Assembly (NCBI RefSeq): GCF_003019675.1
Contig: NZ_CP028105.1
Span: 2,248,282 to 2,312,281 of the forward strand
Source: Fusobacterium ulcerans
GTDB taxonomy: Bacteria; Fusobacteriota; Fusobacteriia; Fusobacteriales; Fusobacteriaceae
Length of the DNA stretch: 64,000 bases
Reading direction: 5' to 3'
Shown: positions 1 through 64,000 of the stretch, piece by piece
Position numbering within the stretch: the stretch's first letter is position 1
Layout of the letters: the number at the start of each line of letters is the position of its first letter
Position numbers and translations under genes: made by a program
Notes under the pieces: model-generated
Database searches by the model: none
What the model saw: only the letters and a program-made list of their open reading frames with translations
Told to the model about the DNA's origin: nothing

Positions 1-1009
1 AACAAATGTTGAAAAGAAATTAGTAGGAGCACTGAAAAAACTAGGTGTAAACTATGTATTTGATACAACTTGGGCTGCTGATATTACTGTAATGGAAGAA
101 GCAAGTGAATTTCAAGAGAGACTTGAAAGATTCTATAAGGGTGATGATACAGTAAGACTTCCAATACTGACTTCTTGCTGTCCAGCATGGGTTAAATTCA
201 TTGAACAAAATTACCCTGATATGCTTGATGTACCATCTTCTGTAAAATCTCCTATGCAGATATTCTCTACAATAGCTAAAGATATCTGGGCTAAAGAAAA
301 AGGATATGTAAGAGAGAGAGTATCAGTAGTAGGAATAATGCCATGTCTTGCTAAAAAATATGAAGCATCAAGACCAGAATTCTCAAGAGGAGATAACTAT
401 GATACAGATTATGTTATTTCTACAAGAGAGCTTATCAAAATATTTAAAGAATCTGGAATTAATCTTAAAGATATAGAAGAAAAAGAATTTGATAATCCAT
501 TAGGAGAATATTCTGGAGCAGGTATCATCTTTGGAAGAACTGGAGGAGTTATCGAGGCAGCAACAAGAAGTACTATTGAAATGATAACTGGAACTCATCT
601 TGATGAGATAGAATTTAAAGAATTAAGAGGATGGGAAGGGTTCAGAACAGCTGAACTTACTATTGGACATATAGAACTTAGAATAGGTATCGCTCATGGA
701 CTGGAAGAAGCTGCAAAAATGCTTGATAAAATAAGAGCAGGAGAAGAATTTTTCCATGCTATTGAAATCATGGCATGTAAAGGTGGATGTATTGGTGGTG
801 GAGGACAGCCAAAAGCTGTTAAGAAACAAGAAACACTTGAGAAAAGAGCAGAGGGACTTAACGCTATTGACAGAGGAATGAAGATCAGAAGATCTCATGA
901 AAATCCATATGTTAAAGCAATATATGACAAATATTTAGATTATCCATTAAGTCATAAAGCACATGAACTTTTACATACTAAGTATTTCCCAAAAATCAAA
1001 AACAGATAG
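1..1009 (+). CDS. [FeFe] hydrogenase, catalytic domain (5' end outside window)
   Basis: This is the C-terminal part of an iron-only hydrogenase; the frame is open from base 2, so the start lies upstream. The enzyme takes up or releases H2 using the H-cluster, with ferredoxin or NAD(P)H modules as partners, in the cytoplasm. All three H-cluster signatures are visible: TSCCPAWVKF (L1, about base 170), MPCLAKKYEA (L2, about base 340) and MACKGGCIGGGGQP (L3, about base 770), each with its cluster cysteines. A small-subunit-like tail ending in YPLSHKAHELLHTKYFP follows, as is usual for bacterial HydA. The N-terminal ferredoxin-like modules cannot be seen, so the exact subclass (HydA/HymC) is unknown. 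Family assignment is very secure. Confidence 0.95.
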   Translation, partial: TNVEKKLVGALKKLGVNYVFDTTWAADITVMEEASEFQERLERFYKGDDTVRLPILTSCCPAWVKFIEQNYPDMLDVPSSVKSPMQIFSTIAKDIWAKEKGYVRERVSVVGIMPCLAKKYEASRPEFSRGDNYDTDYVISTRELIKIFKESGINLKDIEEKEFDNPLGEYSGAGIIFGRTGGVIEAATRSTIEMITGTHLDEIEFKELRGWEGFRTAELTIGHIELRIGIAHGLEEAAKMLDKIRAGEEFFHAIEIMACKGGCIGGGGQPKAVKKQETLEKRAEGLNAIDRGMKIRRSHENPYVKAIYDKYLDYPLSHKAHELLHTKYFPKIKNR

Positions 1010-1025
1010 TTAAACAATTTATATA

Positions 1026-1137
1026 GAGGTTGACTAAAGAGCTAAGATAAATTTTAGAAGTTTGGAAATTAATAGTAAATCTTTTTACTGGAAAAGTTCT
1101 AAAATATTATTTCAAGTTATTAATCAACCTCTTTTTT
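1026..1137 (+). terminator. Terminator with embedded short copy of hairpin repeat
   Basis: GAGGTTGA (1026-1033) pairs with TCAACCTC (1124-1131), followed by six T, which gives an intrinsic terminator for the hydrogenase gene. The about 90 bases between the arms are themselves palindromic and resemble the ends of the longer repeats at 26445-26690 and 39752-39921 (shared words AATTTTAGAA, TTTGGAAATTA and ACTGGAAAAGTTCTAAAAT). I read this as a deleted copy of that repeat family inside a terminator stem. Confidence 0.7.
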
Positions 1138-1179
1138 ATTTATATGGTAAAATATATATAAAACTATGGAGAGAGAAAA

Positions 1180-2043
1180 ATGGAGAATAAGAAATCATCA
1201 TTGATACAACTTCATATAGCAGTGCTTCTTTTTGGAATATCAGGGCTATTCGGAAAATTTTTGACACAGCCGTCAATAATAATTGTGCTGGGAAGAGTAT
1301 TCTTTTCCAGTATATTTCTTTTTGTTGGTCTGACTATAACTAAAGAAAATTTAAAATTGAAAAGCAGAAAAGATATGTTGATTATAGCTTTTATGGGAAT
1401 AGTATTGGCTATACATTGGAGCAGTTTTTTTCAAGGAATAAAACTCTCAACAGTAGCAATAGGATTATTAACTTTTTCTACTTTTCCAATTTTTGTCACA
1501 TTTATGGAACCTTTTTTCTTTGGGGAAAAATTAAAAAAAGAAGATATAATACTGGCGTTTATAACCTTTGCTGGAGTAATGTTTGTTATACCTGATTTTC
1601 ACATGGGAAATGAAATGACTGTAGGAGCAATGTATGGAATTTTATCCAGTTTATCATATGCAGTTCTTTCAATATTAAATAGAAAATATGTAAAAGAATA
1701 TAAGGGAGTGGTAATAGCTTTCTATGAACAGCTGGTATCTCTTATAGTACTTCTGCCTTTTTTCTTTATTATGGAGCCAGTATTTACCAGAAAAGATATT
1801 TTTTTGTTGATACTTTTGGGAACTGTATTTACAGGGATAACCCATACACTCTTTATAAACAGCCTAAAGGATATAAAGACCCAGACAGCAGGAATAATTT
1901 CCAGCTTAGAACCTTTATATGGAATAATTTTATCAATATTTCTTTTAAATGAAGTCCCGTCTGTAAAAGAAATTGCAGGAGGTCTGCTCATATTAGGAAC
2001 TGTATTTTATTCTACAATAAAAAATTTGAAAAATAAAAATTAA
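1180..2043 (+). CDS. EamA/DMT-family transporter
   Basis: A 287-residue inner-membrane protein of the drug/metabolite transporter superfamily. The sequence is a chain of about ten hydrophobic segments arranged as two EamA repeats (residues about 8-135 and 150-280), with family hallmarks such as the early small-residue GLFGKF helix, the LAIHWSSFF segment, and the SSLEPLYGIILS helix in the second repeat. Members export metabolites or amino acids; the substrate cannot be told from sequence. The start is ATG after GGAGAG. It stands alone between two terminators, so it is probably monocistronic. Confidence 0.88.
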   Translation: MENKKSSLIQLHIAVLLFGISGLFGKFLTQPSIIIVLGRVFFSSIFLFVGLTITKENLKLKSRKDMLIIAFMGIVLAIHWSSFFQGIKLSTVAIGLLTFSTFPIFVTFMEPFFFGEKLKKEDIILAFITFAGVMFVIPDFHMGNEMTVGAMYGILSSLSYAVLSILNRKYVKEYKGVVIAFYEQLVSLIVLLPFFFIMEPVFTRKDIFLLILLGTVFTGITHTLFINSLKDIKTQTAGIISSLEPLYGIILSIFLLNEVPSVKEIAGGLLILGTVFYSTIKNLKNKN

Positions 2044-2052
2044 TTATTTTAA

Positions 2053-2080
2053 AAAGATGACTGAGAGGTCATCTTTTTTT
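2053..2080 (+). terminator. Intrinsic terminator after DMT transporter
   Basis: AAGATGAC pairs with GTCATCTT across a 6-base loop and is followed by a run of T. Confidence 0.9.
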
Positions 2081-2141
2081 GATATAAAGATATAAAAAAA
2101 ATTTGAAATGCAAAATAAAAGGGTGAAAAAATTTAAAAATT

Positions 2142-2150
2142 TGATATAAT
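2142..2150 (+). promoter_or_regulatory. Extended -10 promoter for efflux operon
   Basis: TGATATAAT is a perfect extended -10 element (TGn + TATAAT) about 90 bases before the TolC-like gene. The -35 region is weak. The same TGATATAAT word precedes pncB at 12857. Confidence 0.55.
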
Positions 2151-2238
2151 AGATAGGTAAGATTTGTTTTGACATATTCAGGACAAAAAAAAGTGAGATA
2201 CTTTAAATATAAAACTTAAAATACGGAAGGAGAAAGGG

Positions 2239-3486
2239 ATGAAAAAAGTTTTTTTATTGATATATTGTTCTCTTGGCATTATTTCTTATGGGAAAGAAAT
2301 AAATTTGGATATGCTTTTAAATGAGATATCAAGAACTTCTTATCAAAATAAGATTTATGAGATAAAGCAGAATACAAATGATGCCAAAGAAAAATATTAT
2401 AAACTAGATACTTTTAATGGGGTAGAAACTTCAGTGAGTTCAGAATACAGCAATCGAGAAGACAGTTTTCAAACTACTGGAAAAGTGAGCTACGGTCCTT
2501 TCTATGTAGAGGGAACAAAGCCATATAGTTCTGATGATGACTATGCTGTTTTTGGTATAGAAAAAAGCTTGAAAGACCTTATTTTTTCCAAAAGCGACAG
2601 CGAATTAGATAAATTGGGGATAAGTAGAGAGATAGACAGAGTGACGCATGAAAAAAATATGGAAACTCAGAAAATAGATCTTATTAATTTATACAGAGAT
2701 TATAAAATAAATGAGCTGGAATTGAAAATAAAGAAAAATGGATTAACAACTCTAAAAAAAGAGGAAGAGAATATGAAGAAATCTTTTAATCTTGGAGCAA
2801 TAGCTAAAATAGAACTAGACACCCTTCAATATAGTATAAGAAATCTCGAGATAGAGATAAAAAATCTGGAGGACAATCTGGTAAAACTTCAAGGGAGATT
2901 TTACTATGAATATAAATTTGATATAAGAAACAGTGCTCTGGCAGAAATAGCTCCAGTAGAAAAAAATATTAGTGAGCTGTTGAGAAAATATGGAGCAAAG
3001 GATTTAGATAAACTAAAATATCAAAAAGATCTCACAAGTGAGAACTTGAAATATTTAAAATATGATGACAGAATGCCAGAAATATCATTAGGGGTAGAGC
3101 ACAGTACAAAATTTGATGAAAATAGAGTAGTGGCAAAATTTTCTAAGAGACTGTTTGATTTTAACATTGATTTAGAAGAGGAAAAAAATAGTTTGTTAGA
3201 GCAGGATGTGACGCTGAAACAGAAAATAGATGAGAATGAAGCTGAAAAATTAAAGGCTATGAATAATTACTATGGTTATTTAAAAGAATATGAAGTAAAT
3301 AAGAATAAAGCTGAACTGGAATTATCAAAGTATAATATAAGAAAACTTGAATATAATTTAGGGAAAGTCAACTATATAGATGTAATGGAATCTTTTGATG
3401 ACTATCTGGATTATGAAGTGGCAAAAGAGAAAGCTATAAATACTTTGAACGGATATATATATGAAATCATGGTTAGAGGTGAATGA
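2239..3486 (+). CDS. TolC-like outer membrane efflux protein
   Basis: A 415-residue predicted outer-membrane channel component. An N-terminal signal peptide (about residues 1-18, ending SYG-KE) is followed by long coiled-coil helices rich in K/E/L, as in the OEP/TolC family, with two half-repeats (about 25-220 and 240-410). TolC proteins form trimeric barrels with a periplasmic tunnel that docks to an adaptor protein. It is the first gene of a four-gene operon with adaptor, ATPase and permease; its stop overlaps the next start (ATGA). The sequence is divergent, so the call rests on helix pattern, signal peptide and neighbours together. Confidence 0.78.
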   Translation: MKKVFLLIYCSLGIISYGKEINLDMLLNEISRTSYQNKIYEIKQNTNDAKEKYYKLDTFNGVETSVSSEYSNREDSFQTTGKVSYGPFYVEGTKPYSSDDDYAVFGIEKSLKDLIFSKSDSELDKLGISREIDRVTHEKNMETQKIDLINLYRDYKINELELKIKKNGLTTLKKEEENMKKSFNLGAIAKIELDTLQYSIRNLEIEIKNLEDNLVKLQGRFYYEYKFDIRNSALAEIAPVEKNISELLRKYGAKDLDKLKYQKDLTSENLKYLKYDDRMPEISLGVEHSTKFDENRVVAKFSKRLFDFNIDLEEEKNSLLEQDVTLKQKIDENEAEKLKAMNNYYGYLKEYEVNKNKAELELSKYNIRKLEYNLGKVNYIDVMESFDDYLDYEVAKEKAINTLNGYIYEIMVRGE

Positions 3487-4595
3487 TGAAAAAAAAGCTT
3501 GATATAAAAATAATACTTTTGATAATTTTAATAGTAATAGTAGCTGGAGTAGAATTTATAAGATACAGAACAACTATTGATACTAAGAAAAATATATCAA
3601 CATATACAGCTCTGAGAGTTAAAGATAATGGAGGAAGAGGCTACATAGAAGCAGATGGAAATGTAGCAGCAAATGATACTAAAAAAGTCTTTGTGGATAA
3701 AAAACTAAAAGTTGATGAAGTATTTATCCAAGAGGGAGACTATGTAGAAAAAGGTCAGATTTTAATGACTTTTGATGAAACTGAAAGAAATAACACAATG
3801 AGAAAGCTGGAAAGAGAAAGACTGGCATTGGCTAAATTAAAAAGAGATATTAAAGTAGAGAGAGAACTGAATAAAATAGGTGGAAGTTCTGATAATGCTG
3901 TAAAAGAGTTAAATGAGGAAATAAGAAAAATAGAGATAAATATAGAAGAATATATGGAAGATTTATCGAAAACAGCAGAAAGAATAGAAAGTCCAGTAAG
4001 TGGAACAATAACATCTCTTACTGCTCAGGAAAACTATCTGGTAGATACAGACTCTCCTCTTATGGAAATTGCTGACTTGTCAGATATCAAAATAGTTTTG
4101 GAAGTTCCTGAATATGATGTAAAAGATATAGAGCTTGGACAGAAATTAATGATAAAACCTGAGGTATTTGAAAAGAAAAAATCATATCTAGGGGTAGTAA
4201 CAAAAATATCAAGAATATCAAAAGTTTCTGAAACTACATCAGAAAATGTCTTGGAGGTAGAAGTAAAACCTGATGAAGCTATACCATATATAGTACCAGG
4301 ATTTAAAGTGTCAGCAGTAATATATCTGGAGCAGAGAGACAGTGGAATACTTATACCTAAGACTGCGATACTTGAAGAAAGCGGAAAATATTTTGTATTT
4401 GTAAGCTCTGATGATGGAGTGCTTTCAAAAAGAGGAATAGAAGTAGAAAATATTAAAGGTGATGACATAGTTGTAAAAAATGGTTTGAAAGCTGGAGAAA
4501 ATATATTAGTAACTCCTGATGAAAGTTTAAAGGAGGGGAATAAAGTATTTCTTCAGTTTAAAAATTCTGAAAGAAAAGGAGCTGGAAAAGCGTGA
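3483..4595 (+). CDS. MacA-like periplasmic adaptor (membrane fusion protein)
   Basis: A 370-residue HlyD/MacA-type adaptor. One N-terminal membrane anchor (about residues 9-24) is followed by a biotinyl-lipoyl-like half (VDEVFIQEGDYVEKGQILM), a coiled-coil hairpin (about 105-165), the second lipoyl half (ESPVSGTITSL) and a beta-barrel/membrane-proximal region (about 190-350). It links the MacB-type pump to the TolC channel. The start overlaps the stop of the TolC-like gene, and the 3' end overlaps the GTG start of the ATPase gene, so translation is probably coupled. Its position between channel and ABC pump makes MacA-type more likely than RND-type adaptor. Confidence 0.88.
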   Translation: MMKKKLDIKIILLIILIVIVAGVEFIRYRTTIDTKKNISTYTALRVKDNGGRGYIEADGNVAANDTKKVFVDKKLKVDEVFIQEGDYVEKGQILMTFDETERNNTMRKLERERLALAKLKRDIKVERELNKIGGSSDNAVKELNEEIRKIEINIEEYMEDLSKTAERIESPVSGTITSLTAQENYLVDTDSPLMEIADLSDIKIVLEVPEYDVKDIELGQKLMIKPEVFEKKKSYLGVVTKISRISKVSETTSENVLEVEVKPDEAIPYIVPGFKVSAVIYLEQRDSGILIPKTAILEESGKYFVFVSSDDGVLSKRGIEVENIKGDDIVVKNGLKAGENILVTPDESLKEGNKVFLQFKNSERKGAGKA

Positions 4596-5269
4596 TAAGA
4601 GTAGATCATCTTAATAAATACTATATCAATGGTGAAATGAAACTTCATGCATTAAAAGATCTGTCCTTTCACATAGAAGAGGGAGAATTTGTAGCCATAA
4701 TGGGAAGCAGTGGAAGTGGAAAATCTACAATGATGAACATACTTGGCTGTTTAGATAAAAACTCAGAAGGAACATATATTTTAGATGGTATAGATGTATC
4801 AAAAATCAAAGATGAAGAATTATGTAAAATAAGAAATGTAAAAATAGGATTTGTATTTCAGTCATTTAATCTTCTTTCAAAATTGACTGCTCTTGAAAAT
4901 GTGGAACTTCCTTTGATATATGCAGGGATAGGAAAAAAGGAGAGAGAGGAAAAGGCTAAGAAAGTACTGAAAAAAGTGGGACTGGAAGACAGAATGCATC
5001 ACAAGCCCAATGAACTTTCTGGTGGGCAAAAACAAAGAGTGGCAATAGCAAGAGCATTGGTAAATGATCCAGCTATAATACTTGCAGATGAGCCTACAGG
5101 AAATCTGGACAGTGTATCTGAAAGAGAGATAATGGAGATATTTACAGATTTTAATAAACAGGGAAAAACGATAATAGTAGTAACTCATGAACCAGAAGTT
5201 GCAAAATATATGAAAAGAGTTCTTTTATTTAAAGATGGAAGAATAATAAGAGATGGTGAGCCAGAATGA
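4592..5269 (+). CDS. ABC transporter ATP-binding protein (MacB/LolD type)
   Basis: A 225-residue ATPase of the MacB/LolD/FtsE class. Visible motifs are Walker [10 protein letters not shown]-loop [20 protein letters not shown] (typical of MacB/LolD), signature [15 protein letters not shown], Walker [12 protein letters not shown] and the switch-His in VVTHEP. It starts with GTG overlapping the adaptor stop (GTGA) and its own stop overlaps the permease start, so the four genes are tightly coupled. In this family the ATPase powers periplasmic conformational movement (mechanotransmission) rather than transport through the membrane domain. In many bacteria ATPase and permease are fused as MacB; here they are split. 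Confidence 0.95.
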
Positions 5270-6489
5270 ATTTTATAGAAAGTTTAAAGAGTGCCATTCA
5301 AAGTCTTAAAGGAAATAAAATGAGATCTTTTCTTACTATGTTGGGAATAATAATAGGAATTTCTTCTGTTATAACTATGTCAGCAATAGGAAAAGGTGGA
5401 CAGGAAAATATAACAGGTAACCTTAAAGAGGGAGGTTATGGGAAATTTTCAATATCTGTAGATAAACAGGATGAGGAATTTAGATGGAAGTATCTTTTAG
5501 ATGACAGCATTATAGATAAAATAAAAGATAGTGGGAAATTTAAAGCTGTCAGTCCTAAAATCAGCAGCAACTTTGCAGTAAAAATTGGAGAAAGAAAAGA
5601 AATGATGTTTCTCAGTGTGACTACTCCGGATTTTGAGGAAATTGATAAAATTGATATTGTCTATGGAAGAAATATACTTCCTTTTGAATATGAAAGTGGA
5701 GAGAAAGTTATAACAATAGATCAGCTTACAGCCAGAGCTCTTTTTACTAATGAAAAAAATGCAGTTGGACAAACTGTGGAGCTTTCGCAAGGGAGAAGAG
5801 GAAATGATATAGCTTATAAAATAGTAGGAGTATATAAGAATCCTCTTGAACAAATGATAAAGATAATGGGAGGACGTAGAATACCAAGATTTGTAAGAAT
5901 GCCTCTCAATACTTATGATAAACTTTTTGATTTGCAGTCAGGGGGATATACTTCTCTCATAGTGGAATCAAAAGATCCAGAAAAATTAGCTGAAAGTATG
6001 ACTGAAGCTAAAAAACTTATGGCAGATATAACAGGTATAGAGGAGTTGTATGAGGTAAATTCTGAATCTAATGCAGCAGCTTCTTTTGACAATATATTAT
6101 CTACTTTAAATATATTTGTTACCTTTGTTGCAGGAATATCTCTTTTTGTAGGAGGGATTGGGGTAATGAATATAATGCTGGTAAGTGTAATAGAGAGAAC
6201 AAAGGAAATAGGTATCAGAAAAGCAATAGGAGCAACAAATGCAGATATAATGATACAATTCTTGATGGAATCTATTATTTTAACTGGTTTGGGAGGGATA
6301 CTTGGAATTATTATTGGAGTACTTTTAGGAATGGGAATTGGTTTTGCAGTAAAAATACCACCAATATTCTCTACTGCTTCAATTGTGTCTTCTTTAATAG
6401 TTTCAACAGGAATAGGAATAATATTTGGAGTAACCCCTGCTAAAAAAGCTGCACAGCTTAATCCAGTGGATGCTTTGAGAAGTGAATAA
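5266..6489 (+). CDS. MacB-like ABC permease (MacB_PCD + FtsX domains)
   Basis: A 407-residue membrane protein with the MacB plan: one helix near the N-terminus (MRSFLTMLGIIIGISSVITM, about residues 19-40), a large periplasmic domain (about 45-275), then three C-terminal helices of the FtsX domain with the conserved GGIGVMNIMLVSVIERTKEIG motif split over about residues 297-317. The C-terminal RS/E tail (PVDALRSE) is typical. Together with the preceding three genes it forms a tripartite exporter spanning both membranes. Substrates of such pumps include macrolides, peptides, toxins and lipoproteins; this one cannot be specified. Confidence 0.93.
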   Translation: MNFIESLKSAIQSLKGNKMRSFLTMLGIIIGISSVITMSAIGKGGQENITGNLKEGGYGKFSISVDKQDEEFRWKYLLDDSIIDKIKDSGKFKAVSPKISSNFAVKIGERKEMMFLSVTTPDFEEIDKIDIVYGRNILPFEYESGEKVITIDQLTARALFTNEKNAVGQTVELSQGRRGNDIAYKIVGVYKNPLEQMIKIMGGRRIPRFVRMPLNTYDKLFDLQSGGYTSLIVESKDPEKLAESMTEAKKLMADITGIEELYEVNSESNAAASFDNILSTLNIFVTFVAGISLFVGGIGVMNIMLVSVIERTKEIGIRKAIGATNADIMIQFLMESIILTGLGGILGIIIGVLLGMGIGFAVKIPPIFSTASIVSSLIVSTGIGIIFGVTPAKKAAQLNPVDALRSE

Positions 6490-6494
6490 AGAAA

Positions 6495-6551
6495 AGGTTG
6501 AGCAAAAAGTTAAAGTAAATTTCAAAACTTTTCGTTCAACCTATTTTTAAT
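6495..6551 (+). terminator. Terminator after efflux operon
   Basis: AGGTTGAGCAAAAAGTT pairs with AACTTTTCGTTCAACCT (17 positions, two of them G-U) followed by ATTTTTAATTTT. It may also serve the convergent gene on the minus strand. Confidence 0.85.
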
Positions 6552-6552
6552 T

Positions 6553-7098
6553 TTAAAGCAGACTTGGTAAGATACCCAAAATAGTAAATATTATTATAGT
6601 TCTTGTATTATAAAGAACTTCTTTTTTCTTATTTTCAATTGTGAACATAGATTTATCAGGAGGATTTTTTTTGTGATAATATTTGGAGATTAATACAATA
6701 GAAAGATATCCAAGTGTAAAAAAGAATATATCCATAGTATCAAAAGTTCCAATTACACTTCCATGTCCTCCAAAATACAGCTGGAGAAATTCTAAGGCAA
6801 TCATTCCTATATAGATACTGGTAAATACAACAAAATCATAGAAATAAAATATTCTATCAACTAATAATGCTGCTCCAAAAGAAAAAAGCCATAATCCATC
6901 AGGAAGAGAGTAAACTACCCAAGTGGAAAACATTTTTCTATACAATTTTGCAAAATCTCTTACATGTAAAACAGGCTTACTTAAAAAAGTAGAATGTATC
7001 AATTTAAAGTAAAAGAGATTTCTACTTCTATAAAGTAGATAAATTCCTATCCCTAAGAAAAGTGGGAAAAGAATTAAAAATAATTTTCTTTTTCTCAT
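6553..7098 (-). CDS. VanZ-like membrane protein
   Basis: A 181-residue protein with about five hydrophobic segments (residues about 7-23, 60-80, 85-103, 120-138, 165-180). The pattern LPDGLWLFSFGAAL, then an E..Q pair, then GTFDTMDIFFFTLGY matches the loose VanZ-like signature (conserved LPD near a helix, and the FD..D segment before a helix). VanZ-like proteins are small membrane proteins, some linked to teicoplanin or lipid resistance, but most have no known role. The gene stands alone on the minus strand and converges with the MacAB operon. Start ATG at 7098; the upstream SD is GAGGATA. Confidence 0.6.
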   Translation of the reverse strand: MRKRKLFLILFPLFLGIGIYLLYRSRNLFYFKLIHSTFLSKPVLHVRDFAKLYRKMFSTWVVYSLPDGLWLFSFGAALLVDRIFYFYDFVVFTSIYIGMIALEFLQLYFGGHGSVIGTFDTMDIFFFTLGYLSIVLISKYYHKKNPPDKSMFTIENKKKEVLYNTRTIIIFTILGILPSLL

Positions 7099-7220
7099 AT
7101 TATCCTCGCATTTGGTATTGGCATAAAATACAAAAAAATATTTCTATGTAGTTACAATACCTTGAAGTTCAAAAAATGTCAATATTTAATTAAAAACTTT
7201 CTGAAGAAAATAAAAAAATA

Positions 7221-7249
7221 TTGACTTATGAATGTAAGTATTATAAAAT
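7221..7249 (+). promoter_or_regulatory. Sigma-70 promoter upstream of hydrolase
   Basis: TTGACT and TAAAAT are separated by exactly 17 bp. If it drives the hydrolase gene the 5' UTR would be about 225 bases; a closer -10 (TATAAT, 7375-7380) may be the main promoter instead. Confidence 0.5.
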
Positions 7250-7385
7250 TCTTAGAGATTTTGGATTATTATATAATAATTTTTTATTTGAAAATTAGAA
7301 ATTATAAGTTAAATTAATAAAATTTTAATATTCTAAAAAAGGAAATTCTTATAATAAATTGTATAAAAAAGGTATATAATGAAGG

Positions 7386-7463
7386 GATTTTATTTTCGGG
7401 GGAGAATAAAAATCAAAAATAATTTGATTAAAGATTCCTAATAAAAATTTGGGGGATTTTTAT
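7386..7463 (+). promoter_or_regulatory. Two tandem hairpins with GGGGG loops in hydrolase 5' UTR
   Basis: Hairpin one pairs GATTTTATT (7386-7394) with AATAAAAATC (7405-7414), with GGGGG in the loop. Hairpin two pairs ATAAAAAT (7441-7448) with ATTTTTAT (7456-7463) around loop TTGGGGG. Hairpin two ends one base before an ATG (7464) that opens a 9-codon frame (stop at 7491-7493) overlapping the TTG start of the hydrolase gene. Confidence 0.45.
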
Positions 7464-7482
7464 ATGAACAGGGGGGAAAAAC

Positions 7483-8424
7483 TTGGAATATAAACCATCA
7501 TTACTTTTTAAAAACGCCCACATAAATACTTGTTTTCCAACTCTTTTCAGAAGAATAAGTGTAAATTATACAAGGGAAAGAATATTAACACCAGATGAAG
7601 ATTTTTTGGATATTGACTGGATAAAAAATGGCAATACAAAAGTAATAGTGTTGTGCCATGGATTAGAAGGAAGTTCCAGAAGTAAATATATCCAAGGAAC
7701 AGCTAAATATTTTTCAGAAAGAGGCTGGGATGTACTTGCTATGAATTACAGAGGATGCAGTGGAGAATTAAATAAAAAAGTTACTTTTTATCATATGGGA
7801 CAAACTTATGATTTAGAAACTGTACTTGAAAAAACAAAAGAATATAAGGAATTGGTAATAGCTGGCTTTAGTTTAGGGGCTAATCTTGTGTTAAAATATA
7901 TGGGAGAAAGGAAGATATATCCAGATAATTTTTTATGTGGAATGGCAGTATGTCCTCCTTGTGATCTTGTTTCTAATTCAGTAGCATTTAGAAAACCGGG
8001 GAATGTAATTTATAGAAAATACTTTGTTAATAAATTAAAAGAAAAGGCAGCTCAAAAAGCTCTTTTATATCCAACTAAAATAAATATGAATTTAATGTCA
8101 AGAGTAGAGGATATTGAAGATTTTGATAACTTATTTACAGCTCCTTTAAATGGTTATTTAGATGCGATAGATTATTATGAAAAAACAAGCAGTATAAATT
8201 TTATACCGAATATAAGAAAAAAAACTTTTATATTAATGCCTTTAGATGACCCTATAATGTCTAAGAAATGTTATCCTTTTAAAGAAGCAGCAGAAAATGA
8301 CTATATAGAATTGGAAACTCCTAAGTATGGAGGGCATGTAGGCTTTGCCAGATTATGTTCAAAAACTTACTGGCTGGAGGAAAAATTATTTGAATTTGTA
8401 AAAAATACAGAAGAAAAAAATTAA
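7483..8424 (+). CDS. YheT-like alpha/beta hydrolase
   Basis: A 313-residue cytoplasmic hydrolase of the YheT/ABHD1-3 group (COG0429). Hallmarks are an N-terminal HINT-like start (FKNAHINTCFPTLFRR), the oxyanion region VLCHGLEGSSRSKY, MNYRGCSGE, the nucleophile elbow GFSLGANLVLKYMGE (Ser in GFSLG), an acid in MPLDDPIM, and the catalytic His in YGGHVGFA. Family members are esterases, possibly acting on lipids. The start used is TTG at 7483 with AGGGGGG six bases upstream; no in-frame ATG fits. The next gene, a broken LysE exporter, follows after 22 bases. Confidence 0.88.
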   Translation: MEYKPSLLFKNAHINTCFPTLFRRISVNYTRERILTPDEDFLDIDWIKNGNTKVIVLCHGLEGSSRSKYIQGTAKYFSERGWDVLAMNYRGCSGELNKKVTFYHMGQTYDLETVLEKTKEYKELVIAGFSLGANLVLKYMGERKIYPDNFLCGMAVCPPCDLVSNSVAFRKPGNVIYRKYFVNKLKEKAAQKALLYPTKINMNLMSRVEDIEDFDNLFTAPLNGYLDAIDYYEKTSSINFIPNIRKKTFILMPLDDPIMSKKCYPFKEAAENDYIELETPKYGGHVGFARLCSKTYWLEEKLFEFVKNTEEKN

Positions 8425-8446
8425 AATATATTCAGGGGGAAAGAAA

Positions 8447-9078
8447 ATGTTTGGAATAGTAAATTATACAATGTTTTTTACATCTTGTTTGATACTGCAT
8501 ATTACACCAGGATCAGATACTATGTATATTTTAGGAAAATCTATGTCTAAAGACAAAAAGACTGGAGTGGTATCAGTCTTGGGAATCTCTACAGGAGTGC
8601 TTGTACACACTGTATTAGCAGCTTTTGGACTATCTATTATACTTGCCAAATCAGCACATTTAATATTGTAAAGTATATGGGGGCAGCATACCTTGTATAT
8701 ATGGGAATTAAAACTATCTTAGATAAAAAAACTTTATTTATGAATGATGAAAAAGAGGAAAAGGAAAAGCTTAAAGAGGTCTATTTTCAAGGGGTTATAA
8801 CAAATGTTTTAAATCCTAAGGTAGCTCTATTTTTTCTTGCTTTTTTACCTCAATTTATAGATGTAAATAATAATTATGGAGTAATTCCATTTCTTCTGCT
8901 GGGACTGAGCTTTTTTATCACAAGCAGTTTATATGGAATAGTTCTTGCTTTGTTTGCTTCTTCAGCAGCAGGAGTGATAGCTAAAAAGCCGGGGGCTTCT
9001 AAAATGATGACTAAAATATCTGGATGTATATATATTTTCTTAGGTTTAAGTTTGCTAAGAGCTAAATTGAAAAGTTAA
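8447..9078 (+). pseudogene. LysE/RhtB-type amino acid exporter, frameshifted
   Basis: Two adjacent frames together make one LysE-family protein of about 208 residues. The first (8447-8671) carries the N-terminal helix and the family motif HITPGSDTMYILGKS, then stops after AKSAHLIL. The second frame resumes at about 8668 with VKYMGAAYLVYMGIKT, exactly where the family continues, and runs to 9078 with the GVITNVLNPKVALFFLAFLPQF motif. A single-base loss near 8655-8670 explains the break. It is either a true frameshift mutation or a sequencing error in a homopolymer-poor but AT-rich stretch. Intact, it would export amino acids such as threonine or homoserine. Confidence 0.85.
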
Positions 9079-9086
9079 GAGTATAA

Positions 9087-9114
9087 AAAAAGGTGGCAAT
9101 GAAAGCCACCTTTT
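9087..9114. terminator. Bidirectional terminator between LysE remnant and glyA
   Basis: AAAAGGTGGC and GCCACCTTTT form a 10-bp stem with a 7-base loop and A/T runs on both sides. It serves both convergent genes. Confidence 0.92.
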
Positions 9115-9117
9115 ATA

Positions 9118-10368
9118 TTAGTCATATAATGGAAATTTTAAGCAAAGATTTTTAACTTCTTCTTTAATTTCAGCTAATTTTTCATCATTATCGATATTAT
9201 CTACCACTCTAAGAATAAAATCAGCAATCTGCTTCATTTCATCTTCTTTCATACCTCTAGTAGTCATAGCAGGAGATCCTATTCTGATTCCACTTGTAAC
9301 CATAGGTTTTTCAGTATCGTAAGGAATTCCATTTTTATTAACTGTAATTCCAGCTTTGCCAAGAGCTTTTTCTACTTGAGCTCCAGTAAGATTTTTATTT
9401 GCTTTTACATCTATAAGCACCATATGATTATCAGTTCCACCACTGACAACTCTCAGTCCTCCAGCTCCTAAAACTTCAGCCAGTACCTTTGCGTTTTTTA
9501 CAACCTGTTTTTGATATTCTTTAAATTCAGGTTCAAGAGCCTGCTTAAATGCAACAGCTTTTGCAGCAATTATATGCATTAAAGGACCACCTTGTATTCC
9601 AGGGAAAATAGCTTTATCTATTTTTTTAGCTATCTCTTCATCATTAGTCATTATTACTCCACCACGAGGACCTCTTAGAGTTTTGTGAGTGGTAGTAGTA
9701 ACTACATGAGCATATGGAACAGGGCTTGGATGTTCTCCAGCAGCAACCAGTCCAGCTATATGAGCCATGTCTACCATGAGCATAGCACCAGCTTTATCAG
9801 CTATCTCTCTAAATTTTTTGAAATCTATTGTTCTAGAATATGCACTTGCACCAGCGACTATAAGCTTAGGTTTAACTTCCATTGCCAGTCTTTCTACTTC
9901 TTCATAATCTATATGTTCATCATCCATTCTTACACTGTAAGAATAAACGTTATAATCTTTTCCAGAGAAATTTACATTTTTTCCATGAGTCAGATGCCCA
10001 CCATGATCCAATTTCATTCCTAAAATAGTATCACCTATATTTAAAAGAGCTTTATATACTCCCATGTTAGCTTGCGATCCAGAATGAGGCTGTACATTAA
10101 CAAATTTTACATCAAAAAGTTTTTTTGCTCTTTCAATTGCTAATTTTTCAGCTATGTCTACGCATTCGCATCCACCATAGTATCTTTTGTCAGGGTAACC
10201 TTCCGCATATTTATTAGTCATTACGCTTCCAGCTGCTTCTAATATCGATTCTGATACAAAGTTTTCCGAAGCGATAAGTTCTATTCCTTCATTTTGTCTT
10301 TTTTTCTCGGCTTCTATAGCATCATAGATCTCTTTGTCATCAATAAAAAGTTTTTCTAAATTTTTCAT
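9118..10368 (-). CDS. glyA: Serine hydroxymethyltransferase
   Basis: GlyA interconverts serine and glycine while loading tetrahydrofolate with a one-carbon unit, using pyridoxal phosphate, in the cytosol. The product is 416 residues, the normal bacterial length. Clear motifs include [39 protein letters not shown], the HGGHLTHG segment, [12 protein letters not shown], and the PLP lysine in [14 protein letters not shown]. The start at 10368 is chosen because GAGGAGGGG lies just upstream and the protein then begins MKNLEKLF; an in-frame ATG 16 codons upstream (10416) lacks a ribosome site and falls on the promoter. The gene is monocistronic. Confidence 0.97.
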
Positions 10369-10406
10369 TGGTTTCCCCTCCTCAATTAAAAATAAATTAT
10401 TATTAT

Positions 10407-10435
10407 AATATAGCATAAAAATAAATTTTTATCAA
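10407..10435 (-). promoter_or_regulatory. glyA promoter
   Basis: On the minus strand TTGATA (10435-10430) and TATATT (10412-10407) are separated by 17 bp, with TGC directly before the -10 (extended -10). It also argues for the downstream start codon of glyA. Confidence 0.75.
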
Positions 10436-10543
10436 AATTAAAATAGAAAATTTATTTAAATTTTATAATAAGCTATGATATCTGAAACAAATGTAATATA
10501 ATGATTTAGAATATATAAGAACTATATTAAAAAGGAGAATAAT

Positions 10544-11404
10544 TTGAAAATAGAAAAAACTTACATTCTTACAGAAGAACAAAAAAATAACATCAATAAT
10601 CTCCAAAAAATTTGTAATGATTTTGAAAATCTTAAAGCAGAAGTTTTTCTATCTAATGAAATAAACTTTGATAAGAATATCCCTTGTTTTTTTCTTGGAT
10701 ATGAAAAAGAAAAACTGGTTGCTTTTTTAACTATTTTTCTTCCAACAAGAGAAGAGGGAGAGATTTCAGCTTTTACACATCCAGATTATAGAAGGCAGAA
10801 TAATTTTAAAAAACTTTTTAAGGAAGCTGGAGAGGTTTTAAAAGAAAATGGTGTACCTAAAGTATTATTCGTAGCAGAACCTAAAAGCGATACTTCTAAA
10901 GAAGTTCTAAAAAAAATTGGCAAGACAGAATTGATAAGATCGGAATATACATTGAGTTATTCAAAGGAAAAATTTCAAAAGAAAAAGAATAAAAGCGGCT
11001 TGGAATTTGAAATAATTTCTGAAGATAATAAAAAAATCTATTCTCAAATGACAGAAGAAATATTTAAAATGGCTGAAGGGACAAGTGATAATTTTGTAGA
11101 AAATGCAATAAATTCACCTGATAGAGAAGCATATATAGGATATCTTGCTAAGGAGAAGATAGGCATTTTTAATATGAATTATACTGATGATGGAGTCTTT
11201 CTATATGGATTGGGAATAAGAGATTGCTTTAAAAGAAAAGGTTATGGAGAAGAATTTTTAAATTTTGCTTTGGAAAAGGCTTTTGAAAAAGGAGAAAAGG
11301 CTATTCTTGATGTAGATTCAGATAATATGCCAGCATATAATTTATATAAAAAATTAGGTTTTAAAATAGAATTTCAAGCAGATTATTATGAATACTATAT
11401 TTAA
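10544..11404 (+). CDS. GNAT-family N-acetyltransferase (tandem domain)
   Basis: A 286-residue protein with two GNAT folds. The first (about residues 45-130) has a weak acetyl-CoA site (SAFTHPDYRRQNNFKKLF); the second (about 190-284) is better conserved, with GLGIRDCFKRKGYGEEFLNFAL and the DSDNMPAYNLYKKLGF motif. These enzymes transfer acetyl groups from acetyl-CoA to amines; the substrate is unknown. The start is TTG at 10544 following AAGGAG; no ATG fits better. It stands alone, ended by a strong terminator. Confidence 0.85.
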   Translation: MKIEKTYILTEEQKNNINNLQKICNDFENLKAEVFLSNEINFDKNIPCFFLGYEKEKLVAFLTIFLPTREEGEISAFTHPDYRRQNNFKKLFKEAGEVLKENGVPKVLFVAEPKSDTSKEVLKKIGKTELIRSEYTLSYSKEKFQKKKNKSGLEFEIISEDNKKIYSQMTEEIFKMAEGTSDNFVENAINSPDREAYIGYLAKEKIGIFNMNYTDDGVFLYGLGIRDCFKRKGYGEEFLNFALEKAFEKGEKAILDVDSDNMPAYNLYKKLGFKIEFQADYYEYYI

Positions 11405-11406
11405 AT

Positions 11407-11438
11407 AAAAAGAGATTGATTATGAGTCAATCTCTTTT
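11407..11438. terminator. Bidirectional terminator
   Basis: AAAAGAGATTGA pairs perfectly with TCAATCTCTTTT over a 7-base loop, between two convergent genes. Confidence 0.92.
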
Positions 11439-11448
11439 ATAGTTACAG

Positions 11449-12081
11449 TTAGTAATCCATATATACAAATCCACCACCAAGGGTAGTAGATTTAAGCCAT
11501 AGAGCGAGATCTACTTTTTTTTCAATACTCTCATCATATATGACTCCCTGTAAAATTTTATTTTCTTTATCATATTCAATTGAAGCAAGAATAACCCAAT
11601 GCCATCTGTCAAGAGTTACCTCTTCTCCACTGCATAGATTTAAAAATGCAACTGGTCTGTTCTTTGAAAGAGATTCCAAAAGAAATGATAAAAGATTTTC
11701 AAAAGAAGGTTTATCTTCATTTGGTTCAGGAACATCAAGTATATGAAGTTTAACCAGCATATCTCTTTCTTTTAAATATGGTTTAAATTTCTCGCAAAAT
11801 ATTTCAGTTGTTGGAATTCCTCTGTCTCCTGGTGTAACATATTCCCATAATTCTTCCATCAATGCCAGCATAGAACTTTTTGTACAAGGAACTTTTTCAG
11901 GACTTTCTTTGATATATCTGTAGTAATGGGTAAGCATAGCCGCAGTGGTAGGACCACATCCTGAACGACGTTGTCTTTCAGTTAAAAACCATTCCTGATC
12001 ACATCCCAGAAATATTTTATCTGTTGTATCATCTTTGATTTTAAATAAATCAAGATTTTTAATTGCTGAATTATAAAGCAT
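11449..12081 (-). CDS. C39-like papain-fold protein of unknown function
   Basis: A 210-residue protein without signal peptide. SGCGPTTAAMLTHYY near residue 40 has the shape of the cysteine-peptidase C39-like active site (Cys followed by GPT and a helix), and DRWHWVILASIEYD near residue 170 gives the matching His, so it may be a peptidase or a relic of one. Start ATG at 12081 has GGGGGTG upstream; the longer reading from 12132 lacks one. It is monocistronic. I do not recognise a named family member, and the substrate is unknown. Confidence 0.55.
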   Translation of the reverse strand: MLYNSAIKNLDLFKIKDDTTDKIFLGCDQEWFLTERQRRSGCGPTTAAMLTHYYRYIKESPEKVPCTKSSMLALMEELWEYVTPGDRGIPTTEIFCEKFKPYLKERDMLVKLHILDVPEPNEDKPSFENLLSFLLESLSKNRPVAFLNLCSGEEVTLDRWHWVILASIEYDKENKILQGVIYDESIEKKVDLALWLKSTTLGGGFVYMDY

Positions 12082-12191
12082 AATAACACCCCCTATACTT
12101 CTTTTTGCTTTTGAGGTATTTGAATATCTCATAACTTTAAGTTTTTAATATTAAACATATAATTAAAAAACAAAAAATATCTTTCAGAGCA

Positions 12192-12246
12192 TAAAAAAAT
12201 AACTGCTGAATGATATCTTTTAAATATATAATACCATTCAACAGCT
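12192..12246 (-). terminator. Terminator after dtd
   Basis: On the minus strand a 16-position stem (AGCTGTTGAATGGTAT with its near-complement, mostly perfect with G-U pairs) is followed by a T run. Confidence 0.75.
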
Positions 12247-12271
12247 ATTAAATCAACAGTAAGAATTTTTA

Positions 12272-12730
12272 CTATTTTAAATTTGCAATATCCTTTGTAT
12301 CAATTATCATTGTTACTGGTCCGTCATTAAGAAGTTCAACTTTCATATCAGCACCGAATTCTCCACATTCAGTTTTTATTCCAAAACTTCTGCATTTTTC
12401 TAAGAATTTTTCATATAACGGCTCTGCAAGATCTGGTCTGGCAGCATCTGTAAACCCCGGACGACGTCCTTTGATGCAGTTGCCATAAAGAGTAAATTGT
12501 GATATAACTAAAAGTTCTCCCTTGATATCTTCCAGTCCTAAATTCATTTTTCCCTCTGCATCTTCAAATATTCTAAGATCTTTTACTTTAGAAGCCATCC
12601 AGTTCACTTCTTTTTCTGTATCTGTATGTGTCACTCCAAGAAGTACCAGAAGACCGTTTCCTATCTCTCCCAAAACTTTTCCATCTACAGTGACGCTTGA
12701 ATGTTTTACTCTTTGAATAACTGCTCTCAT
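12272..12730 (-). CDS. dtd: D-aminoacyl-tRNA deacylase
   Basis: Dtd removes D-amino acids (and glycine from tRNA-Ala) that were charged onto tRNA by mistake. The 152-residue product has the normal length and both catalytic signatures: SQFTLYG (about residues 79-85) and the cross-subunit NDGPVTMIIDT (about 136-146). The start MRAVIQRV is the canonical N-terminus. It is monocistronic, transcribed away from pncB. Confidence 0.96.
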   Translation of the reverse strand: MRAVIQRVKHSSVTVDGKVLGEIGNGLLVLLGVTHTDTEKEVNWMASKVKDLRIFEDAEGKMNLGLEDIKGELLVISQFTLYGNCIKGRRPGFTDAARPDLAEPLYEKFLEKCRSFGIKTECGEFGADMKVELLNDGPVTMIIDTKDIANLK

Positions 12731-12836
12731 ATCTTCACCTCTAAATAATTTATATTCTAGTTAATTCTATTATAAATTTCTGACTTTTGCAAGAAGTAAA
12801 AAATGATAGATTAAATGATTTGAATCAAATAAGAAT

Positions 12837-12865
12837 TTGGAAAAACGATAAATAAATGATATAAT
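12837..12865 (+). promoter_or_regulatory. pncB promoter
   Basis: TTGGAA (12837-12842), 17-bp spacer, TATAAT (12860-12865), with TGA directly before the -10 as an extended -10. Confidence 0.7.
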
Positions 12866-12924
12866 TGATAGGATAAAACATATTATTATGTAGATTATAT
12901 TTTTGTGTCAAAAGGAGTTAGAGC

Positions 12925-14457
12925 ATGGAGAGAGAGATAGTTTTAACAGAATTTGCAAGAGTGATAAATTCAGATAGATATCAGTATACAGAAAGCGACA
13001 TTTTTTTGATGGAACACATGGAAGATAAAGAAGCTGTTTTTGATGTGTTTTTTAGAAAAACAGAAGACGGCGGATTTGCTGTAGTTTCTGGAGTACAAGA
13101 AGTGATTAATCTTATAGAAATTTTGAACAGCACAGGTGAAGAAGAAAAAAGAATGTATTTTTCAAAACTTATTCACGAAGAGCAATTAGTTGAGTATCTT
13201 TCTAAAATAAAATTCACTGGAGATATTTATGCTATGAGAGATGGAGAAATAGCCTATCCAAATGAGCCTGTTATTACTGTAAAAGCTCCATTAATTGAAG
13301 CAAAAATATTAGAGACACCTATATTGAATATAATGAATATGCAGATGGCGATAGCTACAAAAGCTTCAAGAGTTACAAGAGCAGCATACCCTGTACAGGT
13401 TTCATCTTTTGGAAGCAGAAGAGCTCATGGTTTTGACAGTGCCGTTGCTGGAAATAAAGCAGCAATCATAGGTGGATGTACAAGTCATTCAAACCTTGTG
13501 ACAGAATATAAATATGGGGTGCCAAGTATAGGAACTATGGCTCACTCATATATTCAAACTTTTGGAGTGGGAAGCCACGCTGAAAGAGTAGCTTTTGATA
13601 CATTTATAAAACATAGAAGAAATAGAAAATCAAATGCTCTTATTCTTCTTATAGACACATATAATACTATTGGAATAGGAATAAGAAATGCAATAGACTC
13701 ATTTAAAGCTTGTGGAATAGATGATAATTATCCTGGAATATATGGAATAAGAATAGATTCAGGAGACCTTGCTTATCTTTCTAAAAAATGCAGAGCTATG
13801 TTGGATGAAGCAGGACTTACAAAGGCAAAAATATTCCTTACTAACTCATTGAATGAGGAACTTATCAGATCATTGAGAGAACAGGGAGTATGTGCAGATA
13901 CATATGGAGTGGGAGACGAGATTGCTGTAAGTAAATCTAATCCTTGCTTTGGAGGAGTATACAAAATAGTTGAAATAGATAATGAACCAGTGATAAAATT
14001 ATCAGAGGATATCATAAAAATATCTAACCCTGGTTTTAAAGAAGTTTATAGAATATATGATAAAGAGGGATTAGCTTATGCTGATTTAATAACTCTTGTG
14101 AAAAATGACAGTGATAAAGAAAAATTAGTAAATGGAAAAGATATCACTATTAGAGATGAAAAATATGATTTTAAATTCAGTGATTTAAAAGAGGGATCAT
14201 ATAGTGTGAAGAAACTTACTAGAACATATGTAAAAGATGGGGAAGTTATTACAGATGAGTATGAAAAATTATTTGATGTATTAGGTTCTCAAAAATATTA
14301 TTTAGAAAGTTTAGAGAAAATATCAGCAGAAAGAAAAAGATTGGAAAATCCTCACAAATATAAAGTAGATCTTTCAGAAAATCTAATAAAATTAAAATAT
14401 GACATGATAAAAACTATACAATCAGAAATATTAAAAGATGACTCTCGTAAAAAATAA
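12925..14457 (+). CDS. pncB: Nicotinate phosphoribosyltransferase
   Basis: This enzyme makes nicotinate mononucleotide from nicotinate and PRPP with ATP, the entry step of the NAD salvage (Preiss-Handler) route. The 510-residue product is of the longer, Gram-positive-like type. Motifs seen are SFGSRRAHGFDSAVAGNKAA, the catalytic-region SNLVTEYKYGVPSIGTMAHSY, and the phosphate-binding GIRIDSGDLAYLS plus SNPCFGGVYKIV. The start is ATG after AAGGAG. It stands alone with its own promoter. No repressor site was recognised. Confidence 0.95.
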   Translation: MEREIVLTEFARVINSDRYQYTESDIFLMEHMEDKEAVFDVFFRKTEDGGFAVVSGVQEVINLIEILNSTGEEEKRMYFSKLIHEEQLVEYLSKIKFTGDIYAMRDGEIAYPNEPVITVKAPLIEAKILETPILNIMNMQMAIATKASRVTRAAYPVQVSSFGSRRAHGFDSAVAGNKAAIIGGCTSHSNLVTEYKYGVPSIGTMAHSYIQTFGVGSHAERVAFDTFIKHRRNRKSNALILLIDTYNTIGIGIRNAIDSFKACGIDDNYPGIYGIRIDSGDLAYLSKKCRAMLDEAGLTKAKIFLTNSLNEELIRSLREQGVCADTYGVGDEIAVSKSNPCFGGVYKIVEIDNEPVIKLSEDIIKISNPGFKEVYRIYDKEGLAYADLITLVKNDSDKEKLVNGKDITIRDEKYDFKFSDLKEGSYSVKKLTRTYVKDGEVITDEYEKLFDVLGSQKYYLESLEKISAERKRLENPHKYKVDLSENLIKLKYDMIKTIQSEILKDDSRKK

Positions 14458-14467
14458 GAGAGCCATC
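14431..14467 (-). terminator. Terminator of mgsA overlapping the pncB 3' end
   Basis: On the minus strand GATGGCTCTC pairs with GAGAGTCATC (one G-U) followed by TTTTAAT; the same inverted repeat overlaps the last codons of pncB. It can act in both directions, though the minus-strand version is more stable. Confidence 0.6.
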
Positions 14468-14475
14468 AAATGAAT

Positions 14476-14844
14476 CTATTTTTTTAAAGCGATTACTAAC
14501 AAATGAGCAGTAGAAAGATTAGTAGCAATAGGGATTTTGTGAACATCAGCAAGTCTGATAAGAGCTGAAATATCAGGTTCATGAGGCTGAGCTGTAAGGG
14601 GATCTCTTAAAAAAAATACAGCTTTAATCTTGTTGAGAGCGATGTCAGCACCAATTTGCTGATCTCCTCCTATTGGACCAGATTGGTATCTATGGATAGT
14701 CAGCCCAGTTGCTTCAGCTATTCTTTTCCCAGTTGTTCCAGTAGCTACTAATTCAAATTCTTTAAAGAAATCAAGATTTTCTTTTACAAAAGTAACTATT
14801 TCATCTTTCATATTGTCATGAGCTATAAGAGCGATTCTTTCCAT
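14476..14844 (-). CDS. mgsA: Methylglyoxal synthase
   Basis: MgsA converts dihydroxyacetone phosphate to methylglyoxal and phosphate, a bypass of lower glycolysis used under phosphate shortage. The 122-residue product matches a short form of the family. Motifs include ALIAHDNMK, the phosphate-binding ATGTTGK, the [12 protein letters not shown] segment with catalytic Asp, [16 protein letters not shown] and the C-terminal [10 protein letters not shown]. It is monocistronic, divergent from psd; a 20-bp palindrome lies in the shared upstream region. Confidence 0.96.
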
Positions 14845-14901
14845 TATTATAGTTCCTCCCTTGGAAATTAATTGATATAGTTATTATATAATAATTTTGT
14901 A

Positions 14902-14921
14902 TGAAATTACCAGTAATTTCA
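14902..14921. promoter_or_regulatory. 20-bp perfect palindrome, candidate operator
   Basis: TGAAATTAC-CA-GTAATTTCA lies between the divergent mgsA and psd genes, 10 bases downstream of a TATAAT (14887-14892) pointing to psd. The position suits a repressor site for the psd operon. The binding protein is unknown. Confidence 0.45.
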
Positions 14922-14942
14922 AAATAAAAAAAGGGTGATAGA

Positions 14943-15848
14943 GTGGAATTTAGTAAAATAAGATATATAGAGAGAAAAACAGGGGAAACTCTTATAGAAA
15001 AAGTACCAGGGGAAAAGTATTTGAAGTTTTTGTACTATAATCCTCTTGGAGAACTTCCTTTGAATATGATAGTAAGAAAAAAATTTCTTACAGAATATTA
15101 TGGGAAAAAAATGGACAGCAGAGAGTCTTGTAAAAAAATACCAGCTTTTATTGAGGAAGCGGGAATAAATATAGAAGAAGCTAAAAAATCAGTAGAAGAA
15201 TTTACTTCATTTAATGATTTTTTCTATAGAGAGTTAAAAGATGGAAGAAGACCTGTAAATCAAAATGAGAATGTACTTGTTTCTCCAGCAGATGGAAAAA
15301 TAATGGTATTTGATAATTTAAGTGAAAAAGATAATCTCTTTGTAAAGGGAGACAAATTTACTTTGGAAGAATTTTTTGGAAGCAGAGAATTAGCCAAGAA
15401 ATATGAAGGAGGAGTTTTTCTTATAGTGAGACTAGCTCCAGTAGATTATCATAGATTCCATTTCCCTTCTGATGGAAAAATAAGTAAAAGTCAATTAATA
15501 GATGGATACTATTATTCAGTTTCTACTCTTGCTATCAAAAAGAATTTTAGAATATTCTGTGAAAATAAAAGAGAATATTCTATACTTGAAACAGAAAAAT
15601 TTGGAGATATAGCTATGTTTGAAGTTGGGGCTACTATGGTAGGAGGAATTAAACAGACTTATACCCCAGACTCATCTGTAAAAAAAGGTGAAGAAAAAGG
15701 ATATTTTTTCTTTGGGGGATCTACTTGTATACTTGTTTTTGAAAAAGATAAAGTGCAGATAGATAAGGATCTGCTTGAAAATACTAAAAATGGAATTGAA
15801 ACAAAAGTATATATGGGAGAACAAATTGGTATTTCCAATAAAAGATAG
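14943..15848 (+). CDS. psd: Phosphatidylserine decarboxylase
   Basis: Psd makes phosphatidylethanolamine from phosphatidylserine at the inner membrane. The 301-residue proenzyme shows the conserved SPADGKIMVF, the VDYHRFHFPSDG motif with catalytic His, GATMVGGI, and the C-terminal GGST, where self-cleavage before Ser creates the pyruvoyl cofactor (usual motif LGST; here FGGST). The start is GTG at 14943 with AAGGGTGA upstream. It is the first gene of a run with 8-bp and 9-bp gaps to the NusG-II and AI-2E genes. Confidence 0.95.
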   Translation: MEFSKIRYIERKTGETLIEKVPGEKYLKFLYYNPLGELPLNMIVRKKFLTEYYGKKMDSRESCKKIPAFIEEAGINIEEAKKSVEEFTSFNDFFYRELKDGRRPVNQNENVLVSPADGKIMVFDNLSEKDNLFVKGDKFTLEEFFGSRELAKKYEGGVFLIVRLAPVDYHRFHFPSDGKISKSQLIDGYYYSVSTLAIKKNFRIFCENKREYSILETEKFGDIAMFEVGATMVGGIKQTYTPDSSVKKGEEKGYFFFGGSTCILVFEKDKVQIDKDLLENTKNGIETKVYMGEQIGISNKR

Positions 15849-15856
15849 GGAGAGGT

Positions 15857-16261
15857 ATGAAAAGAAAGGCAAAATATTTTAAAATAGGAGACCTAGTCAT
15901 ATATTCCTTTCTTCTGTTTTTCTTTGCTACTTTAGGGATGAATATTACAAGCTTGTCTCAAGAAAAGGCTTCTAAAGTAGAGATATATGTAGATGGGAAG
16001 CTACAGTATGTATATCCATTACAGAAAGAAGAGAGAGATATTTTTGTTGATACAAATCTGGGAGGAGTAAATGTCAAATTCAAAGATGACATGGTAAGAG
16101 TGACAACCTCCAATTCACCTTTAAAGTTAAATGTAAAACAGGGATGGATAAAAGATCCGGGAGAAGTTATAATTGGTGTTCCTGATAGGCTCTTAATAAA
16201 GATAGTGGGCGATTCTAAAAATAATGATACTGGGGAAGAGTTAGACTTCGTAATAAGGTAG
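15857..16261 (+). CDS. NusG domain II-containing protein
   Basis: A 134-residue protein with one N-terminal membrane helix (about residues 15-32) followed by a small beta domain (about 40-134) of the NusG_II/DUF1312 type: VEIYVDGKLQYVYPL, then a GWIKDPGEVIIGVPDRLLIKIVG segment. Similar proteins occur widely in Firmicutes and Fusobacteria, and their job is unknown. It sits 8 bp after psd and 9 bp before the AI-2E-type gene, so it is in the same transcript. Confidence 0.82.
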   Translation: MKRKAKYFKIGDLVIYSFLLFFFATLGMNITSLSQEKASKVEIYVDGKLQYVYPLQKEERDIFVDTNLGGVNVKFKDDMVRVTTSNSPLKLNVKQGWIKDPGEVIIGVPDRLLIKIVGDSKNNDTGEELDFVIR

Positions 16262-16270
16262 GCGAGAATT

Positions 16271-17401
16271 GTGGAAAAAAAATGGACTTTTTTAAAATTT
16301 TTAGGAGCAGGGATAGTAATTGTACTGGTACAAAGTTTTTTTCAAAAATATGATGCTTTTAAAGATATATACAGTACATATATCGGCTATCTTATACCAA
16401 TGATATATGCAGTGTTCATCTCCATATTTTTGGAACCTTTAGTGAGTAAAATAGAGCAGAGATTTAAACTTGAAAGATGGGTAGCTGTAGCTATTGTCAT
16501 TGTTCTGGTAATAATAGGAGTTGCAGGGTTTGTCGGACTGATACTCCCTCAGCTTGGAAAAAGTTTTAAAGAATTATACAATAAACTTCCTCATATGCAG
16601 GAGCAGTTAGGAAGCCTCATAAAAAGAGTTCTTGATTATCTTAAAGAGAAGGAACTTCTTGTAATTGGAGAAAAGCAGATAGAGGATAATATAATCAGCT
16701 TATTAAAAAGAAATATAGGAAATCTACAGGAATTTGGAATATCAGTTCTTTTAAATATTGTATGGTGGACTATTGCTCTGAGTAAATTTTTTATAGGATT
16801 TTTCCTTGCTGTATTTATCCTATTGGACAAAGAGTATTTTATTAGATTTATAAAAAATATTTTAGCAATAATTTTTGGAAAAGAAAAAGGTATGTATTTA
16901 AGTGATTTTCTTAACCAGTCAAGAAATGTTCTTTTAAATTATGTATGGGGAAGAATAATAGCTTCAGCTTTTGTCGGAGTAATAACTTTTGTAGTATTAT
17001 TTCTGGCAGGAGTCCCTTATGCATTGTTAAGTTCTCTAATGATTGGTATGGGAAATATGATACCGTATGTAGGTTCTATTGTAGCAGGAGCTATAGCAAT
17101 ATTTTTAGTAATTCTGGCAGAACCATCAAAGATAGGGTATCTCTTCCTTGCAATGATAATAGGACAGACAGTAGATGGATGGATAGTGGGACCTAAGATA
17201 GTAAGCGAAACAGTAGGAATGAGTACTTTCTGGGTAATAGTGGCAGTACTTATTGGTGGAAGTGTTATGGGACCAATGGGAATGTTTTTTGGAGTACCAG
17301 CTTTTGGTATAATAAAACTTATCTATGAGACACAATTAAAAAAAATTGAGAATGGCAGTACAAATATTAAAAATAAAAAGGAGAAAAAATGGAAAAAATA
17401 A
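16271..17401 (+). CDS. AI-2E family transporter (PerM-like)
   Basis: A 376-residue membrane protein with about eight helices in the AI-2E/PerM arrangement: two N-terminal helices (about 8-25, 33-50), one at 69-90, a soluble helical stretch (about 95-150), then helices through residue 360. The conserved GMGNMIPYVGSIVAGA and the late DGWIVGPKIVSETVGM motifs are clear. Family members have been proposed to export AI-2 or, in other lineages, to act as Na+/H+ antiporters; the true role here is open. It starts with GTG and its 3' end overlaps the methyltransferase gene by 13 bases. Confidence 0.9.
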   Translation: MEKKWTFLKFLGAGIVIVLVQSFFQKYDAFKDIYSTYIGYLIPMIYAVFISIFLEPLVSKIEQRFKLERWVAVAIVIVLVIIGVAGFVGLILPQLGKSFKELYNKLPHMQEQLGSLIKRVLDYLKEKELLVIGEKQIEDNIISLLKRNIGNLQEFGISVLLNIVWWTIALSKFFIGFFLAVFILLDKEYFIRFIKNILAIIFGKEKGMYLSDFLNQSRNVLLNYVWGRIIASAFVGVITFVVLFLAGVPYALLSSLMIGMGNMIPYVGSIVAGAIAIFLVILAEPSKIGYLFLAMIIGQTVDGWIVGPKIVSETVGMSTFWVIVAVLIGGSVMGPMGMFFGVPAFGIIKLIYETQLKKIENGSTNIKNKKEKKWKK

Positions 17402-18543
17402 CTTTGATAGCTTCGAGTACTATGGGGCTTGAAAGTGTTGTAAAAGATGAATGCGTAGAACTTGGATTTGAAAATGTAAGGGCATTCAATGGAAGAGTAG
17501 AATTTGAAGGGACTGTAAAAGATATAGTTAAAGCAAATATACATTTAAGATGTGCAGATAGAGTATTTATAAAAATGGGAGAATTTAAAGCAGTTACATT
17601 TGAGGATCTTTTCAGAAATATGAAGAAAATAGAATGGGCTGATTTTATTCCAGAAAATGGAGAATTCCCTATAAGCTGGGTAAGTTCTGTGAAATCTAAA
17701 CTTTTTTCAAAATCTGATATACAGAAAATAGCTAAAAAAGCTATGGTAGAAAAAATGAAAGAAACTTATAAAAAAGATTATTTCTATGAAGATGGAGCTT
17801 TATATGCAATAAAAATACAAGCACATAATGATATTTTTATAGTTATGATGGATACAAGCGGAGAGGGACTGCACAAAAGAGGATATAGAGCTATAAAAAA
17901 TGAAGCTCCTATAAAAGAAACTATGGCAGCAGCTCTTGTGAGACTTTCAAGATGGAAAGGAGGAGAGAGACCTCTATTAGATCCTATGTGTGGAACAGGA
18001 ACTATCCTTATAGAAGCAGCTATGATAGCAAGAAATATAGCTCCAGGAGCAAATAGAAACTTTGCATCTGAGGGATGGAAAATAATTCCAGAAAATGAAT
18101 GGATAGAAGTGAGAGATGAAGCTTTTTCCAATGAAGATTATGAAAAAGAAGTTAAGATATATGGTTCAGATATAGATCCTGAAACTATAGAAATAGCCAG
18201 AGAAAATATAAGAAAAGCTGGTGTAGAAGATGATATAACTCTTGAGTGTAAAAATTTCTTAGATATAGAAATGGAATCAAGACAAGGGTGCCTTATAACT
18301 AACCCACCATATGGAGACAGACTTCTTGATGAAAAGGCAGTAGAAAGACTGTACGGACTTCTTGGAGATGTATGCAGAATGAGAATACCAAAATGGTCAT
18401 ACTATGTAATTACTTCATATGAAGAGTTTGAAAAATGCTTTGGAGGAAAAGCTACTAAGAACAGAAAACTATATAATGGTGGAATAAAATGCTATTATTA
18501 TCAATATTATGGAGAAAGTAATGGAAAAAATGGTAAAAAATAA
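17389..18543 (+). CDS. THUMP-domain class I SAM-dependent rRNA methyltransferase (RlmL/YpsC type)
   Basis: A 384-residue RNA methyltransferase. The N-terminal THUMP-like domain (about residues 45-155) is followed by the Rossmann methyltransferase domain with DPMCGTGTILIEAAMIA (SAM-binding motif I, about 198-213), GSDIDPETIEIARENI, and the catalytic NPPYGDRL. This is the RlmL-N/YpsC pattern, which makes N2-methylguanosine in 23S rRNA. It overlaps the AI-2E gene by 13 bases and the next gene by 23-35 bases, so translation is coupled. Confidence 0.9.
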   Translation: MEKITLIASSTMGLESVVKDECVELGFENVRAFNGRVEFEGTVKDIVKANIHLRCADRVFIKMGEFKAVTFEDLFRNMKKIEWADFIPENGEFPISWVSSVKSKLFSKSDIQKIAKKAMVEKMKETYKKDYFYEDGALYAIKIQAHNDIFIVMMDTSGEGLHKRGYRAIKNEAPIKETMAAALVRLSRWKGGERPLLDPMCGTGTILIEAAMIARNIAPGANRNFASEGWKIIPENEWIEVRDEAFSNEDYEKEVKIYGSDIDPETIEIARENIRKAGVEDDITLECKNFLDIEMESRQGCLITNPPYGDRLLDEKAVERLYGLLGDVCRMRIPKWSYYVITSYEEFEKCFGGKATKNRKLYNGGIKCYYYQYYGESNGKNGKK

Positions 18544-19180
18544 TGAAATTTTAAAATTTTCTGTAGAGGTAATTTTACAGGTTTTCAGATCCATAAATAA
18601 AAAAATAGATGAGCTGAAGGAGATAGGAGATATCTCTGGAATAGAAATACTTGAAAAAGATGTTATACCCAAATATGAAAAACTTTATGGAGGTTTAACA
18701 GGAGAAGCTGTTGAAAACTTTGATGAAGAACAATTCTCAGCTATTAAAAAATATATTGAAGATATAATGAAAGAAAATAATTTCAGTGAAGAATATATAA
18801 AAAATCAGATGGAATTGAGAGAGAAATTCAAAGGTGATTCTGGAGCTGAAGTAGTGAAAAGATTTTTCCAATATGAGAAAAAAGAGCTTGAAAAAACGAA
18901 GTATGAACTTTTAGACAGAGCAGATAAAATATTGGAAGAGGAAGAAAAACTTTCTATGGAGATGAAAAATGCAATTCAGGAAGAGGAGCAGATAGAATAT
19001 ATTTATAAACTTCAGCCTGTAAGAGCCGAATTCAGAAAAGCAGAGGAAAAAATATTAAAAGTACAGGAAAAATTAGATATCTTAAATAAAAGACTGGTAT
19101 CTGAATGGCCGTATGAAATATACGGAACTGTATCAAAAGATGAAATGTTAAAAACATATAATAAAATTATGAAAAAGTAA
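18521..19180 (+). CDS. Hypothetical coiled-coil protein
   Basis: A soluble protein of 219 residues, dominated by charged helices rich in E and K, with likely coiled coils at about residues 120-165 and 175-205. No signal peptide, membrane helix or known motif is seen. The start at 18521 is preferred because GGAG lies six bases upstream; ATG at 18509 is also possible (223 residues). It overlaps the end of the rRNA methyltransferase gene and is co-transcribed with the psd run. Function not recognised. Confidence 0.7.
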   Translation: MEKMVKNNEILKFSVEVILQVFRSINKKIDELKEIGDISGIEILEKDVIPKYEKLYGGLTGEAVENFDEEQFSAIKKYIEDIMKENNFSEEYIKNQMELREKFKGDSGAEVVKRFFQYEKKELEKTKYELLDRADKILEEEEKLSMEMKNAIQEEEQIEYIYKLQPVRAEFRKAEEKILKVQEKLDILNKRLVSEWPYEIYGTVSKDEMLKTYNKIMKK

Positions 19181-19222
19181 TTATGATTTTTAGAAAAGTA
19201 TGATAGAATTATGGAGGAGAAA

Positions 19223-19867
19223 ATGAAAATGGTAAAAATAGTGATATTACTATTAATAATTGCAGGAGGATTTTTCTATCATTCTAGAAAAAGTCGTTCA
19301 GCTGATTTAAAAATTAAGGAGGGAACAAAGGTGGCAAATATAGTATTAAATGCTAAAATAAAAACTTCAAAAGGGGATATAAATTTAAAATTAATTCCAG
19401 AAGCTGCACCAATGACAGTAACAAACTTTGTATATTTAGCAAAAAGAGGATATTATGATGGATTAATATTCCATAGAGTAATAGCAGACTTTATGATTCA
19501 AGGGGGAGACCCAACAGGAACAGGAGCAGGTGGACCTGGATACCAATTTGGAGATGAATTTGTTGAAGAGCTTACATTTAATGTACCAGGGAAATTAGCT
19601 ATGGCTAATGCAGGACCAGGGACAAATGGATCTCAATTCTTTATAACTCATGTACCAACAGAATGGCTTAACTATAAGCATACTATTTTTGGAGAAGTAG
19701 TTTCTGACGCTGACCAAGCTGTAGTTAATAAAGTTGCACAGGGAGATACTATTGAAACAATAGAAATCACTGGGGATGTAGATAAATTATTAGAAGCTAA
19801 CAAAGAAATGAAAGATAAAATGGATGAAATATTAGCTAAAACAATGCCAGAATTAAAAAAATACTAG
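19223..19867 (+). CDS. Cyclophilin-type peptidyl-prolyl isomerase, membrane-anchored or exported
   Basis: A 214-residue cyclophilin. An N-terminal hydrophobic segment (about residues 3-19) points to export or anchoring on the periplasmic side. The catalytic domain (about 40-185) shows [41 protein letters not shown] and HTIFGEV, with the active-site Arg, Phe, Met, Gln and His residues in place. A charged helical tail follows. It catalyses proline cis-trans isomerisation during folding of envelope proteins. The start at 19223 follows GGAGGA; 19211 is a less likely alternative. Confidence 0.93.
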
Positions 19868-19876
19868 AAATAAAAA

Positions 19877-19931
19877 TAAAAGTCAACTGCCAGCTGTGTT
19901 ATTTAAACCAGTAGGTGGTTGACTTTTTTAA
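19877..19931. terminator. Bidirectional terminator
   Basis: AAAAGTCAAC (19877-19886) pairs with GTTGACTTTT (19918-19927), with a T run to the right and an A-rich left flank, between two convergent genes. Confidence 0.85.
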
Positions 19932-19940
19932 TTATTAGTT

Positions 19941-20528
19941 TTATTTTTCTTCTTCTATATGTAGTTTTTCTATACGGTTGTCAGGAATTATCCAGAGAAC
20001 AGCAGTGAGAGCATAGAAAAATAAAGAAATTACAGGAAGGAAAAATGCTGAAATTATTCCTGTAAGATATAAAATAGGAGAAATTTTCCCTTTTATATCA
20101 TTTCCAATAGCTTTTTTTAATTTTGAATTTTTACCTTGTGACTTTATAAGCAGATGTATTAAAATATAGTATGCTATGGAGCAGGCTAAAAGAACGCCCC
20201 CATACATCATAGCAGAGATTTCTGAGAAGTTTGTTTCACCCATCCAGCTTGTTGTAAATGGAATAAGGGAAAGCCAAAAGAGCAGGTGAGTATTTGCCCA
20301 GAGGATTTTTCCGTTTATCTTATTGACAACAGAGAAAGTGTGATGATGATTGTTCCAGTATATTCCCACATAGAGAAAGCTTAAAATATAACTAAAAAAT
20401 TTTGGAAATAAACTGGAGAGTTCAGAAATATCTGCTCTATGAGGTGCTTTTAATTCTAATACCATTATTGTTATAATGATGGCTATTACTCCATCACTAA
20501 ATGCTTCTATTCTATTTTTTCCAAACAT
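19941..20528 (-). CDS. TMEM175-family (DUF1211) membrane protein
   Basis: A 195-residue protein with about six helices. The N-terminal RIEAFSDGVIAIIITIMVLEL contains the diagnostic R-x3-FSD motif of bacterial TMEM175 potassium channels, followed by the SYILSFLYVGIYWNNHHH segment typical of the family. The protein probably forms a tetrameric K+-permeable channel; this is known for some relatives, not shown here. Start at 20528 is chosen because AAGGAG lies upstream; the longer reading from 20561 adds 11 residues without a ribosome site. Confidence 0.88.
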   Translation of the reverse strand: MFGKNRIEAFSDGVIAIIITIMVLELKAPHRADISELSSLFPKFFSYILSFLYVGIYWNNHHHTFSVVNKINGKILWANTHLLFWLSLIPFTTSWMGETNFSEISAMMYGGVLLACSIAYYILIHLLIKSQGKNSKLKKAIGNDIKGKISPILYLTGIISAFFLPVISLFFYALTAVLWIIPDNRIEKLHIEEEK

Positions 20529-20567
20529 AAGATTTTCTCCTTTTAAATATCTTTTAATCATTATATG

Positions 20568-20605
20568 AAAAAAAAGAGGAGATTCCTTTTTTAGAAATTC
20601 CTCTT
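20568..20605 (-). terminator. Terminator after mtnN
   Basis: On the minus strand AAGAGGA pairs with TCCTCTT, extended by short A-T pairs, followed by eight T. Confidence 0.7.
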
Positions 20606-20614
20606 CTTTGGAGA

Positions 20615-21316
20615 TTATAAATCATTTTTTAGTTCCTCTAAAACTGCCAGAACTATATCTTTAGATATAATAGATGCCTTGTCGCAGTTCTGTTCAAAAT
20701 TTTCTACTCCAGAGTGAGAAGCTGTATCTGTAATAGTTCGTATTGAAATAAATGGGATATTATTTACATAGCATACATGGGCGATACTTGCACTTTCCAT
20801 ATCAACAGAGAGAGGAGCATATTTTTTGTTTATTATTTCCCGCATATTCTTATCAATAAAACTTTCTCCAGTTACCATTTTACCAAAAATAACAGGATGA
20901 TTAACAGCTTGATTCTGTACAATTTTTTTTGCAGCAGCTAATAATTTTTCATCAGCATTAAAATAGATAGAAGGGAGCCAAGGGTGAAACTCTACCAGTA
21001 TATCATCAGCTACATCGTGATAAGCAAGTTGTGTTGATATAACTGTATCAAAAATTTTTATAGTTTTTTCCATTCCACCAGCTGTACCAGCACTGATAAT
21101 TGTATTTACATGATAAGAATCAATTAAAATCTGTGCAGCAACAGCAGCATTGACCTTGCATACACCACTGTATAGAACAACAACAGGAATATTATTTATT
21201 TCACCTTCATAAAATTTCAACATTGCTTTTTCTGTGATATGGCAGTTATGAATATGATTTAGAAAAGGTTCTAACTCAGAATCTCCAGCACAGATTATTC
21301 CAACTTTTAAAGCCAT
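20615..21316 (-). CDS. mtnN: 5'-methylthioadenosine/S-adenosylhomocysteine nucleosidase
   Basis: MtnN (Pfs) hydrolyses MTA and SAH to adenine plus the ribosyl thioether, in SAM recycling and upstream of AI-2. The 233-residue protein shows the family landmarks: GIICAGDSELEPF at the N-terminus, GVCKVNAAVAAQILID, SAGTAGG, VTGESFI, VDMESASIAHVCY (catalytic Glu) and the TDTASH motif with catalytic Asp. The start ATG follows AGGAGG. It lies 71 bp downstream of the peptide-binding protein gene and may be co-transcribed; a separate -10 (TATAAT on the minus strand, 21365-21360) is visible. Confidence 0.94.
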   Translation of the reverse strand: MALKVGIICAGDSELEPFLNHIHNCHITEKAMLKFYEGEINNIPVVVLYSGVCKVNAAVAAQILIDSYHVNTIISAGTAGGMEKTIKIFDTVISTQLAYHDVADDILVEFHPWLPSIYFNADEKLLAAAKKIVQNQAVNHPVIFGKMVTGESFIDKNMREIINKKYAPLSVDMESASIAHVCYVNNIPFISIRTITDTASHSGVENFEQNCDKASIISKDIVLAVLEELKNDL

Positions 21317-21387
21317 TTAATTCCTCCTGATTTATAGATTAATTTACTCACACTTTATCATTATATTTTTCCAGAGGGGGAGTTTTA

Positions 21388-22926
21388 CTACTCAGTTACA
21401 TAGACATTTGTAAGATCTAAATAACCATTATTTTTCATAATAAGATTATGAATATTTTTTCTCATTCCAAGATTTAGTTTTGGATAAAGAATAGTGTAGT
21501 GAGGAAGCTCTTCTTGTAATATCTCCTGAGCCTTTCCATAAAGTTCTTTTCTAACTTTAGGATCCATTGTTATTCTAGCTTTATCAAGAGTATCATCTAA
21601 ATCTTTATTTACAAAAGCAGTTACATTCATAGAACCTTTTATTTGAGATGAATGGAAAAGAGGATACATAGTTTTATCACAATCTCCATTGGCAGTGTTC
21701 CATGACATATAGAAAATAGGTTTTACTTCATTTTCATTTTCAATCATTTTGATATAAGTAGCCCATTGGAAAACTTTAATCTCAGTATTGATTCCTATTT
21801 CTCTCAACTGCTCCTGAATAATAACACAAGCATCAATTCTTGCAGAATCATCACTTACCCATAAGTCAATATTGAAACCATTAGGATACCCAGCTTCTGT
21901 TAAAAGTTCTTTTGCTTTGGCAATATTCAAATCATATTTCTTAGCATCAGGATTGAAATCTGTCATAGCAGGAGGAACTACAGAAGTTCCAGGAGTAGCA
22001 GAATCTCCATATATAGCTTGAGTGATAGCTTTATTATCTATTGCATAAGCTATTGCCTGTCTCACTCTCTTATCTTTCAATAATTCATTTTTAGTATCAA
22101 ATCCAACAAACTGGCTAGTAGGAGCTTCAACTTCTATATAATCTAAAGAGTTGTTGTCTTTAATAGATTTCAGATCCATAACTCCCATATCTAATGATAT
22201 ATCAGCTTCACCAGTTTCCAGCATAATCATTCTGCTGTTGTTTTCAGTTATGAACTTAATAACTACTTCTTTAAGTTTTGAAATAGTCCCATAGTAATCA
22301 TCAAATCTTTCCATAGTAAGTCTGTTTCCTATATCCCATGATTTAAATTTGAATTGTCCAGTTCCTACAGGGTTAGTAAGAAATACATCTTCTGAAGCTT
22401 CAACGAGTTTTTTATTAATTATTGAAGAATTTGTAATACTAAGCTGATTTAAAAGACTTCCAAAAGGAGTATCTGTAGTTATCTTGATAGTGTTTTCATC
22501 AATTACAGTTACCTCTTTTATAGGAGTAAAATTATAAGCACATTGAGGAAGACTTCTTGCTCTATCCAAAGAAAACTTTACATCTTCAGCAGTCATAATA
22601 TCTCCATTATGGAATTTAACATTTTTCTTTAAGTGAAATACTGTATTTAAAGGATCAACAGATTCCCAGCTTTCAGCTAATCCTGGAAGCAGATTAAGGT
22701 CTTTATCCATAGTTATTAAAGTATCAAACATAAGCTGAATTATTTTATTAGAAACTGAATCAGTACTTTTTTGTGGATCAAGAGTTTTGATTTCAGCTTT
22801 CTGAGCAATAACTAAAGTATCTTTCAATTTAGTCTCTGATGAAGTTTCAGATTTTATAGCTTTTGTTCCTCCAAGTAATAAAGCAAATGTAAGTAAAAAA
22901 ATCACAGCCAATAGTTTCTTTTTCAT
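21388..22926 (-). CDS. Family 5 extracellular solute-binding protein (peptide-type)
   Basis: A 512-residue periplasmic binding protein of the DppA/OppA family (SBP_bac_5). A signal peptide (about residues 1-24) has no lipobox cysteine, so cleavage by signal peptidase I is likely. The mature part has the typical pattern: LKDTLVIAQKAEIKTLDPQ, SVSNKIIQLMFDTLIT, the KFHNGDIMTAEDVKFSLDR signature, NPVGTGQFKFKSWD, and KRVRQAIAYAID. No permease or ATPase gene is nearby, so it is an orphan that must share a transporter encoded elsewhere. Start at 22926 follows GAGGGGGA. Its leader encodes three consecutive Trp codons and an attenuator, which suggests control by tryptophan supply. Confidence 0.92.
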   Translation of the reverse strand: MKKKLLAVIFLLTFALLLGGTKAIKSETSSETKLKDTLVIAQKAEIKTLDPQKSTDSVSNKIIQLMFDTLITMDKDLNLLPGLAESWESVDPLNTVFHLKKNVKFHNGDIMTAEDVKFSLDRARSLPQCAYNFTPIKEVTVIDENTIKITTDTPFGSLLNQLSITNSSIINKKLVEASEDVFLTNPVGTGQFKFKSWDIGNRLTMERFDDYYGTISKLKEVVIKFITENNSRMIMLETGEADISLDMGVMDLKSIKDNNSLDYIEVEAPTSQFVGFDTKNELLKDKRVRQAIAYAIDNKAITQAIYGDSATPGTSVVPPAMTDFNPDAKKYDLNIAKAKELLTEAGYPNGFNIDLWVSDDSARIDACVIIQEQLREIGINTEIKVFQWATYIKMIENENEVKPIFYMSWNTANGDCDKTMYPLFHSSQIKGSMNVTAFVNKDLDDTLDKARITMDPKVRKELYGKAQEILQEELPHYTILYPKLNLGMRKNIHNLIMKNNGYLDLTNVYVTE

Positions 22927-22967
22927 TTTTGTTTCCCCCTCGGTATCATTTAAAAGTTCTTTAAGAA

Positions 22968-22997
22968 TAAAAAAAAGCAATCTGGTTAGATTGCTTT
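22968..22997 (-). terminator. Attenuator terminator ahead of the solute-binding protein gene
   Basis: On the minus strand AAAGCAATCT pairs perfectly with AGATTGCTTT over the loop AACC, followed by a run of T. It lies after the leader peptide stop and about 42 bases before the gene's start, so it would stop transcription before the gene. Confidence 0.85.
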
Positions 22998-23214
22998 AAA
23001 AACAAGTGATATTTCTCATATATATCATGTGTGCTCCAAAAAACATGATGTATATAAATTTAGATTTATATATTCAAATATTTTAAAGGAGTTTACACAG
23101 AAGTATAAAAGTTATCAAAAGACGCAAGCTTATATCTAACATTAAAAATTTCTGTATGCAGTTTTTCTGTGCAGCTCCACCACCAATATTGGAATACAGT
23201 GTTTAAGTTAGATA
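22985..23214 (-). promoter_or_regulatory. Trp-codon leader attenuator: alternative pairing segments
   Basis: Minus-strand segment 1 is TATCTAAC (23214-23207). Segment 2 is GTTAGATATAAGCTT (23140-23126). Segment 3 is AAGCAATCTAAC (22996-22985), which covers the left arm and loop of the terminator. Segment 2 can pair with segment 1 (8 bp, GTTAGATA) or with segment 3 (7 bp plus GCTT:AAGC), so the two folds exclude each other. An additional stem joins GTTATCA near the ribosome site to TGATAAC further down, and a strong hairpin (23017-23056) precedes the terminator. Confidence 0.7.
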
Positions 23215-23221
23215 ATGTCAT
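23093..23221 (-). CDS. Trp-rich leader peptide (42 aa)
   Basis: A short frame with a strong ribosome site (AGGAGG, eight bases before ATG) encodes 42 residues. Codons 13-15 are three tryptophan codons in a row (QYWWWSC, codons at 23185-23177). Tryptophan is rare in this genome, so three in a row in a short leader is a strong sign of an attenuation sensor. It lies behind a consensus promoter and ahead of a terminator and the solute-binding protein gene. A second in-frame ATG seven codons upstream (23242) has no ribosome site. It resembles trp-type leaders in principle, not in sequence. Confidence 0.8.
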   Translation of the reverse strand: MTLSNLNTVFQYWWWSCTEKLHTEIFNVRYKLASFDNFYTSV

Positions 23222-23261
23222 ATTGATAACCTCCTTTTTCATAGTCTTATTTCTTGTAATG

Positions 23262-23290
23262 AGTATATGCTATATTTTTTTAAAAGTCAA
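23262..23290 (-). promoter_or_regulatory. Promoter of the Trp leader / solute-binding protein transcript
   Basis: On the minus strand TTGACT (23290-23285), 17-bp spacer, TATACT (23267-23262). It starts just after the pdxT stop and fires into the Trp leader. Confidence 0.85.
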
Positions 23291-23297
23291 CTATTTT

Positions 23298-23867
23298 TTA
23301 TTTTTTTTTTACAATATCCAGAAAATATTCATGAACAGAAGTATCATCTGTAAGCTCTGGGTGGAAAGATACAGCCAGCATATTTTTTTCTCTCACAGCA
23401 GTTATATTTCCATTTACAACTGATAATATCTCTGCTCCTTCTTTTATATTTTCTACATAGGGAGCTCTGATAAATACCATTTTCACTTTTTTATCTATTC
23501 CTTTAAAATCTCCTAATGTTTCAAAACTTCCAAGCTGTCTTCCATAAGCATTTCTTTTAACTTCTATTCCCATAACTCCTAAATGTACAACATCACTGTT
23601 TGAAAGTTTTTCAGCGAGAAGTATCATACCAGAACAAGTACCAAATACAGGAAAGCCATTTTTTATTTTTTCTTTGAGAGGTTCAAGAATATCAAAGTCT
23701 CTTAAAAGTTTTCCCATAGCTGTACTTTCTCCACCAGGAAGAATTATCCCATCAATATCTTTTAGCTGTTCTTTTGTTTTTACTAGACAGTTATCTATAT
23801 TTAGGGAATCAAGGATATTTTTATGCTCTTGGAAAGCTCCTTGGAGAGCTAAAATTCCTATTTTCAT
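23298..23867 (-). CDS. pdxT: Pyridoxal 5'-phosphate synthase glutaminase subunit PdxT
   Basis: PdxT releases ammonia from glutamine and passes it to PdxS for vitamin B6 synthesis. The product of 189 residues begins with the canonical MKIGILALQGAFQEH; this ATG at 23867 follows GAGG, while a TTG at 23876 is a weaker alternative. Catalytic Cys is in FGTCSGMILLA, LPGGESTAMGKLL is present, and the His-Glu pair is in VSFHPELTDD near the end. It lies two bases after the pdxS stop. Confidence 0.97.
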   Translation of the reverse strand: MKIGILALQGAFQEHKNILDSLNIDNCLVKTKEQLKDIDGIILPGGESTAMGKLLRDFDILEPLKEKIKNGFPVFGTCSGMILLAEKLSNSDVVHLGVMGIEVKRNAYGRQLGSFETLGDFKGIDKKVKMVFIRAPYVENIKEGAEILSVVNGNITAVREKNMLAVSFHPELTDDTSVHEYFLDIVKKK

Positions 23868-23869
23868 AA

Positions 23870-24745
23870 TTACCAACCTCTTTTAGCCATTTTCTCATCT
23901 TCAGCAAGAGAATAAACATTGATACCTACCATTGCTTCTCCTAGATCTTCTGATATTTCAGCAAGAATTTTCGGATCATTGTAATTTGTTACAGCTTTTA
24001 CAATAGCAGCAGCCCTCTTTGCCGGGTCGCCAGATTTGAATATTCCAGAACCAACAAAGACACCATCACAACCAAGCTGCATCATAAGAGCTGCATCAGC
24101 AGGTGTAGCCACCCCACCAGCAGCAAAGTTTACCACAGGAAGTTTTCCATTGTTATGAACATATTTTACTAAATCATATGGAGCTCCTAATTCCTTTGCA
24201 ATATGATAAAGTTCAGATTCAGGAGAAGATACTACTTTTCTGATATCTTCATTTAGTGTTCTCATATGTTTTACAGCTTCAATGACATCTCCAGTTCCAG
24301 GCTCCCCCTTAGTTCTTATCATACTTGCTCCTTCAGATATTCTTCTTAGAGCTTCTCCTAGATTTCTTGATCCACATACAAATGGAACTTTAAATAATGT
24401 TTTATCCACATGGAATCTGTCATCAGCAGGAGTAAGAACTTCACTTTCGTCAATATAATCTATTTCAAGAGCTTCAAGTATTTGAGCTTCTACAAAGTGA
24501 CCAATTCTCACTTTAGCCATTACAGGAATAGAAACAGCAGCCTGTATCTCTTTTATCATTTTCGGATCAGACATTCTTGCTACTCCGCCATTTTTTCTTA
24601 TATCAGCAGGAACTCTTTCCAATGCCATAACAGCACAGGCACCAGCTTCTTCAGCTATTTTAGCTTCAGCAGCTGTAGTTACATCCATTATTACTCCACC
24701 TTTTAACATTTGAGCTAAGTTTTTATTTAAATCATATCTTGACAT
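23870..24745 (-). CDS. pdxS: Pyridoxal 5'-phosphate synthase lyase subunit PdxS
   Basis: PdxS condenses ribose 5-phosphate, glyceraldehyde 3-phosphate and ammonia to PLP; it forms a dodecamer decorated with PdxT. The 291-residue product is full length, with [30 protein letters not shown], the catalytic lysines in MAKVRIGH and [26 protein letters not shown] and [15 protein letters not shown]. It is first in the pdxST operon and divergent from pdxR, its probable regulator. Confidence 0.98.
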
Positions 24746-24799
24746 ATTCTTCCCTCCATATATTTATTGATTATTTTTTTGATTAATATTATAATAAGA

Positions 24800-24899
24800 G
24801 TATCGATACAATCTATTAAAAAATTAATTTTCTAATGATAGTATCACATAAAATATAAAATTATTCAATTCTAAAAACTATTAAGTGTACCGTTACAAT
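24800..24899. promoter_or_regulatory. Candidate PdxR sites between pdxS and pdxR
   Basis: A 13-bp direct repeat, GTAYCGWTACAAT, occurs at 24800-24812 and 24887-24899, with a half-similar GTATCACAT at 24841-24849 between them. The left copy overlaps the pdxS promoter: its -10 TATAAT lies at 24793-24788 and the -35 is weak. MocR-type regulators of pdxST are known to bind two or three repeats in such divergent regions. Confidence 0.5.
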
Positions 24900-24916
24900 T
24901 TTTTCTTGGAGGAATA

Positions 24917-26305
24917 ATGAAAATAGAACTGCCTGTGGAGAATGGGGAAAAAATATATCTTCAGCTTTATTATAAATTAAAAGAAATGATAGAAAATGGA
25001 GAGATAAAAGGAAAAATATTTTCTATAAGAGAGCTTGCTAAAAATTTAGGAGTGAGTATCTCAACAGTGGTAAAGGCCTATGAACAGCTGGAAAAAAATG
25101 GATATATATATCTTCGTGGAGGGAGCGGAGCTTATGTAAAATACAACAGAGAAAAAAAGTTTTATCTGGAAGATCATATGGAAAATGAAATATTCAGATA
25201 TGGTTATTTTTCTTCTGAGTACAGAATAGATTTTTCTACTGCGTCCCCTAATGCTGATTTTTTTCCTGTGGAAGAACTGAAAAAAGCTATCAATTATATT
25301 TTAGACAGAGATGGAGGGAAAGCTCTCCTTTATGAAAATCCACAAGGTTATTTGGAGCTTCGTAAGACTATAAAAAAAGAACTGAAAGCTGATGGGATAG
25401 ATGTAGAGATAAAAGATATTCAAATAATGTCAGGTGCTCAGCAGGGGATAGATATATTGAGTAAAATATTGATTTATCCGGGAGATATAGTAGTCACAGA
25501 AGACCCAGCATATAAAGGGGCAGTTATAAGTTTTAAAAATAATGGGGCAAAAGTAGAAAGAGTAGCAATGAAAAAAGATGGACTTGACTTAAAGGAGCTG
25601 GAAGGTATTTTAAAGAGAGATAAAATAAAATTTATATATACAGCAGCTACTTTTCATAATCCTACAGGAATATCAATTTCAGAAAAAAAGAGAGTGGAGC
25701 TTTTAGATCTGGCTGAAAAATATAATTTCTACATCATAGAAGATGATTGCAGCTCTGATATATATTTTGATGAAAAAAAAATAAGAAGTATAAAAAGCTA
25801 TGATAAAAATGATAGGGTCATATATATAAAAAGCTATTCTAAAGTGTTCATGCCTGGCTTTAGGCTTGGATTTATGGTAGCTCCAGAAAAAATAGCAAAC
25901 TCTGTATTAGCAGGGAAATATTCCAGTGACATTTCTAACTCAGGATTGAATCAGAGAGTTTTTCAATATTTTCTTGAAAATGGTATATGGAATGAACATA
26001 TAGAAAAATCCAGAAAAGAGTTTCATAAAAAACAAAAATATATGTATCACAGACTTAAAAAAATAGAGAACATAAAAATCAACAAACCAAAAGGTGGCAT
26101 GTGCTTCTGGATAGAGCTTCCAAAAGAAATAACAGGGGAAGCTGTGTATATGAAACTTGCTAAAAGAGGGGTAGGAATACTTCCAGGGGTAGTTTTTTCA
26201 GAAAAATCATATAACTATATAAGATTAAGTTTTGCTCAATGTAATGAAAAAGAGATAGATGAGGGAATAGAAATATTGGAAAAAGTAATTGATGAATTGA
26301 GATAA
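24917..26305 (+). CDS. pdxR: MocR/PdxR-type transcriptional regulator
   Basis: A 462-residue protein with an N-terminal GntR winged helix (about residues 10-75; SIRELAKNLGVSISTVVKAYEQLEKNG split over two lines) joined to a class I aminotransferase-like domain (about 105-460). The latter keeps the PLP lysine in YIKSYSKVFMPGFRLGF and the GAQQGID, HNPTG and EDDCSSDIYF motifs. It senses PLP and usually activates pdxST. Its position, divergent from pdxST, makes this function likely. ATG follows TTGGAGGA. Confidence 0.92.
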   Translation: MKIELPVENGEKIYLQLYYKLKEMIENGEIKGKIFSIRELAKNLGVSISTVVKAYEQLEKNGYIYLRGGSGAYVKYNREKKFYLEDHMENEIFRYGYFSSEYRIDFSTASPNADFFPVEELKKAINYILDRDGGKALLYENPQGYLELRKTIKKELKADGIDVEIKDIQIMSGAQQGIDILSKILIYPGDIVVTEDPAYKGAVISFKNNGAKVERVAMKKDGLDLKELEGILKRDKIKFIYTAATFHNPTGISISEKKRVELLDLAEKYNFYIIEDDCSSDIYFDEKKIRSIKSYDKNDRVIYIKSYSKVFMPGFRLGFMVAPEKIANSVLAGKYSSDISNSGLNQRVFQYFLENGIWNEHIEKSRKEFHKKQKYMYHRLKKIENIKINKPKGGMCFWIELPKEITGEAVYMKLAKRGVGILPGVVFSEKSYNYIRLSFAQCNEKEIDEGIEILEKVIDELR

Positions 26306-26318
26306 GGAGAAGAGAATT

Positions 26319-26420
26319 ATGTTTAATAGAAAAGATAGAAATACAAAAAGAATAAAAATAAAGCTGGTGATATTAGCTGTTTTGGTAGTAGTAGCCTTTG
26401 GAATGAAATATTTTAGATAA
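26319..26420 (+). CDS. Small single-pass membrane protein (33 aa)
   Basis: A 33-codon frame starts 14 bases after pdxR with a clear ribosome site (AAGGAG). The N-terminal half is strongly basic (RKDRNTKRIKIK) and the second half is one hydrophobic helix (LVILAVLVVVAFGMKYF), so it is a plausible small inner-membrane protein with the N-terminus inside. It was too short for ordinary gene calling. Function unknown; co-transcription with pdxR is likely. Confidence 0.5.
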   Translation: MFNRKDRNTKRIKIKLVILAVLVVVAFGMKYFR

Positions 26421-26444
26421 AATAAAAAGAGAGATACCTATAAA

Positions 26445-26690
26445 AAGCTAGATTAAATTTTAGAAATTTGGAAATTAGAAAGGTTTATGCAATTAATGAA
26501 GTAAGTAAAACGTAAAAAACAGTATGTTTGAACGAAGTGAGTTTCCAGTAATTAAGCAGTTAAAATTTTAACTGCTATAATTACTGAGATGCAACAGTGG
26601 AACTGTTGTAATCCTTTAACTATTTTTTTATGTTTTAAGAACAAAATTAATAATAAACCTTTCTACTGGAAAAGTTTTAAAATTATATTT
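26445..26690. repeat. Long hairpin repeat, copy A (246 bp)
   Basis: The first about 100 bases and the last about 60 bases are nearly identical to the copy at 39752-39921. The ends are inverted relatives of each other (left TTTGGAAATTAGAAAGGTTT; right AAACCTTTCTACTGGAAAAG), so the whole element folds into one long hairpin. Copy A has an extra about 80 bases in the middle that form two more hairpins. It lies between the small membrane protein and the CysZ-like gene. No coding capacity. Confidence 0.75.
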
Positions 26691-26693
26691 ATA

Positions 26694-27449
26694 TTAATCT
26701 ATTACTTCTGGAAATTTATCTCTTTCTATCAGTTCCAGAGTTACTTTAGTAGTAGCTACACAAGTAACAAGAGGAGCTAGAAATATCCCAATGAAGGGGA
26801 TGAAAAATAGAAGAGTAAATATACTTCCACATAGAAGAGAGTAAAATCTCTTCTTTTTTAAAAATTCAAGACTTTCTTTAGGAGAAAATTCATATCTTTC
26901 TAAAGTATAGTCCATAAATGAAAATCCTGTAAAATATCCCTGAAGCAAAAATATAAGCAGAGGAATAGATAAATTTATAGGAAAAACAAAGCTCAACAGC
27001 ATGATAACACATGTTCCAACAAGCTGTTTAATAAAGCTTCTAAACCCTACTTCAGCCCCTCTCATTAAAAATCTCATATTATCTTTAATTGTAAAATCAT
27101 ATTTTTTTCCTGTAAGGTGACTGTCTACTCTTTCAGAAACATATCCAAGTATTGGAGATAAGAGCAGTAACAGTAATGATTTATATACAAGATAGTAGAG
27201 AAAAACTGCTACCACCCATATTAGTATTTTGATAAGAATAGATACTAAAGCATGATATTTTTCTAATTCGAATATTGATTCTAAAGAACTCATTATTCCA
27301 AATGAAAGTAAATTTGCTAAAAATATCAAGACTACAAATAAGAAAATACCAATGATTCCTGGCAGAAAATAATATTTTTTTAATTTAGCTTCATTAATGA
27401 TTCTAAAAGAATCTGAAAAAGAAGCCAGTACAAGTTTTATACCTTTCAT
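26694..27449 (-). CDS. EI24/CysZ-like membrane protein
   Basis: A 251-residue protein with about six hydrophobic segments (residues about 30-52, 68-92, 95-105, 135-150, 155-170, 205-235) and the CysZ-type run PILGYVSERVDSHLTGKKYDF followed by helices and QGYFTGFSFMDYTLERYEFSP. CysZ proteins import sulfate, but the EI24 family is broad and no cysteine-synthesis gene is nearby, so the substrate is not certain. It is followed by a histidine phosphatase and an M48 lipoprotein gene on the same strand, separated by short gaps. Confidence 0.75.
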   Translation of the reverse strand: MKGIKLVLASFSDSFRIINEAKLKKYYFLPGIIGIFLFVVLIFLANLLSFGIMSSLESIFELEKYHALVSILIKILIWVVAVFLYYLVYKSLLLLLLSPILGYVSERVDSHLTGKKYDFTIKDNMRFLMRGAEVGFRSFIKQLVGTCVIMLLSFVFPINLSIPLLIFLLQGYFTGFSFMDYTLERYEFSPKESLEFLKKKRFYSLLCGSIFTLLFFIPFIGIFLAPLVTCVATTKVTLELIERDKFPEVID

Positions 27450-27465
27450 AATTTAATCTCCTGTG

Positions 27466-28080
27466 TTAGTCCAAATGTGATGTATCAGAAAAAACTTCTA
27501 TATTAAATTTTCCATCTTTATATTTTACTATTGAAACACTTGTGTTTTGTGGAACTTTAGCAGCTCCTAATACATCCATTTTTTCTTTTGTTATGACATG
27601 AAACAAAGCCTTTAGAGTTACTCCATGAGTAACAACAACAACTCTGTCACTGTCATTAAGATACGATAAAAGCTTATCTAATCCTTTTTTTACTCTTTCT
27701 ATTACTTCATAATAATTTTCTCCATGATAAACTTTTGGATCATAATCTACAGGATTATTAAAAAAATCATAAAATTCTTTTGGATATTTTTCTTCAAATT
27801 CTGAACGAGGGATTCCTTCAATATCTCCCATAGAGATTTCTTTAAATTCCTCAATGAATTTTATTTCCTGTTTTCTGTCTCCCATAATAATTTTTGTTGT
27901 TTGAATAGTTCTTCCCATAGGAGATGAATAAAAATCTGTAAATTCAATGTCTTTTAGTTTTTCCGAAAGTTTTTCTGCCTGTGATATTCCCAGTTCTGTA
28001 AGTGGAGAATCAGATCTTCCCTGAAATATTTTTAAAGTATTCCATAATGTTTCTCCATGTCTGATAAAGTAAATTTCCAT
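27466..28080 (-). CDS. Histidine phosphatase family protein
   Basis: A 204-residue cytosolic enzyme of the phosphoglycerate mutase-like group. The catalytic RHGE motif is at residues 7-10 (YFIRHGETLWN), the second Arg is in FYSSPMGRTIQTT, the acid in EISMGDIEG, and the second catalytic His is in VVVTHGVTLKALF. Such enzymes act as alpha-ribazole phosphatase, phosphoglycerate mutase or general phosphatases; this one cannot be assigned further. It lies 16 bp from the CysZ-like gene and 32 bp from the M48 gene. Confidence 0.9.
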   Translation of the reverse strand: MEIYFIRHGETLWNTLKIFQGRSDSPLTELGISQAEKLSEKLKDIEFTDFYSSPMGRTIQTTKIIMGDRKQEIKFIEEFKEISMGDIEGIPRSEFEEKYPKEFYDFFNNPVDYDPKVYHGENYYEVIERVKKGLDKLLSYLNDSDRVVVVTHGVTLKALFHVITKEKMDVLGAAKVPQNTSVSIVKYKDGKFNIEVFSDTSHLD

Positions 28081-28112
28081 GTGCTTATATTTCCCTTCTT
28101 AATAAATTGTTT

Positions 28113-28889
28113 TTATTTTTTTACGTTTAAAAATGTAGGACTATTTAAGAATTTCTTAATATTTTCTATTCTAGTTTTATCATTAGGGTGAGTACTTAAA
28201 AATTCAGGTGATTGTTTTCCACCACTTGCAGAAGACATTCTTTCCCAGAAAGTAAGTGCATAATTAGGATTATATCCAGCAAGTTTCATAAAGATAAGTC
28301 CAAGTTCATCAGCTTCAGTTTCCTGTTTTCTGCTGTATCCAAGCATAACTAAATTAGAAGCACTTCCATAAAGTTCTTGAGGAACTCCAAATGCAACTTG
28401 AAGAACAGCTCCCACTCCACCTTGTACCATACTTTGACTTTGTTGTTCTCTGCTGTGCTCTGCTATTGCATGGGCAATTTCATGAGACATAACTACTGCA
28501 ATTCCCTGCTCACCTTTTGTATAAGGAAGAATACCAGTATAGAAAGCAACCTTACCACCAGGCATACACCAAGCATTAGGAGTATCATCTTTTATAAGGT
28601 TAAATTCCCATTGGTATTTAACTTTAGAAGTTCTTTGCTCAGGGTGAAGTTCAAAATATTTCTCTACAGCTTTGGCGATATTGTTTCCAACTTTTTTTAC
28701 AAGTTTGGCATCGTTATTATTCAAAACAGTACTTTGTTTCATAACTTGAGCATATTGAGTATAACTGTTTTGAATTGTTTCCTCTTCATTTACTAAAAGA
28801 AGCTGTTTTCTTCCAGTAATTGGAGTACTAGAACATGAGATAAGGAAAAGAGCCAAAAATACCAACGATAAAACTTTTTTCATTTTCAT
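28113..28889 (-). CDS. M48-family metallopeptidase lipoprotein
   Basis: A 258-residue predicted lipoprotein: signal peptide ending in the lipobox LISC (about residues 16-19), then a BepA/YcaL-type M48 peptidase domain with HEIAHAIAEHS (zinc HExxH) and a downstream zinc Glu in ETEADELGLIFM. It would act in the periplasm on outer-membrane protein quality control. The C-terminal TPR region of BepA is absent, so it is more like LoiP/YcaL. Start at 28889 follows GGAGGG. It is the first gene of the minus-strand cluster down to 26694. Confidence 0.92.
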   Translation of the reverse strand: MKMKKVLSLVFLALFLISCSSTPITGRKQLLLVNEEETIQNSYTQYAQVMKQSTVLNNNDAKLVKKVGNNIAKAVEKYFELHPEQRTSKVKYQWEFNLIKDDTPNAWCMPGGKVAFYTGILPYTKGEQGIAVVMSHEIAHAIAEHSREQQSQSMVQGGVGAVLQVAFGVPQELYGSASNLVMLGYSRKQETEADELGLIFMKLAGYNPNYALTFWERMSSASGGKQSPEFLSTHPNDKTRIENIKKFLNSPTFLNVKK

Positions 28890-28999
28890 AAAATCCCTCC
28901 GATGTAAATATGATATTTTTTCTTTGAATATTCTTTTATTTTTAGGTATAATAAGAATATTGATATATTTATTTTACACAATTTGAAGGAGGATGTAAA

Positions 29000-29740
29000 T
29001 TGAAATTTTTAGGAGTTATACCATCGAGATATGCCTCAACAAGATTAGAGGGAAAACCATTGAAAGATATATGTGGTCATACAATGGTAGAATGGGTATA
29101 TAGAAGAGCTCTTTTGTCGAAATTAGATAATGTAGTAATTGCAACAGATGATGAAAAAATAGTAAAAGAAGTAAAATCTTTTGGTGGAAATGTTATCATG
29201 ACAAGAAAAGATCATATTAATGGAACCAGCAGAATAGCAGAAGTTTGTGAAACATACTCTGAATATGATGTTATTGTAAATATTCAAGGGGATGAACCTT
29301 TAATAGAACCTGATATGATAAATTCTATAATTGATTCATTTTTAGAAGATAAATCTATTCCAATGAGTACATTAAAGCACAAATTAAGCACTATGGAAGA
29401 AATAGAAAATCCAAATTCTGTAAAAGTAGTAACTGATAAAAATGATTTTGCAATATACTTTTCAAGAAGTGTAATTCCTTATCCAAGAAATCTTGATTTA
29501 AAAAATTATTACAAACATATAGGAATATATGGATATAAAAGAGATTTTGTAATGGAATATTCAAAAATGAATTCTACTCCTCTGGAGCTTTCAGAATCTT
29601 TGGAACAGCTTAGAGTATTAGAAAACGGCTATAAAATAAAAGTTATAGAAACTCCATATAAAATAATAGGAGTTGATACTCAGGAAGAACTGGATAAAGT
29701 TAGAAAATATATTACTGAACATAACATAAAAATAAAATAA
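29000..29740 (+). CDS. kdsB: 3-deoxy-manno-octulosonate cytidylyltransferase
   Basis: KdsB activates KDO to CMP-KDO for lipopolysaccharide core synthesis. The 246-residue product matches the family: IPSRYASTRLEGKPL, the GHTMVEWVYRRAL region, VIATDDEKIV, NIQGDEPLIEPDMI and IGIYGYKRDFV. The start is TTG at 29000 behind AAGGAGG; the second codon begins the usual KFLGVIPSRYAS. It indicates a Gram-negative, KDO-containing envelope. The next gene starts 24 bp later. Confidence 0.96.
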   Translation: MKFLGVIPSRYASTRLEGKPLKDICGHTMVEWVYRRALLSKLDNVVIATDDEKIVKEVKSFGGNVIMTRKDHINGTSRIAEVCETYSEYDVIVNIQGDEPLIEPDMINSIIDSFLEDKSIPMSTLKHKLSTMEEIENPNSVKVVTDKNDFAIYFSRSVIPYPRNLDLKNYYKHIGIYGYKRDFVMEYSKMNSTPLELSESLEQLRVLENGYKIKVIETPYKIIGVDTQEELDKVRKYITEHNIKIK

Positions 29741-29764
29741 CATCATTCAGGGGGAACAAAACTT

Positions 29765-31372
29765 ATGAAAAAAAATTTAAGCAAAATATTTCTTGTAGCA
29801 TTAATGGCAGCTTCCATAGCTGGATGTAGTTCTACACCTTCTAAAAAACCTTCTTCTGGAGGAGGATTCGGAGGAATATTTACAAGTTCTAAACCGCAAA
29901 AGGCACAACACACAGATGCTGACTATGAATTAGATTACACTTTCTTCAAAGAAAAAGGGCTTCCAATTCCAGACAACTTTAAAGGAAGATCTGTTGAATA
30001 TCTAGTGCCGGGAAATGATGTATTGAAAGAGTATGGGTATAGTTTCTTTAAAAAACATAATGAAAAAGAGATGCTTAAATTTTTTAAAGATACGACTATA
30101 ACAGGGTATGGTTCAAATTCTAATTACTGGAGATGGAAGATAACATTTACTGAGCAAGAATTTAAAAATTCAGTAGCTCGTAATCTGCCTATGGTATATA
30201 AAGTGAGACCAAGAGATGTAATGACATTGAGCAAAGGTGAATGGAAATCTATTCCTATAACAGCAGCAGCCATAGGAGATGTAAAAGATGTAGAAGTAGC
30301 TGCAAGAGGAAGATCAGGGGTTATAACTTATCTTTTGATAACTACTAATAAAAATAAATTTCTAGTATCTAAAGAGTTAAATGTAAGAAAGCTTCTTACT
30401 GCTGATAAAAATAGTACAAAAACTAATAGAACTATTCCTCTGTATGGAACAAAAGGGGGAGCCAACGGCTATAGTGCAAAAGCTCTAAGAAATAATATAA
30501 CTCTTTTACCATCAGCTTATTTTTCGATAGAAAAGGGCTCTGGAAATGTAACTCTATATGGAGGAGGAAATGGTCATGGAGTAGGTATGCCTCAATGGAC
30601 TGCTTATGATTTGACTAAAAACTACAATTATTCATATAAAGATGTTTTGAAAAGATATTATCCTAATACTGATATGAAAAATATGTACAGCATGAAAGGT
30701 GTAGATAAAAATATCAGAGTTGGAATAAGCAACAGCAATGGAGGATTGGATCATACAAGAGTTGTTCTTCATAGTGGTGGAAAATTAAAAATAACAGGTT
30801 CAGGATTTAAAATTGATGTGCCTGTAAGACAAAAAATAGAAGTTGTTAATGAAGGAAAAAAACTTTCTATAAAAGTAAATGGAAAGCAAAGAGTTAAAAC
30901 TGTCAACCCAGTAGTTATTGAGGGAACAGGATACTACATCACTTTAGATGGAATAAAAAAGATGCACACAATAAATCCTAACTATCGTGGAATTATGGAA
31001 TTGAAACCTTCAAGAACTTCCAGCAGGGGTATCAGAATAATAAATGAAATCTATATGGAAGATTATTTGAAACAGGTAGTCCCTAGTGAAATGCCACAAA
31101 GTTTTGGAGTGGAAGCACTTAAAGCTCAGGCTATCGCAGCTAGAACTTATGCTTTGAGTGATTATTTGAAATTCAGATATAAGAATGATGGATTCCATGT
31201 AAAAGATACTACTGAAAGTCAGGTGTATAATAATCAGGTTGAAAATGATGATGCAAAAGAAGCTATTGAAAGTACAAAAGGAAAAGTTTTGATGTATAAA
31301 GACACTCCTGTAGATGCAAAATATTTTTCTACATCAGGAGGATTTACTGAAGCAGCAAATTATGTGTGGTAA
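29765..31372 (+). CDS. SpoIID/LytB-domain lipoprotein with halves in swapped order
   Basis: A 535-residue predicted lipoprotein (signal ending SIAGC). SpoIID/LytB domains bind or cut denuded peptidoglycan. Here the part normally found last in the domain comes first: residues about 115-310 with the LPSAYFSIE run and GGGNGHGVGMPQW, then YSYKDVLKRYYPNT. The part normally found first comes last: EDYLKQVVPSEMPQ, VEALKAQAIAARTYAL and YFSTSGGFTEAANYVW, which ends the protein. A canonical SpoIID protein would continue after that point. So the gene looks circularly permuted, or is a fusion of partial copies. Catalytic glutamate candidate is in PSEMP. It follows kdsB closely. Confidence 0.85.
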   Translation: MKKNLSKIFLVALMAASIAGCSSTPSKKPSSGGGFGGIFTSSKPQKAQHTDADYELDYTFFKEKGLPIPDNFKGRSVEYLVPGNDVLKEYGYSFFKKHNEKEMLKFFKDTTITGYGSNSNYWRWKITFTEQEFKNSVARNLPMVYKVRPRDVMTLSKGEWKSIPITAAAIGDVKDVEVAARGRSGVITYLLITTNKNKFLVSKELNVRKLLTADKNSTKTNRTIPLYGTKGGANGYSAKALRNNITLLPSAYFSIEKGSGNVTLYGGGNGHGVGMPQWTAYDLTKNYNYSYKDVLKRYYPNTDMKNMYSMKGVDKNIRVGISNSNGGLDHTRVVLHSGGKLKITGSGFKIDVPVRQKIEVVNEGKKLSIKVNGKQRVKTVNPVVIEGTGYYITLDGIKKMHTINPNYRGIMELKPSRTSSRGIRIINEIYMEDYLKQVVPSEMPQSFGVEALKAQAIAARTYALSDYLKFRYKNDGFHVKDTTESQVYNNQVENDDAKEAIESTKGKVLMYKDTPVDAKYFSTSGGFTEAANYVW

Positions 31373-31400
31373 TTAAGATAAAAATAATAATATAAATAAA

Positions 31401-31457
31401 AAAAAGAGACTGTTGTAAGTTAGTGTTTTATTAACTAATTCGCAATGGTCTTTTTTT
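31401..31457. terminator. Terminator after the SpoIID-like gene
   Basis: An imperfect stem (AGAGAC region with GGTCTTTTT) with an inner TTAGT:ACTAA stem and a long T run. It also faces any transcript coming from the right. Confidence 0.6.
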
Positions 31458-31609
31458 ATTTTCTCAAAAATTATTCTATAGCTTTAATTTCAATTTTTTT
31501 ATTTTTAAATTTATCTGGAAGAAATATAGAGAATTAAAAAAGTGAGAAAAAGAATAAAAGTATAAAAAAGATAAAATAATTAAAGAGAAATAAAAAATAA
31601 AAATCAAGA

Positions 31610-31635
31610 GTTCTCGTTTGTGTATAAATGCGAAC
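31610..31635 (+). repeat. Left inverted recombination-type site (IRL)
   Basis: A 26-bp site that is nearly the reverse complement (24 of 26) of the site at 31808-31833; the 19 bases TTTGTGTATAAATGCGAAC are identical in inverse. It is built as 10-bp arm, 6-bp asymmetric centre (GTGTAT), 10-bp arm; the left arm has two changes (GTTCTCGTTT). Confidence 0.85.
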
Positions 31636-31807
31636 ATTTAAAGAATTTAAAAACATCTAAAACAATCTTTATTCCTATTAACTATATATACCACGAAAAA
31701 ATAAAATAATCAATTTTTATTTTCTTAAAAAATTTCAATTTTTAAAAAAATATATTTTAAAACTTGAATTTAAGATAATTTTTGACAAAAAATAAAAAAA
31801 TAAAAAA
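31636..31807. mobile_element. Candidate invertible promoter segment (172 bp)
   Basis: This gene-free, very AT-rich segment lies between inverted 26-bp sites. On the minus strand it carries a good promoter: TTGATT (31713-31708), 17-bp spacer, TATATA (31690-31685), with TGG before the -10. In the present orientation it points left, away from the HU-like and autotransporter genes; inverting the segment would aim it at them. No equally good rightward promoter was found. Confidence 0.7.
31685..31713 (-). promoter_or_regulatory. Promoter inside the candidate inverton, facing away from the adhesin
   Basis: Minus-strand TTGATT-17-TATATA with an extended -10 (TGG). The predicted start is near 31678, reading out through the left site. 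Confidence 0.6.
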
Positions 31808-31833
31808 GTTCGCATTTATACACAAATGCGAAC
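31808..31833 (+). repeat. Right inverted recombination-type site (IRR)
   Basis: GTTCGCATTT, centre ATACAC, AAATGCGAAC: two perfect 10-bp arms around a 6-bp asymmetric centre, the layout of a tyrosine-recombinase core site. It is followed by AGTTTTTT, so on RNA it could also act as a hairpin terminator. Confidence 0.85.
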
Positions 31834-31873
31834 AGTTTTTTGGGGTGGCTATTTTAAAGGAAAAGAGGATATT

Positions 31874-32194
31874 ATGACAGAGGCTGAATTTCTTGAACTG
31901 TATAAAAAGAAGAGAAAATTGAAAAATATAAAAGAGGCAAAAGAGAAGTTGGAACTATTTTGGGAGGTAATTTTTGCAGGAATAGCAACAGAGAGAAAAG
32001 TAATAGTAAAAGATTTTGGAACATTCGAAGCAAAGAAACTCAAACCAAGAAAGATATATGATATTCATAAAAATAGTTTGTATATGACAAAAGAGAGAAC
32101 AGCATTAAAATTCAGAGTAAAAAATGGTTTTATGGAAATTGTGAATAAAAAAGTAAATAACTATGGCTTATCAGATGAAACTGGGATGAAGTAA
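31874..32194 (+). CDS. HU-family DNA-binding protein
   Basis: A 106-residue HU/IHF-like protein. After an N-terminal helical extension it shows the fold's conserved stretch: VIVKDFGTFEAKKLKPRK, an arm region with KNSLYMTKERTALKFRVKNGF. HU proteins bend DNA and assist site-specific inversions such as those of Hin and Fim. The ATG at 31874 follows AAAGAGGA; the longer reading from 31826 starts inside the right inverted site and is unlikely. It lies 41 bases beyond the inverted site and 51 bp before the autotransporter, so it is probably co-transcribed with it. Divergent from housekeeping HU and likely specialised. Confidence 0.85.
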   Translation: MTEAEFLELYKKKRKLKNIKEAKEKLELFWEVIFAGIATERKVIVKDFGTFEAKKLKPRKIYDIHKNSLYMTKERTALKFRVKNGFMEIVNKKVNNYGLSDETGMK

Positions 32195-32245
32195 AGTAGT
32201 CTGACAAAAGTGCAGTTAAAATAAAATAATGGGAGGAATATAGTT

Positions 32246-35200
32246 ATGATTAGCAATTTTAATGAGGTAGAGAAATCTCTAAAGAGATGTTTAAAAGAAA
32301 AGGTATCAATAACCACAGCCACTGTGGTAGGATTTTTGATAGCAGGTACAGTGGCATTTGGAACAGAGGCTACAGTAACTAAAGAATACACTAATGAGAA
32401 CTTTTCAACTGCAATAACTGAAGAGGTAATGAATAATCAATATGGATTAATGTTAAAAGATAATACAGAATTTAAAGGGGTTATATATGAATTTAAATTT
32501 GGTGAAGAAAAGCCTTCAGCCATTGAACGTCTTATAACAGTTAGTAAAGGAAAAACAACACTGGATAAAGATACAAATCTTTCAACAAGTGAAGGGATGA
32601 CTTTATTAAATATAGTTGGAGAAGATAAAACTGGTATTACAGAGGTAATTAGTGAAGCAATTTTAATAAATAACAACTCTTCTTTAGAAGAAGAAAATGA
32701 TCGTTTTTGGAGACCAACAGTTATTGTAAATGGTTTTCAAGGTAATACTTCTTTTACAAATTCTGGAACAATAACTAAAACAGGACATCCAACATATAAT
32801 TGTGCAGTTGATTTATCTGCTGGTAAAGATTATATAACAACTTTCACAAACAGTGGAATAATTAATGGACTTATAAAGTCAGATGCTGATGACAGACAAT
32901 TAGGTGATATTGTTATAAACCTAAAAGATAATTCAAAAATAAATGGAGAGTTCTCTTTTGCTGGTGGTGGAACAAGAACAATAAATATTGACAGTAATAA
33001 TAATGGTGGTAAGGAATTAATAGTAAATAATACTGAAGACAATGAAACTTTTATAAAAACTAATAATAGTGATATTACATTAAGAGGAAAAATACAGTCA
33101 AAAGGGACAACAGTAGAATTAAGTAATAGAAATGGAAATAATACTTTAACAAACTATGCTGATATAATTGGAAAAACAGGAATAGGAGTAGCAGATACAG
33201 AACAAGATACAAATCCAGAGGCTAAAAATAGAACAGTAACAATAAAAAACAATGGAAAGATTACTGCATCATTTGAAGGAATACATAATAATGGGTACCA
33301 TACGAAGTATAATAAAGTGTATATAGAAAATAATGGAGATATTTTGGTAAATGATTTTGAAAAAGATGAGGATACTTATGATAGACCTTATTACTATAAT
33401 ACAGGAATATATTCAGCATCAGCACCATATATGGAAACTCCTGGAGAAGTAGTTAATAATGGAAATATAACTATCGAATTAAGTGAAGATCAACAGAAAG
33501 AATTAGAAGAAAAATATAAAGAAACAGAGGGAAATATGTTTCTTAATATTCATGGATTAAGACTTCATGAGCATACATGGGGATATAACAATGGAAAAAT
33601 TCTTGTAAATTCATATGGTGGTATAGGAGTTGTACTTTCTGATGGCGATATAAATGCAAATGCTCTTGAAGATGTATATGGATATTTTGAAAACAATGGA
33701 ACTGTTGAAGTAAATGGAGAAAATGTAATAGGAGTACAACTTAGAAATGCGGAGGGAATAACTGCTAAAAAAGAAGCAATAAATACAGAAAAAGGAAGTA
33801 TTTTAGTATCTGGAAAAAATGCCATAGGTGTAAAAGTGGAGGGAGCATCAACAACTTTCACGAACAATGGAATAATTACATTAAAAGATGGAACTACTAA
33901 TGGAATAGGAATATCTATCGACAAAGGAACAGCTACAAATAATGGAACAATAGCATTAGGATTAGGAGAAGATGGTAAATCTGGAAATCTTGCTATAAAA
34001 AATGAAAATGGTACAGCTAAAAACACTGGTAAAATAAAAATAACAGATAAAACATCTGAAGAGTTAAAAGATTTTGATATTTCAACTTTATTTAATGGAA
34101 AATATTTTAATTCAGGAATGATTGTAGATAAGAATGGAAAGGCAATAGAAAAAGAGGGAGATATAGTAATTAATGGTGGAGAAGTAAATGCAGGGGATAT
34201 AAACAATGCTGGTGGAAATGGAAGTATAGTTATCAAAGGGGAAGAGACAACAATAAAAGGTTCAACAGACCAATCTATTGAAGTAGAATCTCTAAATGTT
34301 ACAGGAAAAGTAACTATTGCAAATGGAGAGAGCAATGCACCTGTAGAAATAAAAGGAACTACAACTAATCTAGATGCTAGTGGAAGTATAGCAGTAGGAA
34401 ATGGAACAAGTAAAGCTGATTTAACAATTACTAATGGAACAGTAAATGCAGAAGCTGATAAAACAGCAGTAACATTTGCTCATGCAGACTCAACTTTAGA
34501 ATTATCAGGAACAACTTTTAATGGAAATATAGGCGATGGAACTACTAATGGAACATTAAAAACAGCAGGAACAGAAAAAGCAACAGTAATAACTGGAGAT
34601 GTTAAAGCTAAAGCACTAGAACTAGCTGGAACAACATCAATAATAGGAAATATAGAAGCTAAAACAATGGATGTAACAGCTGGAAATACTGAAATAACTG
34701 GAACAATAACAGGAGCTGAAACAATTAATATAGGAGTTCCTACCGTTAAGTTATTTTCATTAAACAGAATGGCAGTTCCTACTGATACAGAAAAAGCAAC
34801 AGTTACATATTCAGCAGACTCAGCAATAAAAGGAACTGTTGGATCTGGAACAACAGTAACTATTGGAGCTGATGGAATGCTTAAAGCTGAAGTAGATAAT
34901 GATGGAAAAAATCTATTTGGAAATTCTGAAAATGTAACTGTAACTGGAGATGGAACAATTCAATTTCTTACTTCAAATATAAATAAAGAAAATTTAACAT
35001 TAAAATTAGGAAATAGTGTAAGTATTGACGGTATATCTAATATTATAACAAACAGCGAATTTTATTCATATAATAATGGAGCATTAAGTTTTATAAAAGG
35101 TAATGTAAATAATAAAGAATTAGCCGATATGTATAACAAGTCTTTTGTAATAAATAATGTACTTTCTCAAAATAAGGATGTTAGAGAAGCTCAATTAGAT

Positions 35201-36124
35201 TCTGTTTATTCAAATAATGTATATTCAGAAACAGTAAAAATGGCTATGGATACTTTGAGAATGAATGAAGATGCAGTATTGTCACTAGGAGGAAAACCAG
35301 AAGAAGGAAAATGGACAGCACAAGGTAAAATACTGTTTAGCAGAACAGAATATGACAGAGATGGAAAAGTAAATAATTACGGTGTAGAAACAAAGACAAC
35401 AGGATTATTGGGAGCAATGGAATATGGAGTTTCTGAAAAATCATCAGTAGGATTTGCTTTCTCAGGAACTAAACAAGATCTTGATATGAAAAATGCAAGT
35501 GCAGATGGAGATGCTTTCTACTTTGGAGTATATGGAAAACAAGATGTAAATAATTTCAAACTAACAGCAGGATTAGGATATCAATTAGATAAAATAGACG
35601 CTGATAATAATGTAATAGCTTCTACAGGAAATAAATATAATTCAAAAGCATTCAGTGGATATGCTCAAGGAAAATATGTAATAAATGCAGGAAATGATGT
35701 AACAGTAGAACCAAAAGTTAAATTGGCATTGACAAGATTAACTCAAGAATCTGTAGAAGATAAGCACTTTGAAATGGAAAAAGTAGAAGCAACAACATTT
35801 GATACAGAAGTAGGAGTAGATTTAATAAAAACTATAAAACTAGAAAGTGGAAAAATGAATCTATTAGCAGGAATCAGCTACACAAGAAGTATGGGAGATA
35901 CTGATAATAAATTCAAAGGAAATTTCATTGGAACAGATGGAACAAGAGGAAATAGATTTGATGTACTAGGGGCAAATTTAGGAGAAAATACTCTAAAAAT
36001 TAATATAGGAGCAGAAGTAGAAAAAGATAATGGAATCTTCTATAATGGTGGAATAAATTATAAATTTGACAATGAAGACAGAGAAACACTTGGAGCAACA
36101 ATAGGAGCAGGGTACAAATTCTAA
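32246..36124 (+). CDS. Autotransporter adhesin-like protein (type Va)
   Basis: A 1292-residue surface protein. The N-terminus has the long fusobacterial signal form (charged stretch MISNFNEVEKSL, then hydrophobic TATVVGFLIAGTVAFG, about residues 20-42). The passenger (about 45-970) is full of short beta-helix-like units with repeated NNG, TNNGTI and GNGTS words. The C-terminal beta-barrel (about 1010-1292) shows WTAQGKILFSRTEYD, GLLGAMEYGVSEKSSVGFAF, and ends in GAGYKF, the aromatic end needed for outer-membrane insertion. It probably mediates adhesion; the ligand is unknown. The operon begins with an HU-like gene and a candidate promoter inverton, which suggests phase-variable expression. 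Confidence 0.92.
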   Translation: MISNFNEVEKSLKRCLKEKVSITTATVVGFLIAGTVAFGTEATVTKEYTNENFSTAITEEVMNNQYGLMLKDNTEFKGVIYEFKFGEEKPSAIERLITVSKGKTTLDKDTNLSTSEGMTLLNIVGEDKTGITEVISEAILINNNSSLEEENDRFWRPTVIVNGFQGNTSFTNSGTITKTGHPTYNCAVDLSAGKDYITTFTNSGIINGLIKSDADDRQLGDIVINLKDNSKINGEFSFAGGGTRTINIDSNNNGGKELIVNNTEDNETFIKTNNSDITLRGKIQSKGTTVELSNRNGNNTLTNYADIIGKTGIGVADTEQDTNPEAKNRTVTIKNNGKITASFEGIHNNGYHTKYNKVYIENNGDILVNDFEKDEDTYDRPYYYNTGIYSASAPYMETPGEVVNNGNITIELSEDQQKELEEKYKETEGNMFLNIHGLRLHEHTWGYNNGKILVNSYGGIGVVLSDGDINANALEDVYGYFENNGTVEVNGENVIGVQLRNAEGITAKKEAINTEKGSILVSGKNAIGVKVEGASTTFTNNGIITLKDGTTNGIGISIDKGTATNNGTIALGLGEDGKSGNLAIKNENGTAKNTGKIKITDKTSEELKDFDISTLFNGKYFNSGMIVDKNGKAIEKEGDIVINGGEVNAGDINNAGGNGSIVIKGEETTIKGSTDQSIEVESLNVTGKVTIANGESNAPVEIKGTTTNLDASGSIAVGNGTSKADLTITNGTVNAEADKTAVTFAHADSTLELSGTTFNGNIGDGTTNGTLKTAGTEKATVITGDVKAKALELAGTTSIIGNIEAKTMDVTAGNTEITGTITGAETINIGVPTVKLFSLNRMAVPTDTEKATVTYSADSAIKGTVGSGTTVTIGADGMLKAEVDNDGKNLFGNSENVTVTGDGTIQFLTSNINKENLTLKLGNSVSIDGISNIITNSEFYSYNNGALSFIKGNVNNKELADMYNKSFVINNVLSQNKDVREAQLDSVYSNNVYSETVKMAMDTLRMNEDAVLSLGGKPEEGKWTAQGKILFSRTEYDRDGKVNNYGVETKTTGLLGAMEYGVSEKSSVGFAFSGTKQDLDMKNASADGDAFYFGVYGKQDVNNFKLTAGLGYQLDKIDADNNVIASTGNKYNSKAFSGYAQGKYVINAGNDVTVEPKVKLALTRLTQESVEDKHFEMEKVEATTFDTEVGVDLIKTIKLESGKMNLLAGISYTRSMGDTDNKFKGNFIGTDGTRGNRFDVLGANLGENTLKINIGAEVEKDNGIFYNGGINYKFDNEDRETLGATIGAGYKF

Positions 36125-36163
36125 TTATAGAAGTAAAGATTTATCATAACTAAATCCCAGCAG

Positions 36164-36195
36164 CGAGGATGGCTATATAAGTCATCCTCGTTGTA
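36164..36195 (+). terminator. Terminator after the autotransporter
   Basis: CGAGGATG (36164-36171) pairs perfectly with CATCCTCG (36183-36190) over an 11-base loop; the T tract is short (TTGTACTTT). Confidence 0.7.
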
Positions 36196-36220
36196 CTTTA
36201 TAAACTAAAAGGAGATATGA

Positions 36221-36580
36221 ATGAAAAAAGTATTAATATTAATGGCAGCTCTATTAATGATGAGCTGTGGAAATAATTCAAAAGAAATAGATCTTTCATT
36301 ATTAGAGAATAAAAGCGGAATTTTCTATGAAAAGGGAAGTGAAAAACCATTTACAGGAAAGGTAACAGCTAAGTATCCAGATGGGAAGAAAATGCTGGAA
36401 AGTTATTGGAAGGATGGAAAGCAGGAAGGCAGACAGATTCAATACTATGAAGATGGAAAGCCTAAAATAGAAGGAGTATTCAAAGATGGAAAAGCAAATG
36501 GAGCTATAAAAGTATATGATGAAACAGGAAAAATAATAGTAGAAGAAGAGTGGAGAGATGGAGTAAGAGTAAAAAAATAA
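36221..36580 (+). CDS. MORN_2/YwqK-like lipoprotein
   Basis: A 119-residue lipoprotein: signal peptide with lipobox LMMSC (about residue 16), then MORN-type units with the pattern YPDGKKMLESYWKDGK, YYEDGKPKIEGVFKDGK, and YDETGKIIVEEEWRDG (about residues 45-115). YwqK-like proteins in other bacteria are named antitoxins or accessory proteins, but those on the outer membrane are usually of unknown function. ATG follows AGGAGA. It is monocistronic between two terminators. Confidence 0.82.
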   Translation: MKKVLILMAALLMMSCGNNSKEIDLSLLENKSGIFYEKGSEKPFTGKVTAKYPDGKKMLESYWKDGKQEGRQIQYYEDGKPKIEGVFKDGKANGAIKVYDETGKIIVEEEWRDGVRVKK

Positions 36581-36712
36581 TGAATAATAAAGAGTTTTTA
36601 CACTATTACAGAACTTCTTCCTAAGAAGATATTTAAATATATTCAATCTAAAAATTTGAATATAACAAAAAAAATGATTTTGAGGGAATTTTATATATTT
36701 TTTTATTTTAGG

Positions 36713-36749
36713 AAAAGCTGACAAGAAGGGAGCCTTCAAGTCAGCTTTT
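36713..36749. terminator. Bidirectional terminator
   Basis: AAAAGCTGAC pairs with GTCAGCTTTT; an inner GAAGG:CCTTC stem extends it. It serves the convergent MORN lipoprotein and pepD genes. Confidence 0.85.
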
Positions 36750-36775
36750 GATAATTAAGCTATTTTTATAGCAGT

Positions 36776-38209
36776 CTAAAGATTTGCTAAATATTGTACG
36801 AGAAGCTTATATGTATTGTCAAATGATTCTAAGTTCAAACGCTCATTAGGAGTATGAACATCATAAGACTCAGCTCCCAATGTAACTATATCAATGTCAG
36901 GAATAATTTTTTTGAATACTCCGCATTCAAGTCCCCCATGAGTAGCTTTTATCTGGATATCTCTGTCATAAAAATCTTTATATACAGTTTTTAAGATTTC
37001 TCTCATAACAGAATTTTCACTATACTCCCAAGCTGGATAACGTGAACCGCTCTCCCATTCAAAACCAAATAAATTGCAGAAGTTAACTAATATTTCCATA
37101 CCTTCATCATTATATGATTCTATTGCTCCACGAAGAGAATATGTACAGATAACTTCATTGTCTACAGTTTTGATTACTCCCATATTTTGAGAAGCAACTG
37201 TAAGCCCGTCAATTACCATACTTCTGTGTTTAAATCCGTTAGGAAGCATATATAACATAGTAATTATGGAATCACTTATATCTTTTGAACACATTTTTTC
37301 AGTTTTATCTTCATAAATTTCTATAGTAAGACCTGCATCACTGTACATAAGTTCTTTTTTAATTTTTTCTCTCTGTTCAGCAACGATATTTTTAATTTTT
37401 TCAAAATCAGCTGCACTTGCAAAAAAAGCAGTAGCTTCTCTAGGAATAGCATTTTCCTTTGAACCTCCATCTATATTTACAAGATTGATTCCAACTTCTT
37501 TATTTAAATGATAAAGAACTCTGCTGCATATTTTATTTGAGTTTCCTCTTTCGAGATGGATATTTCCTCCTGAATGCCCTCCATAGAGTCCTCTTACTTC
37601 CAATCTGTAAGCTGGAGAACTACATTTAACCATTTCTAATTTCTTTTTAAGTCTAAATCTTAGACCTCCAGAACAAGAAACATAAGTACTCAATGAACTG
37701 CTGTTATCTAAGTTGATAAGTCTTTTTGAAGTAAAATCGTTTTTATCAAGAGCTTGAGCACCTATAAGCCCAACTTCTTCACATACTGTAAAAACACATT
37801 CAAGGGCAGGGTGTTTTAAAGTTTTATCAGCAAGAACAGCCATTGTCAAAGCAGCTCCAACACCATCATCAGCTCCTAGAGTAGTTCCCTTTGCTCTTAC
37901 AAAGCCATCTTCTATATATAATTTTAAAGAATCTTTTTCAAAATCAAAATCACAGTCTCCATTTTTTTCACAAACCATATCTATATGGGATTGAAGAATA
38001 ATTGCAGGATGATCCTCATATCCTTCACTTGCAGGTTTGTAGATTATGACATTGTATAATTTGTCTTGTTTTACTTTTAGTCCTAAGTTCCCAGCAAATT
38101 TTACAAGATAGTCACTTAATTCTTTTTCATTGTGTGAACCATGAGGAATTCTAGAAATATCCTCAAAATATTTTTGGTGTGGCAGGTATTCATTTAAAAC
38201 ATAATTCAT
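36776..38209 (-). CDS. pepD: Aminoacyl-histidine dipeptidase (PepD, M20)
   Basis: A 477-residue cytosolic metallopeptidase that cleaves Xaa-His and other dipeptides. Zinc and catalytic motifs are in place: ILQSHIDMVCE (His, Asp), TLGADDGVG (bridging Asp), VCEEVGLIGAQAL (general-base Glu and zinc Glu), and ATHGGLECG plus TLGAESYDVHTPNE with the last zinc His. The lid domain (about 200-395) contains RGLYGGHSGGNIHL. The start is ATG at 38209 with GGGAGGAG upstream. It is monocistronic. Confidence 0.95.
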   Translation of the reverse strand: MNYVLNEYLPHQKYFEDISRIPHGSHNEKELSDYLVKFAGNLGLKVKQDKLYNVIIYKPASEGYEDHPAIILQSHIDMVCEKNGDCDFDFEKDSLKLYIEDGFVRAKGTTLGADDGVGAALTMAVLADKTLKHPALECVFTVCEEVGLIGAQALDKNDFTSKRLINLDNSSSLSTYVSCSGGLRFRLKKKLEMVKCSSPAYRLEVRGLYGGHSGGNIHLERGNSNKICSRVLYHLNKEVGINLVNIDGGSKENAIPREATAFFASAADFEKIKNIVAEQREKIKKELMYSDAGLTIEIYEDKTEKMCSKDISDSIITMLYMLPNGFKHRSMVIDGLTVASQNMGVIKTVDNEVICTYSLRGAIESYNDEGMEILVNFCNLFGFEWESGSRYPAWEYSENSVMREILKTVYKDFYDRDIQIKATHGGLECGVFKKIIPDIDIVTLGAESYDVHTPNERLNLESFDNTYKLLVQYLANL

Positions 38210-38349
38210 TTTTACTCCTCCCGTATTTTCAAAGTCTTATGTAATTATTACCCCAAAATATCATTTTTAGCAAGAGATATTTTGATTTTTTTTAAATATT
38301 AAGGTATATATATAAGTGAGAACATAAAATATGAGCAGGGAGGATAAAA

Positions 38350-39063
38350 ATGGATTATACATCAATGAAGTGGAATAAAGAAAGTTATAAAGAGTTTATT
38401 AGTGAATTAAAGGGAATGCAGGACGAAAAATATAGAGAATTTCATAATAAAATAATTGGAGCAGAGGTTGAAGTTATTGGATTAAGAAGTCCAGTGGTGA
38501 AAGATATAGCTAAGACAATAGCCAAAGGAGACTGGCAAGGATTTCTTGCTCAGAAAAAGGGGAAGTACTATGAAGAAACTACTCTAAGAGGTCAGGTAAT
38601 AGGCTTTGCCAAAGCAGATAAAGAGATAATAAAAGAGTATATAGAAAAATTTACTGATGAAATAAATAACTGGGGAGTGTGTGACAGTTTTATTGGTAAT
38701 TTGAAAATAATAAAAAAAGAGAAAGAATATTTTTATCCAATGGTTAAAAAAATGGCAGAATCTAAAGATCAATGGAAGATAAGATTTGGACTTATAACCC
38801 TCATGTCTTATTATATAGAAAAGGAATATTTAGATGAAATATTTGAGATGTGTTCAAAGGTAGAAAATAAAGAATATTATGTGCAGATGGGTCAGGCATG
38901 GCTTGTTTCTACATTGTTTATAAAATTCAGAGATGAAACTTTAGAATACTTGAAAGATAATTCTTTGGATAAATGGACGCAGAATAAGGCTATTCAGAAA
39001 ATAAGAGAGTCATTCAGAGTGAGTGAAGAAGATAAAGAACTGGTAAAGAGTTTAAAGAAATAG
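38350..39063 (+). CDS. DNA alkylation repair protein (AlkD-like)
   Basis: A 237-residue alpha-helical HEAT-like repeat protein. It has the AlkD landmarks: GLRSPVVKDIAKTIAK at the N-terminus, YEETTLRGQVIGFAK, the NNWGVCDSFIGNL segment, and WKIRFGLITLMSYYI. AlkD excises 3- and 7-alkylated purines by a base-flip-free mechanism. ATG follows GGGAGGA. A CAT-like gene starts 18 bp later, perhaps in the same transcript. Confidence 0.9.
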   Translation: MDYTSMKWNKESYKEFISELKGMQDEKYREFHNKIIGAEVEVIGLRSPVVKDIAKTIAKGDWQGFLAQKKGKYYEETTLRGQVIGFAKADKEIIKEYIEKFTDEINNWGVCDSFIGNLKIIKKEKEYFYPMVKKMAESKDQWKIRFGLITLMSYYIEKEYLDEIFEMCSKVENKEYYVQMGQAWLVSTLFIKFRDETLEYLKDNSLDKWTQNKAIQKIRESFRVSEEDKELVKSLKK

Positions 39064-39081
39064 TTTTTGGGAGGCAGCATC

Positions 39082-39735
39082 ATGTTTCATAAAATAGATA
39101 TGGAAACTTGGGAAAGGAAAGAATATTATCATTATTACATAAATTTTATAAAATCTAAATATAATCTTAATGTTGATATGGATATAACAAAACTTTTAAA
39201 ATTAGTGAAAGAAAAGAAATTAAAATTTTATCCTACAATTATTTATGCAGTTATGAGGGGAATAAATAAAAATAGAGAATTTAGAATGAGCTATGATAAA
39301 GAGGGAAATTTAGGGTATTGGGATTATTGCAATCCCTCTTATACCATTTTCCATGAAGATGACAAGACTTTTTCAGATATATGGAGTGAGTATTCAGAAG
39401 ATTTTTCTATTTTTTATTCTAATGTGATAAATGATATGGAAAAATATAAAGATGTAAAAGGAATAAAAGGCAAGCCTGGACGAGGGGATAATTTTTCTCC
39501 AGTCTCTTCTATACCATGGCTGAGCTTTACAGGTTACAGCAATGATACTTACAGCGAATCAAATATGCTTTTTCCTGTAACTGTATTTGGAAAATATTAT
39601 GAAAGAGATGGGAAAATACTTCTTCCATTTTCTGTCTTTGCTACTCATGCAGTGGCTGATGGATACCATACTTGTAAATTAATAAATGATATTCAGGAAA
39701 TAGTTTTAGATGTAGAAAATTGGCTGAATATGTAA
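39082..39735 (+). CDS. Chloramphenicol acetyltransferase-like protein (CatA type)
   Basis: A 217-residue protein of the classic CAT fold. The catalytic stretch FATHAVADGYHTCKLIND (about residues 190-207) carries the active-site His and the structural Asp of HAVxDG; MFHKIDMETWERKEYYHYY at the N-terminus and SIPWLSFTGYSND are also typical CatA segments. It would transfer acetyl groups from acetyl-CoA to chloramphenicol or a related alcohol. The lack of nearby mobile DNA suggests an intrinsic gene; resistance is not shown. ATG at 39082 is preferred because GGGAGG precedes it. Confidence 0.88.
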   Translation: MFHKIDMETWERKEYYHYYINFIKSKYNLNVDMDITKLLKLVKEKKLKFYPTIIYAVMRGINKNREFRMSYDKEGNLGYWDYCNPSYTIFHEDDKTFSDIWSEYSEDFSIFYSNVINDMEKYKDVKGIKGKPGRGDNFSPVSSIPWLSFTGYSNDTYSESNMLFPVTVFGKYYERDGKILLPFSVFATHAVADGYHTCKLINDIQEIVLDVENWLNM

Positions 39736-39942
39736 AAAAAGAGTGATAAGAAAGCTAGATTGAATTTTAGAAATTTGGAAATTAGAAAGGTTTGTGTAAT
39801 TAATGAAGTAAGTAAAACGTGAAAAACAGTATGTCTGAACGTAGTGAGTTTACTGTTTTTAGTTTTATGAACAAAATTAATAACAAGCCTTTCTACTGGA
39901 AAAGTTCTAAAATTATATTTCTACTTTAATCACTCTTTTTAT
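39735..39942 (+). terminator. Terminator stem enclosing repeat copy B
   Basis: AAAAAGAGTGAT at the left (39741-39747 core) pairs with ATCACTCTTTTT at the right (39930-39936 core). The 180 bases between are occupied by repeat copy B, so the repeat sits as an insertion within the terminator loop. Confidence 0.6.
39752..39921. repeat. Long hairpin repeat, copy B (170 bp)
   Basis: About 93% identical to copy A (26445-26690) over the outer 160 bases. An inner hairpin joins GTAAAACGTGAAAAACAGTA to TACTGTTTTTAG around the word TGTCTGAACGTAGTGAG. The ends are inverted relatives, so the RNA folds into one long hairpin. It lacks the middle insertion of copy A. Confidence 0.75.
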
Positions 39943-39967
39943 CTATAATAATGAAAGTTTTTTATAA

Positions 39968-42226
39968 TTATTTTTCTTTTACACAAAGAACATGATAAAC
40001 GCCATCGATTACATGAGTTCCTTCAGTTTCATGTTCAAATCCTGGGAATGCTTTGTCCCATAGAGATAATGCTTTTAGATATTTAATTTGAGGACTGTTT
40101 TCGTCTCCAAAGTTTTCTCCAGACATAAGCATTGGGATACCAGGTGGATAAGGGATAACAGAGTTGGCTGTTACTCTTCCAACTAATTTATCAGCTGGAA
40201 CTAATTCAACCTCTTGACTTACAATTTTGTTATAAGCTTCTCTTGGAAGCATTTCAGATTTAGGAAGAGTTGAATATGCTTCATTTAAAACTTTTCCTGG
40301 GTTGTTAGCTTTTAGGTAAGCAAACATTTCATCTCCTAAATCATGGAATCCCATTTCTCCATAATGCTCAGGATAAGCAGCTACTAATTCAGGAAGTACA
40401 TCTTTTAATAGAGTATTGTTGTCATAATGTTTTTTGAATGAAAGAAGTACATTTACAAGTGTGCTCCATTTTCCTTCTGTGATACCCATTGAGAATAGGA
40501 ACATAACTTGGAAATCTGTAGTTCTTGTAGGAACGATTCCATATTTTGCTAAATAAGCAGAAACTAATGCAGCTGGAACACCTTTTTCAAGAAGTTCTCC
40601 ATCATCACCCATTCCTGGAGCAAGGATACTAACTTTGATAGGGTCTAACATTGCCCAGTTTTCTGGAAGGTCAGCAAATCCGTGCCATTTATCTTCTGGG
40701 TGCATTATCCAGCAGTCTTGTTCTGTAGTAAGAAGTTCCATAGGTGCTTCTTCAAAGTTATATTCTTTTTTAGTTTTAGGATCAGTTACTTTTTCAGCGT
40801 TCCAAGGTTTGAAGAACCAATCATCTTTAGCAGTGAATTCTTTGTATAATTTTCCAATTTCTTGACGGAATTCAACAGCTTCTTTAACAACTTCTTTTAT
40901 TAATGATTTACCAGAATTTCCATCCATCATTGCAGCACCAATATCATTTGATACAGCTATTGCATATAGTGGAGAAGTTGTAGCATGCATCATGTATGAT
41001 TGGTTGAATCTGTCTTCATCAATAGGGTTTTTACCATTTCTTACATGGATAAATGAAGCTTGAGATAAAGCATTTAATAGTTTATGTGTTGAGTGAGTTG
41101 CAAATACTGTAGAGTCATTTTTGTAATCTTTTGGATTTCCTCTCATAGCAAAGTGGTCTTTGTATAATTCATTGAATCTTGCATAACCATACCAAGCTTC
41201 GTCAAAGTGGATATAGTCTGCTTTTCCTTGGAATATTTCTTCAGCTTTCGCAGCATTATAGCAAACACCATCATAAGTACAGTTAGTAACTACAACATAT
41301 TTAGGATCTACTTCAATTCCTTTTTTCATTTGATCAGGAAGAATAGGTCCGATTATTCCATATCTGTTTCTTGTAGGAGTCATATACACTGGTTTTGCTC
41401 CTGTAAGGATAAGTCCCTGTTCAATAGATTTATGACAGTTTCTGTCAATAAGAGCAGTGTCTTTATCTGTAAGACATGCTTGGAAAACAGTTCTGTTAGA
41501 ACCTGATGTACCAACTAGCACACTGTAACTTCTATCTGATCCAAATATTCTTGCTATATTTTTTTCTGAATCTAAGAAAGCACCAGTGTGGTCAAGTAGA
41601 GAACCTAAACTTGTTCTTTCAATTCCTGTATCTGTTCTGAAAAGATTTTCTCCATAATAGTCAAAGAATTTTTTACCAATAGCAGTTTTTAAAAATCCAA
41701 CTCCTCCTTGATGTCCTGGAGCCGCCCAAGAGTATTCAGCAACTTTGTTGTAATTGAATACAGCTTTAGCTAGTGGTGGTAAAAGTGCATCTCTATATTG
41801 TTTAATCTCTTCTGAAATACGTTCTCCAATGAAATCAATATCGTTTTCCAATATCCAGATATATTCATCAATAGAGTTTAATGTACATTCATCAAGAGAT
41901 GATGTAGTATCAGCTTTTTCAGCTAATAAAAATACTGGAACTCCTTCTTGTCTTTCATGTAATACAGTAATTAAATTAACAAATTCTTTTTCTTTTTCAG
42001 CAGATTTTTTATTGATGTCCCAATCTACAAGCAAGCAGTCAATAGATTTATTGATATCTGCTTCTTCAGCTGCCTCTTTGAAGTTTTTTACTTCTATTAT
42101 TTCAATTCCTCTTTCTTTTAAGTCTTCTTTTAAAAGAGCAATTCTTTTTGTTACAGGTGAATCTTCGTTTAAAAAGCTGTTTTGGATAACAACAGTTGTA
42201 TATTTAATACCTTCTAAACTTTTCAT
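39968..42226 (-). CDS. adiA: Biodegradative arginine decarboxylase
   Basis: AdiA converts arginine to agmatine and CO2, using up a proton; with an antiporter it gives acid resistance. The 752-residue product matches AdiA in length and domain order: N-terminal wing domain (about 1-150), then EYSWAAPGHQGGVGF, ENLFRTDTGIERTSLGSLLDHTG, the PLP lysine in FATHSTHKLLNALSQAS, and a C-terminal domain ending FPGFEHETEGTHVIDGVYH. The similarity to AdiA is closer than to lysine or ornithine decarboxylases (recalled AdiA sequence shares these runs). It is divergent from the antiporter and hdcA genes. Confidence 0.93.
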   Translation of the reverse strand: MKSLEGIKYTTVVIQNSFLNEDSPVTKRIALLKEDLKERGIEIIEVKNFKEAAEEADINKSIDCLLVDWDINKKSAEKEKEFVNLITVLHERQEGVPVFLLAEKADTTSSLDECTLNSIDEYIWILENDIDFIGERISEEIKQYRDALLPPLAKAVFNYNKVAEYSWAAPGHQGGVGFLKTAIGKKFFDYYGENLFRTDTGIERTSLGSLLDHTGAFLDSEKNIARIFGSDRSYSVLVGTSGSNRTVFQACLTDKDTALIDRNCHKSIEQGLILTGAKPVYMTPTRNRYGIIGPILPDQMKKGIEVDPKYVVVTNCTYDGVCYNAAKAEEIFQGKADYIHFDEAWYGYARFNELYKDHFAMRGNPKDYKNDSTVFATHSTHKLLNALSQASFIHVRNGKNPIDEDRFNQSYMMHATTSPLYAIAVSNDIGAAMMDGNSGKSLIKEVVKEAVEFRQEIGKLYKEFTAKDDWFFKPWNAEKVTDPKTKKEYNFEEAPMELLTTEQDCWIMHPEDKWHGFADLPENWAMLDPIKVSILAPGMGDDGELLEKGVPAALVSAYLAKYGIVPTRTTDFQVMFLFSMGITEGKWSTLVNVLLSFKKHYDNNTLLKDVLPELVAAYPEHYGEMGFHDLGDEMFAYLKANNPGKVLNEAYSTLPKSEMLPREAYNKIVSQEVELVPADKLVGRVTANSVIPYPPGIPMLMSGENFGDENSPQIKYLKALSLWDKAFPGFEHETEGTHVIDGVYHVLCVKEK

Positions 42227-42247
42227 TTTAATCCTCCTTAATATATT

Positions 42248-42276
42248 TTGAAAGCTAAGCTCATGTGGAATATTAT
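42248..42276 (+). promoter_or_regulatory. Promoter of antiporter-hdcA operon
   Basis: TTGAAA (42248-42253), 17-bp spacer, TATTAT (42271-42276). The predicted start, near 42282, is only a few bases before the ATG of a His-rich leader frame. Confidence 0.7.
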
Positions 42277-42286
42277 TTTCTACCTC

Positions 42287-42337
42287 ATGAACCTCTCATG
42301 TCATAGTCATACACATAAAAACAAATTTTCCTTTTAA
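42287..42337 (+). CDS. His-rich leader peptide candidate (16 aa)
   Basis: A 16-codon frame (MNLSCHSHTHKNKFSF) with three His codons within five positions, lying between a good promoter and a terminator-like hairpin, upstream of the antiporter and histidine decarboxylase. Its stop codon is inside the left arm of the hairpin. Weak point: no ribosome site, since the predicted transcript start is about five bases before the ATG. Confidence 0.4.
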   Translation: MNLSCHSHTHKNKFSF

Positions 42338-42378
42338 AAAAAATAAAAAAATTTAAAAAAGGAAAGTTTATTTTTTTT
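42325..42378 (+). terminator. Attenuator-like terminator before antiporter-hdcA operon
   Basis: ATTTTCCTTTT (42325-42335) pairs with AAAAAAGGAAA (42355-42365), followed by GTTTA and eight T. Being AT-rich it is a modest terminator. It lies 70 bases before the antiporter start. Confidence 0.5.
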
Positions 42379-42446
42379 AGAATACCCGTTTTAGAAGTGA
42401 TTAAAAACAATAAAAGTTTTAAAAGTAAATTTAAAGGAGGAGTTAT

Positions 42447-43931
42447 ATGAGTACTGAAAATAGTAGTACACAAAATACTGCTAGCACAAAAAAACTTGGA
42501 GTTCTTGCATTAGCTGGTCTTGTTATTAGTGCAATGATAGGGGGTGGGATATTCAACCTTCCGCAAAACATGGCTCAATCAGCATCAGCAGGTGCTGTAG
42601 GAATAGCTTGGATCATCACAGGTATAGGAATGTATTTTTTAACTAATACATTTAGGGTATTATCTACAGTTGTTCCAGATGCTAAATCAGGAATATATAG
42701 TTATGCGAGATTAGGATTTGGTAAATTTGTAGGATTTTTAATGGCATGGGGATACTGGCTTTCTGCTGTATTTGCTAATGTAGGTTATGCAATTCTTCTT
42801 ATGGATTCATTGAACTATTTCTTCCCCCCACATTTTAAAGGAGGAAACAATCTTCCTTCAGTAATAGGTGGTTCTATATTAATATGGGCAATGTATTTCA
42901 TGATTATGGCTGGGGTACGTCAAGCAGCAAGTATTAATATGATAGGGACAATAGCTAAATTAGTTCCAATTGCATTATTTATCTTAGTTTCTATATTTGT
43001 TTTTAAATTTTCTATGTTTCACACTAATTTCTGGGGAGACGAAACAATAAAATCTCTTCATGATGTAGATTTAGGAAATTTAGGAGGACAAATAAAAAGT
43101 ACAATGCTTGTAACATTATGGTCTTTCATAGGTATAGAAGGAGCAGTTGTTATTTCAGATAGAGCAGAAAGTCAGGCAGCAGTAAGTAAAGCTACATTAA
43201 TTGGGTTCTTGTTGTGTTTACTTTCATACATGGCTATCTCAATGCTTCCATTTGGTAATTTATCTCAAGGTGAATTATCTGTATTAGCACCACCATCAAC
43301 AGCACCTATTCTTGCAGATGTAGTTGGAAAATGGGGTAGTTGGTTTATGAATATAGGTGTAATAATTGCACTTCTAAGTTCATGGCTAGTTTGGACAGTT
43401 TTGTTGGCAGAACTTCCATATGCGTGTGCAAAAGATGGGACTTTCCCAAAAGTTTTTGCTAAAGTAAATAAAAATGGAACTCCATCTTTTTCTCTTTTAG
43501 TATCAAGTATAGCTATGCAAGTTACTATGATATTTGTATATTTTGCTAGCAATGCTTGGAATGTAATGTTGAGTATTACTGGAGTTATGATACTTCCAGC
43601 ATATATTGCATCAACTCTTTATTTATGGAAAATAGCTGCAACAGGACAATTCCCTAAAAATACAACTATTAAAGAAAAAACAGCCCTTATCACAGGAGTT
43701 TTAGGAAGTATCTATGGAGCATGGCTTATATATGCAGCAGGGTTAAAATATTTAGTAATGGCTAGTATCCTATTTGCAATTGGAATATTAGTTTTTGATA
43801 AAGCTCGTAAAGAAAATAAAGCAGCAAATGAAAGTACATTTACTCATGCAGAAAAAATATTGGCAATAGGGTTGACAATAATAGCGATTATAGCTTTATT
43901 CCTATTAATTACTAAAAGAGTCAGTCTTTAG
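42447..43931 (+). CDS. Basic amino acid antiporter (APC/APA family)
   Basis: A 494-residue membrane protein with about 12 helices and the APC start KLGVLALAGLVISAMIGGGIFNLP. The pattern of ArcD/YdgI-type arginine:ornithine exchangers is clear (SGIYSYARLGFGKFVGFLMAWGYW; TLWSFIGIEGAVVISDRAES). With hdcA 44 bp downstream it may exchange histidine for histamine; with adiA divergent it could also serve arginine/agmatine. It would be electrogenic and proton-motive-force generating. Start ATG at 42447 follows AAGGAGG. Confidence 0.88.
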   Translation: MSTENSSTQNTASTKKLGVLALAGLVISAMIGGGIFNLPQNMAQSASAGAVGIAWIITGIGMYFLTNTFRVLSTVVPDAKSGIYSYARLGFGKFVGFLMAWGYWLSAVFANVGYAILLMDSLNYFFPPHFKGGNNLPSVIGGSILIWAMYFMIMAGVRQAASINMIGTIAKLVPIALFILVSIFVFKFSMFHTNFWGDETIKSLHDVDLGNLGGQIKSTMLVTLWSFIGIEGAVVISDRAESQAAVSKATLIGFLLCLLSYMAISMLPFGNLSQGELSVLAPPSTAPILADVVGKWGSWFMNIGVIIALLSSWLVWTVLLAELPYACAKDGTFPKVFAKVNKNGTPSFSLLVSSIAMQVTMIFVYFASNAWNVMLSITGVMILPAYIASTLYLWKIAATGQFPKNTTIKEKTALITGVLGSIYGAWLIYAAGLKYLVMASILFAIGILVFDKARKENKAANESTFTHAEKILAIGLTIIAIIALFLLITKRVSL

Positions 43932-43975
43932 AGCATAGATTAAATCAAATTAAATTAAAATTCGGAGGTTTTACA

Positions 43976-44905
43976 ATGGAAAAAGAAAGTAAAGTACGTG
44001 CACCAAGAATCGATAAGACAGCAATTAGTCCTTATGAAAATTACTGTGATGGATATGGAGCTCCAGGAGCTCAAGGAAACGGATATGTTTCTGTATTAAA
44101 AGTATCAGTAGGAACAGTAGAAAAAACTGATGACTTTTTATTAGATGGTATAGTATCTTATGACAGAGCTGAAATAAATGATGCTTATGTAGGACAAATA
44201 AATATGCTTACTGCCTCATCTTTCTGCGGAATAGCAGGACAAGTATGGGGGCATGATTTAGCAGCTCATGATGATGTTGCAGCTAACAAAATTAAACCAG
44301 TTTTAGAAGCTACACAATTTGATGGATCTAAATTACCAGTTTATGATGCAAAACCATTATTAGAAGCAGGAATTGAACTTTTTGGTGTTGAAAAAGAAAG
44401 AAGATTTACACTTGTTCCAGGAGCTCATACTATTTGTGCTAATAAAGGAGTTACTGCATACAGACCTAAAGAAGACAGACCATTAAAAGAAGGAGAAGCT
44501 TATGGAGTATGGTGCTTTATAGCTTTATCACTTTCTGCTGACAGAGATAACTGTGCAGACTTATTTATAGAAGATGCCGGATTATGGACTAAAAATGACA
44601 ATGCAGAAGAATTAAAAGAATTCTTGGAAGAGCATAGAAAATCAGTTGTATGGTCAGTAGTAAGCTGTGGACAAGATTCAGATGTATTGTTTGAAAGATC
44701 ATATGTCGGATTTGCTTATACTATCATGAAACCAGGAGAAATTGGAACATCTCTAACATGTGCTCCATATGTAAGCCTTGCAAGAAACGCTGTACCAACA
44801 AACGGATTTAATTCTTTGAATGGAATGACATTAACTGAATGGCTAAAAGATATGAAATTTGATTCACTTGTAGAAAAAAGAAAAAAATCTTGCTGCAATA
44901 AATAA
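43976..44905 (+). CDS. hdcA: Pyruvoyl-dependent histidine decarboxylase proenzyme
   Basis: HdcA makes histamine from histidine. The 309-residue proenzyme aligns well with the recalled Lactobacillus enzyme: AISPYENYCDGYGAPGAQGNGYV, LDGIVSYDRAEINDAYVGQINMLTASSF, in which self-cleavage between the two Ser (TASSF) yields the pyruvoyl group. IYDAKPLLEAGIELFG, CANKGVTA, GYGVWCFIALS-like runs and GFAYTIMKPGEIG follow. Cys-rich tail KKSCCNK is unusual. It follows the antiporter gene by 44 bp. Pyruvoyl HDC is known mainly from Gram-positive bacteria. Confidence 0.95.
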   Translation: MEKESKVRAPRIDKTAISPYENYCDGYGAPGAQGNGYVSVLKVSVGTVEKTDDFLLDGIVSYDRAEINDAYVGQINMLTASSFCGIAGQVWGHDLAAHDDVAANKIKPVLEATQFDGSKLPVYDAKPLLEAGIELFGVEKERRFTLVPGAHTICANKGVTAYRPKEDRPLKEGEAYGVWCFIALSLSADRDNCADLFIEDAGLWTKNDNAEELKEFLEEHRKSVVWSVVSCGQDSDVLFERSYVGFAYTIMKPGEIGTSLTCAPYVSLARNAVPTNGFNSLNGMTLTEWLKDMKFDSLVEKRKKSCCNK

Positions 44906-44943
44906 TTTAAAACAGTGTAAAATCTAAAAAGTATAATTATATT

Positions 44944-44968
44944 GAGGAGGTTCGCCTCCTCTTTTTTG
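44944..44968 (+). terminator. Terminator after hdcA with UUCG tetraloop
   Basis: GAGGAGG, loop TTCG, CCTCCTC, then six T: a textbook intrinsic terminator. Confidence 0.95.
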
Positions 44969-45027
44969 TTGTAAATAAAAAAAATAAAGTATATAATAAG
45001 AAAATTAAAATTTTTCTAGGGGGAAAA

Positions 45028-45549
45028 ATGAAAAAGAAAATTCTTGAATCAGATAGATTGCTTTTTAGTGTGTGGGAAGAAAATGATATAAAATATGCAA
45101 AGGAACTATGGGGAGATTCAGAGGTAACAAAATTGATAACTGCTTCTGGGAAAATGAATGAAGAAGAGATAAAAAAAAGACTGGAGAAGGAAATAGAAAA
45201 TTATAAAAAGTTTGAGATTCAGTATTTTCCATTATATTTAAAAGAAAAAGAAATATTTGTAGGATGCTGCGGATTGAGACCATATGATGAAGAAAAAAAT
45301 ATTTTAGAAATGGGAATACATATAAAAAAAGAATATTGGGGAAAAGGAATAGCAACAGAAGCATGCAGAGAAATAATAAAGTATGCCTTTGATTTTTTAA
45401 AAGTTTCATCTCTTTTTGCTGGACATAATCCCAAGAACAAAGATTCAGCACATCTTATAAAAAAACTGGGATTTGTTTATCTAGGAGATGAATACTATCC
45501 ACCAACAGGTTTGTATCATCCTTCATATATTTTTTCAGAAAAAAATTAA
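45028..45549 (+). CDS. GNAT acetyltransferase (RimJ/RimL-like)
   Basis: A 173-residue GNAT enzyme of the RimJ/RimL/Acetyltransf_3 group: LESDRLLFSVWEENDI at the N-terminus, EMGIHIKKEYWGKGIATEACREIIKYAF (acetyl-CoA-binding loop GKGIAT), and NPKNKDSAHLIKKLGFVYLGDEYY. It acetylates an amine, possibly a protein N-terminus or a drug; the substrate is unknown. ATG follows AGGGGGA. Confidence 0.88.
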   Translation: MKKKILESDRLLFSVWEENDIKYAKELWGDSEVTKLITASGKMNEEEIKKRLEKEIENYKKFEIQYFPLYLKEKEIFVGCCGLRPYDEEKNILEMGIHIKKEYWGKGIATEACREIIKYAFDFLKVSSLFAGHNPKNKDSAHLIKKLGFVYLGDEYYPPTGLYHPSYIFSEKN

Positions 45550-45627
45550 AAAATTTCTTTACATATCAAAAAAACAGAGTATTATATTAAATAATTATTA
45601 CTTAAAAATAATCAAGGGGGAATGAGT

Positions 45628-46803
45628 ATGGAAAAAAAATTAAAGAAGGCTTTTGAATTTATTGCAAAAGAAGAAGAAGCGATGAAAAAATTATGGTTTG
45701 ATTTGTGTAGAATAGAAAGCCAATCTTTAGATAGAGAAGGAATAAATGAAGCAGTTGGATTTTTAGAAAAAAATCTTAAAGATTTTGGAATGAAAACACA
45801 AGTATTTGATTATGGTAGTGGGGGAAACAGTATAACTGCTTATTTTGATAATGGAAGCAAAGAACTTGAAACAATTATAATTGGACATTTAGATACTGTG
45901 CATAAAAAAGGAAGCTTTGGAGAAGAAGTTATAAAGATAGATGAAGAAAATGACATGGTTTATGGACCTGGGGTACTCGACTGTAAAGGTGGAGTTGTAA
46001 TAGGGGCTTTTGTTGCAAGAGTTTTAAATCATATTGGATATGATAAATTTGTAAAGCTTGCATATTCAGGAGATGAGGAAGTAGGACATCAGACTACAAA
46101 AGGAAAAGGAAAAGAATTTTTCTTGGAGGAAGCAAAAGGATTTAAAACAGCAATAGATTGTGAAACAGGCTTTACCGATGGAAGAATAGTTGTAGGGAGA
46201 AAAGGGGCAGCAAGATTTGAAATCCAAATTCATGGAAAGGGAGCTCATGCAGGAAATGAACCTGAAAATGGTATCAGTGCAATAAAGGAAGCAGCTTACA
46301 AAATTTTAAGAATAGAAGAAGAAAATGATTATAATAATACTCACTATAATGTAGGAATAATCAATGGTGGAACTAATGTAGGAAGTATTCCTGAAAATTG
46401 TACTTTGACTATTGATGTAAGATATAGAAAAGCAGCAGATATAAAAGTTATAAAAGAGTTTTTAGAAAAAGTAACAGAAAAATCATATGTAAAAGGAACA
46501 AAATCAGAATTGAAAGAAATTCTTATTTTTGATTCTATGGATGAAACTGAAAAGAATAAAAAATTATTTGAAATAGTAAAAGAAAATTCAGAAAAATTAG
46601 ATTTGGGAATACCATATCCTTGCTTCCTTGGCGGAGGATCAGATGCTGCTTATACAGTAGCTTTGGGAATACCTACTATTTGTGCAATGGGAGTTCAGGG
46701 ATATGAAAATCATACAATAAGAGAAAGGGCAGTAATAAGTTCTTTTGCTGAAAGAACAAAACTTATTGTAGCTTCTATATTGTCATTACCAGAAACAATT
46801 TAA
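45628..46803 (+). CDS. M20-family peptidase / carboxypeptidase-like
   Basis: A 391-residue cytosolic zinc peptidase of the M20 ArgE/DapE/CPG2 group. Metal and catalytic motifs: IIGHLDTVHKKG, GPGVLDCKGG (bridging Asp), YSGDEEVGHQTTKG (general-base Glu and zinc Glu), and a late FLGGGSDAAYT. The lid domain contains GKGAHAGNEPENGISAIKEAA. The substrate is uncertain: amino-acid amides or peptides. ATG at 45628 is taken because AGGGGG is seven bases upstream; 45622 is too close to it. Confidence 0.88.
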   Translation: MEKKLKKAFEFIAKEEEAMKKLWFDLCRIESQSLDREGINEAVGFLEKNLKDFGMKTQVFDYGSGGNSITAYFDNGSKELETIIIGHLDTVHKKGSFGEEVIKIDEENDMVYGPGVLDCKGGVVIGAFVARVLNHIGYDKFVKLAYSGDEEVGHQTTKGKGKEFFLEEAKGFKTAIDCETGFTDGRIVVGRKGAARFEIQIHGKGAHAGNEPENGISAIKEAAYKILRIEEENDYNNTHYNVGIINGGTNVGSIPENCTLTIDVRYRKAADIKVIKEFLEKVTEKSYVKGTKSELKEILIFDSMDETEKNKKLFEIVKENSEKLDLGIPYPCFLGGGSDAAYTVALGIPTICAMGVQGYENHTIRERAVISSFAERTKLIVASILSLPETI

Positions 46804-46894
46804 TAAATTAAAAAAGAACTTATTTAGCAGCAGCCAATAAAATAGTATCAACTGAGAAACTAAATTAGAGTAGCTGCCATACAAAGTGTAAAAC

Positions 46895-46935
46895 AACGGG
46901 TGTATTGTTTAAACGACAATATACCCGTTTTGTTA
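46895..46935 (+). terminator. Terminator after M20 peptidase
   Basis: AACGGGTGTATTGT pairs with ACAATATACCCGTT over a 7-base loop, followed by TTGTTATG. A strong stem with one mismatch. Confidence 0.8.
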
Positions 46936-47460
46936 TGCAATAAAATATGTTTTCATAAAGCATATGAATTAAATTTTAAATTTCCATAATATAAATTTCA
47001 TTATTTGAATCAATTATTTTTCAAAAATAAATTCTATGTTTATTTGTTCGCTTATAATTTTAACTAAACTTTTTTTATATTTTTTATAAAAAACTTAATA
47101 GTGATATATAATTTAAAAATTATTTTTTGATATTTTATGTGTTTAATACAACAAAAATGTATTTTTTTTAAAAGTTTAGTGAATAAGAAAACTAAAAAAA
47201 TATTTTATTTTCTTTTTAAAACCTTTTATATCTTTGAATCTAAAAATTAATTGTGACAAATAGATGGCAAATATACAAAAAAAATATACATAATTTTATT
47301 TGAAAAATAAAAAACTTGTTTTGTTTAGTATTTTGTTGATTTTATGTCTGTACACAGAGTAGAAGGATGATAAAATTCTGAAATTAAGAATAAAAACATC
47401 TTTTTATACTTTTCTCCCCTTTTTCACATAGATTTCATTGAAATTTATTATATTAATAGT
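46936..47460. other. 525-bp gene-free AT-rich stretch before porins
   Basis: No credible frame, no repeat of the families seen elsewhere and no clear consensus promoter was found. Many A/T runs are present. The porin promoter is probably at the right end, just before the leader at 47474. Confidence 0.5.
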
Positions 47461-47473
47461 GTAGAAAACAAGA

Positions 47474-47597
47474 AATTATGAGAGTTGCTAATTATCTCAT
47501 GATTATTTTTCTCTTAAACTAAAGCTGTAAGAATGTGACAATTTCCCAGGTTGTCGTATTCTTATGCTTTATATAACAAATACTAGGGGGTATTTTT
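47474..47597 (+). promoter_or_regulatory. Structured leader RNA of porin 1
   Basis: Hairpin 1: AATTATGAGA (47474-47483) pairs with TCTCATGATT (47495-47504) and shows GTTGCTAAT in its loop. Hairpin 2: TAAGAATGTGACAA (47528-47541) pairs with TTGTCGTATTCTTA (47551-47564), with a symmetric GT/GT interior loop and apical loop TTTCCCAGG. The ribosome site GGGGG is at 47586-47590. The same loops, in different stems, are in front of porin 2. Confidence 0.7.
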
Positions 47598-48704
47598 ATG
47601 AAAAAATCTTTATTATTAGTTGGTGCATTTTTAACAGTTGCAGCAATGGCTCAGGCAAAAGAAATAGTTCCTGCTCCAGTTGTTGTAGAAGAGGCACCAG
47701 TGCAAGTAGTTGAAAAAGAAGTTATTGTCTACAGAGACAGAGAACCACAAGGATTCAGACCAAATGGATATCTAGATTTACAATATAGATTCTATGGAGA
47801 AGCTGAAGAACTTAATTACAAAAATAATGGTGTCAATAACAATTATGGAAGAACACAATTAATGGGAAGAATCAATATGACTGAGAAACAAGCTTTGGAA
47901 TACAGAATCAGATCATATAATGACTGGAATTCTTCTTCTAATGACAAACAAAATGGAAAAGATGGAACTCAAACAAGATTAAGATATTTCTATGATCATG
48001 GTAATTTAGGAGATTCTAATGTAGATTTAACATCTAGAATAGAGTACAGAAAAGAAGCTGAAGATGACGCACAATCATTAGAATATCAAGCAAGATTTAA
48101 TTTTGCAGATTATTTATTTAACAATGATTTTGTAAAAACTACTGAATTTACAATTGCTCCTAAATATAAATATTACTGGGCATCTAACAATGACAATTAT
48201 CAAAATAGACTAGGAATTGATTTATATACAATGCATCAATTCCCATTAGGATTCTCATTTGAATTTAACTTATATGGTGACCAATACTTCTATGGACAAC
48301 GTCAATATACTAATGGACACAGCACAGTTAAAGACAACACAGGATTAACAATGGAAGCTTACTTATACAATACAACTAACTTATATACAAATGATAAAGT
48401 AGATGTAGATTTCTACTTTGAAGGTGGATATGATCCATACAACTGGAACTCAGAAAAAGTGTTAAGAACAGCTATAAATGAAAAAGGAGATTTAAAAGAG
48501 CCTACAAATTATACTTACAATGATAATACTTATGAATTATATGCTTATCCACAAATTATAACAACATATAAAGTTAGCCCTAACTTTAATGTATATGCTT
48601 CACTAGGGGCAGAATATAGAAACTGGGCAAATATAAATCAAAAAAGTGCTAAAGACTGGAGATGGCAGCCAACAGCTGTTGTAGGATTTAAGACAACTTT
48701 TTAA
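47598..48704 (+). CDS. fomA: FomA-type major outer membrane porin, copy 1
   Basis: A 368-residue outer-membrane beta-barrel porin. Signal peptide ends AMAQA (about residue 20). The N-terminal VVEKEVIVYRDR segment followed by GFRPNGYLDLQYRFYGE is the FomA start; alternate polar/hydrophobic strands with aromatic belts continue to the end, with DWRWQPTAVVGFKTTF as the terminal strand ending in Phe. FomA is the abundant trimeric voltage-dependent porin of fusobacteria and takes part in coaggregation. It is followed closely by a second copy. Confidence 0.94.
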   Translation: MKKSLLLVGAFLTVAAMAQAKEIVPAPVVVEEAPVQVVEKEVIVYRDREPQGFRPNGYLDLQYRFYGEAEELNYKNNGVNNNYGRTQLMGRINMTEKQALEYRIRSYNDWNSSSNDKQNGKDGTQTRLRYFYDHGNLGDSNVDLTSRIEYRKEAEDDAQSLEYQARFNFADYLFNNDFVKTTEFTIAPKYKYYWASNNDNYQNRLGIDLYTMHQFPLGFSFEFNLYGDQYFYGQRQYTNGHSTVKDNTGLTMEAYLYNTTNLYTNDKVDVDFYFEGGYDPYNWNSEKVLRTAINEKGDLKEPTNYTYNDNTYELYAYPQIITTYKVSPNFNVYASLGAEYRNWANINQKSAKDWRWQPTAVVGFKTTF

Positions 48705-48734
48705 ACTCTAAAAGTCTAGAATTTTATATAAAAG

Positions 48735-48765
48735 GAAAAACTCTTTTATTAAAAAGAGTTTTTTC
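48735..48765 (+). terminator. Terminator between the porin genes
   Basis: AAAAACTCTTTT and AAAAAGAGTTTTTT form a stem with a short loop and T run, so the two porins are separate transcripts. Confidence 0.85.
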
Positions 48766-48835
48766 TGTTGATAAACACTAATAAAACATATTCTCTTCAC
48801 TTTTCTATATTATATTCTTTGTATAAGAGAAATAT

Positions 48836-48992
48836 TATAAAAGTTGCTAATCTTTTATATATTATTGCTCTTCCCAAGAATGAGATGATGATTTACCAGT
48901 TTCCCAGATTAAGTAAATTGTCATCTTTAATGTGAATTATTATATATTTCGATATATATAATTTAAAATATAGAAAATAGGGGGTATTTTTT
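48836..48992 (+). promoter_or_regulatory. Structured leader RNA of porin 2
   Basis: Hairpin 1: TATAAAAG (48836-48843) and CTTTTATA (48852-48859) close on the loop TTGCTAAT. Hairpin 2: GATGATGATTTAC (48884-48896) pairs with GTAAATTGTCATC (48913-48925) with a symmetric TG/TG interior loop; its loop holds TTTCCCAG (48900-48907). Stem sequences differ from the porin 1 leader but the loops are the same, which supports conserved RNA structure. Confidence 0.7.
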
Positions 48993-50096
48993 ATGAAAAA
49001 ATCTTTATTGTTAGTTGGTGCATTCTTAACAGTTGCAGCAATGGCACAAGCTAAAGAAGTTGTACCTGCTCCAGTTGTAGTAACAGAAGCACCAGTACAA
49101 ATCGTTGAAAAAGAAGTTATTGTCTACAGAGACAGAGCACCAGTAGGATTCAGACCAAATGGATATGTAGATCTACAATACAGATGGTATGGAGAAACTG
49201 AAAACAAAGAAAATGGAGAAAATCCTTGGGCAGGAAAAACTAACTATTCAAGAACTCAGTTAATGGGAAAAATCAACATGACTGAAAATCAAGCTTTTGA
49301 ATACAGAATCAGAAATTATAATAGTGTTTCTGCGCAAGAAAAAACTGGAAAAAATGGAACTGATACAAGATTAAGATATTTCTATAATCATGGAAATGTA
49401 GGAGATACTAATGTTAACTTTACATCAAGACTTCACTACAGAGACAGAGATGATACTAACGGTCATCAAGAATTAGAATATCAAGCAAGATTTAACTTTG
49501 CTGAGTACATGTTCAATAATGATTTTGTAAAAACTACTAACTTCGTAGTTGCACCTAAATATCGTTATGAATGGGGATCAGGAAATAATGACAAATATGA
49601 TAATCAACTAGGTGTAGATTTATACACTATGACTGAATTACCATGGGGATTCTCATTTGAATTTAATTTATATGCAACTCAACATTTTTATGGAGATGAT
49701 CAAGCATTTGATGAAGGTAGAGATATGGAAGATAAAAACTTCACATTAGATATGGAAGCATATATCTACAATACTACAAATCTATATACTAATGCTAGTG
49801 GAGATGTAACTATTGACTTCAACTTTGAAGGAGGATATGATCCATATACTTGGTCTAAAGAAAAAATGTTTGGTACAAATAAATCTGGATATTTAGCAAG
49901 CTATGGAGATGACAAAGCTAGCTATTCACTTTATGCATTACCAACAGTTCAAGTTAACTATCAAATTACTCCTAGCTTTAAAGTTTATGCAGCTGCTGGA
50001 GCAGAGTATAGAAACTGGGGAATTGATAATGAAAATTCAGCAAAAGACTGGAGATGGCAACCAACTGTATTCGCAGGATTTAGAACAACATTCTAA
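48993..50096 (+). CDS. fomA: FomA-type major outer membrane porin, copy 2
   Basis: A 367-residue paralogue of the preceding porin. The signal peptide is identical in sense (AMAQA) and VVEKEVIVYRDR is kept, as is the terminal strand (DWRWQPTVFAGFRTTF). Predicted surface loops differ most (for example around residues 60-75 and 255-275), as expected for antigen-exposed regions. It probably arose by tandem duplication. It has its own leader and terminator, so the two copies can be used differently. Confidence 0.94.
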   Translation: MKKSLLLVGAFLTVAAMAQAKEVVPAPVVVTEAPVQIVEKEVIVYRDRAPVGFRPNGYVDLQYRWYGETENKENGENPWAGKTNYSRTQLMGKINMTENQAFEYRIRNYNSVSAQEKTGKNGTDTRLRYFYNHGNVGDTNVNFTSRLHYRDRDDTNGHQELEYQARFNFAEYMFNNDFVKTTNFVVAPKYRYEWGSGNNDKYDNQLGVDLYTMTELPWGFSFEFNLYATQHFYGDDQAFDEGRDMEDKNFTLDMEAYIYNTTNLYTNASGDVTIDFNFEGGYDPYTWSKEKMFGTNKSGYLASYGDDKASYSLYALPTVQVNYQITPSFKVYAAAGAEYRNWGIDNENSAKDWRWQPTVFAGFRTTF

Positions 50097-50164
50097 TGAA
50101 TACAGTATGTTAGGTTACTACTTTACAACTTAGGACAATCATAACTAACCAACATTATAAAGGG

Positions 50165-50204
50165 GAGTTAGCCAAAGCTTTTATTTTGGTTAACTCTTTT
50201 TTTC
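50165..50204 (+). terminator. Terminator after porin 2
   Basis: GAGTTAGCCAAA pairs with TTTGGTTAACTC over a short loop, then seven T. Confidence 0.88.
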
Positions 50205-50271
50205 TTATATATTTGAAAAAAATAAAATAAAGATGTAAAATAAGATATAAAAATGGGAGGACAATAAATAT

Positions 50272-50934
50272 ATGAAAAAAATTTTAATAGTAGAAGATGA
50301 AATGGAAATAAGAAATATTTTGAAGTTATATCTTCTAAAGGAAGGTTATGATGTTACGGAAGCTGAAGATGGAGAAGTAGCAATAAAACTTTTTTATGAA
50401 AAACCATTTGATTTAGTGATACTTGATATAATGCTTCCAAAAAAAGATGGGTGGAGCGTTTTAAGAGAGATAAAAAAATATAGTTCAGTTCCTGTTATGA
50501 TACTATCTGCAAGAGATGATGATGAAGATGAACTATTTGGTTTTGAAATAGGAACAGATGAATATATTACTAAGCCTTTTAATAATAAAATACTTTTAGC
50601 AAGAATAAAAGCTCTTATAAAAAATACAAGCAATAACACAGATCATATTATCGAGTTAGGAAAAATAATTATTAATGATACATCTCATACAGTGACAGTA
50701 GATGGAGAAGAGGTTATTTTAGCTCCTAAAGAATATGAACTTCTGATATACCTTATAAAAAATCATAAAATTGCTTTAAGCAGAGATAAAATGCTTACAG
50801 AGGTATGGGGATACGACTTCCCAGGAAGTGACAGAACAATAGATACACACATAAAAAATCTGAGAAAAAAATTGGGAGAAGAATGCATAAAAACTGTTAG
50901 AGGAATAGGTTATAAATTTGAAATAAAAAATTAG
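50272..50934 (+). CDS. OmpR-family response regulator
   Basis: A 220-residue two-component regulator. Receiver domain (about 1-118): acidic pair EDE near residue 8-10, phosphoryl Asp in LVILDIMLPKKDG, Thr/Ser in ILSAR, and Lys in YITKPF. The C-terminal winged-helix DNA-binding domain (about 125-218) shows LAPKEYELLIYLIKN and SDRTIDTHIKNLRKKLG. It lies 16 bp before the sensor kinase gene, so the pair forms one operon. The stimulus is unknown; proximity to the porins and to efflux genes hints at envelope stress. Confidence 0.95.
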   Translation: MKKILIVEDEMEIRNILKLYLLKEGYDVTEAEDGEVAIKLFYEKPFDLVILDIMLPKKDGWSVLREIKKYSSVPVMILSARDDDEDELFGFEIGTDEYITKPFNNKILLARIKALIKNTSNNTDHIIELGKIIINDTSHTVTVDGEEVILAPKEYELLIYLIKNHKIALSRDKMLTEVWGYDFPGSDRTIDTHIKNLRKKLGEECIKTVRGIGYKFEIKN

Positions 50935-50950
50935 GAGGAACAACTAGTAA

Positions 50951-52339
50951 ATGAAAAAAATTTTTTATAAAATATTCTTTGCATTTATTGTAATCTCTTA
51001 TCTTCCGTTAATTGTAATATATTATTTTAACTTTTTATACATGGATAAATACATAGTTCAAAATACAAAAGAGCAGCTTATAAAAGTATCTGAAGAGATT
51101 TCTATTAAAGATATTCCTTTAGATAAAATAATAGACAGTAAAGAAAATAAAGATATAAAAATTGCATATATAAATTTTTTGCAGTCTAAAAAGGAGAATG
51201 AACTTTTTAACTACTTTAATAAGACTGAAATAAAAGCTAATTTAGAAAAGCTCCATACAGGAGATTATACAATAAGACTGACAAGCATGACAGATTTTCT
51301 TAATTATTTTCTTCTTATAAAGAAAATATCAGATACAGAATTTTTGGTGATTATATCTCCAACTATAGTTCCGAATGTAGTAACCAAAATGATGTCATCT
51401 TTTTATCTGGACTTGTCAGCTTTTATAGTACCAATACTTTTTGTTTTAGCATATATTTTCTCAAAGTATTTTTCTGATCCTATTGTGACTTTAGAAAAAA
51501 TATCATCTAAAATATCAAAATTAGATTTTTCATCAAATATCGACTTTAAATATAATAATGAATTTGAAACTCTGGGAAATAATTTAAAGGGAATGTCTGA
51601 AAAGCTAAAAAATAATATAGATGAGTTGAATAATTTAAATTCGCAAATGAAAATAGAATTAAAGGAAAAAGAGAAATTAATAAATTTTGAAAAAGATTTT
51701 ATGCGTTCAATAGGACATGAGTTAAAAACACCTATTGCTATAATCAATGGATATATAGAAGCTCTTCAAGATGATATAATATCAAATGAAGAAAAAGGAA
51801 ATGTATATTCTATTATATATAATGAAGGAATATTTCTTGATAAACTTATTAAGAACTTAAATACATATTTAAAGTATGAGTTTAGTTTTTCTGATGAAAA
51901 TTATGAAGAATTTCAATTAAAAGAGGTTTTAGAAGAAAAATTAAATAAATATAATCTTGATTTTATTAAAAAAGATATAGAATTAGTGAATAATATAAGT
52001 GAAGAGTCAATATTTACTGATAAATATCGTATATCTATTATTTTAAATAATCTTTTTACAAATGCAATTATTTATGTAGATGATAGGAAGATTATCAAAA
52101 TAGAATTTAAAAATAAGGTTTTAAGAATATCAAATAGCTCTGAGTTTATTCCAGAAGAAAAATTTAAAAATATATTTAGACCATTTTATAAACTTGATTC
52201 ATCTAGAAATAGAAAATATGGTGGAGCAGGTTTAGGTCTTTCAATAGTAAAAAATATATTAACAAGTTTAAATCTAGAACATAGCCTTGTATTTGATAAA
52301 GAAAAAAATTATGTTATATTTACAATAAAATTTAATTAA
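50951..52339 (+). CDS. Sensor histidine kinase
   Basis: A 462-residue membrane kinase. TM1 is at about residues 4-26 and TM2 at about 150-172, enclosing a periplasmic sensor region of about 125 residues without a recognised fold. A HAMP-like linker (SDPIVTLEKISSKISKLDF) follows, then the phospho-His in FMRSIGHELKTPIAI, the N box ILNNLFTNAIIYVDD, and the G box KYGGAGLGLSIVKNIL. It should phosphorylate the preceding OmpR-type regulator. The gene is followed by a MerR-type operator. Confidence 0.95.
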   Translation: MKKIFYKIFFAFIVISYLPLIVIYYFNFLYMDKYIVQNTKEQLIKVSEEISIKDIPLDKIIDSKENKDIKIAYINFLQSKKENELFNYFNKTEIKANLEKLHTGDYTIRLTSMTDFLNYFLLIKKISDTEFLVIISPTIVPNVVTKMMSSFYLDLSAFIVPILFVLAYIFSKYFSDPIVTLEKISSKISKLDFSSNIDFKYNNEFETLGNNLKGMSEKLKNNIDELNNLNSQMKIELKEKEKLINFEKDFMRSIGHELKTPIAIINGYIEALQDDIISNEEKGNVYSIIYNEGIFLDKLIKNLNTYLKYEFSFSDENYEEFQLKEVLEEKLNKYNLDFIKKDIELVNNISEESIFTDKYRISIILNNLFTNAIIYVDDRKIIKIEFKNKVLRISNSSEFIPEEKFKNIFRPFYKLDSSRNRKYGGAGLGLSIVKNILTSLNLEHSLVFDKEKNYVIFTIKFN

Positions 52340-52348
52340 AAAAAGTTC

Positions 52349-52379
52349 TTGACCCTCAAGTAGCTTTATAGTTTAAAAT
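52349..52379 (+). promoter_or_regulatory. MerR-type promoter/operator upstream of the TetR-efflux operon
   Basis: TTGACC (52349-52354) and TAAAAT (52374-52379) are separated by 19 bp, the over-long spacer typical of MerR-activated promoters. The spacer carries the dyad ACCCTCAAG-TAG-CTTTATAGT (52352-52372). An almost identical 21-bp dyad lies at 59387-59407. Confidence 0.65.
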
Positions 52380-52458
52380 TAATGTTGTCTTAGAAAACAA
52401 TTTTCTCTACTCGGCTAATACTCTTAGTTTTCTAAATTTTACAACATTAATTTTTTTT
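52375..52458 (+). ncRNA. Long hairpin with T run behind MerR-type promoter (sRNA or attenuator candidate)
   Basis: AAAATTAATGTTGT (52375-52388) pairs perfectly with the segment ending in ACAACATTAATTTT (52441-52454); a second stem joins TTAGAAAAC (52390-52398) to GTTTTCTAA (52427-52435). The apical loop of 28 bases contains CTACTCGGCTAATACTC. Eight T follow (52451-52458). It may be the terminator for the sensor kinase gene, but it starts at the -10 of the MerR-type promoter, so a short terminated RNA is possible. Confidence 0.5.
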
Positions 52459-52482
52459 ATTTTTTGAAATGATAAAAAAAGA

Positions 52483-52532
52483 TTGACTTATTAGTCAATA
52501 AGGTGTAAAATTTACCAATGACCTGTTGGTCA
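52483..52532 (+). promoter_or_regulatory. tetR promoter with two operator palindromes
   Basis: TTGACT (52483-52488), 17-bp spacer, TAAAAT (52506-52511). Two copies of a related palindrome overlap it: TTGACTTATTAGTCAA (52483-52498, over the -35) and TGACCTGTTGGTCA (52519-52532, just after the start). The consensus TGACYTRTTRGTCA fits a TetR-family autorepressor. Confidence 0.75.
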
Positions 52533-52554
52533 AAAAAATTATAAGGAGTAGGGT

Positions 52555-53193
52555 ATGCCAGTCATAGGGAAAAAAGAGCAGATATTGGAATCTGCAACTA
52601 AGCTCATACTTAAAAAAGGTTATTCTCACACTTCAGTAGAAGATATAACTAATGAGATGGGGATAGCTAAAGGAAGTTTTTATACTTATTTTAAGTCGAA
52701 GAATTTATTATTAAAGACTATTGCAGAGAAAAAAATAGAAGAAATGATGGAGAAACAGGATAATATTCTTGAGAATAGTCTTTCTTTTGAAGAAACTTTA
52801 AAGAATATTATTCTGGTAAGACTTAAATTTTCTCACGAAAGTATGAAAAGAGAACTTGTGCTAATAAGTTTGATAAAAAATATAGAAGCTTTAGGTCCAG
52901 AAATAAGAGAAATATTAAAAAGGATAGAGCAGATAAATATCGAATTTATAAAGAAGCTACTTATAAAATTTAAAAAAGAACTTAATGCAGAGGAAAAAGA
53001 GTTTCAAAGATATTCAGAACTTATCAGTGCAATAATAAGAGAGTTTAAGGTAGTAAGTTTTTTTCTAGACAAAAGTGATAATGAAAATATTTTTATTCAA
53101 GATTTTGATGTTGTAATAGAAAAAATGAATAATGAAAAACTTGAAGAGGGAATAGATTTTATTTATACATGTATTTTAAAAATATTAAAATAG
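52555..53193 (+). CDS. TetR/AcrR-family transcriptional regulator
   Basis: A 212-residue repressor. The N-terminal helix-turn-helix (about residues 8-55) reads KEQILESATKLILKKGY, then TSVEDITNEMGIAKGSFYTYFKSKNLLLK, classic for TetR. The C-terminal ligand domain (about 60-210) is helical and unique. It heads the TolC-adaptor-RND operon and is preceded by two palindromes, so it likely represses its own operon until an effector (drug, bile salt or fatty acid) binds. Start ATG follows AAGGAG. Confidence 0.93.
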   Translation: MPVIGKKEQILESATKLILKKGYSHTSVEDITNEMGIAKGSFYTYFKSKNLLLKTIAEKKIEEMMEKQDNILENSLSFEETLKNIILVRLKFSHESMKRELVLISLIKNIEALGPEIREILKRIEQINIEFIKKLLIKFKKELNAEEKEFQRYSELISAIIREFKVVSFFLDKSDNENIFIQDFDVVIEKMNNEKLEEGIDFIYTCILKILK

Positions 53194-53229
53194 TTTTAAA
53201 GATTATTTATATATATTTAGGAGGTAGTA

Positions 53230-54501
53230 ATGAAAAAAATATTGGGATTACTTTTAATATTAAGTAGTTCTGTGTTCGCTAGAGAGATTACTCTAGACCA
53301 GGCTATACAAATGTCATTGGAGAATAGTAAAGAGATTAAAATTTCTGAGAAGGATGTAGAAGTATCAAAATTAAGAGTAGGAATGGCATTTAAGGATGCG
53401 TTACCAAGTGTGGTATATAGTGGAACATACACTAGAGGAGAATCTGATCGTAAAATGTATAGACATGGTTGGGAGGATCAGGTAGAAAGAAAAGGTGGAT
53501 ATACTCAGACTATATCTATATCACAGCCATTATTTCAAGGTGGAGCTGTTCTTGGTGGAATAAAAGGGGCTAAAGCTTATAAGACTATAGCTAATCTTTT
53601 ATATTTAGGTGAAAGAAGAGATACAAGACTAAAAACAATTCAAAATTATTCAAATATTGTTAAATATGAGAAAGATTTAGAGGCTTTGGAATCTTCTAAA
53701 AGAGAACTGCAAGCAAGATACAATAAACAAAAAGCACAATTGGATTTAAGACTTATCACAAAAACTGATCTGTTAAAAACAGAATATTCACTTTTAGAAG
53801 TTGAGTCACAAATCATTGGAACAAAAAATGGAATAACTATTGAAAAAGAAAATCTTAAAATAAAAACAGGAATACCTAAACAGGAAGATGTAACAGTGGT
53901 AGATTTTAATGTTCCTATGTATTTAAGTAGAAATATAAACTTCAAAGCAGATTTAGATCAAGCTATGAATGAGAGTATAAATGCTTTAGTAGCTAAGAAC
54001 TATGTAGAAGCAGCAGATGCTTCAAAAATGGTGTCAAGAGCAGATATGCTTCCTAAGGTAAATGCTTTTGCAAGTTATGGAACATCAGAAAGAACAAAAT
54101 ATAATCCAACAATAGATGAAGCTGAATGGAGAGGCGGAGTACAGGTAACATGGAATGTATTTGAATTTGGAAAGAACTATGACAGCTATAAAGTAGCAGC
54201 AATAGGAAAAGAACAGGAAATGTTGAGAGAGAAAATATCAAAAGATAGTATTGATATAAGTGTAACAGATGCTTATTTGGAATTAATCAGAATGGAAAAA
54301 GAGAGAGATTCTAAAGAGAGAGCAATGGAAGCAGCTATAGAGAACTTCAAAATGGATCAGGAAAGATATGATGCAGGATTAATTTCAACAGTAGATTATC
54401 TATTGTCTGAATCACAGGAAAGAGAGGCAAAAGTAGCATACAATCAAGTAGTAATAGATTACCTGTATGCATTTGAAAAATATAGATCATTGCTTATTTA
54501 A
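53230..54501 (+). CDS. TolC-family outer membrane efflux protein
   Basis: A 423-residue outer-membrane channel. Signal peptide of about 16 residues (SSSVFA), then REITLDQAIQMSLENSKEIK, the TolC start. Two OEP repeats follow (about 20-210, 225-420), with helical barrels and beta-strand segments PSVVYSGTYTR and PKVNAFASYGTSE; DAYLELIRMEKERDSKERAMEAA and the final YDAGLISTVDYLLSE are family hallmarks. It completes the tripartite RND system with the two following genes; it may also serve the second RND pump, which lacks its own channel gene here. Confidence 0.93.
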   Translation: MKKILGLLLILSSSVFAREITLDQAIQMSLENSKEIKISEKDVEVSKLRVGMAFKDALPSVVYSGTYTRGESDRKMYRHGWEDQVERKGGYTQTISISQPLFQGGAVLGGIKGAKAYKTIANLLYLGERRDTRLKTIQNYSNIVKYEKDLEALESSKRELQARYNKQKAQLDLRLITKTDLLKTEYSLLEVESQIIGTKNGITIEKENLKIKTGIPKQEDVTVVDFNVPMYLSRNINFKADLDQAMNESINALVAKNYVEAADASKMVSRADMLPKVNAFASYGTSERTKYNPTIDEAEWRGGVQVTWNVFEFGKNYDSYKVAAIGKEQEMLREKISKDSIDISVTDAYLELIRMEKERDSKERAMEAAIENFKMDQERYDAGLISTVDYLLSESQEREAKVAYNQVVIDYLYAFEKYRSLLI

Positions 54502-54544
54502 TAAAAATACATATAAAATTTCTACGTGAACAATTGCTTATAAT

Positions 54545-54594
54545 TTTAAAAAAGTTTTATAAGGTAATTCCGTATCTTTTAAAACTTTTTTAAA
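54545..54594 (+). promoter_or_regulatory. Intercistronic hairpin between TolC and adaptor genes
   Basis: TTTAAAAAAGTTTTA (54545-54559) pairs perfectly with TAAAACTTTTTTAAA (54580-54594) around a 20-base loop. It lies in the only wide gap (167 bp) of this operon. It may reduce read-through or stabilise the upstream mRNA. Confidence 0.5.
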
Positions 54595-54668
54595 TTTGCT
54601 CATATAGATAATTTGGAATTAAAGATTGAATTTGGAATTAATTATTAGGAATTTTAGGAGGAGCAAGA

Positions 54669-55739
54669 ATGAAAAAAACAGGTTATTTAATATTACTTCT
54701 AATATTAGTTATGACAGGTTGTGGGAAAAAACAAGAAGAAGTGATAGAGAAAAAAGTTAAATATGTTATCACAGAACCTGCAACAATGAGAAAAATGAAT
54801 CAGGTATTTAAATCAGATGCTGTATTGGAACCTAAAAATAAAGTTGATCACAAAACTGAAAAAGGTGGAACGATAGAGAAAATTCTAAAAAGAAATGGAG
54901 ATACAGTAAAAAAAGGCGAGCTTGTAATGGAACTTTCAGATGCTGCTACAGAATCAAGTTATTTCACAGCAAAAGCTAACTATACATCAGCACTATCTTC
55001 GCTTAATATTGCAAAGAACAACTATCAAAAATTTAAGAATCTTTATGAAAAAGAGTTGGTATCTTACCTTGAATATGTAAGTTATGAAAATACTTATGTA
55101 AGTGCAAAAGGAAATTATGAAGCAGCTAAAGCATCTTATGAAAATGCAAAAAGCGATTATGATAAATTATTCAGAAAAGCTGAAATAGATGGAATTGTAG
55201 GAAATCTTTTTGGAAAAGAGGGAAATGAGATATCATCAAGTGAAATTATATTCACAGTGGTAAATGATAAATCTATGGAAACTTATGTAGGATTCCCAGC
55301 AGAGTGGCTTACTCAAATAAAAGTAGGACAGGATCTGGAAGTTGAAGTAGGAGCATTAGGTAAGAAATTTGTTGGAAAAATTTTAGAAATAAACCCAATT
55401 GCAGATTCAGCAACAAAAAAATATATGATAAAAATAGCGGTTGATAATCCTGATAGAGCTATAAAAGATGGAATGTATTCATATGTAACTATTCCAGTAG
55501 GAGAAATCAATGTATTGTCAGTTTCAGATGAAGCAATATTTGTAAGAAACTTGCTAAGCTATGTATTTAAAGTAGAAGATGGAGTAGCAAAAAGAGTAGA
55601 GGTAAAAACAGGAGCTACAAATCTTCCATATACTGAAATTTCTTCAGATAATGTAAAAGAAGGAGATAGAATAGTAGTTAAAGGTATCTTCGGATTAGAA
55701 GAAGGAAACGAAGTAGAGGAAAATACAGAAGCAAAATAA
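54669..55739 (+). CDS. RND efflux adaptor lipoprotein (AcrA-like), first system
   Basis: A 356-residue periplasmic adaptor anchored by lipid: lipobox VMTGC at about residue 18. It has split lipoyl halves (KTEKGGTIEKILKRNGDTVKKGELVMEL; RKAEIDGIVGNLFGKEGNEI), a short coiled-coil hairpin (about 98-165) and a beta-barrel domain (about 190-350). It joins the RND pump encoded 34 bp downstream to the TolC protein. ATG follows AGGAGGAG. Confidence 0.93.
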   Translation: MKKTGYLILLLILVMTGCGKKQEEVIEKKVKYVITEPATMRKMNQVFKSDAVLEPKNKVDHKTEKGGTIEKILKRNGDTVKKGELVMELSDAATESSYFTAKANYTSALSSLNIAKNNYQKFKNLYEKELVSYLEYVSYENTYVSAKGNYEAAKASYENAKSDYDKLFRKAEIDGIVGNLFGKEGNEISSSEIIFTVVNDKSMETYVGFPAEWLTQIKVGQDLEVEVGALGKKFVGKILEINPIADSATKKYMIKIAVDNPDRAIKDGMYSYVTIPVGEINVLSVSDEAIFVRNLLSYVFKVEDGVAKRVEVKTGATNLPYTEISSDNVKEGDRIVVKGIFGLEEGNEVEENTEAK

Positions 55740-55773
55740 TATTTTAAATCAAAATAATGAGGTGAATAAATAA

Positions 55774-58700
55774 ATGACTTTAGCAGGTTTATCAATACGT
55801 AGACCAGTTGCTACAACAATGGTTATGATATCCGTTATGTTCATTGGATTAATGGCAATGTTTTCTATGAAATCAGAGCTTTTACCAAATATGAATATCC
55901 CAGTTGTTACAGTTAGAACAACATGGCAGGGGGCAGTAGCAGAAGATGTAGAGACACAGGTTACTAAAAAAATAGAGGAAATACTTCCTAACGTTGAAGG
56001 AATAGATAAAATAGAATCAACATCAACTTATGGTCAATCAACAATAGTAGTAAAATTTGACTATGGAGTTAATGCAGATGAAAAAGTAACAGAGATACAA
56101 AGGGAATTATCAAAGATAACTAATGACCTTCCTAGTGCAGCTGATACACCAATTGCTAAAAAGGTAGAGGCAGGAACAGGAAACTTAACATTGGTAATAA
56201 TGATGAGTGCTCCTAACAAAACAGAGTTAAGTAGTTTTGTTGAGGAATATTTGAAACCTAAATTTGAAAGTCTGCCTGGTATAGGGCAAGTAAATGTATT
56301 TGGTAATCCAGATAAACAATTACAAATTCAAATAGACAGTGACAAGCTTGCAGCTTATGATCTTTCTCCAATGGAACTTTATGATATGATAAGAGTATCA
56401 AGTTTAAATGTTCCTTTAGGAACAATAAGTACAGGGTCTAAAGATGTAATCGTTAGATTTATGGGAGAATTAAACTATATAGATACTTTTAAAGATATGA
56501 TTTTAAAAAGTAATGGAAACACTTTAAGACTTAAAGATGTAGCTAATGTTGTATTGACTACAGAAGATCCTGATGATATTTCATATCTTTCAGGAAAAGA
56601 ATCAATAGCAGTAATAGTAGAAAAATCATCAGATGGAAGTACAATAGATTTGAACAAAAGAGCACTTGAAGCACTTGAAAGTCTGGAATCTATAATGCCT
56701 CCAGAAACTGTATATAATGTATTGCTTGATACATCTATTGATATTAACCAATCAATATCAAATGTTAGTGGAACAGCAGTACAAGGACTTATTCTAGCAA
56801 CAATAGTATTGTATTTGTTCTTGAAAAATATAAGAGCAACACTATTGGTATCAGCAGCTCTTCCAGTGGCAGTTATATTTACATTTGCATTCCTTGCATT
56901 AAATGGAACATCTTTGAACTTGATATCTCTAATGGGATTATCAATAGGGGTGGGAATGCTGACAGATAACTCTGTGGTTGTTGTAGACAATATATATCGG
57001 CATATGACGGAATTGAAATCACCAGTAATGGAAGCATCAGATAATGCAACAACAGAAGTTGCTATGTCAGTTATAGCATCAGCTTTGACAACAATGGTTG
57101 TATTTATTCCTATACTATTTATTCCAGGAATAGCAAGAGAGATATTTAGAGACTTGGCTTATTCAATCATATTCTCAAACCTTGCAGCCATAATAGTTTC
57201 ACTTACTTTGATACCTATGCTTGCCAGCAGATTCCTTACGAATAAGGCAGATATTACAAAAGAAGGAAAAATATTTGGAACAGTAAAAAGCAACTATTTA
57301 AAACTGATAAACTGGGCAGTTGATCATAGAGGAAAAACAGTTGGAATAACAGTACTTGTGTTTGTAATTTCAATGGTAACTGTACCAAGATTCTTAAAAA
57401 TGGAATTTATGCCTAAGCAAGACCAAGGAAGATATTCAATAGTTGCAGAGCTAGGAAAAGGACTTGACCTTGAAAAATCTAAGGCAATAGCTAAAGAGAT
57501 AGAAGATATTGTTATAAACGAACCTAATACTCAAAGCTACTTTACTATTGTTCAAAAGGACAGTTTCTCTATCAACGTTGATATAGGAAAGAAAGATACA
57601 AGAAAAACTTCTGTATTTGATATAATTACTAAATTAAGACCAATTGTTGAAAAAATTCCTGATACAAGAACAAACTTATCAGAAGATTTTGCAATGGGAT
57701 CGCAGCAGAGAGATGTACAGTTTGATATAGTTGGTTCTAACCTTAATGAAATAAAAGAAGTTGGAGCAAAGGTACTTGCAGAAATAAAAAATTATCCAGG
57801 AGCAGTTGACGTAAAATCAACATTGGATCCAGGAAACGTTGAGGCAAGAGTAGTACTTGACAGAGATAAAATTAAAAGTTATGGAATCAATCCATCTGTA
57901 ATTGCTCAGACATTGAGTTACTCAGTATTGGGAGGAGACAGAGGAGATACAGTAACTGTTAAGACTGGAGTAGAAGAAATAGATGTTATGGTAAGATTAC
58001 CTAAAGAAAAAAGAAATGACATCAATGCTTTAAAAAATCTTAACATAAAAATAGACAGTGGAAAATTTATAAAATTATCTGACGTTGCTGATATAGTGAT
58101 GGCAGAGGGATCATCAGAGATAAATAAAACAGATAGAATATATAGTGTAACAGTTTCTGCAAATGATGGTGGAGTGGGAATGAAAGCTATTCAAGATAAA
58201 CTTGTAGAAGCATATGAGAATACTAATCCACCAAAATCAGTTGATTACAGATGGGGAGGAAACTCTGAAAACCTTAGTGATGCAACAAGTCAGCTGGGAT
58301 TTGCATTGGGAATTTCAATATTCTTGATATATGCATTGCTGGCAGCACAGTTTGAGAACTTTGTACTTCCAGTGATAATCATAGGATCAATACCACTTGC
58401 ATTGGTAGGTATAGTATGGGGACTTTTATTAACTGGACAGCCTGTAGATATCATGGTTATGATAGGAGTTATACTTCTGGCAGGGGTGGTTGTAAACAAT
58501 GCCATCGTACTGATTGACTTTATCAAGATGACGAGGGAAAGAGGAAGCGAAAGACAGGAAGCAGTAATAGAATCTTGTAGAACAAGACTTAGACCTATCC
58601 TTATGACAACTATGACAACAGTACTTGGAATGCTGCCATTATCATTAGGACTGGGAGAAGGTTCGGAAATATATAGAGGAATGGCTATTACAGTTATGTT

Positions 58701-58854
58701 TGGACTTACATTCTCAACACTTCTAACATTGGTTGTAATCCCAATTCTTTATACATTGATAGAGGATATGAATAATGCTATTCTAAAATTCCTTAAAAAA
58801 GTGTATAATAAGGTTATGGATCTTTTACCTAAAAAGTTAAGTGGAAGAGACTAA
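55774..58854 (+). CDS. RND efflux pump (HAE1 family), first system
   Basis: A 1026-residue inner-membrane proton-driven pump. 12 helices and two large periplasmic loops in the usual order. Residue features: the TM4 relay reads MLTDNSVVVVDN, so the second of AcrB's two Asp is Asn; the TM10 relay reads VVNNAIVLIDF, with Asn in place of AcrB Lys940, as in many HAE1 pumps of anaerobes. The start MTLAGLSIRRPVATTMVMIS is typical. It exports hydrophobic drugs, bile salts or similar compounds. Confidence 0.95.
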   Translation: MTLAGLSIRRPVATTMVMISVMFIGLMAMFSMKSELLPNMNIPVVTVRTTWQGAVAEDVETQVTKKIEEILPNVEGIDKIESTSTYGQSTIVVKFDYGVNADEKVTEIQRELSKITNDLPSAADTPIAKKVEAGTGNLTLVIMMSAPNKTELSSFVEEYLKPKFESLPGIGQVNVFGNPDKQLQIQIDSDKLAAYDLSPMELYDMIRVSSLNVPLGTISTGSKDVIVRFMGELNYIDTFKDMILKSNGNTLRLKDVANVVLTTEDPDDISYLSGKESIAVIVEKSSDGSTIDLNKRALEALESLESIMPPETVYNVLLDTSIDINQSISNVSGTAVQGLILATIVLYLFLKNIRATLLVSAALPVAVIFTFAFLALNGTSLNLISLMGLSIGVGMLTDNSVVVVDNIYRHMTELKSPVMEASDNATTEVAMSVIASALTTMVVFIPILFIPGIAREIFRDLAYSIIFSNLAAIIVSLTLIPMLASRFLTNKADITKEGKIFGTVKSNYLKLINWAVDHRGKTVGITVLVFVISMVTVPRFLKMEFMPKQDQGRYSIVAELGKGLDLEKSKAIAKEIEDIVINEPNTQSYFTIVQKDSFSINVDIGKKDTRKTSVFDIITKLRPIVEKIPDTRTNLSEDFAMGSQQRDVQFDIVGSNLNEIKEVGAKVLAEIKNYPGAVDVKSTLDPGNVEARVVLDRDKIKSYGINPSVIAQTLSYSVLGGDRGDTVTVKTGVEEIDVMVRLPKEKRNDINALKNLNIKIDSGKFIKLSDVADIVMAEGSSEINKTDRIYSVTVSANDGGVGMKAIQDKLVEAYENTNPPKSVDYRWGGNSENLSDATSQLGFALGISIFLIYALLAAQFENFVLPVIIIGSIPLALVGIVWGLLLTGQPVDIMVMIGVILLAGVVVNNAIVLIDFIKMTRERGSERQEAVIESCRTRLRPILMTTMTTVLGMLPLSLGLGEGSEIYRGMAITVMFGLTFSTLLTLVVIPILYTLIEDMNNAILKFLKKVYNKVMDLLPKKLSGRD

Positions 58855-58872
58855 GAAGAGGGGGGAATTGCA

Positions 58873-59262
58873 ATGACAGATGGACATTATAACTATAAGA
58901 TGATATTCGTTAATATAAACGAATCTCAAAAGGCTAGACTTGAGGATTTTTTTGATGAAATAAAATTCTATTACTATACTGTACAGAAGAAAATAGAAAG
59001 TGTATGGGATGCTAAAGTAAAACATAAAAATACACTTATCTGGCCAGGAACAGATTGTACTTTTATACTTACTGTTCCAGAAAGAAATCTGGATAAAATG
59101 CTGACAAACTTGAAAACTTTCAGAATGTCACTTCCACATGGAATAGTTATGACAGCAGGAGTAATTCCTGTAGACAGAATCATAATAGATTTCCTTAATG
59201 AAGATATAGTTCCAGATGATGAGCTTCTAAAGGTATTAAAAGAAAAGCATAAAGTAAAATAA
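58873..59262 (+). CDS. Small PII-like transporter-associated protein
   Basis: A 129-residue soluble protein, 18 bp after the RND gene and so part of the same operon. It has alternating strands and helices with a mid-region WPGTDCTFILTVPERNLDKML, which resembles the small PII-like proteins that accompany RND pumps in Bacteroides and Fusobacterium (the PG0541 type, from memory). Such a protein might regulate pump activity. No catalytic motif is seen. Start ATG follows GGGGGAA. Confidence 0.6.
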   Translation: MTDGHYNYKMIFVNINESQKARLEDFFDEIKFYYYTVQKKIESVWDAKVKHKNTLIWPGTDCTFILTVPERNLDKMLTNLKTFRMSLPHGIVMTAGVIPVDRIIIDFLNEDIVPDDELLKVLKEKHKVK

Positions 59263-59279
59263 TTAAATAAATAATATAT

Positions 59280-59328
59280 AAGGATAACTTAAATGTCAGA
59301 AATGACAGAAGGGTTATCCTTATTTTTA
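59280..59328 (+). terminator. Terminator of first RND operon
   Basis: AAGGATAAC (59280-59288) pairs with GTTATCCTT (59313-59321), with an inner TGTCA:TGACA stem, followed by ATTTTTATTT. Confidence 0.88.
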
Positions 59329-59386
59329 TTTAGTAATAAATTGCATTTTTTTCTTTTTTAGTGTATATTTATATATAAAAGCTATT

Positions 59387-59407
59387 ACCCTAAAGTAGCT
59401 TTATAGT
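59387..59407 (+). promoter_or_regulatory. MerR-type operator upstream of second RND operon
   Basis: ACCCTAAAG-TAG-CTTTATAGT differs from the copy at 52352-52372 by one base only. It lies 59 bases before the adaptor start. The -35 region (ATTACC) is weaker than at the first site, and the -10 is not obvious. Confidence 0.65.
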
Positions 59408-59465
59408 TTTGAAGTTAAATTTTGGCTTGTAAATAATGAATTTTAGATAGAAAACAGGGGGAATT

Positions 59466-60524
59466 ATGAAAAAATTATTAGTGGTTATTTCTCTTTTAGC
59501 TTTTGCTGCATGTGGGGATAAAAAAGCAGTACAGGCAGAGAAAAAAGAAGTGGTAAAGTTGGCAAAAACGATTGATTTAAATGAACAGAATTTAGAATAT
59601 GTAAAAGATTATAATGGAGAATTAAGACCTGTTAATGAAGTGACAATTATTACTCCAACAGGTGGGGATGTAAAAAAGGTAAATTTTAAAAATGGGGATA
59701 TTGTAAAAAAAGGGGATGTAATAGTTGAACTTACAGATGCTTCTACTGAGGCAAGCTACTATGAAGCCGAAGGAAATCTTTTAAAAGCAAGATCAAGTTA
59801 TTCAACTGATAAAATATCTTATGAAAAATATAAGAAACTTTTTGCTAAAGAAATTGTATCAGAGGATGAATATTTAAACTCTAAAAATAAATACGAAACA
59901 AGTTTAGGTGGATTAAAAATAGCAGAAGCTAATTTTATAAGAGCTAAGGATAATTTTTCAAGATTGAAAGTAACAGCTCAAATGGCTGGAACTATTACTG
60001 ATTTAGACCTTAAAGAATTTGAAAAAGTACCTGCTTCTCAAAAAATATTAACAATAGTTGATAATAGCAGTATGGAACTTGTAATAGCAGTATCAGGGAA
60101 GGATACAGAGTATACAAAAGTTGGTGGGAAAGCAGAAATTTTTGTAGATGAATTAGGAGAGAAGTTAGAGGGAACTATAACAGAAATAAACTTGAGTTCA
60201 GACAGTAATACAAAAAAATATTCTGTTAAAATTAATGTGAAAAATGAAAATCAAAGACTTTTGAAGGGACTATATGCAAAGGTAAAATTACAGCAGGGAT
60301 ATATAAAAGGGCTGTTTGTTCCTAAGAAGGCAATAATGATAAAAGATCTTTACTCATATATAGTTATTTCAAGAAATAATACAGCTATTGTTTATAAAGT
60401 TACTCCTGATATTACAATAGGAGATGAACAGATGATTGAATTTCCTGACTATCAGCCAGGGGATAAAGTAGTGGTAGAGGGACAGTATCTTCTTAATAAT
60501 AATGATAAAATAAAGGAGAACTAG
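59466..60524 (+). CDS. RND efflux adaptor lipoprotein, second system
   Basis: A 352-residue periplasmic adaptor with a lipobox (LAFAAC at about residue 16). Lipoyl halves GGDVKKVNFKNGDIVKKGDVIVEL and VTAQMAGTITDLDLKEFEKV flank a coiled-coil hairpin (about 95-160). Domain order and sequence are related to the first system's adaptor (same DAST/EASYYEAEG region), so the two systems look like ancient duplicates. The next gene starts 3 bp after its stop. ATG follows AGGGGGAA. Confidence 0.93.
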   Translation: MKKLLVVISLLAFAACGDKKAVQAEKKEVVKLAKTIDLNEQNLEYVKDYNGELRPVNEVTIITPTGGDVKKVNFKNGDIVKKGDVIVELTDASTEASYYEAEGNLLKARSSYSTDKISYEKYKKLFAKEIVSEDEYLNSKNKYETSLGGLKIAEANFIRAKDNFSRLKVTAQMAGTITDLDLKEFEKVPASQKILTIVDNSSMELVIAVSGKDTEYTKVGGKAEIFVDELGEKLEGTITEINLSSDSNTKKYSVKINVKNENQRLLKGLYAKVKLQQGYIKGLFVPKKAIMIKDLYSYIVISRNNTAIVYKVTPDITIGDEQMIEFPDYQPGDKVVVEGQYLLNNNDKIKEN

Positions 60525-60527
60525 GAT

Positions 60528-63500
60528 ATGAAATCAATTTCAGAATTTTCAATAAGAAAACCAGCTACAGCTACAATGTTCATAATATCAATGATTTTCT
60601 TTGGTATACTAGGTCTTAAAAAAATGCCAATAGAAATGCTCCCTAATATAAATAAACCAACTGTAAGAATAAGAATAAAATGGGATGGGGCAACCCCTTC
60701 TGATGTAGATAAAATGATTACAAGAAAAATAGAAGACGTTCTACCTAATGTAGAGGGAATAGTGGAATATACTTCTGAATCTTCTGCGGAACAGTCTCTT
60801 ATATTTGTAAAATTTAAGTATGGGACGGAAGTTGAAACTAAGATAACACTTATACAAAATGAGATAAATCAAATAAGAAATAAATTTCCAGATGACATGA
60901 AGGAACCTTCTATAAGAAAGAGTTCTATGTCAGATGTACCAGCTATTACATTCTCTATGGCTGGTGGAGACAGAATGGAAATGAGAAGTTATGCTGAAAA
61001 CAATTTGAAACCCATGTTGGAAAGACTTTCAGGTGTAGCTCAAATACAGGTTTTTGGAGGACAGGAACAGGAAGTATCTGTAGAAGTAGACCCCAATAAA
61101 CTGGAAAACTATAATCTGGGAATAATGGATGTATATAATAAAATGAATAAGGCTAGTGTTAACCTTCCAGGAGGAATTTTAAGAGAAGGAGAAAAAGAGT
61201 ACCTTATAAAAATAGAAGCAGAGATAGAAACTGCTGATCAGATAAAAGAGATAGTTTTAAGCAACAAAGATGGACATCTTTTAAAACTTAAAGACATAGC
61301 AAAAATACAGGTTGCTCCAAAGGACAGAACATCAATATACAGAAAAAATGGAAAAGACAGTATAGTAGTTATTGTTTCAAAAACAGATGATGGAAACTCT
61401 GTATCAATTGTTAACGAAACTAAAAAAGTAATAGAAAGAAATAGAGGGTCACTTCCTATTAATACAGTATTAAATTATGAATTTGATTCCTCTGTTACAA
61501 TACTGAACTCAATATCTAATGTTAAATCAAGTGGACTACAGGGGTTAGTACTGGCTTCTGTTATACTTTTTGTTTTCCTGAAAAGTATTTCAGCTACTTT
61601 AATAATAGCAGTAGCTATTCCTATATCTATAATTTTTACTTTCTTCTTGCTGAATATTCAGGGAATAAGTATCAACCTAATATCTCTTATGGGATTGTCT
61701 CTGGGAATAGGAATGCTGGTAGACAACTCGGTAGTAGTTGTGGATAATATATTCAGACATATGACTGAGCTGGGAAAAACAAAATTACAAGCTGCAAGAG
61801 ATGGAGCAGAGGAAATGGCACTTCCTGTATTAGCTTCAACAATGACAACTGTTGCTGCATTTCTTCCTTTAGTTTTTCAGGAAGGACTGGCAAAAGAGCA
61901 GTTTAATAACCTATGTTATGCAATATCATATTCATTATTGGCATCATTGGTAATATCTCTTACATTTGTTCCAATGATAGCAAGTAAAGTAATGGATAGT
62001 AAAAAAGATCTGAATGCTGAAGGAAAAATGATGATAGGATTCAGAAAAATCTATGTGTCAACATTGAAGTGGGCTATAAGACATAGAGGGGCAGTTTTAG
62101 GAATACTTGCAGTTCTGTTTGCAGGGTCAATGTTTGTTGCTTCAAAAATAGGAGGAAGATATATTCCGACTGTTGACGAAGGAAGATATGCTGTAGTTGC
62201 AAAACTTCCATCAGGGGCAGATGTAAATAAGGCTGACAGAATAGGAAAAATTCTTGAGGAAAAAGCAGTGACGCTTCCATTTGTAAGAGACTATACAGTT
62301 TCAGGAAACAGTTCACATGCTATTCTTAATATAAATGCAGGATTGAAAACTTCAAGAGATTTATCTCTTCAGGAAATAATAAGAGAACTTAGAAAAACTT
62401 TTGTGGAGTTTCCAGATGTGGAATTAACAATAACTCCAGGATATAAATTTGGAACAAGAGGAATCTATGATTTAGAGTTTGAACTTTATTCAGATAATGA
62501 ATCACAGCTTCAAATAATATCTCAGGAACTTAAAGAAAGAGTAAAAGCAATAGATGGAATATATGATGTAACTTCATCATTTGAAGGTGGAAAGCCAGAA
62601 GGAAAGTTCTATATAGACAGAGAAAAAGCTGAATATTATGGGCTTGATGCAAAAACTATTGCAACAATGATACAGACACAGATATTAGGTGGAACTCCTA
62701 TCAAAATCAACAGTGACAACAGTGAGATAGATGTAACACTTCAATTACAGAAAAAATATAGGGAATCTACAGGTTTAATATTAGATTCCAGAATAACTCT
62801 TCCTAATGGGGGAAATATCAGAATATCTGATATAGCTGAATTCAGAGCTGAAGAGGGGCCTTCGAAAATAGAAAAGAAAGATAAGAAAAAGAAAATAGTT
62901 ATATATGCCAACTTAAAAGATGAGCTTGATTTGGCAACAGCTCAGAAATATGTAACTGCTACTCTGGAAGAGATGGGATATCCTGATGGACTGACTTATG
63001 GAACTGGAGGAAAAAGTGCTGACATGGCTGAAATGGAAAATCAGCTGAAGGCAACATTTGCCATTGCTGTATTCCTTATTTATTTTATCCTTGTATGGCA
63101 GTTTGAGTCATTTATAATGCCTTTTGTAATTATTTTATCTATACCGCTTTCAACAACAGGTGCATTCTATGCACTGTATGCAGCAGGGCTCAGTATAGAT
63201 GCCATGGTTTCTGTAGGATTTGTAATGCTGGCAGGAATAGTTGTAAATAATGCCATTGTGCTGATTGACTTTATTAATATAAGAAGAGCTGCTGGGGATA
63301 ATATGAATAAGGCACTTATCACAGCAGGGAAGACAAGACTGAGACCTATTATGATGACAACCCTTACTACTGTTCTTGGAATGGTTCCATTGATGTTCAG
63401 TAATGGAGAGGGATCAGAAATATATAAAGGAATGTCTTTTGTTGTAGTATTTGGACTTTCTACAGCTACACTTTTGACATTGGTAGTAATACCTGTATTC

Positions 63501-63569
63501 TATTATTTGATAGATGACTTCATAATTATAATGAAAAAGTTTAGAAAAAAATTATCAAAAAAATCGTAG
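60528..63569 (+). CDS. RND efflux pump (HAE1 family), second system
   Basis: A 1013-residue inner-membrane pump, paralogous to the one at 55774. It begins MKSISEFSIRKPATATMF and shows GMLVDNSVVVVDN in TM4 and VVNNAIVLIDF in TM10, so the same residue changes relative to AcrB occur in both pumps. Only an adaptor gene accompanies it, so it probably borrows the TolC channel of the first system. It is followed by a MerR regulator gene after 13 bp, likely on the same transcript. Confidence 0.95.
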   Translation: MKSISEFSIRKPATATMFIISMIFFGILGLKKMPIEMLPNINKPTVRIRIKWDGATPSDVDKMITRKIEDVLPNVEGIVEYTSESSAEQSLIFVKFKYGTEVETKITLIQNEINQIRNKFPDDMKEPSIRKSSMSDVPAITFSMAGGDRMEMRSYAENNLKPMLERLSGVAQIQVFGGQEQEVSVEVDPNKLENYNLGIMDVYNKMNKASVNLPGGILREGEKEYLIKIEAEIETADQIKEIVLSNKDGHLLKLKDIAKIQVAPKDRTSIYRKNGKDSIVVIVSKTDDGNSVSIVNETKKVIERNRGSLPINTVLNYEFDSSVTILNSISNVKSSGLQGLVLASVILFVFLKSISATLIIAVAIPISIIFTFFLLNIQGISINLISLMGLSLGIGMLVDNSVVVVDNIFRHMTELGKTKLQAARDGAEEMALPVLASTMTTVAAFLPLVFQEGLAKEQFNNLCYAISYSLLASLVISLTFVPMIASKVMDSKKDLNAEGKMMIGFRKIYVSTLKWAIRHRGAVLGILAVLFAGSMFVASKIGGRYIPTVDEGRYAVVAKLPSGADVNKADRIGKILEEKAVTLPFVRDYTVSGNSSHAILNINAGLKTSRDLSLQEIIRELRKTFVEFPDVELTITPGYKFGTRGIYDLEFELYSDNESQLQIISQELKERVKAIDGIYDVTSSFEGGKPEGKFYIDREKAEYYGLDAKTIATMIQTQILGGTPIKINSDNSEIDVTLQLQKKYRESTGLILDSRITLPNGGNIRISDIAEFRAEEGPSKIEKKDKKKKIVIYANLKDELDLATAQKYVTATLEEMGYPDGLTYGTGGKSADMAEMENQLKATFAIAVFLIYFILVWQFESFIMPFVIILSIPLSTTGAFYALYAAGLSIDAMVSVGFVMLAGIVVNNAIVLIDFINIRRAAGDNMNKALITAGKTRLRPIMMTTLTTVLGMVPLMFSNGEGSEIYKGMSFVVVFGLSTATLLTLVVIPVFYYLIDDFIIIMKKFRKKLSKKS

Positions 63570-63582
63570 AAGAGGAGAGGAC

Positions 63583-64000
63583 ATGGAAGATTACTTAACA
63601 ATTGGAGAAATATCAAAACTTACAGCAGTTCCTATCTCTACACTGCGTTATTACGATAGTGAAGGAATATTTTCTCCTGCTCTAAAAGATGAAAAAAATA
63701 ACTATAGATACTATACAGGATTTCAAATACCTGTATTAAAAATAATAGTGCATTTAAAAAAATTAGGTTTTACAAACGATTCTATAAAAAGTCATTTGAA
63801 AAATCTTAACTATTCTCATACTTTGGATTTGATAGCAAAGATAGTGGATGAGACTAAAGCTGAAATAAAGAGGCTTCAAAAAATAGAAAAGGAACTCCTT
63901 CAAAATGCAGGGCAAGTAAAGCATCTCATTGAAATTGAAGAGAAAATAGACACCTTTTTTATAGAAGAGATAGAGGAAATAAAAGCTGTATATACTGATA
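63583..64000 (+). CDS. MerR-family transcriptional regulator (3' end outside window)
   Basis: At least 139 residues of a MerR-type activator; the frame runs off the window. The N-terminal winged helix is clear: LTIGEISKLTAVPISTLRYYDSEGIF (DNA-recognition helix with the RYYD hallmark), then NNYRYYTGFQIPVLKIIVHLKKLGF. A long dimerisation helix follows (about 85-115). The effector-binding domain begins at about residue 120 and is incomplete. It is the last gene of the second RND operon, so it may autoregulate via the dyad at 59387-59407 and also act at 52352-52372. Confidence 0.93.
   Translation, partial: MEDYLTIGEISKLTAVPISTLRYYDSEGIFSPALKDEKNNYRYYTGFQIPVLKIIVHLKKLGFTNDSIKSHLKNLNYSHTLDLIAKIVDETKAEIKRLQKIEKELLQNAGQVKHLIEIEEKIDTFFIEEIEEIKAVYTD

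Follow-up and report, generated by a model that had tools for sequence, protein, structure and literature searches.

The locus lies on the minus strand of a 64-kb stretch of Fusobacterium ulcerans DNA, which is called the window here. It contains a gene for a solute-binding protein of the SBP_bac_5 family and, directly upstream of it, a short open reading frame with consecutive tryptophan (Trp) codons that is followed by an intrinsic terminator. The elements of the locus are listed below in the order in which they are transcribed; G004 is a relative from the same genus and G073 one from another genus of the same family.

23262-23290, minus strand: sigma-70-type promoter, TTGACT-17-TATACT, with 10/12 matches; TTGACW and TATACT are kept in the aligned species
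23223-23234, minus strand: segment A, the Shine-Dalgarno sequence and the next bases, GGAGGUUAUCAA; can pair with segment D
23093-23221, minus strand: leader ORF of 42 codons, MTLSNLNTVFQYWWWSCTEKLHTEIFNVRYKLASFDNFYTSV
23207-23214, minus strand: segment B, UAUCUAAC; pairs with segment C in the termination-permitting fold and covaries with it in G073
23177-23185, minus strand: three Trp codons, Trp13-15; WW or WWW in 11/11 leaders
23165-23178, minus strand: segment E, GGAGCUGCACAGAA; overlaps the last Trp codon, partner is segment F
23126-23140, minus strand: segment C, GUUAGAUAUAAGCUU; partner is segment B or the left arm of the terminator, RNA kept in another frame in G004
23107-23118, minus strand: segment D, UUGAUAACUUUU; partner is segment A or, in the antiterminator, UAUCA at 23011-23007
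23088-23102, minus strand: segment F, UUCUGUGUA(AA)CUCC, including the stop codon; partner is segment E
22985-23092, minus strand: segment 3, the spacer and the left arm of the terminator; forms the antiterminator rod with the C-D-F region
22966-22997, minus strand: intrinsic terminator, a 10-bp stem (22997-22974) and a U run; stem arms and loop are kept in the genus
21388-22926, minus strand: controlled gene, SBP_bac_5 solute-binding protein of 512 aa, with no permease gene adjacent

The leader lies after pdxS-pdxT on the minus strand, and this pair is divergent from a gene for a MocR-type regulator (window 23298-26305) that passes the PdxR equivalog cut-off with 363 bits against 320. On the other side of the binding-protein gene, at 19941-20561, a homolog of TMEM175-type potassium channels (Pfam PF06736, 112 bits) adjoins a gene for an MTA/SAH nucleosidase.

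A preliminary description of this DNA had placed a promoter, a strong ribosome site, a 42-codon leader with three Trp codons and a perfect 10-bp terminator on the minus strand in front of an SBP_bac_5 gene without a neighboring permease gene, and all of these elements were found where it had located them. The Shine-Dalgarno sequence AAAGGAGG stands directly upstream of the leader ATG at 23221. Since a promoter scan alone gave five sites in comparison to 4.4 expected from shuffled sequences, which is not above chance, the promoter was assigned on the grounds of its conservation among the aligned species. The terminator is the sole terminator-like site found between 22800 and 23500 (shuffled sequences give 0.1) and ends about 48 nt upstream of the ATG of the binding-protein gene. 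When compared to 100 dinucleotide shuffles, the fold of the leader RNA was more stable than every one of them (z = -3.28). Across the six reading frames of the window there are four instances of WWW, a rate at which a given ORF of 42 codons would contain one by chance in roughly one case in a thousand. Among the short ORFs of the window with a strong Shine-Dalgarno sequence, none but the leader carries it.

The segment at 23140-23126 had also been described as having two mutually exclusive partners, one near the start of the leader and one in the left arm of the terminator, and the complementarity is indeed present. GUUAGAU (23140-23134) is complementary to segment B at 23214-23207, with 8 bp if the next A is counted, and its alternative partner is AUCUAAC at 22991-22985, in the arm and loop of the terminator, with 7 bp plus GCUU:AAGC. 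This pairing scheme was retained, but the antiterminator turned out to be longer than the segment described, and two further helices were added to it. The 7-bp pairing of segment C with the terminator was judged too weak to serve as an antiterminator on its own and was replaced by a longer rod, in which one strand consists of segments C and D with the last part of the ORF and the other of the spacer with the left terminator arm; segment 3 contributes GGAGCACACA at 23037-23028 and UAUCA at 23011-23007 to it. The two added helices are A:D, in which the ribosome-binding site pairs with UUGAUAAC (8 bp or more in each of the 11 leaders and 12 bp in that of the window), and E:F, whose strands lie at the last Trp codon and at the stop codon.

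A peptide search identified homologs of the leader in 10 of the 12 species of the genus, and a covariance model revealed an eleventh in G073 (E = 5.6e-4). The leader peptides are 34-42 aa long and end in SV, SM or IM; their conservation extends to some residues besides the Trp run, and the length after segment D differs in G073. The order pdxST-leader-SBP is common to four close species, while the upstream neighbor of the leader differs in most lineages. In G073, a YbaK-like protein with an aminoacyl-tRNA editing domain (Pfam tRNA_edit) is encoded directly upstream (L136:966-1457). The distances from the Shine-Dalgarno sequence to the ATG and from segment D to the stop codon are constant among the genus members. 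A DNA pattern of ribosome-binding site and Trp codons matched F. mortiferum An814 and, as single matches, unrelated taxa among the GTDB genomes. Weak peptide matches outside the genus were not leaders where they were inspected, and the A...D pattern gave no further leader across the phylum, the remaining matches resembling coding sequence or unrelated sites. Likewise, none of 30 loci with TrpX homologs besides that of G073 had a Trp-rich leader within 800 nt upstream of the match, loci at contig ends being partly scanned.

Conservation of the Trp run and of the pairing segments in relatives had been proposed as a check of the preliminary description, and both are borne out: the tandem Trp codons are present in every leader, and the pairings are kept via compensatory changes. 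In G004, GUUAGAU is preceded by the loss of one base and followed by the gain of another, so that the frame is restored for the end of the peptide; GUUAGAU is thus kept in a different frame, which indicates conservation at the RNA level. The corresponding sequences of G073 are AUCUAAUAU near the start, AUAUUAGAU in segment C and GUCUAAUAU in the terminator arm, where the window has AUCUAAC, GUUAGAU and AUCUAAC, respectively. All three have changed together, as competing pairings would demand. Four species possess CAAUAUU instead of AUCUAAC near the start, and this CAAUAUU shares bases with the first Trp codon. The E:F helix is paired throughout the genus, with U-A and C-G replacing each other in a compensatory manner. 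Its outer part covaries as GGAG:CUCC, GGAG:CUUC, GGAG:CUCU and GGAA:UUCU, reaching bases 3' of the stop codon, which encode no residue of the leader.

When each segment was tested by permutation against its partner from its own and from other species, the seven representatives gave p = 0.005 for E:F, p = 0.010 for the antiterminator rod, p = 0.028 for B:C, p = 0.066 for C:T5 and p = 0.16 for A:D, values that serve as guides and not as strict probabilities since the sequences are related; the last two helices vary too little for covariation to be tested clearly. Compared to versions with a shuffled spacer, the rod of the window is more stable with z = -2.71 (1/200), and those of the genus range from z = -0.8 to -3.3, the gain being weak in G010 and G011. 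The rod of G073 showed no gain in stability over shuffled spacers.

The energy balance of the leader was calculated as the cost of forming the antiterminator in the nascent RNA, before the right arm of the terminator exists. In the window, this cost is 8.7 kcal/mol in free RNA and 0.4 kcal/mol with the Trp codons and the start region covered. The same calculation for the trpL leader of E. coli, whose sequence was checked against E. coli genomes, gave 7.4 kcal/mol for the free and 0.1-0.6 kcal/mol for the stalled state. With a ribosome at the stop codon the value for the window is 5.5 kcal/mol, but such values carry little weight, as the static model mispredicts E. coli trpL in this state (-4.6). 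Since the finished RNA favors the terminator in the window and in trpL alike, the choice between the two folds must be kinetic, as it is in trpL. In the model, a single stalled ribosome on the window RNA still leaves termination favored (5.6 kcal/mol). The leaders differ in this respect depending on the position of the Trp codons. In G004, G008 and G009, where these are near the start, one stalled ribosome reduces the predicted cost to about 0.1-0.2 kcal/mol, and in G010 and G011 to 1.7 kcal/mol. In the window group, G005 and G073, where the Trp codons are at positions 13-15 or similar, one ribosome leaves segments A and B free and the cost is still about 3-10 kcal/mol. If a second ribosome occupies the start codon, the cost falls to 0.1-0.4 kcal/mol for G005 and the window group and to 1.6-1.9 kcal/mol for G073, a step that is partly set by the geometry assumed in the calculation. 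The 36 nt between the start codon and Trp13 just accommodate this second ribosome, and going by the model it is probably required in the window group.

A translatable leader ORF with a run of Trp codons, an intrinsic terminator and an antiterminator that excludes it are all present, as in attenuators of the trp type. The RNA may be divided into segment 1 (ribosome-binding site, B, Trp codons and E), segment 2 (C, D and F), segment 3 (spacer and left terminator arm) and segment 4 (right arm), which would form mutually exclusive folds: 1:2 would consist of A:D and B:C as long as the leader is untranslated and of B:C and E:F after translation, 2:3 would be the antiterminator rod and 3:4 the terminator. 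From this arrangement we infer the direction of the response and the participation of a second ribosome. If the leader is untranslated, A:D and B:C would lock segment 2 and the terminator would form. If charged Trp-tRNA is plentiful, the ribosome would reach the stop codon, B:C and later E:F would form, and transcription would end near 22970. If Trp-tRNA is scarce, the ribosome would wait at Trp13-15 and a second ribosome at the start codon probably joins it in this species, so that A, B and E would be covered; segment 2 could then pair with segment 3, the terminator would come too late and the binding-protein gene would be transcribed.

The genes behind the leader encode SBP_bac_5 proteins in four species, an NSS symporter in six and a TrpX-like binding protein in G073. 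The binding protein of the window belongs to Pfam PF00496 (305 bits against a curated cut-off of 32.4) and reaches no equivalog cut-off of NCBIfam. Its nearest solved structures are an ABC substrate-binding protein (5u4o), GsiB/YliB and DppA, from which we infer that the ligand may equally well be free Trp or a Trp-containing peptide. The target in G073 matches Pfam ABC_sub_bind, and its best NCBIfam model is TrpX, with 225 bits below the cut-off of 390. The NSS and TrpX-like targets of the relatives independently point to Trp uptake. In G001, G002 and G007, where the sole leader found is that before the SBP gene, an NSS orthologue (79% identical) occurs elsewhere in the genome near a gene of the tryptophanase family. 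This supports Trp as the substrate of the symporter and fits a division between catabolic uptake and uptake for supply. In G002, for instance, the tryptophanase-family gene, an intervening ORF of 229 aa and the NSS orthologue follow each other without a Trp leader (L101:270-4552). The species of the window lacks this orthologue. What looks like a duplicated catabolic unit is present in G005 (contig C41:13170-19798), where two tryptophanase-like genes, whose matches are split into pieces, alternate with two NSS paralogs.

In the home genus, none of the genomes has a trpB match above the cut-off, the best reaching 30 bits with 392 required, and none of the ten leader-bearing members has trpA; control genomes were positive for both. 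The absence of the two genes means that Trp must be imported, and the leader-bearing members of the home genus are apparently unable to make it. G073, however, possesses trpA and a trp operon, so the link between leader and auxotrophy is not universal. Its operon with trpE- to trpA-like genes follows directly after a strong terminator hairpin, AATCGTCCCAGTTTTTGGGACGATTTTTTTT (contig C15, L192:1-180); the contig starts about 190 bases before trpE, so that any leader there is cut off.

The closest known counterpart is the trpL leader of E. coli, which shares the short ORF with tandem Trp codons, the exclusive 1:2, 2:3 and 3:4 folds, the intrinsic terminator and a very similar energy balance. In contrast to trpL, which controls biosynthesis with 14 codons, the Fusobacterium leader would control uptake, has 34-42 codons of unrelated sequence, includes the ribosome-binding site in the 1:2 fold, has two alternative 1:2 helices and carries its Trp codons far from the stop codon. 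Trp T-boxes, which precede trpX (PMC9382623) and NSS genes (PMC2494555) in Firmicutes, also sense the charging of Trp-tRNA and share these two target types, but they bind the tRNA directly and need no leader translation. No T-box is listed for Fusobacteria in PMC2494555. Rfam, including Trp_leader and T-box, gave no match at the gathering score in the window or four relatives, and a permissive search of the leader region returned families at chance level and no T-box. The uORFC-8-2 motif before cysS in Rhodobacterales, a proposed ribosome-mediated attenuator found by comparison (PMC8632094), is likewise a leader ORF that is confined to one lineage and has codons of a single amino acid in tandem, yet it concerns cysteine, another phylum and a tRNA-ligase target. 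A literature search, with most subscription papers outside its scope, found no paper on a Trp attenuator in Fusobacterium.

A Trp-related leader peptide, TnaC, also stands before the Trp permease and a catabolic gene in E. coli, where free Trp induces expression via an arrest peptide and Rho. It is very unlikely that the Fusobacterium leader works in the same manner, with free Trp stalling the ribosome near the leader end and inducing a gene that serves Trp breakdown and not supply. The resemblance consists in an IDN or FDN near the C-terminus, as TnaC carries an IDN motif, and in the leaderless NSS orthologues of G002 that adjoin tryptophanase-like genes. However, the (I/F)DN codons coincide with segment D, whose pairing with the ribosome-binding site explains them at the RNA level. 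The TnaC-type arrest motif with its terminal Pro-stop is absent from the leader C-termini, the length after segment D differs in G073, five leader-bearing species have no tryptophanase-like gene, and an intrinsic terminator with an antiterminator is present.

It is still less probable, and in our view highly unlikely, that the leader codes for a small protein with a function of its own or for a trans-acting peptide, as peTrpL of Sinorhizobium is (PMC7298713), the terminator merely ending the leader transcript. With 34-42 aa the peptide is long compared to the 14 aa of E. coli TrpL and it has conserved residues besides Trp; yet the conserved stretches coincide with the pairing segments, a frameshift over part of the ORF is tolerated in G004, and the leader is always upstream of an uptake gene despite differing upstream genes. 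Attenuation by a stalled ribosome might also be real with the read-through set not specifically by Trp-tRNA but by leader initiation or general translation stress, for instance by antibiotics, to which leader peptides are known to respond elsewhere (PMC4191407). The large effect of a ribosome at the start codon in the model would agree with this. We nevertheless consider it improbable, since the tandem Trp codons are kept in all leaders while peptide length and flanking residues vary, and since the targets are uptake genes with links to Trp in two of three cases.

We therefore regard it as highly probable that the locus controls the uptake of Trp or Trp-containing peptides by transcription attenuation that is mediated by the ribosome, as in the trp operon of E. 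coli. This assignment is based on the anatomy of the leader, its conservation and covariation, the trpL-like energy balance, the three unrelated uptake genes and the absence of trpA and trpB. Ribosome-mediated attenuation had already been proposed in the preliminary description, and the conservation, the covariation and the NSS and TrpX-like targets in relatives lend support to it. More tentatively, it is possible that a single lineage-specific Trp attenuator cassette is attached to three unrelated classes of uptake genes and needs two ribosomes in the group with larger genomes, reading both the charging of Trp-tRNA and leader initiation. The kind of mechanism is already known; what appears to be undescribed is this RNA, its lineage and its position before three unrelated uptake genes.

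The occurrence of one leader on three unrelated uptake genes is useful for the annotation of transporters, as T-boxes are in Firmicutes. For the SBP, otherwise annotated only as a solute-binding protein, it predicts the binding of Trp or of Trp-containing peptides. The switch would report Trp limitation as it is experienced by bacteria that are apparently unable to make this amino acid.

Follow-up and report, generated by a model that had tools for sequence, protein, structure and literature searches.

A predicted invertible promoter switch before an HU-autotransporter operon of Fusobacterium ulcerans, one of at least 23 in the chromosome

The region upstream of an HU-autotransporter operon in F. 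ulcerans is very probably a promoter switch that inverts by site-specific recombination. It would be one of at least 23 such switches in the chromosome, probably served by a shared invertase, for which the tyrosine recombinase P0002 is the best candidate. The locus was analyzed within a 64,000-nucleotide stretch (the window), which covers positions 2,248,282-2,312,281 of the single 3.54-Mb contig of its genome (G000). The two sites reported by the first-pass annotation were found at exactly 31610-31635 and 31808-31833, and as inverted copies they indeed agree at 24 of 26 bases, with 172 bp in between.

31610..31635, plus strand: left (upstream) recombination site, GTTCTCGTTT-GTGTAT-AAATGCGAAC
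31620..31625: 6-bp centre GTGTAT of the left site, the probable crossover or overlap region, judged by identity within pairs and variability between pairs
31808..31833, minus strand: right recombination site, inverted relative to the left; the plus strand reads GTTCGCATTT-ATACAC-AAATGCGAAC
31818..31823: 6-bp centre ATACAC of the right site, the probable crossover or overlap region

The layout of two arms around a centre also held, as the 10-bp arms of the right site form a perfect dyad and those of the left site pair at 8 of 10 positions. The centres GTGTAT and ATACAC are identical once one site is reversed. No third match to the site pattern was detected within the 64-kb window, and 100 shuffles of the window gave 0 matches. 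When the intergenic region was resampled 40 times under a first-order Markov model, the best pair agreed at 22 of 26 bases, compared to 24 of 26 observed. The site pair is beyond chance, and the segment is bounded by short inverted repeats like those of an invertible promoter switch.

The genes behind the segment and the features within it were as follows.

31636..31807: 172-bp predicted invertible segment, called OFF here on its alignment to the paralogue G000:2099442 only when reversed
31685..31713, minus strand: predicted segment promoter, TTGATT-17-TATATA with TG before the -10, pointing away from the operon
31877..32194, plus strand: HU-family DNA-binding protein gene, about 105 aa, first in the putatively controlled operon (PF00216, E 4.5e-9)
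32246..36124, plus strand: autotransporter, 1292 aa (PF03797 beta-domain, E 2e-28)
36221..36580, plus strand: downstream MORN_2-repeat lipoprotein-like gene, 119 aa (PF07661)

An alternative in-frame ATG for the HU-family gene lies at 31826, inside the right site, and is the less likely start. In the proposed mechanism, a tyrosine recombinase would cut within the 6-bp centre of both 26-bp inverted sites and reverse the 172-bp segment. With the segment ON, its promoter would drive the HU-like gene together with the 1292-aa autotransporter; the orientation in this genome would send transcription the other way, which corresponds to OFF. One invertase encoded elsewhere probably serves all of the at least 23 chromosomal switches, with P0002 as the best candidate.

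The evidence for inversion comes from related loci. The paralogue at G000:2,099,442-2,099,665 (L032) has the same HU-autotransporter-lipoprotein gene order, including a homologue of the 119-aa MORN_2 gene at the equivalent place (L032 gene 12968-13327). Both of its flanks align directly to the window locus, and its interior aligns only when reversed (score 121 versus 7). The outer arm GTTCTCGTTT of the left site also stands on the left side of this paralogue, and the inner arm AAATGCGAAC is common to both loci. The homologues in the congeners G008 and G009 are oriented like the window copy, so that the G000:2,099,442 segment is reversed relative to them too. A polysaccharide family of loci behaves likewise: with collinear flanks, the G000:912,837 segment has the opposite orientation to those at 287,995, 2,355,475 and one G010 locus. 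Arm polymorphisms in this family show outer arms that stay with the flanks and inner arms that go with the segment, which points to exchange within the centre. In a third family, G008:3783353 is reversed relative to three others, with weaker scores. Both orientations therefore occur between paralogous loci and between sister species.

The same comparisons bear on whether the segments are small MITE-like elements that were inserted either way. Terminal inverted repeats are present, a module is duplicated at several loci, and one segment carries an IS200-like insertion. However, segments of different families have no clear sequence in common, no target-site duplication was apparent on inspection, and the partition of outer arms with flanks and inner arms with segments is that of inversion in place. 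This reading was rejected on that pattern and is extremely improbable.

The promoter of the invertible segment was described by the annotation as the only good one between the sites. The sequence TTGATT-17-TATATA is present on the minus strand, but it is weak by consensus: its hexamer score is no better than that of AT-rich shuffles, it was not among the calls of a generic promoter scanner, and its consensus strength is below that of most sister switches. Support for this promoter comes from conservation. Among seven homologous segments from four genomes, 31685-31713 is the most conserved two-hexamer position (rank 1 of 143), and the TG before the -10 is kept in all seven. In the 2,099,442 copy this conserved predicted promoter points toward the operon, and in the window copy it points away. 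The OFF state proposed for the window adhesin is therefore predicted by comparison with a paralogue of opposite orientation.

The centres were then compared across 95 inverted pairs, the sum over G000 (23) and the congeners G008 (23), G009 (23) and G010 (26), found by a pair search over the fetched regions. The six centre bases were the same in both partners in 94 of the 95 pairs, while random re-pairing of sites gave identical centres in 17 pairs on average and 30 at most. Twelve centre types were found, of which ATACAT is the commonest (49 pairs); centres vary between loci and are not unique to a locus. At the positions flanking the centre, matching within pairs was hardly above that between pairs. 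At arm positions 5 to 7, which vary, partners agreed in just 45-67 of the 95 pairs. A tyrosine-recombinase site consists of two arms around an overlap of 6-8 bp. Here partners are identical at exactly six centre positions and the arms are free to differ, as expected from tyrosine-recombinase strand exchange over a 6-bp overlap. The 6-bp matching makes the 2-bp overlap of serine-invertase sites less likely. The sole unmatched pair, G009:1564473 (L154, G009:C1:1564473-1564649), has ATACAT against ATAGAT; this switch is predicted to be locked, and the mismatch perhaps arose by exchange between neighbouring switches.

The right site itself forms a hairpin followed by AGTTTTTT and is terminator-like (RNA fold -13.5 kcal/mol, z -4.7), scoring so on both strands. 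No Rfam families or tRNAs were found near the sites. Together with the T-runs after many sites, this fold would suit bidirectional intrinsic terminators or operator dyads that undergo no recombination. Neither kind of element would require a partner 120-230 bp away with the same asymmetric centre, and the reversed interiors between homologous loci would be left unexplained; on these two grounds the terminator-only reading was rejected as very improbable. A hairpin function may exist alongside recombination. Under the switch interpretation, the right-site hairpin and T-run lie between promoter and operon when the segment is ON, so some attenuation of ON-state transcription is possible. In B. 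fragilis, an inverse correlation was reported, with less transcription where more such repeats lie between promoter and genes (PMC4747536).

The genome search suggested by the annotation recovered more than 30 sites by pattern search of the contig. At up to 2 mismatches, the pattern occurred 32-47 times per strand in G000, G008, G009 and G010, and at most once per strand in the other genomes among 96 of the order. Segments precede 14 autotransporter loci in G000, two of them via an HU-like gene. The other G000 targets are capsule or polysaccharide genes (bacterial sugar transferase PF02397, glycosyltransferase PF01075, MBOAT PF03062), one outer-membrane beta-barrel and one stand-alone HU-like pair. 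Thus one site family is scattered over many loci, as in a master (global) DNA invertase system. Most other segments contain TTGACT-17-TATAAT-like promoters, mostly aimed away from the autotransporter, capsule or HU-like genes, and the spacer is 17 bp in 75 of 76 confident segment promoters. A rough automatic census, crude in its choice of target gene, placed 51 of the 95 pairs as OFF (away from the adjacent gene), 9 as ON (toward it) and 35 as undecided.

Small-gene switches were ON in all four genomes, at G000:1388331 (L030), G008:2467943 (L136), G009:3056156 (L148), and G010:719361 and 3929355 (L165 and L181), in contrast to most autotransporter switches, which were OFF. The small genes behind them are HU-like by Pfam in G000 and by size alone in the others. 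Many switch-autotransporter loci also adjoin a module of 79-aa HTH_17, 272-aa IstB/DnaC-like ATPase and 276-aa genes, located upstream of the segments at L021, L026, L036, L042 and others. This repeated module suggests that the loci were spread by phage-like or mobile copies. At L040:7630-8531 (G000:C1:2934129-2935030), an IS200-like transposase gene (PF01797) is inserted in the segment, which is now 850 bp long, and the downstream autotransporter is split into two ORFs.

The annotation had noted that no invertase lies in the window, and phage-integrase-family genes were absent within the 64 kb. Elsewhere in the genome nine matches to this family were found, several of them candidates, so a genome with 23 site pairs also has candidate tyrosine recombinases; these findings, together with the reversed paralogue and its collinear flanks, support the phase-variable interpretation. 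The candidates are Phage_integrase (PF00589) proteins, and two of them are paralogues of 198 aa with the catalytic domain only.

G000:C1:2057860-2058453: P0002, tyrosine recombinase, 198 aa, 0.22 Mb away
3,280,800: P0001, recombinase, 75% identical to P0002

P0002 has relatives at 80-91% identity in all four site-bearing genomes (clade threshold at least 80%), and outside these genomes no relative exceeded 56% identity among the 96 genomes of the order. Because its clade co-occurs with the sites in these four genomes only, P0002 is the best candidate for the invertase on comparative grounds. The four genomes probably form one clade, so the association of enzyme and sites may reflect a single evolutionary event. 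A recombinase search of wider genome-contig and viral-contig collections, where records near G000 may be absent, gave no match. A serine recombinase was set aside as the less likely enzyme; the genome has one member only, in a 504-aa frame.

The switch may also be real and worked by another recombinase, namely P0001, P0003, a XerC/D-like enzyme or several with overlapping duties; we consider this unlikely, though far from negligible. P0001 is close to P0002 in sequence and intact in three of the four site-bearing genomes, and P0003 has orthologues in all four. However, G009 is rich in sites even though its P0001 copy is broken, and P0001 lies between 27-bp inverted repeats of its own, for which these genomes gave no further strong match. 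Orthologues of P0003 are found across most of the genus, including members without sites.

P0001 lies within a 0.8-kb segment, L194:8677-9481 (G000:C1:3280676-3281480), with private inverted repeats beginning GGTTAATATAAGATATT. Between collinear flanks, this segment and the gene within it have one orientation in G008 and G009 and the opposite one in G000 and G010. A promoter-like sequence, TTGATT-17-TATCAT, at the segment's end is directed in G000 and G010 at a cluster of lipoprotein and FadA (PF09403) adhesin genes. From this arrangement, the P0001 segment is probably a self-inverting FadA switch. Invertase relatives with about 52-57% identity to P0002 and P0001 are also encoded on the F. varium plasmid AP017969 (L201), where one adjoins an autotransporter-like ORF.

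A switch that was once active and is now locked, with past inversion only, would agree with the mostly OFF segments, the mismatched G009 pair and two G000 sites without a clear partner. Against this, the two window sites still have matching centres, and the candidate enzymes are intact and retain the catalytic residues of the motif HxxR, H, Y. Locking is therefore improbable, and the preferred reading is that of a switch at which inversion may still go on.

Taken jointly, the observations allow a tentative wider picture for the F. varium group. More than 20 surface-gene switches per cell might be run by a single small recombinase or by two paralogous ones, with alternative 6-bp overlaps limiting which sites recombine. 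HU-like proteins from switched operons might in turn influence inversion or act on one another's loci, and the FadA cluster might be switched by a second recombinase cassette that inverts itself through a private site.

In the F. varium/F. ulcerans group each genome has 32-44 autotransporters, according to a study (PMC5720691) whose main text makes no mention of promoters or inversions. A search of the open literature, outside subscription papers, supplements and preprints, found no description of promoter inversion in Fusobacterium. Shared promoter flipping would explain how many surface proteins could be mostly silent with few sampled at once, and about 23 switches would probably let a cell remodel a large part of its surface. 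Testable consequences follow for adhesin expression, immune exposure and differences between strains of these gut bacteria.

Among known systems, the closest at the scale of a single locus is the UpaE/ipuS switch of uropathogenic E. coli (PMC6083910), which has an invertible element with a sigma-70 promoter before a two-gene operon of a regulator and an autotransporter, as the predicted promoter here stands before the HU-autotransporter operon. It is inverted by small tyrosine recombinases, the same kind as the candidate in Fusobacterium. However, the E. coli system has adjacent recombinase genes, a 260-bp element, 7-bp repeats and a LuxR-type regulator, whereas the Fusobacterium switch has no adjacent recombinase, 26-bp dyad sites, an HU-like gene in first place and about 22 sister switches. 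At genome scale, the network resembles the Mpi, Tsr0667 and Tsr19 systems of B. fragilis (PMC4747536, PMC5903667), in which a distant invertase acts on many surface-polysaccharide or outer-membrane promoters through a shared site. Mpi is a serine recombinase (13 regions) and the Tsr enzymes are tyrosine recombinases; the PF00589 candidates here, with the sole serine recombinase in its 504-aa frame, do not include a small serine recombinase of the Mpi family. Fusobacterium differs from B. fragilis in having at least 23 pairs per genome, mostly at autotransporters, in another phylum and with several centre types matched within pairs. RecV of C. difficile (PMC5903667) is a tyrosine recombinase acting at several scattered switches, as is proposed for Fusobacterium, and is needed for only a part of the switches identified there; the host and the targets differ, and the site sequence probably does as well. 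The predicted Fusobacterium network is a large new case of the known global-invertase kind, and its scale is the new part.
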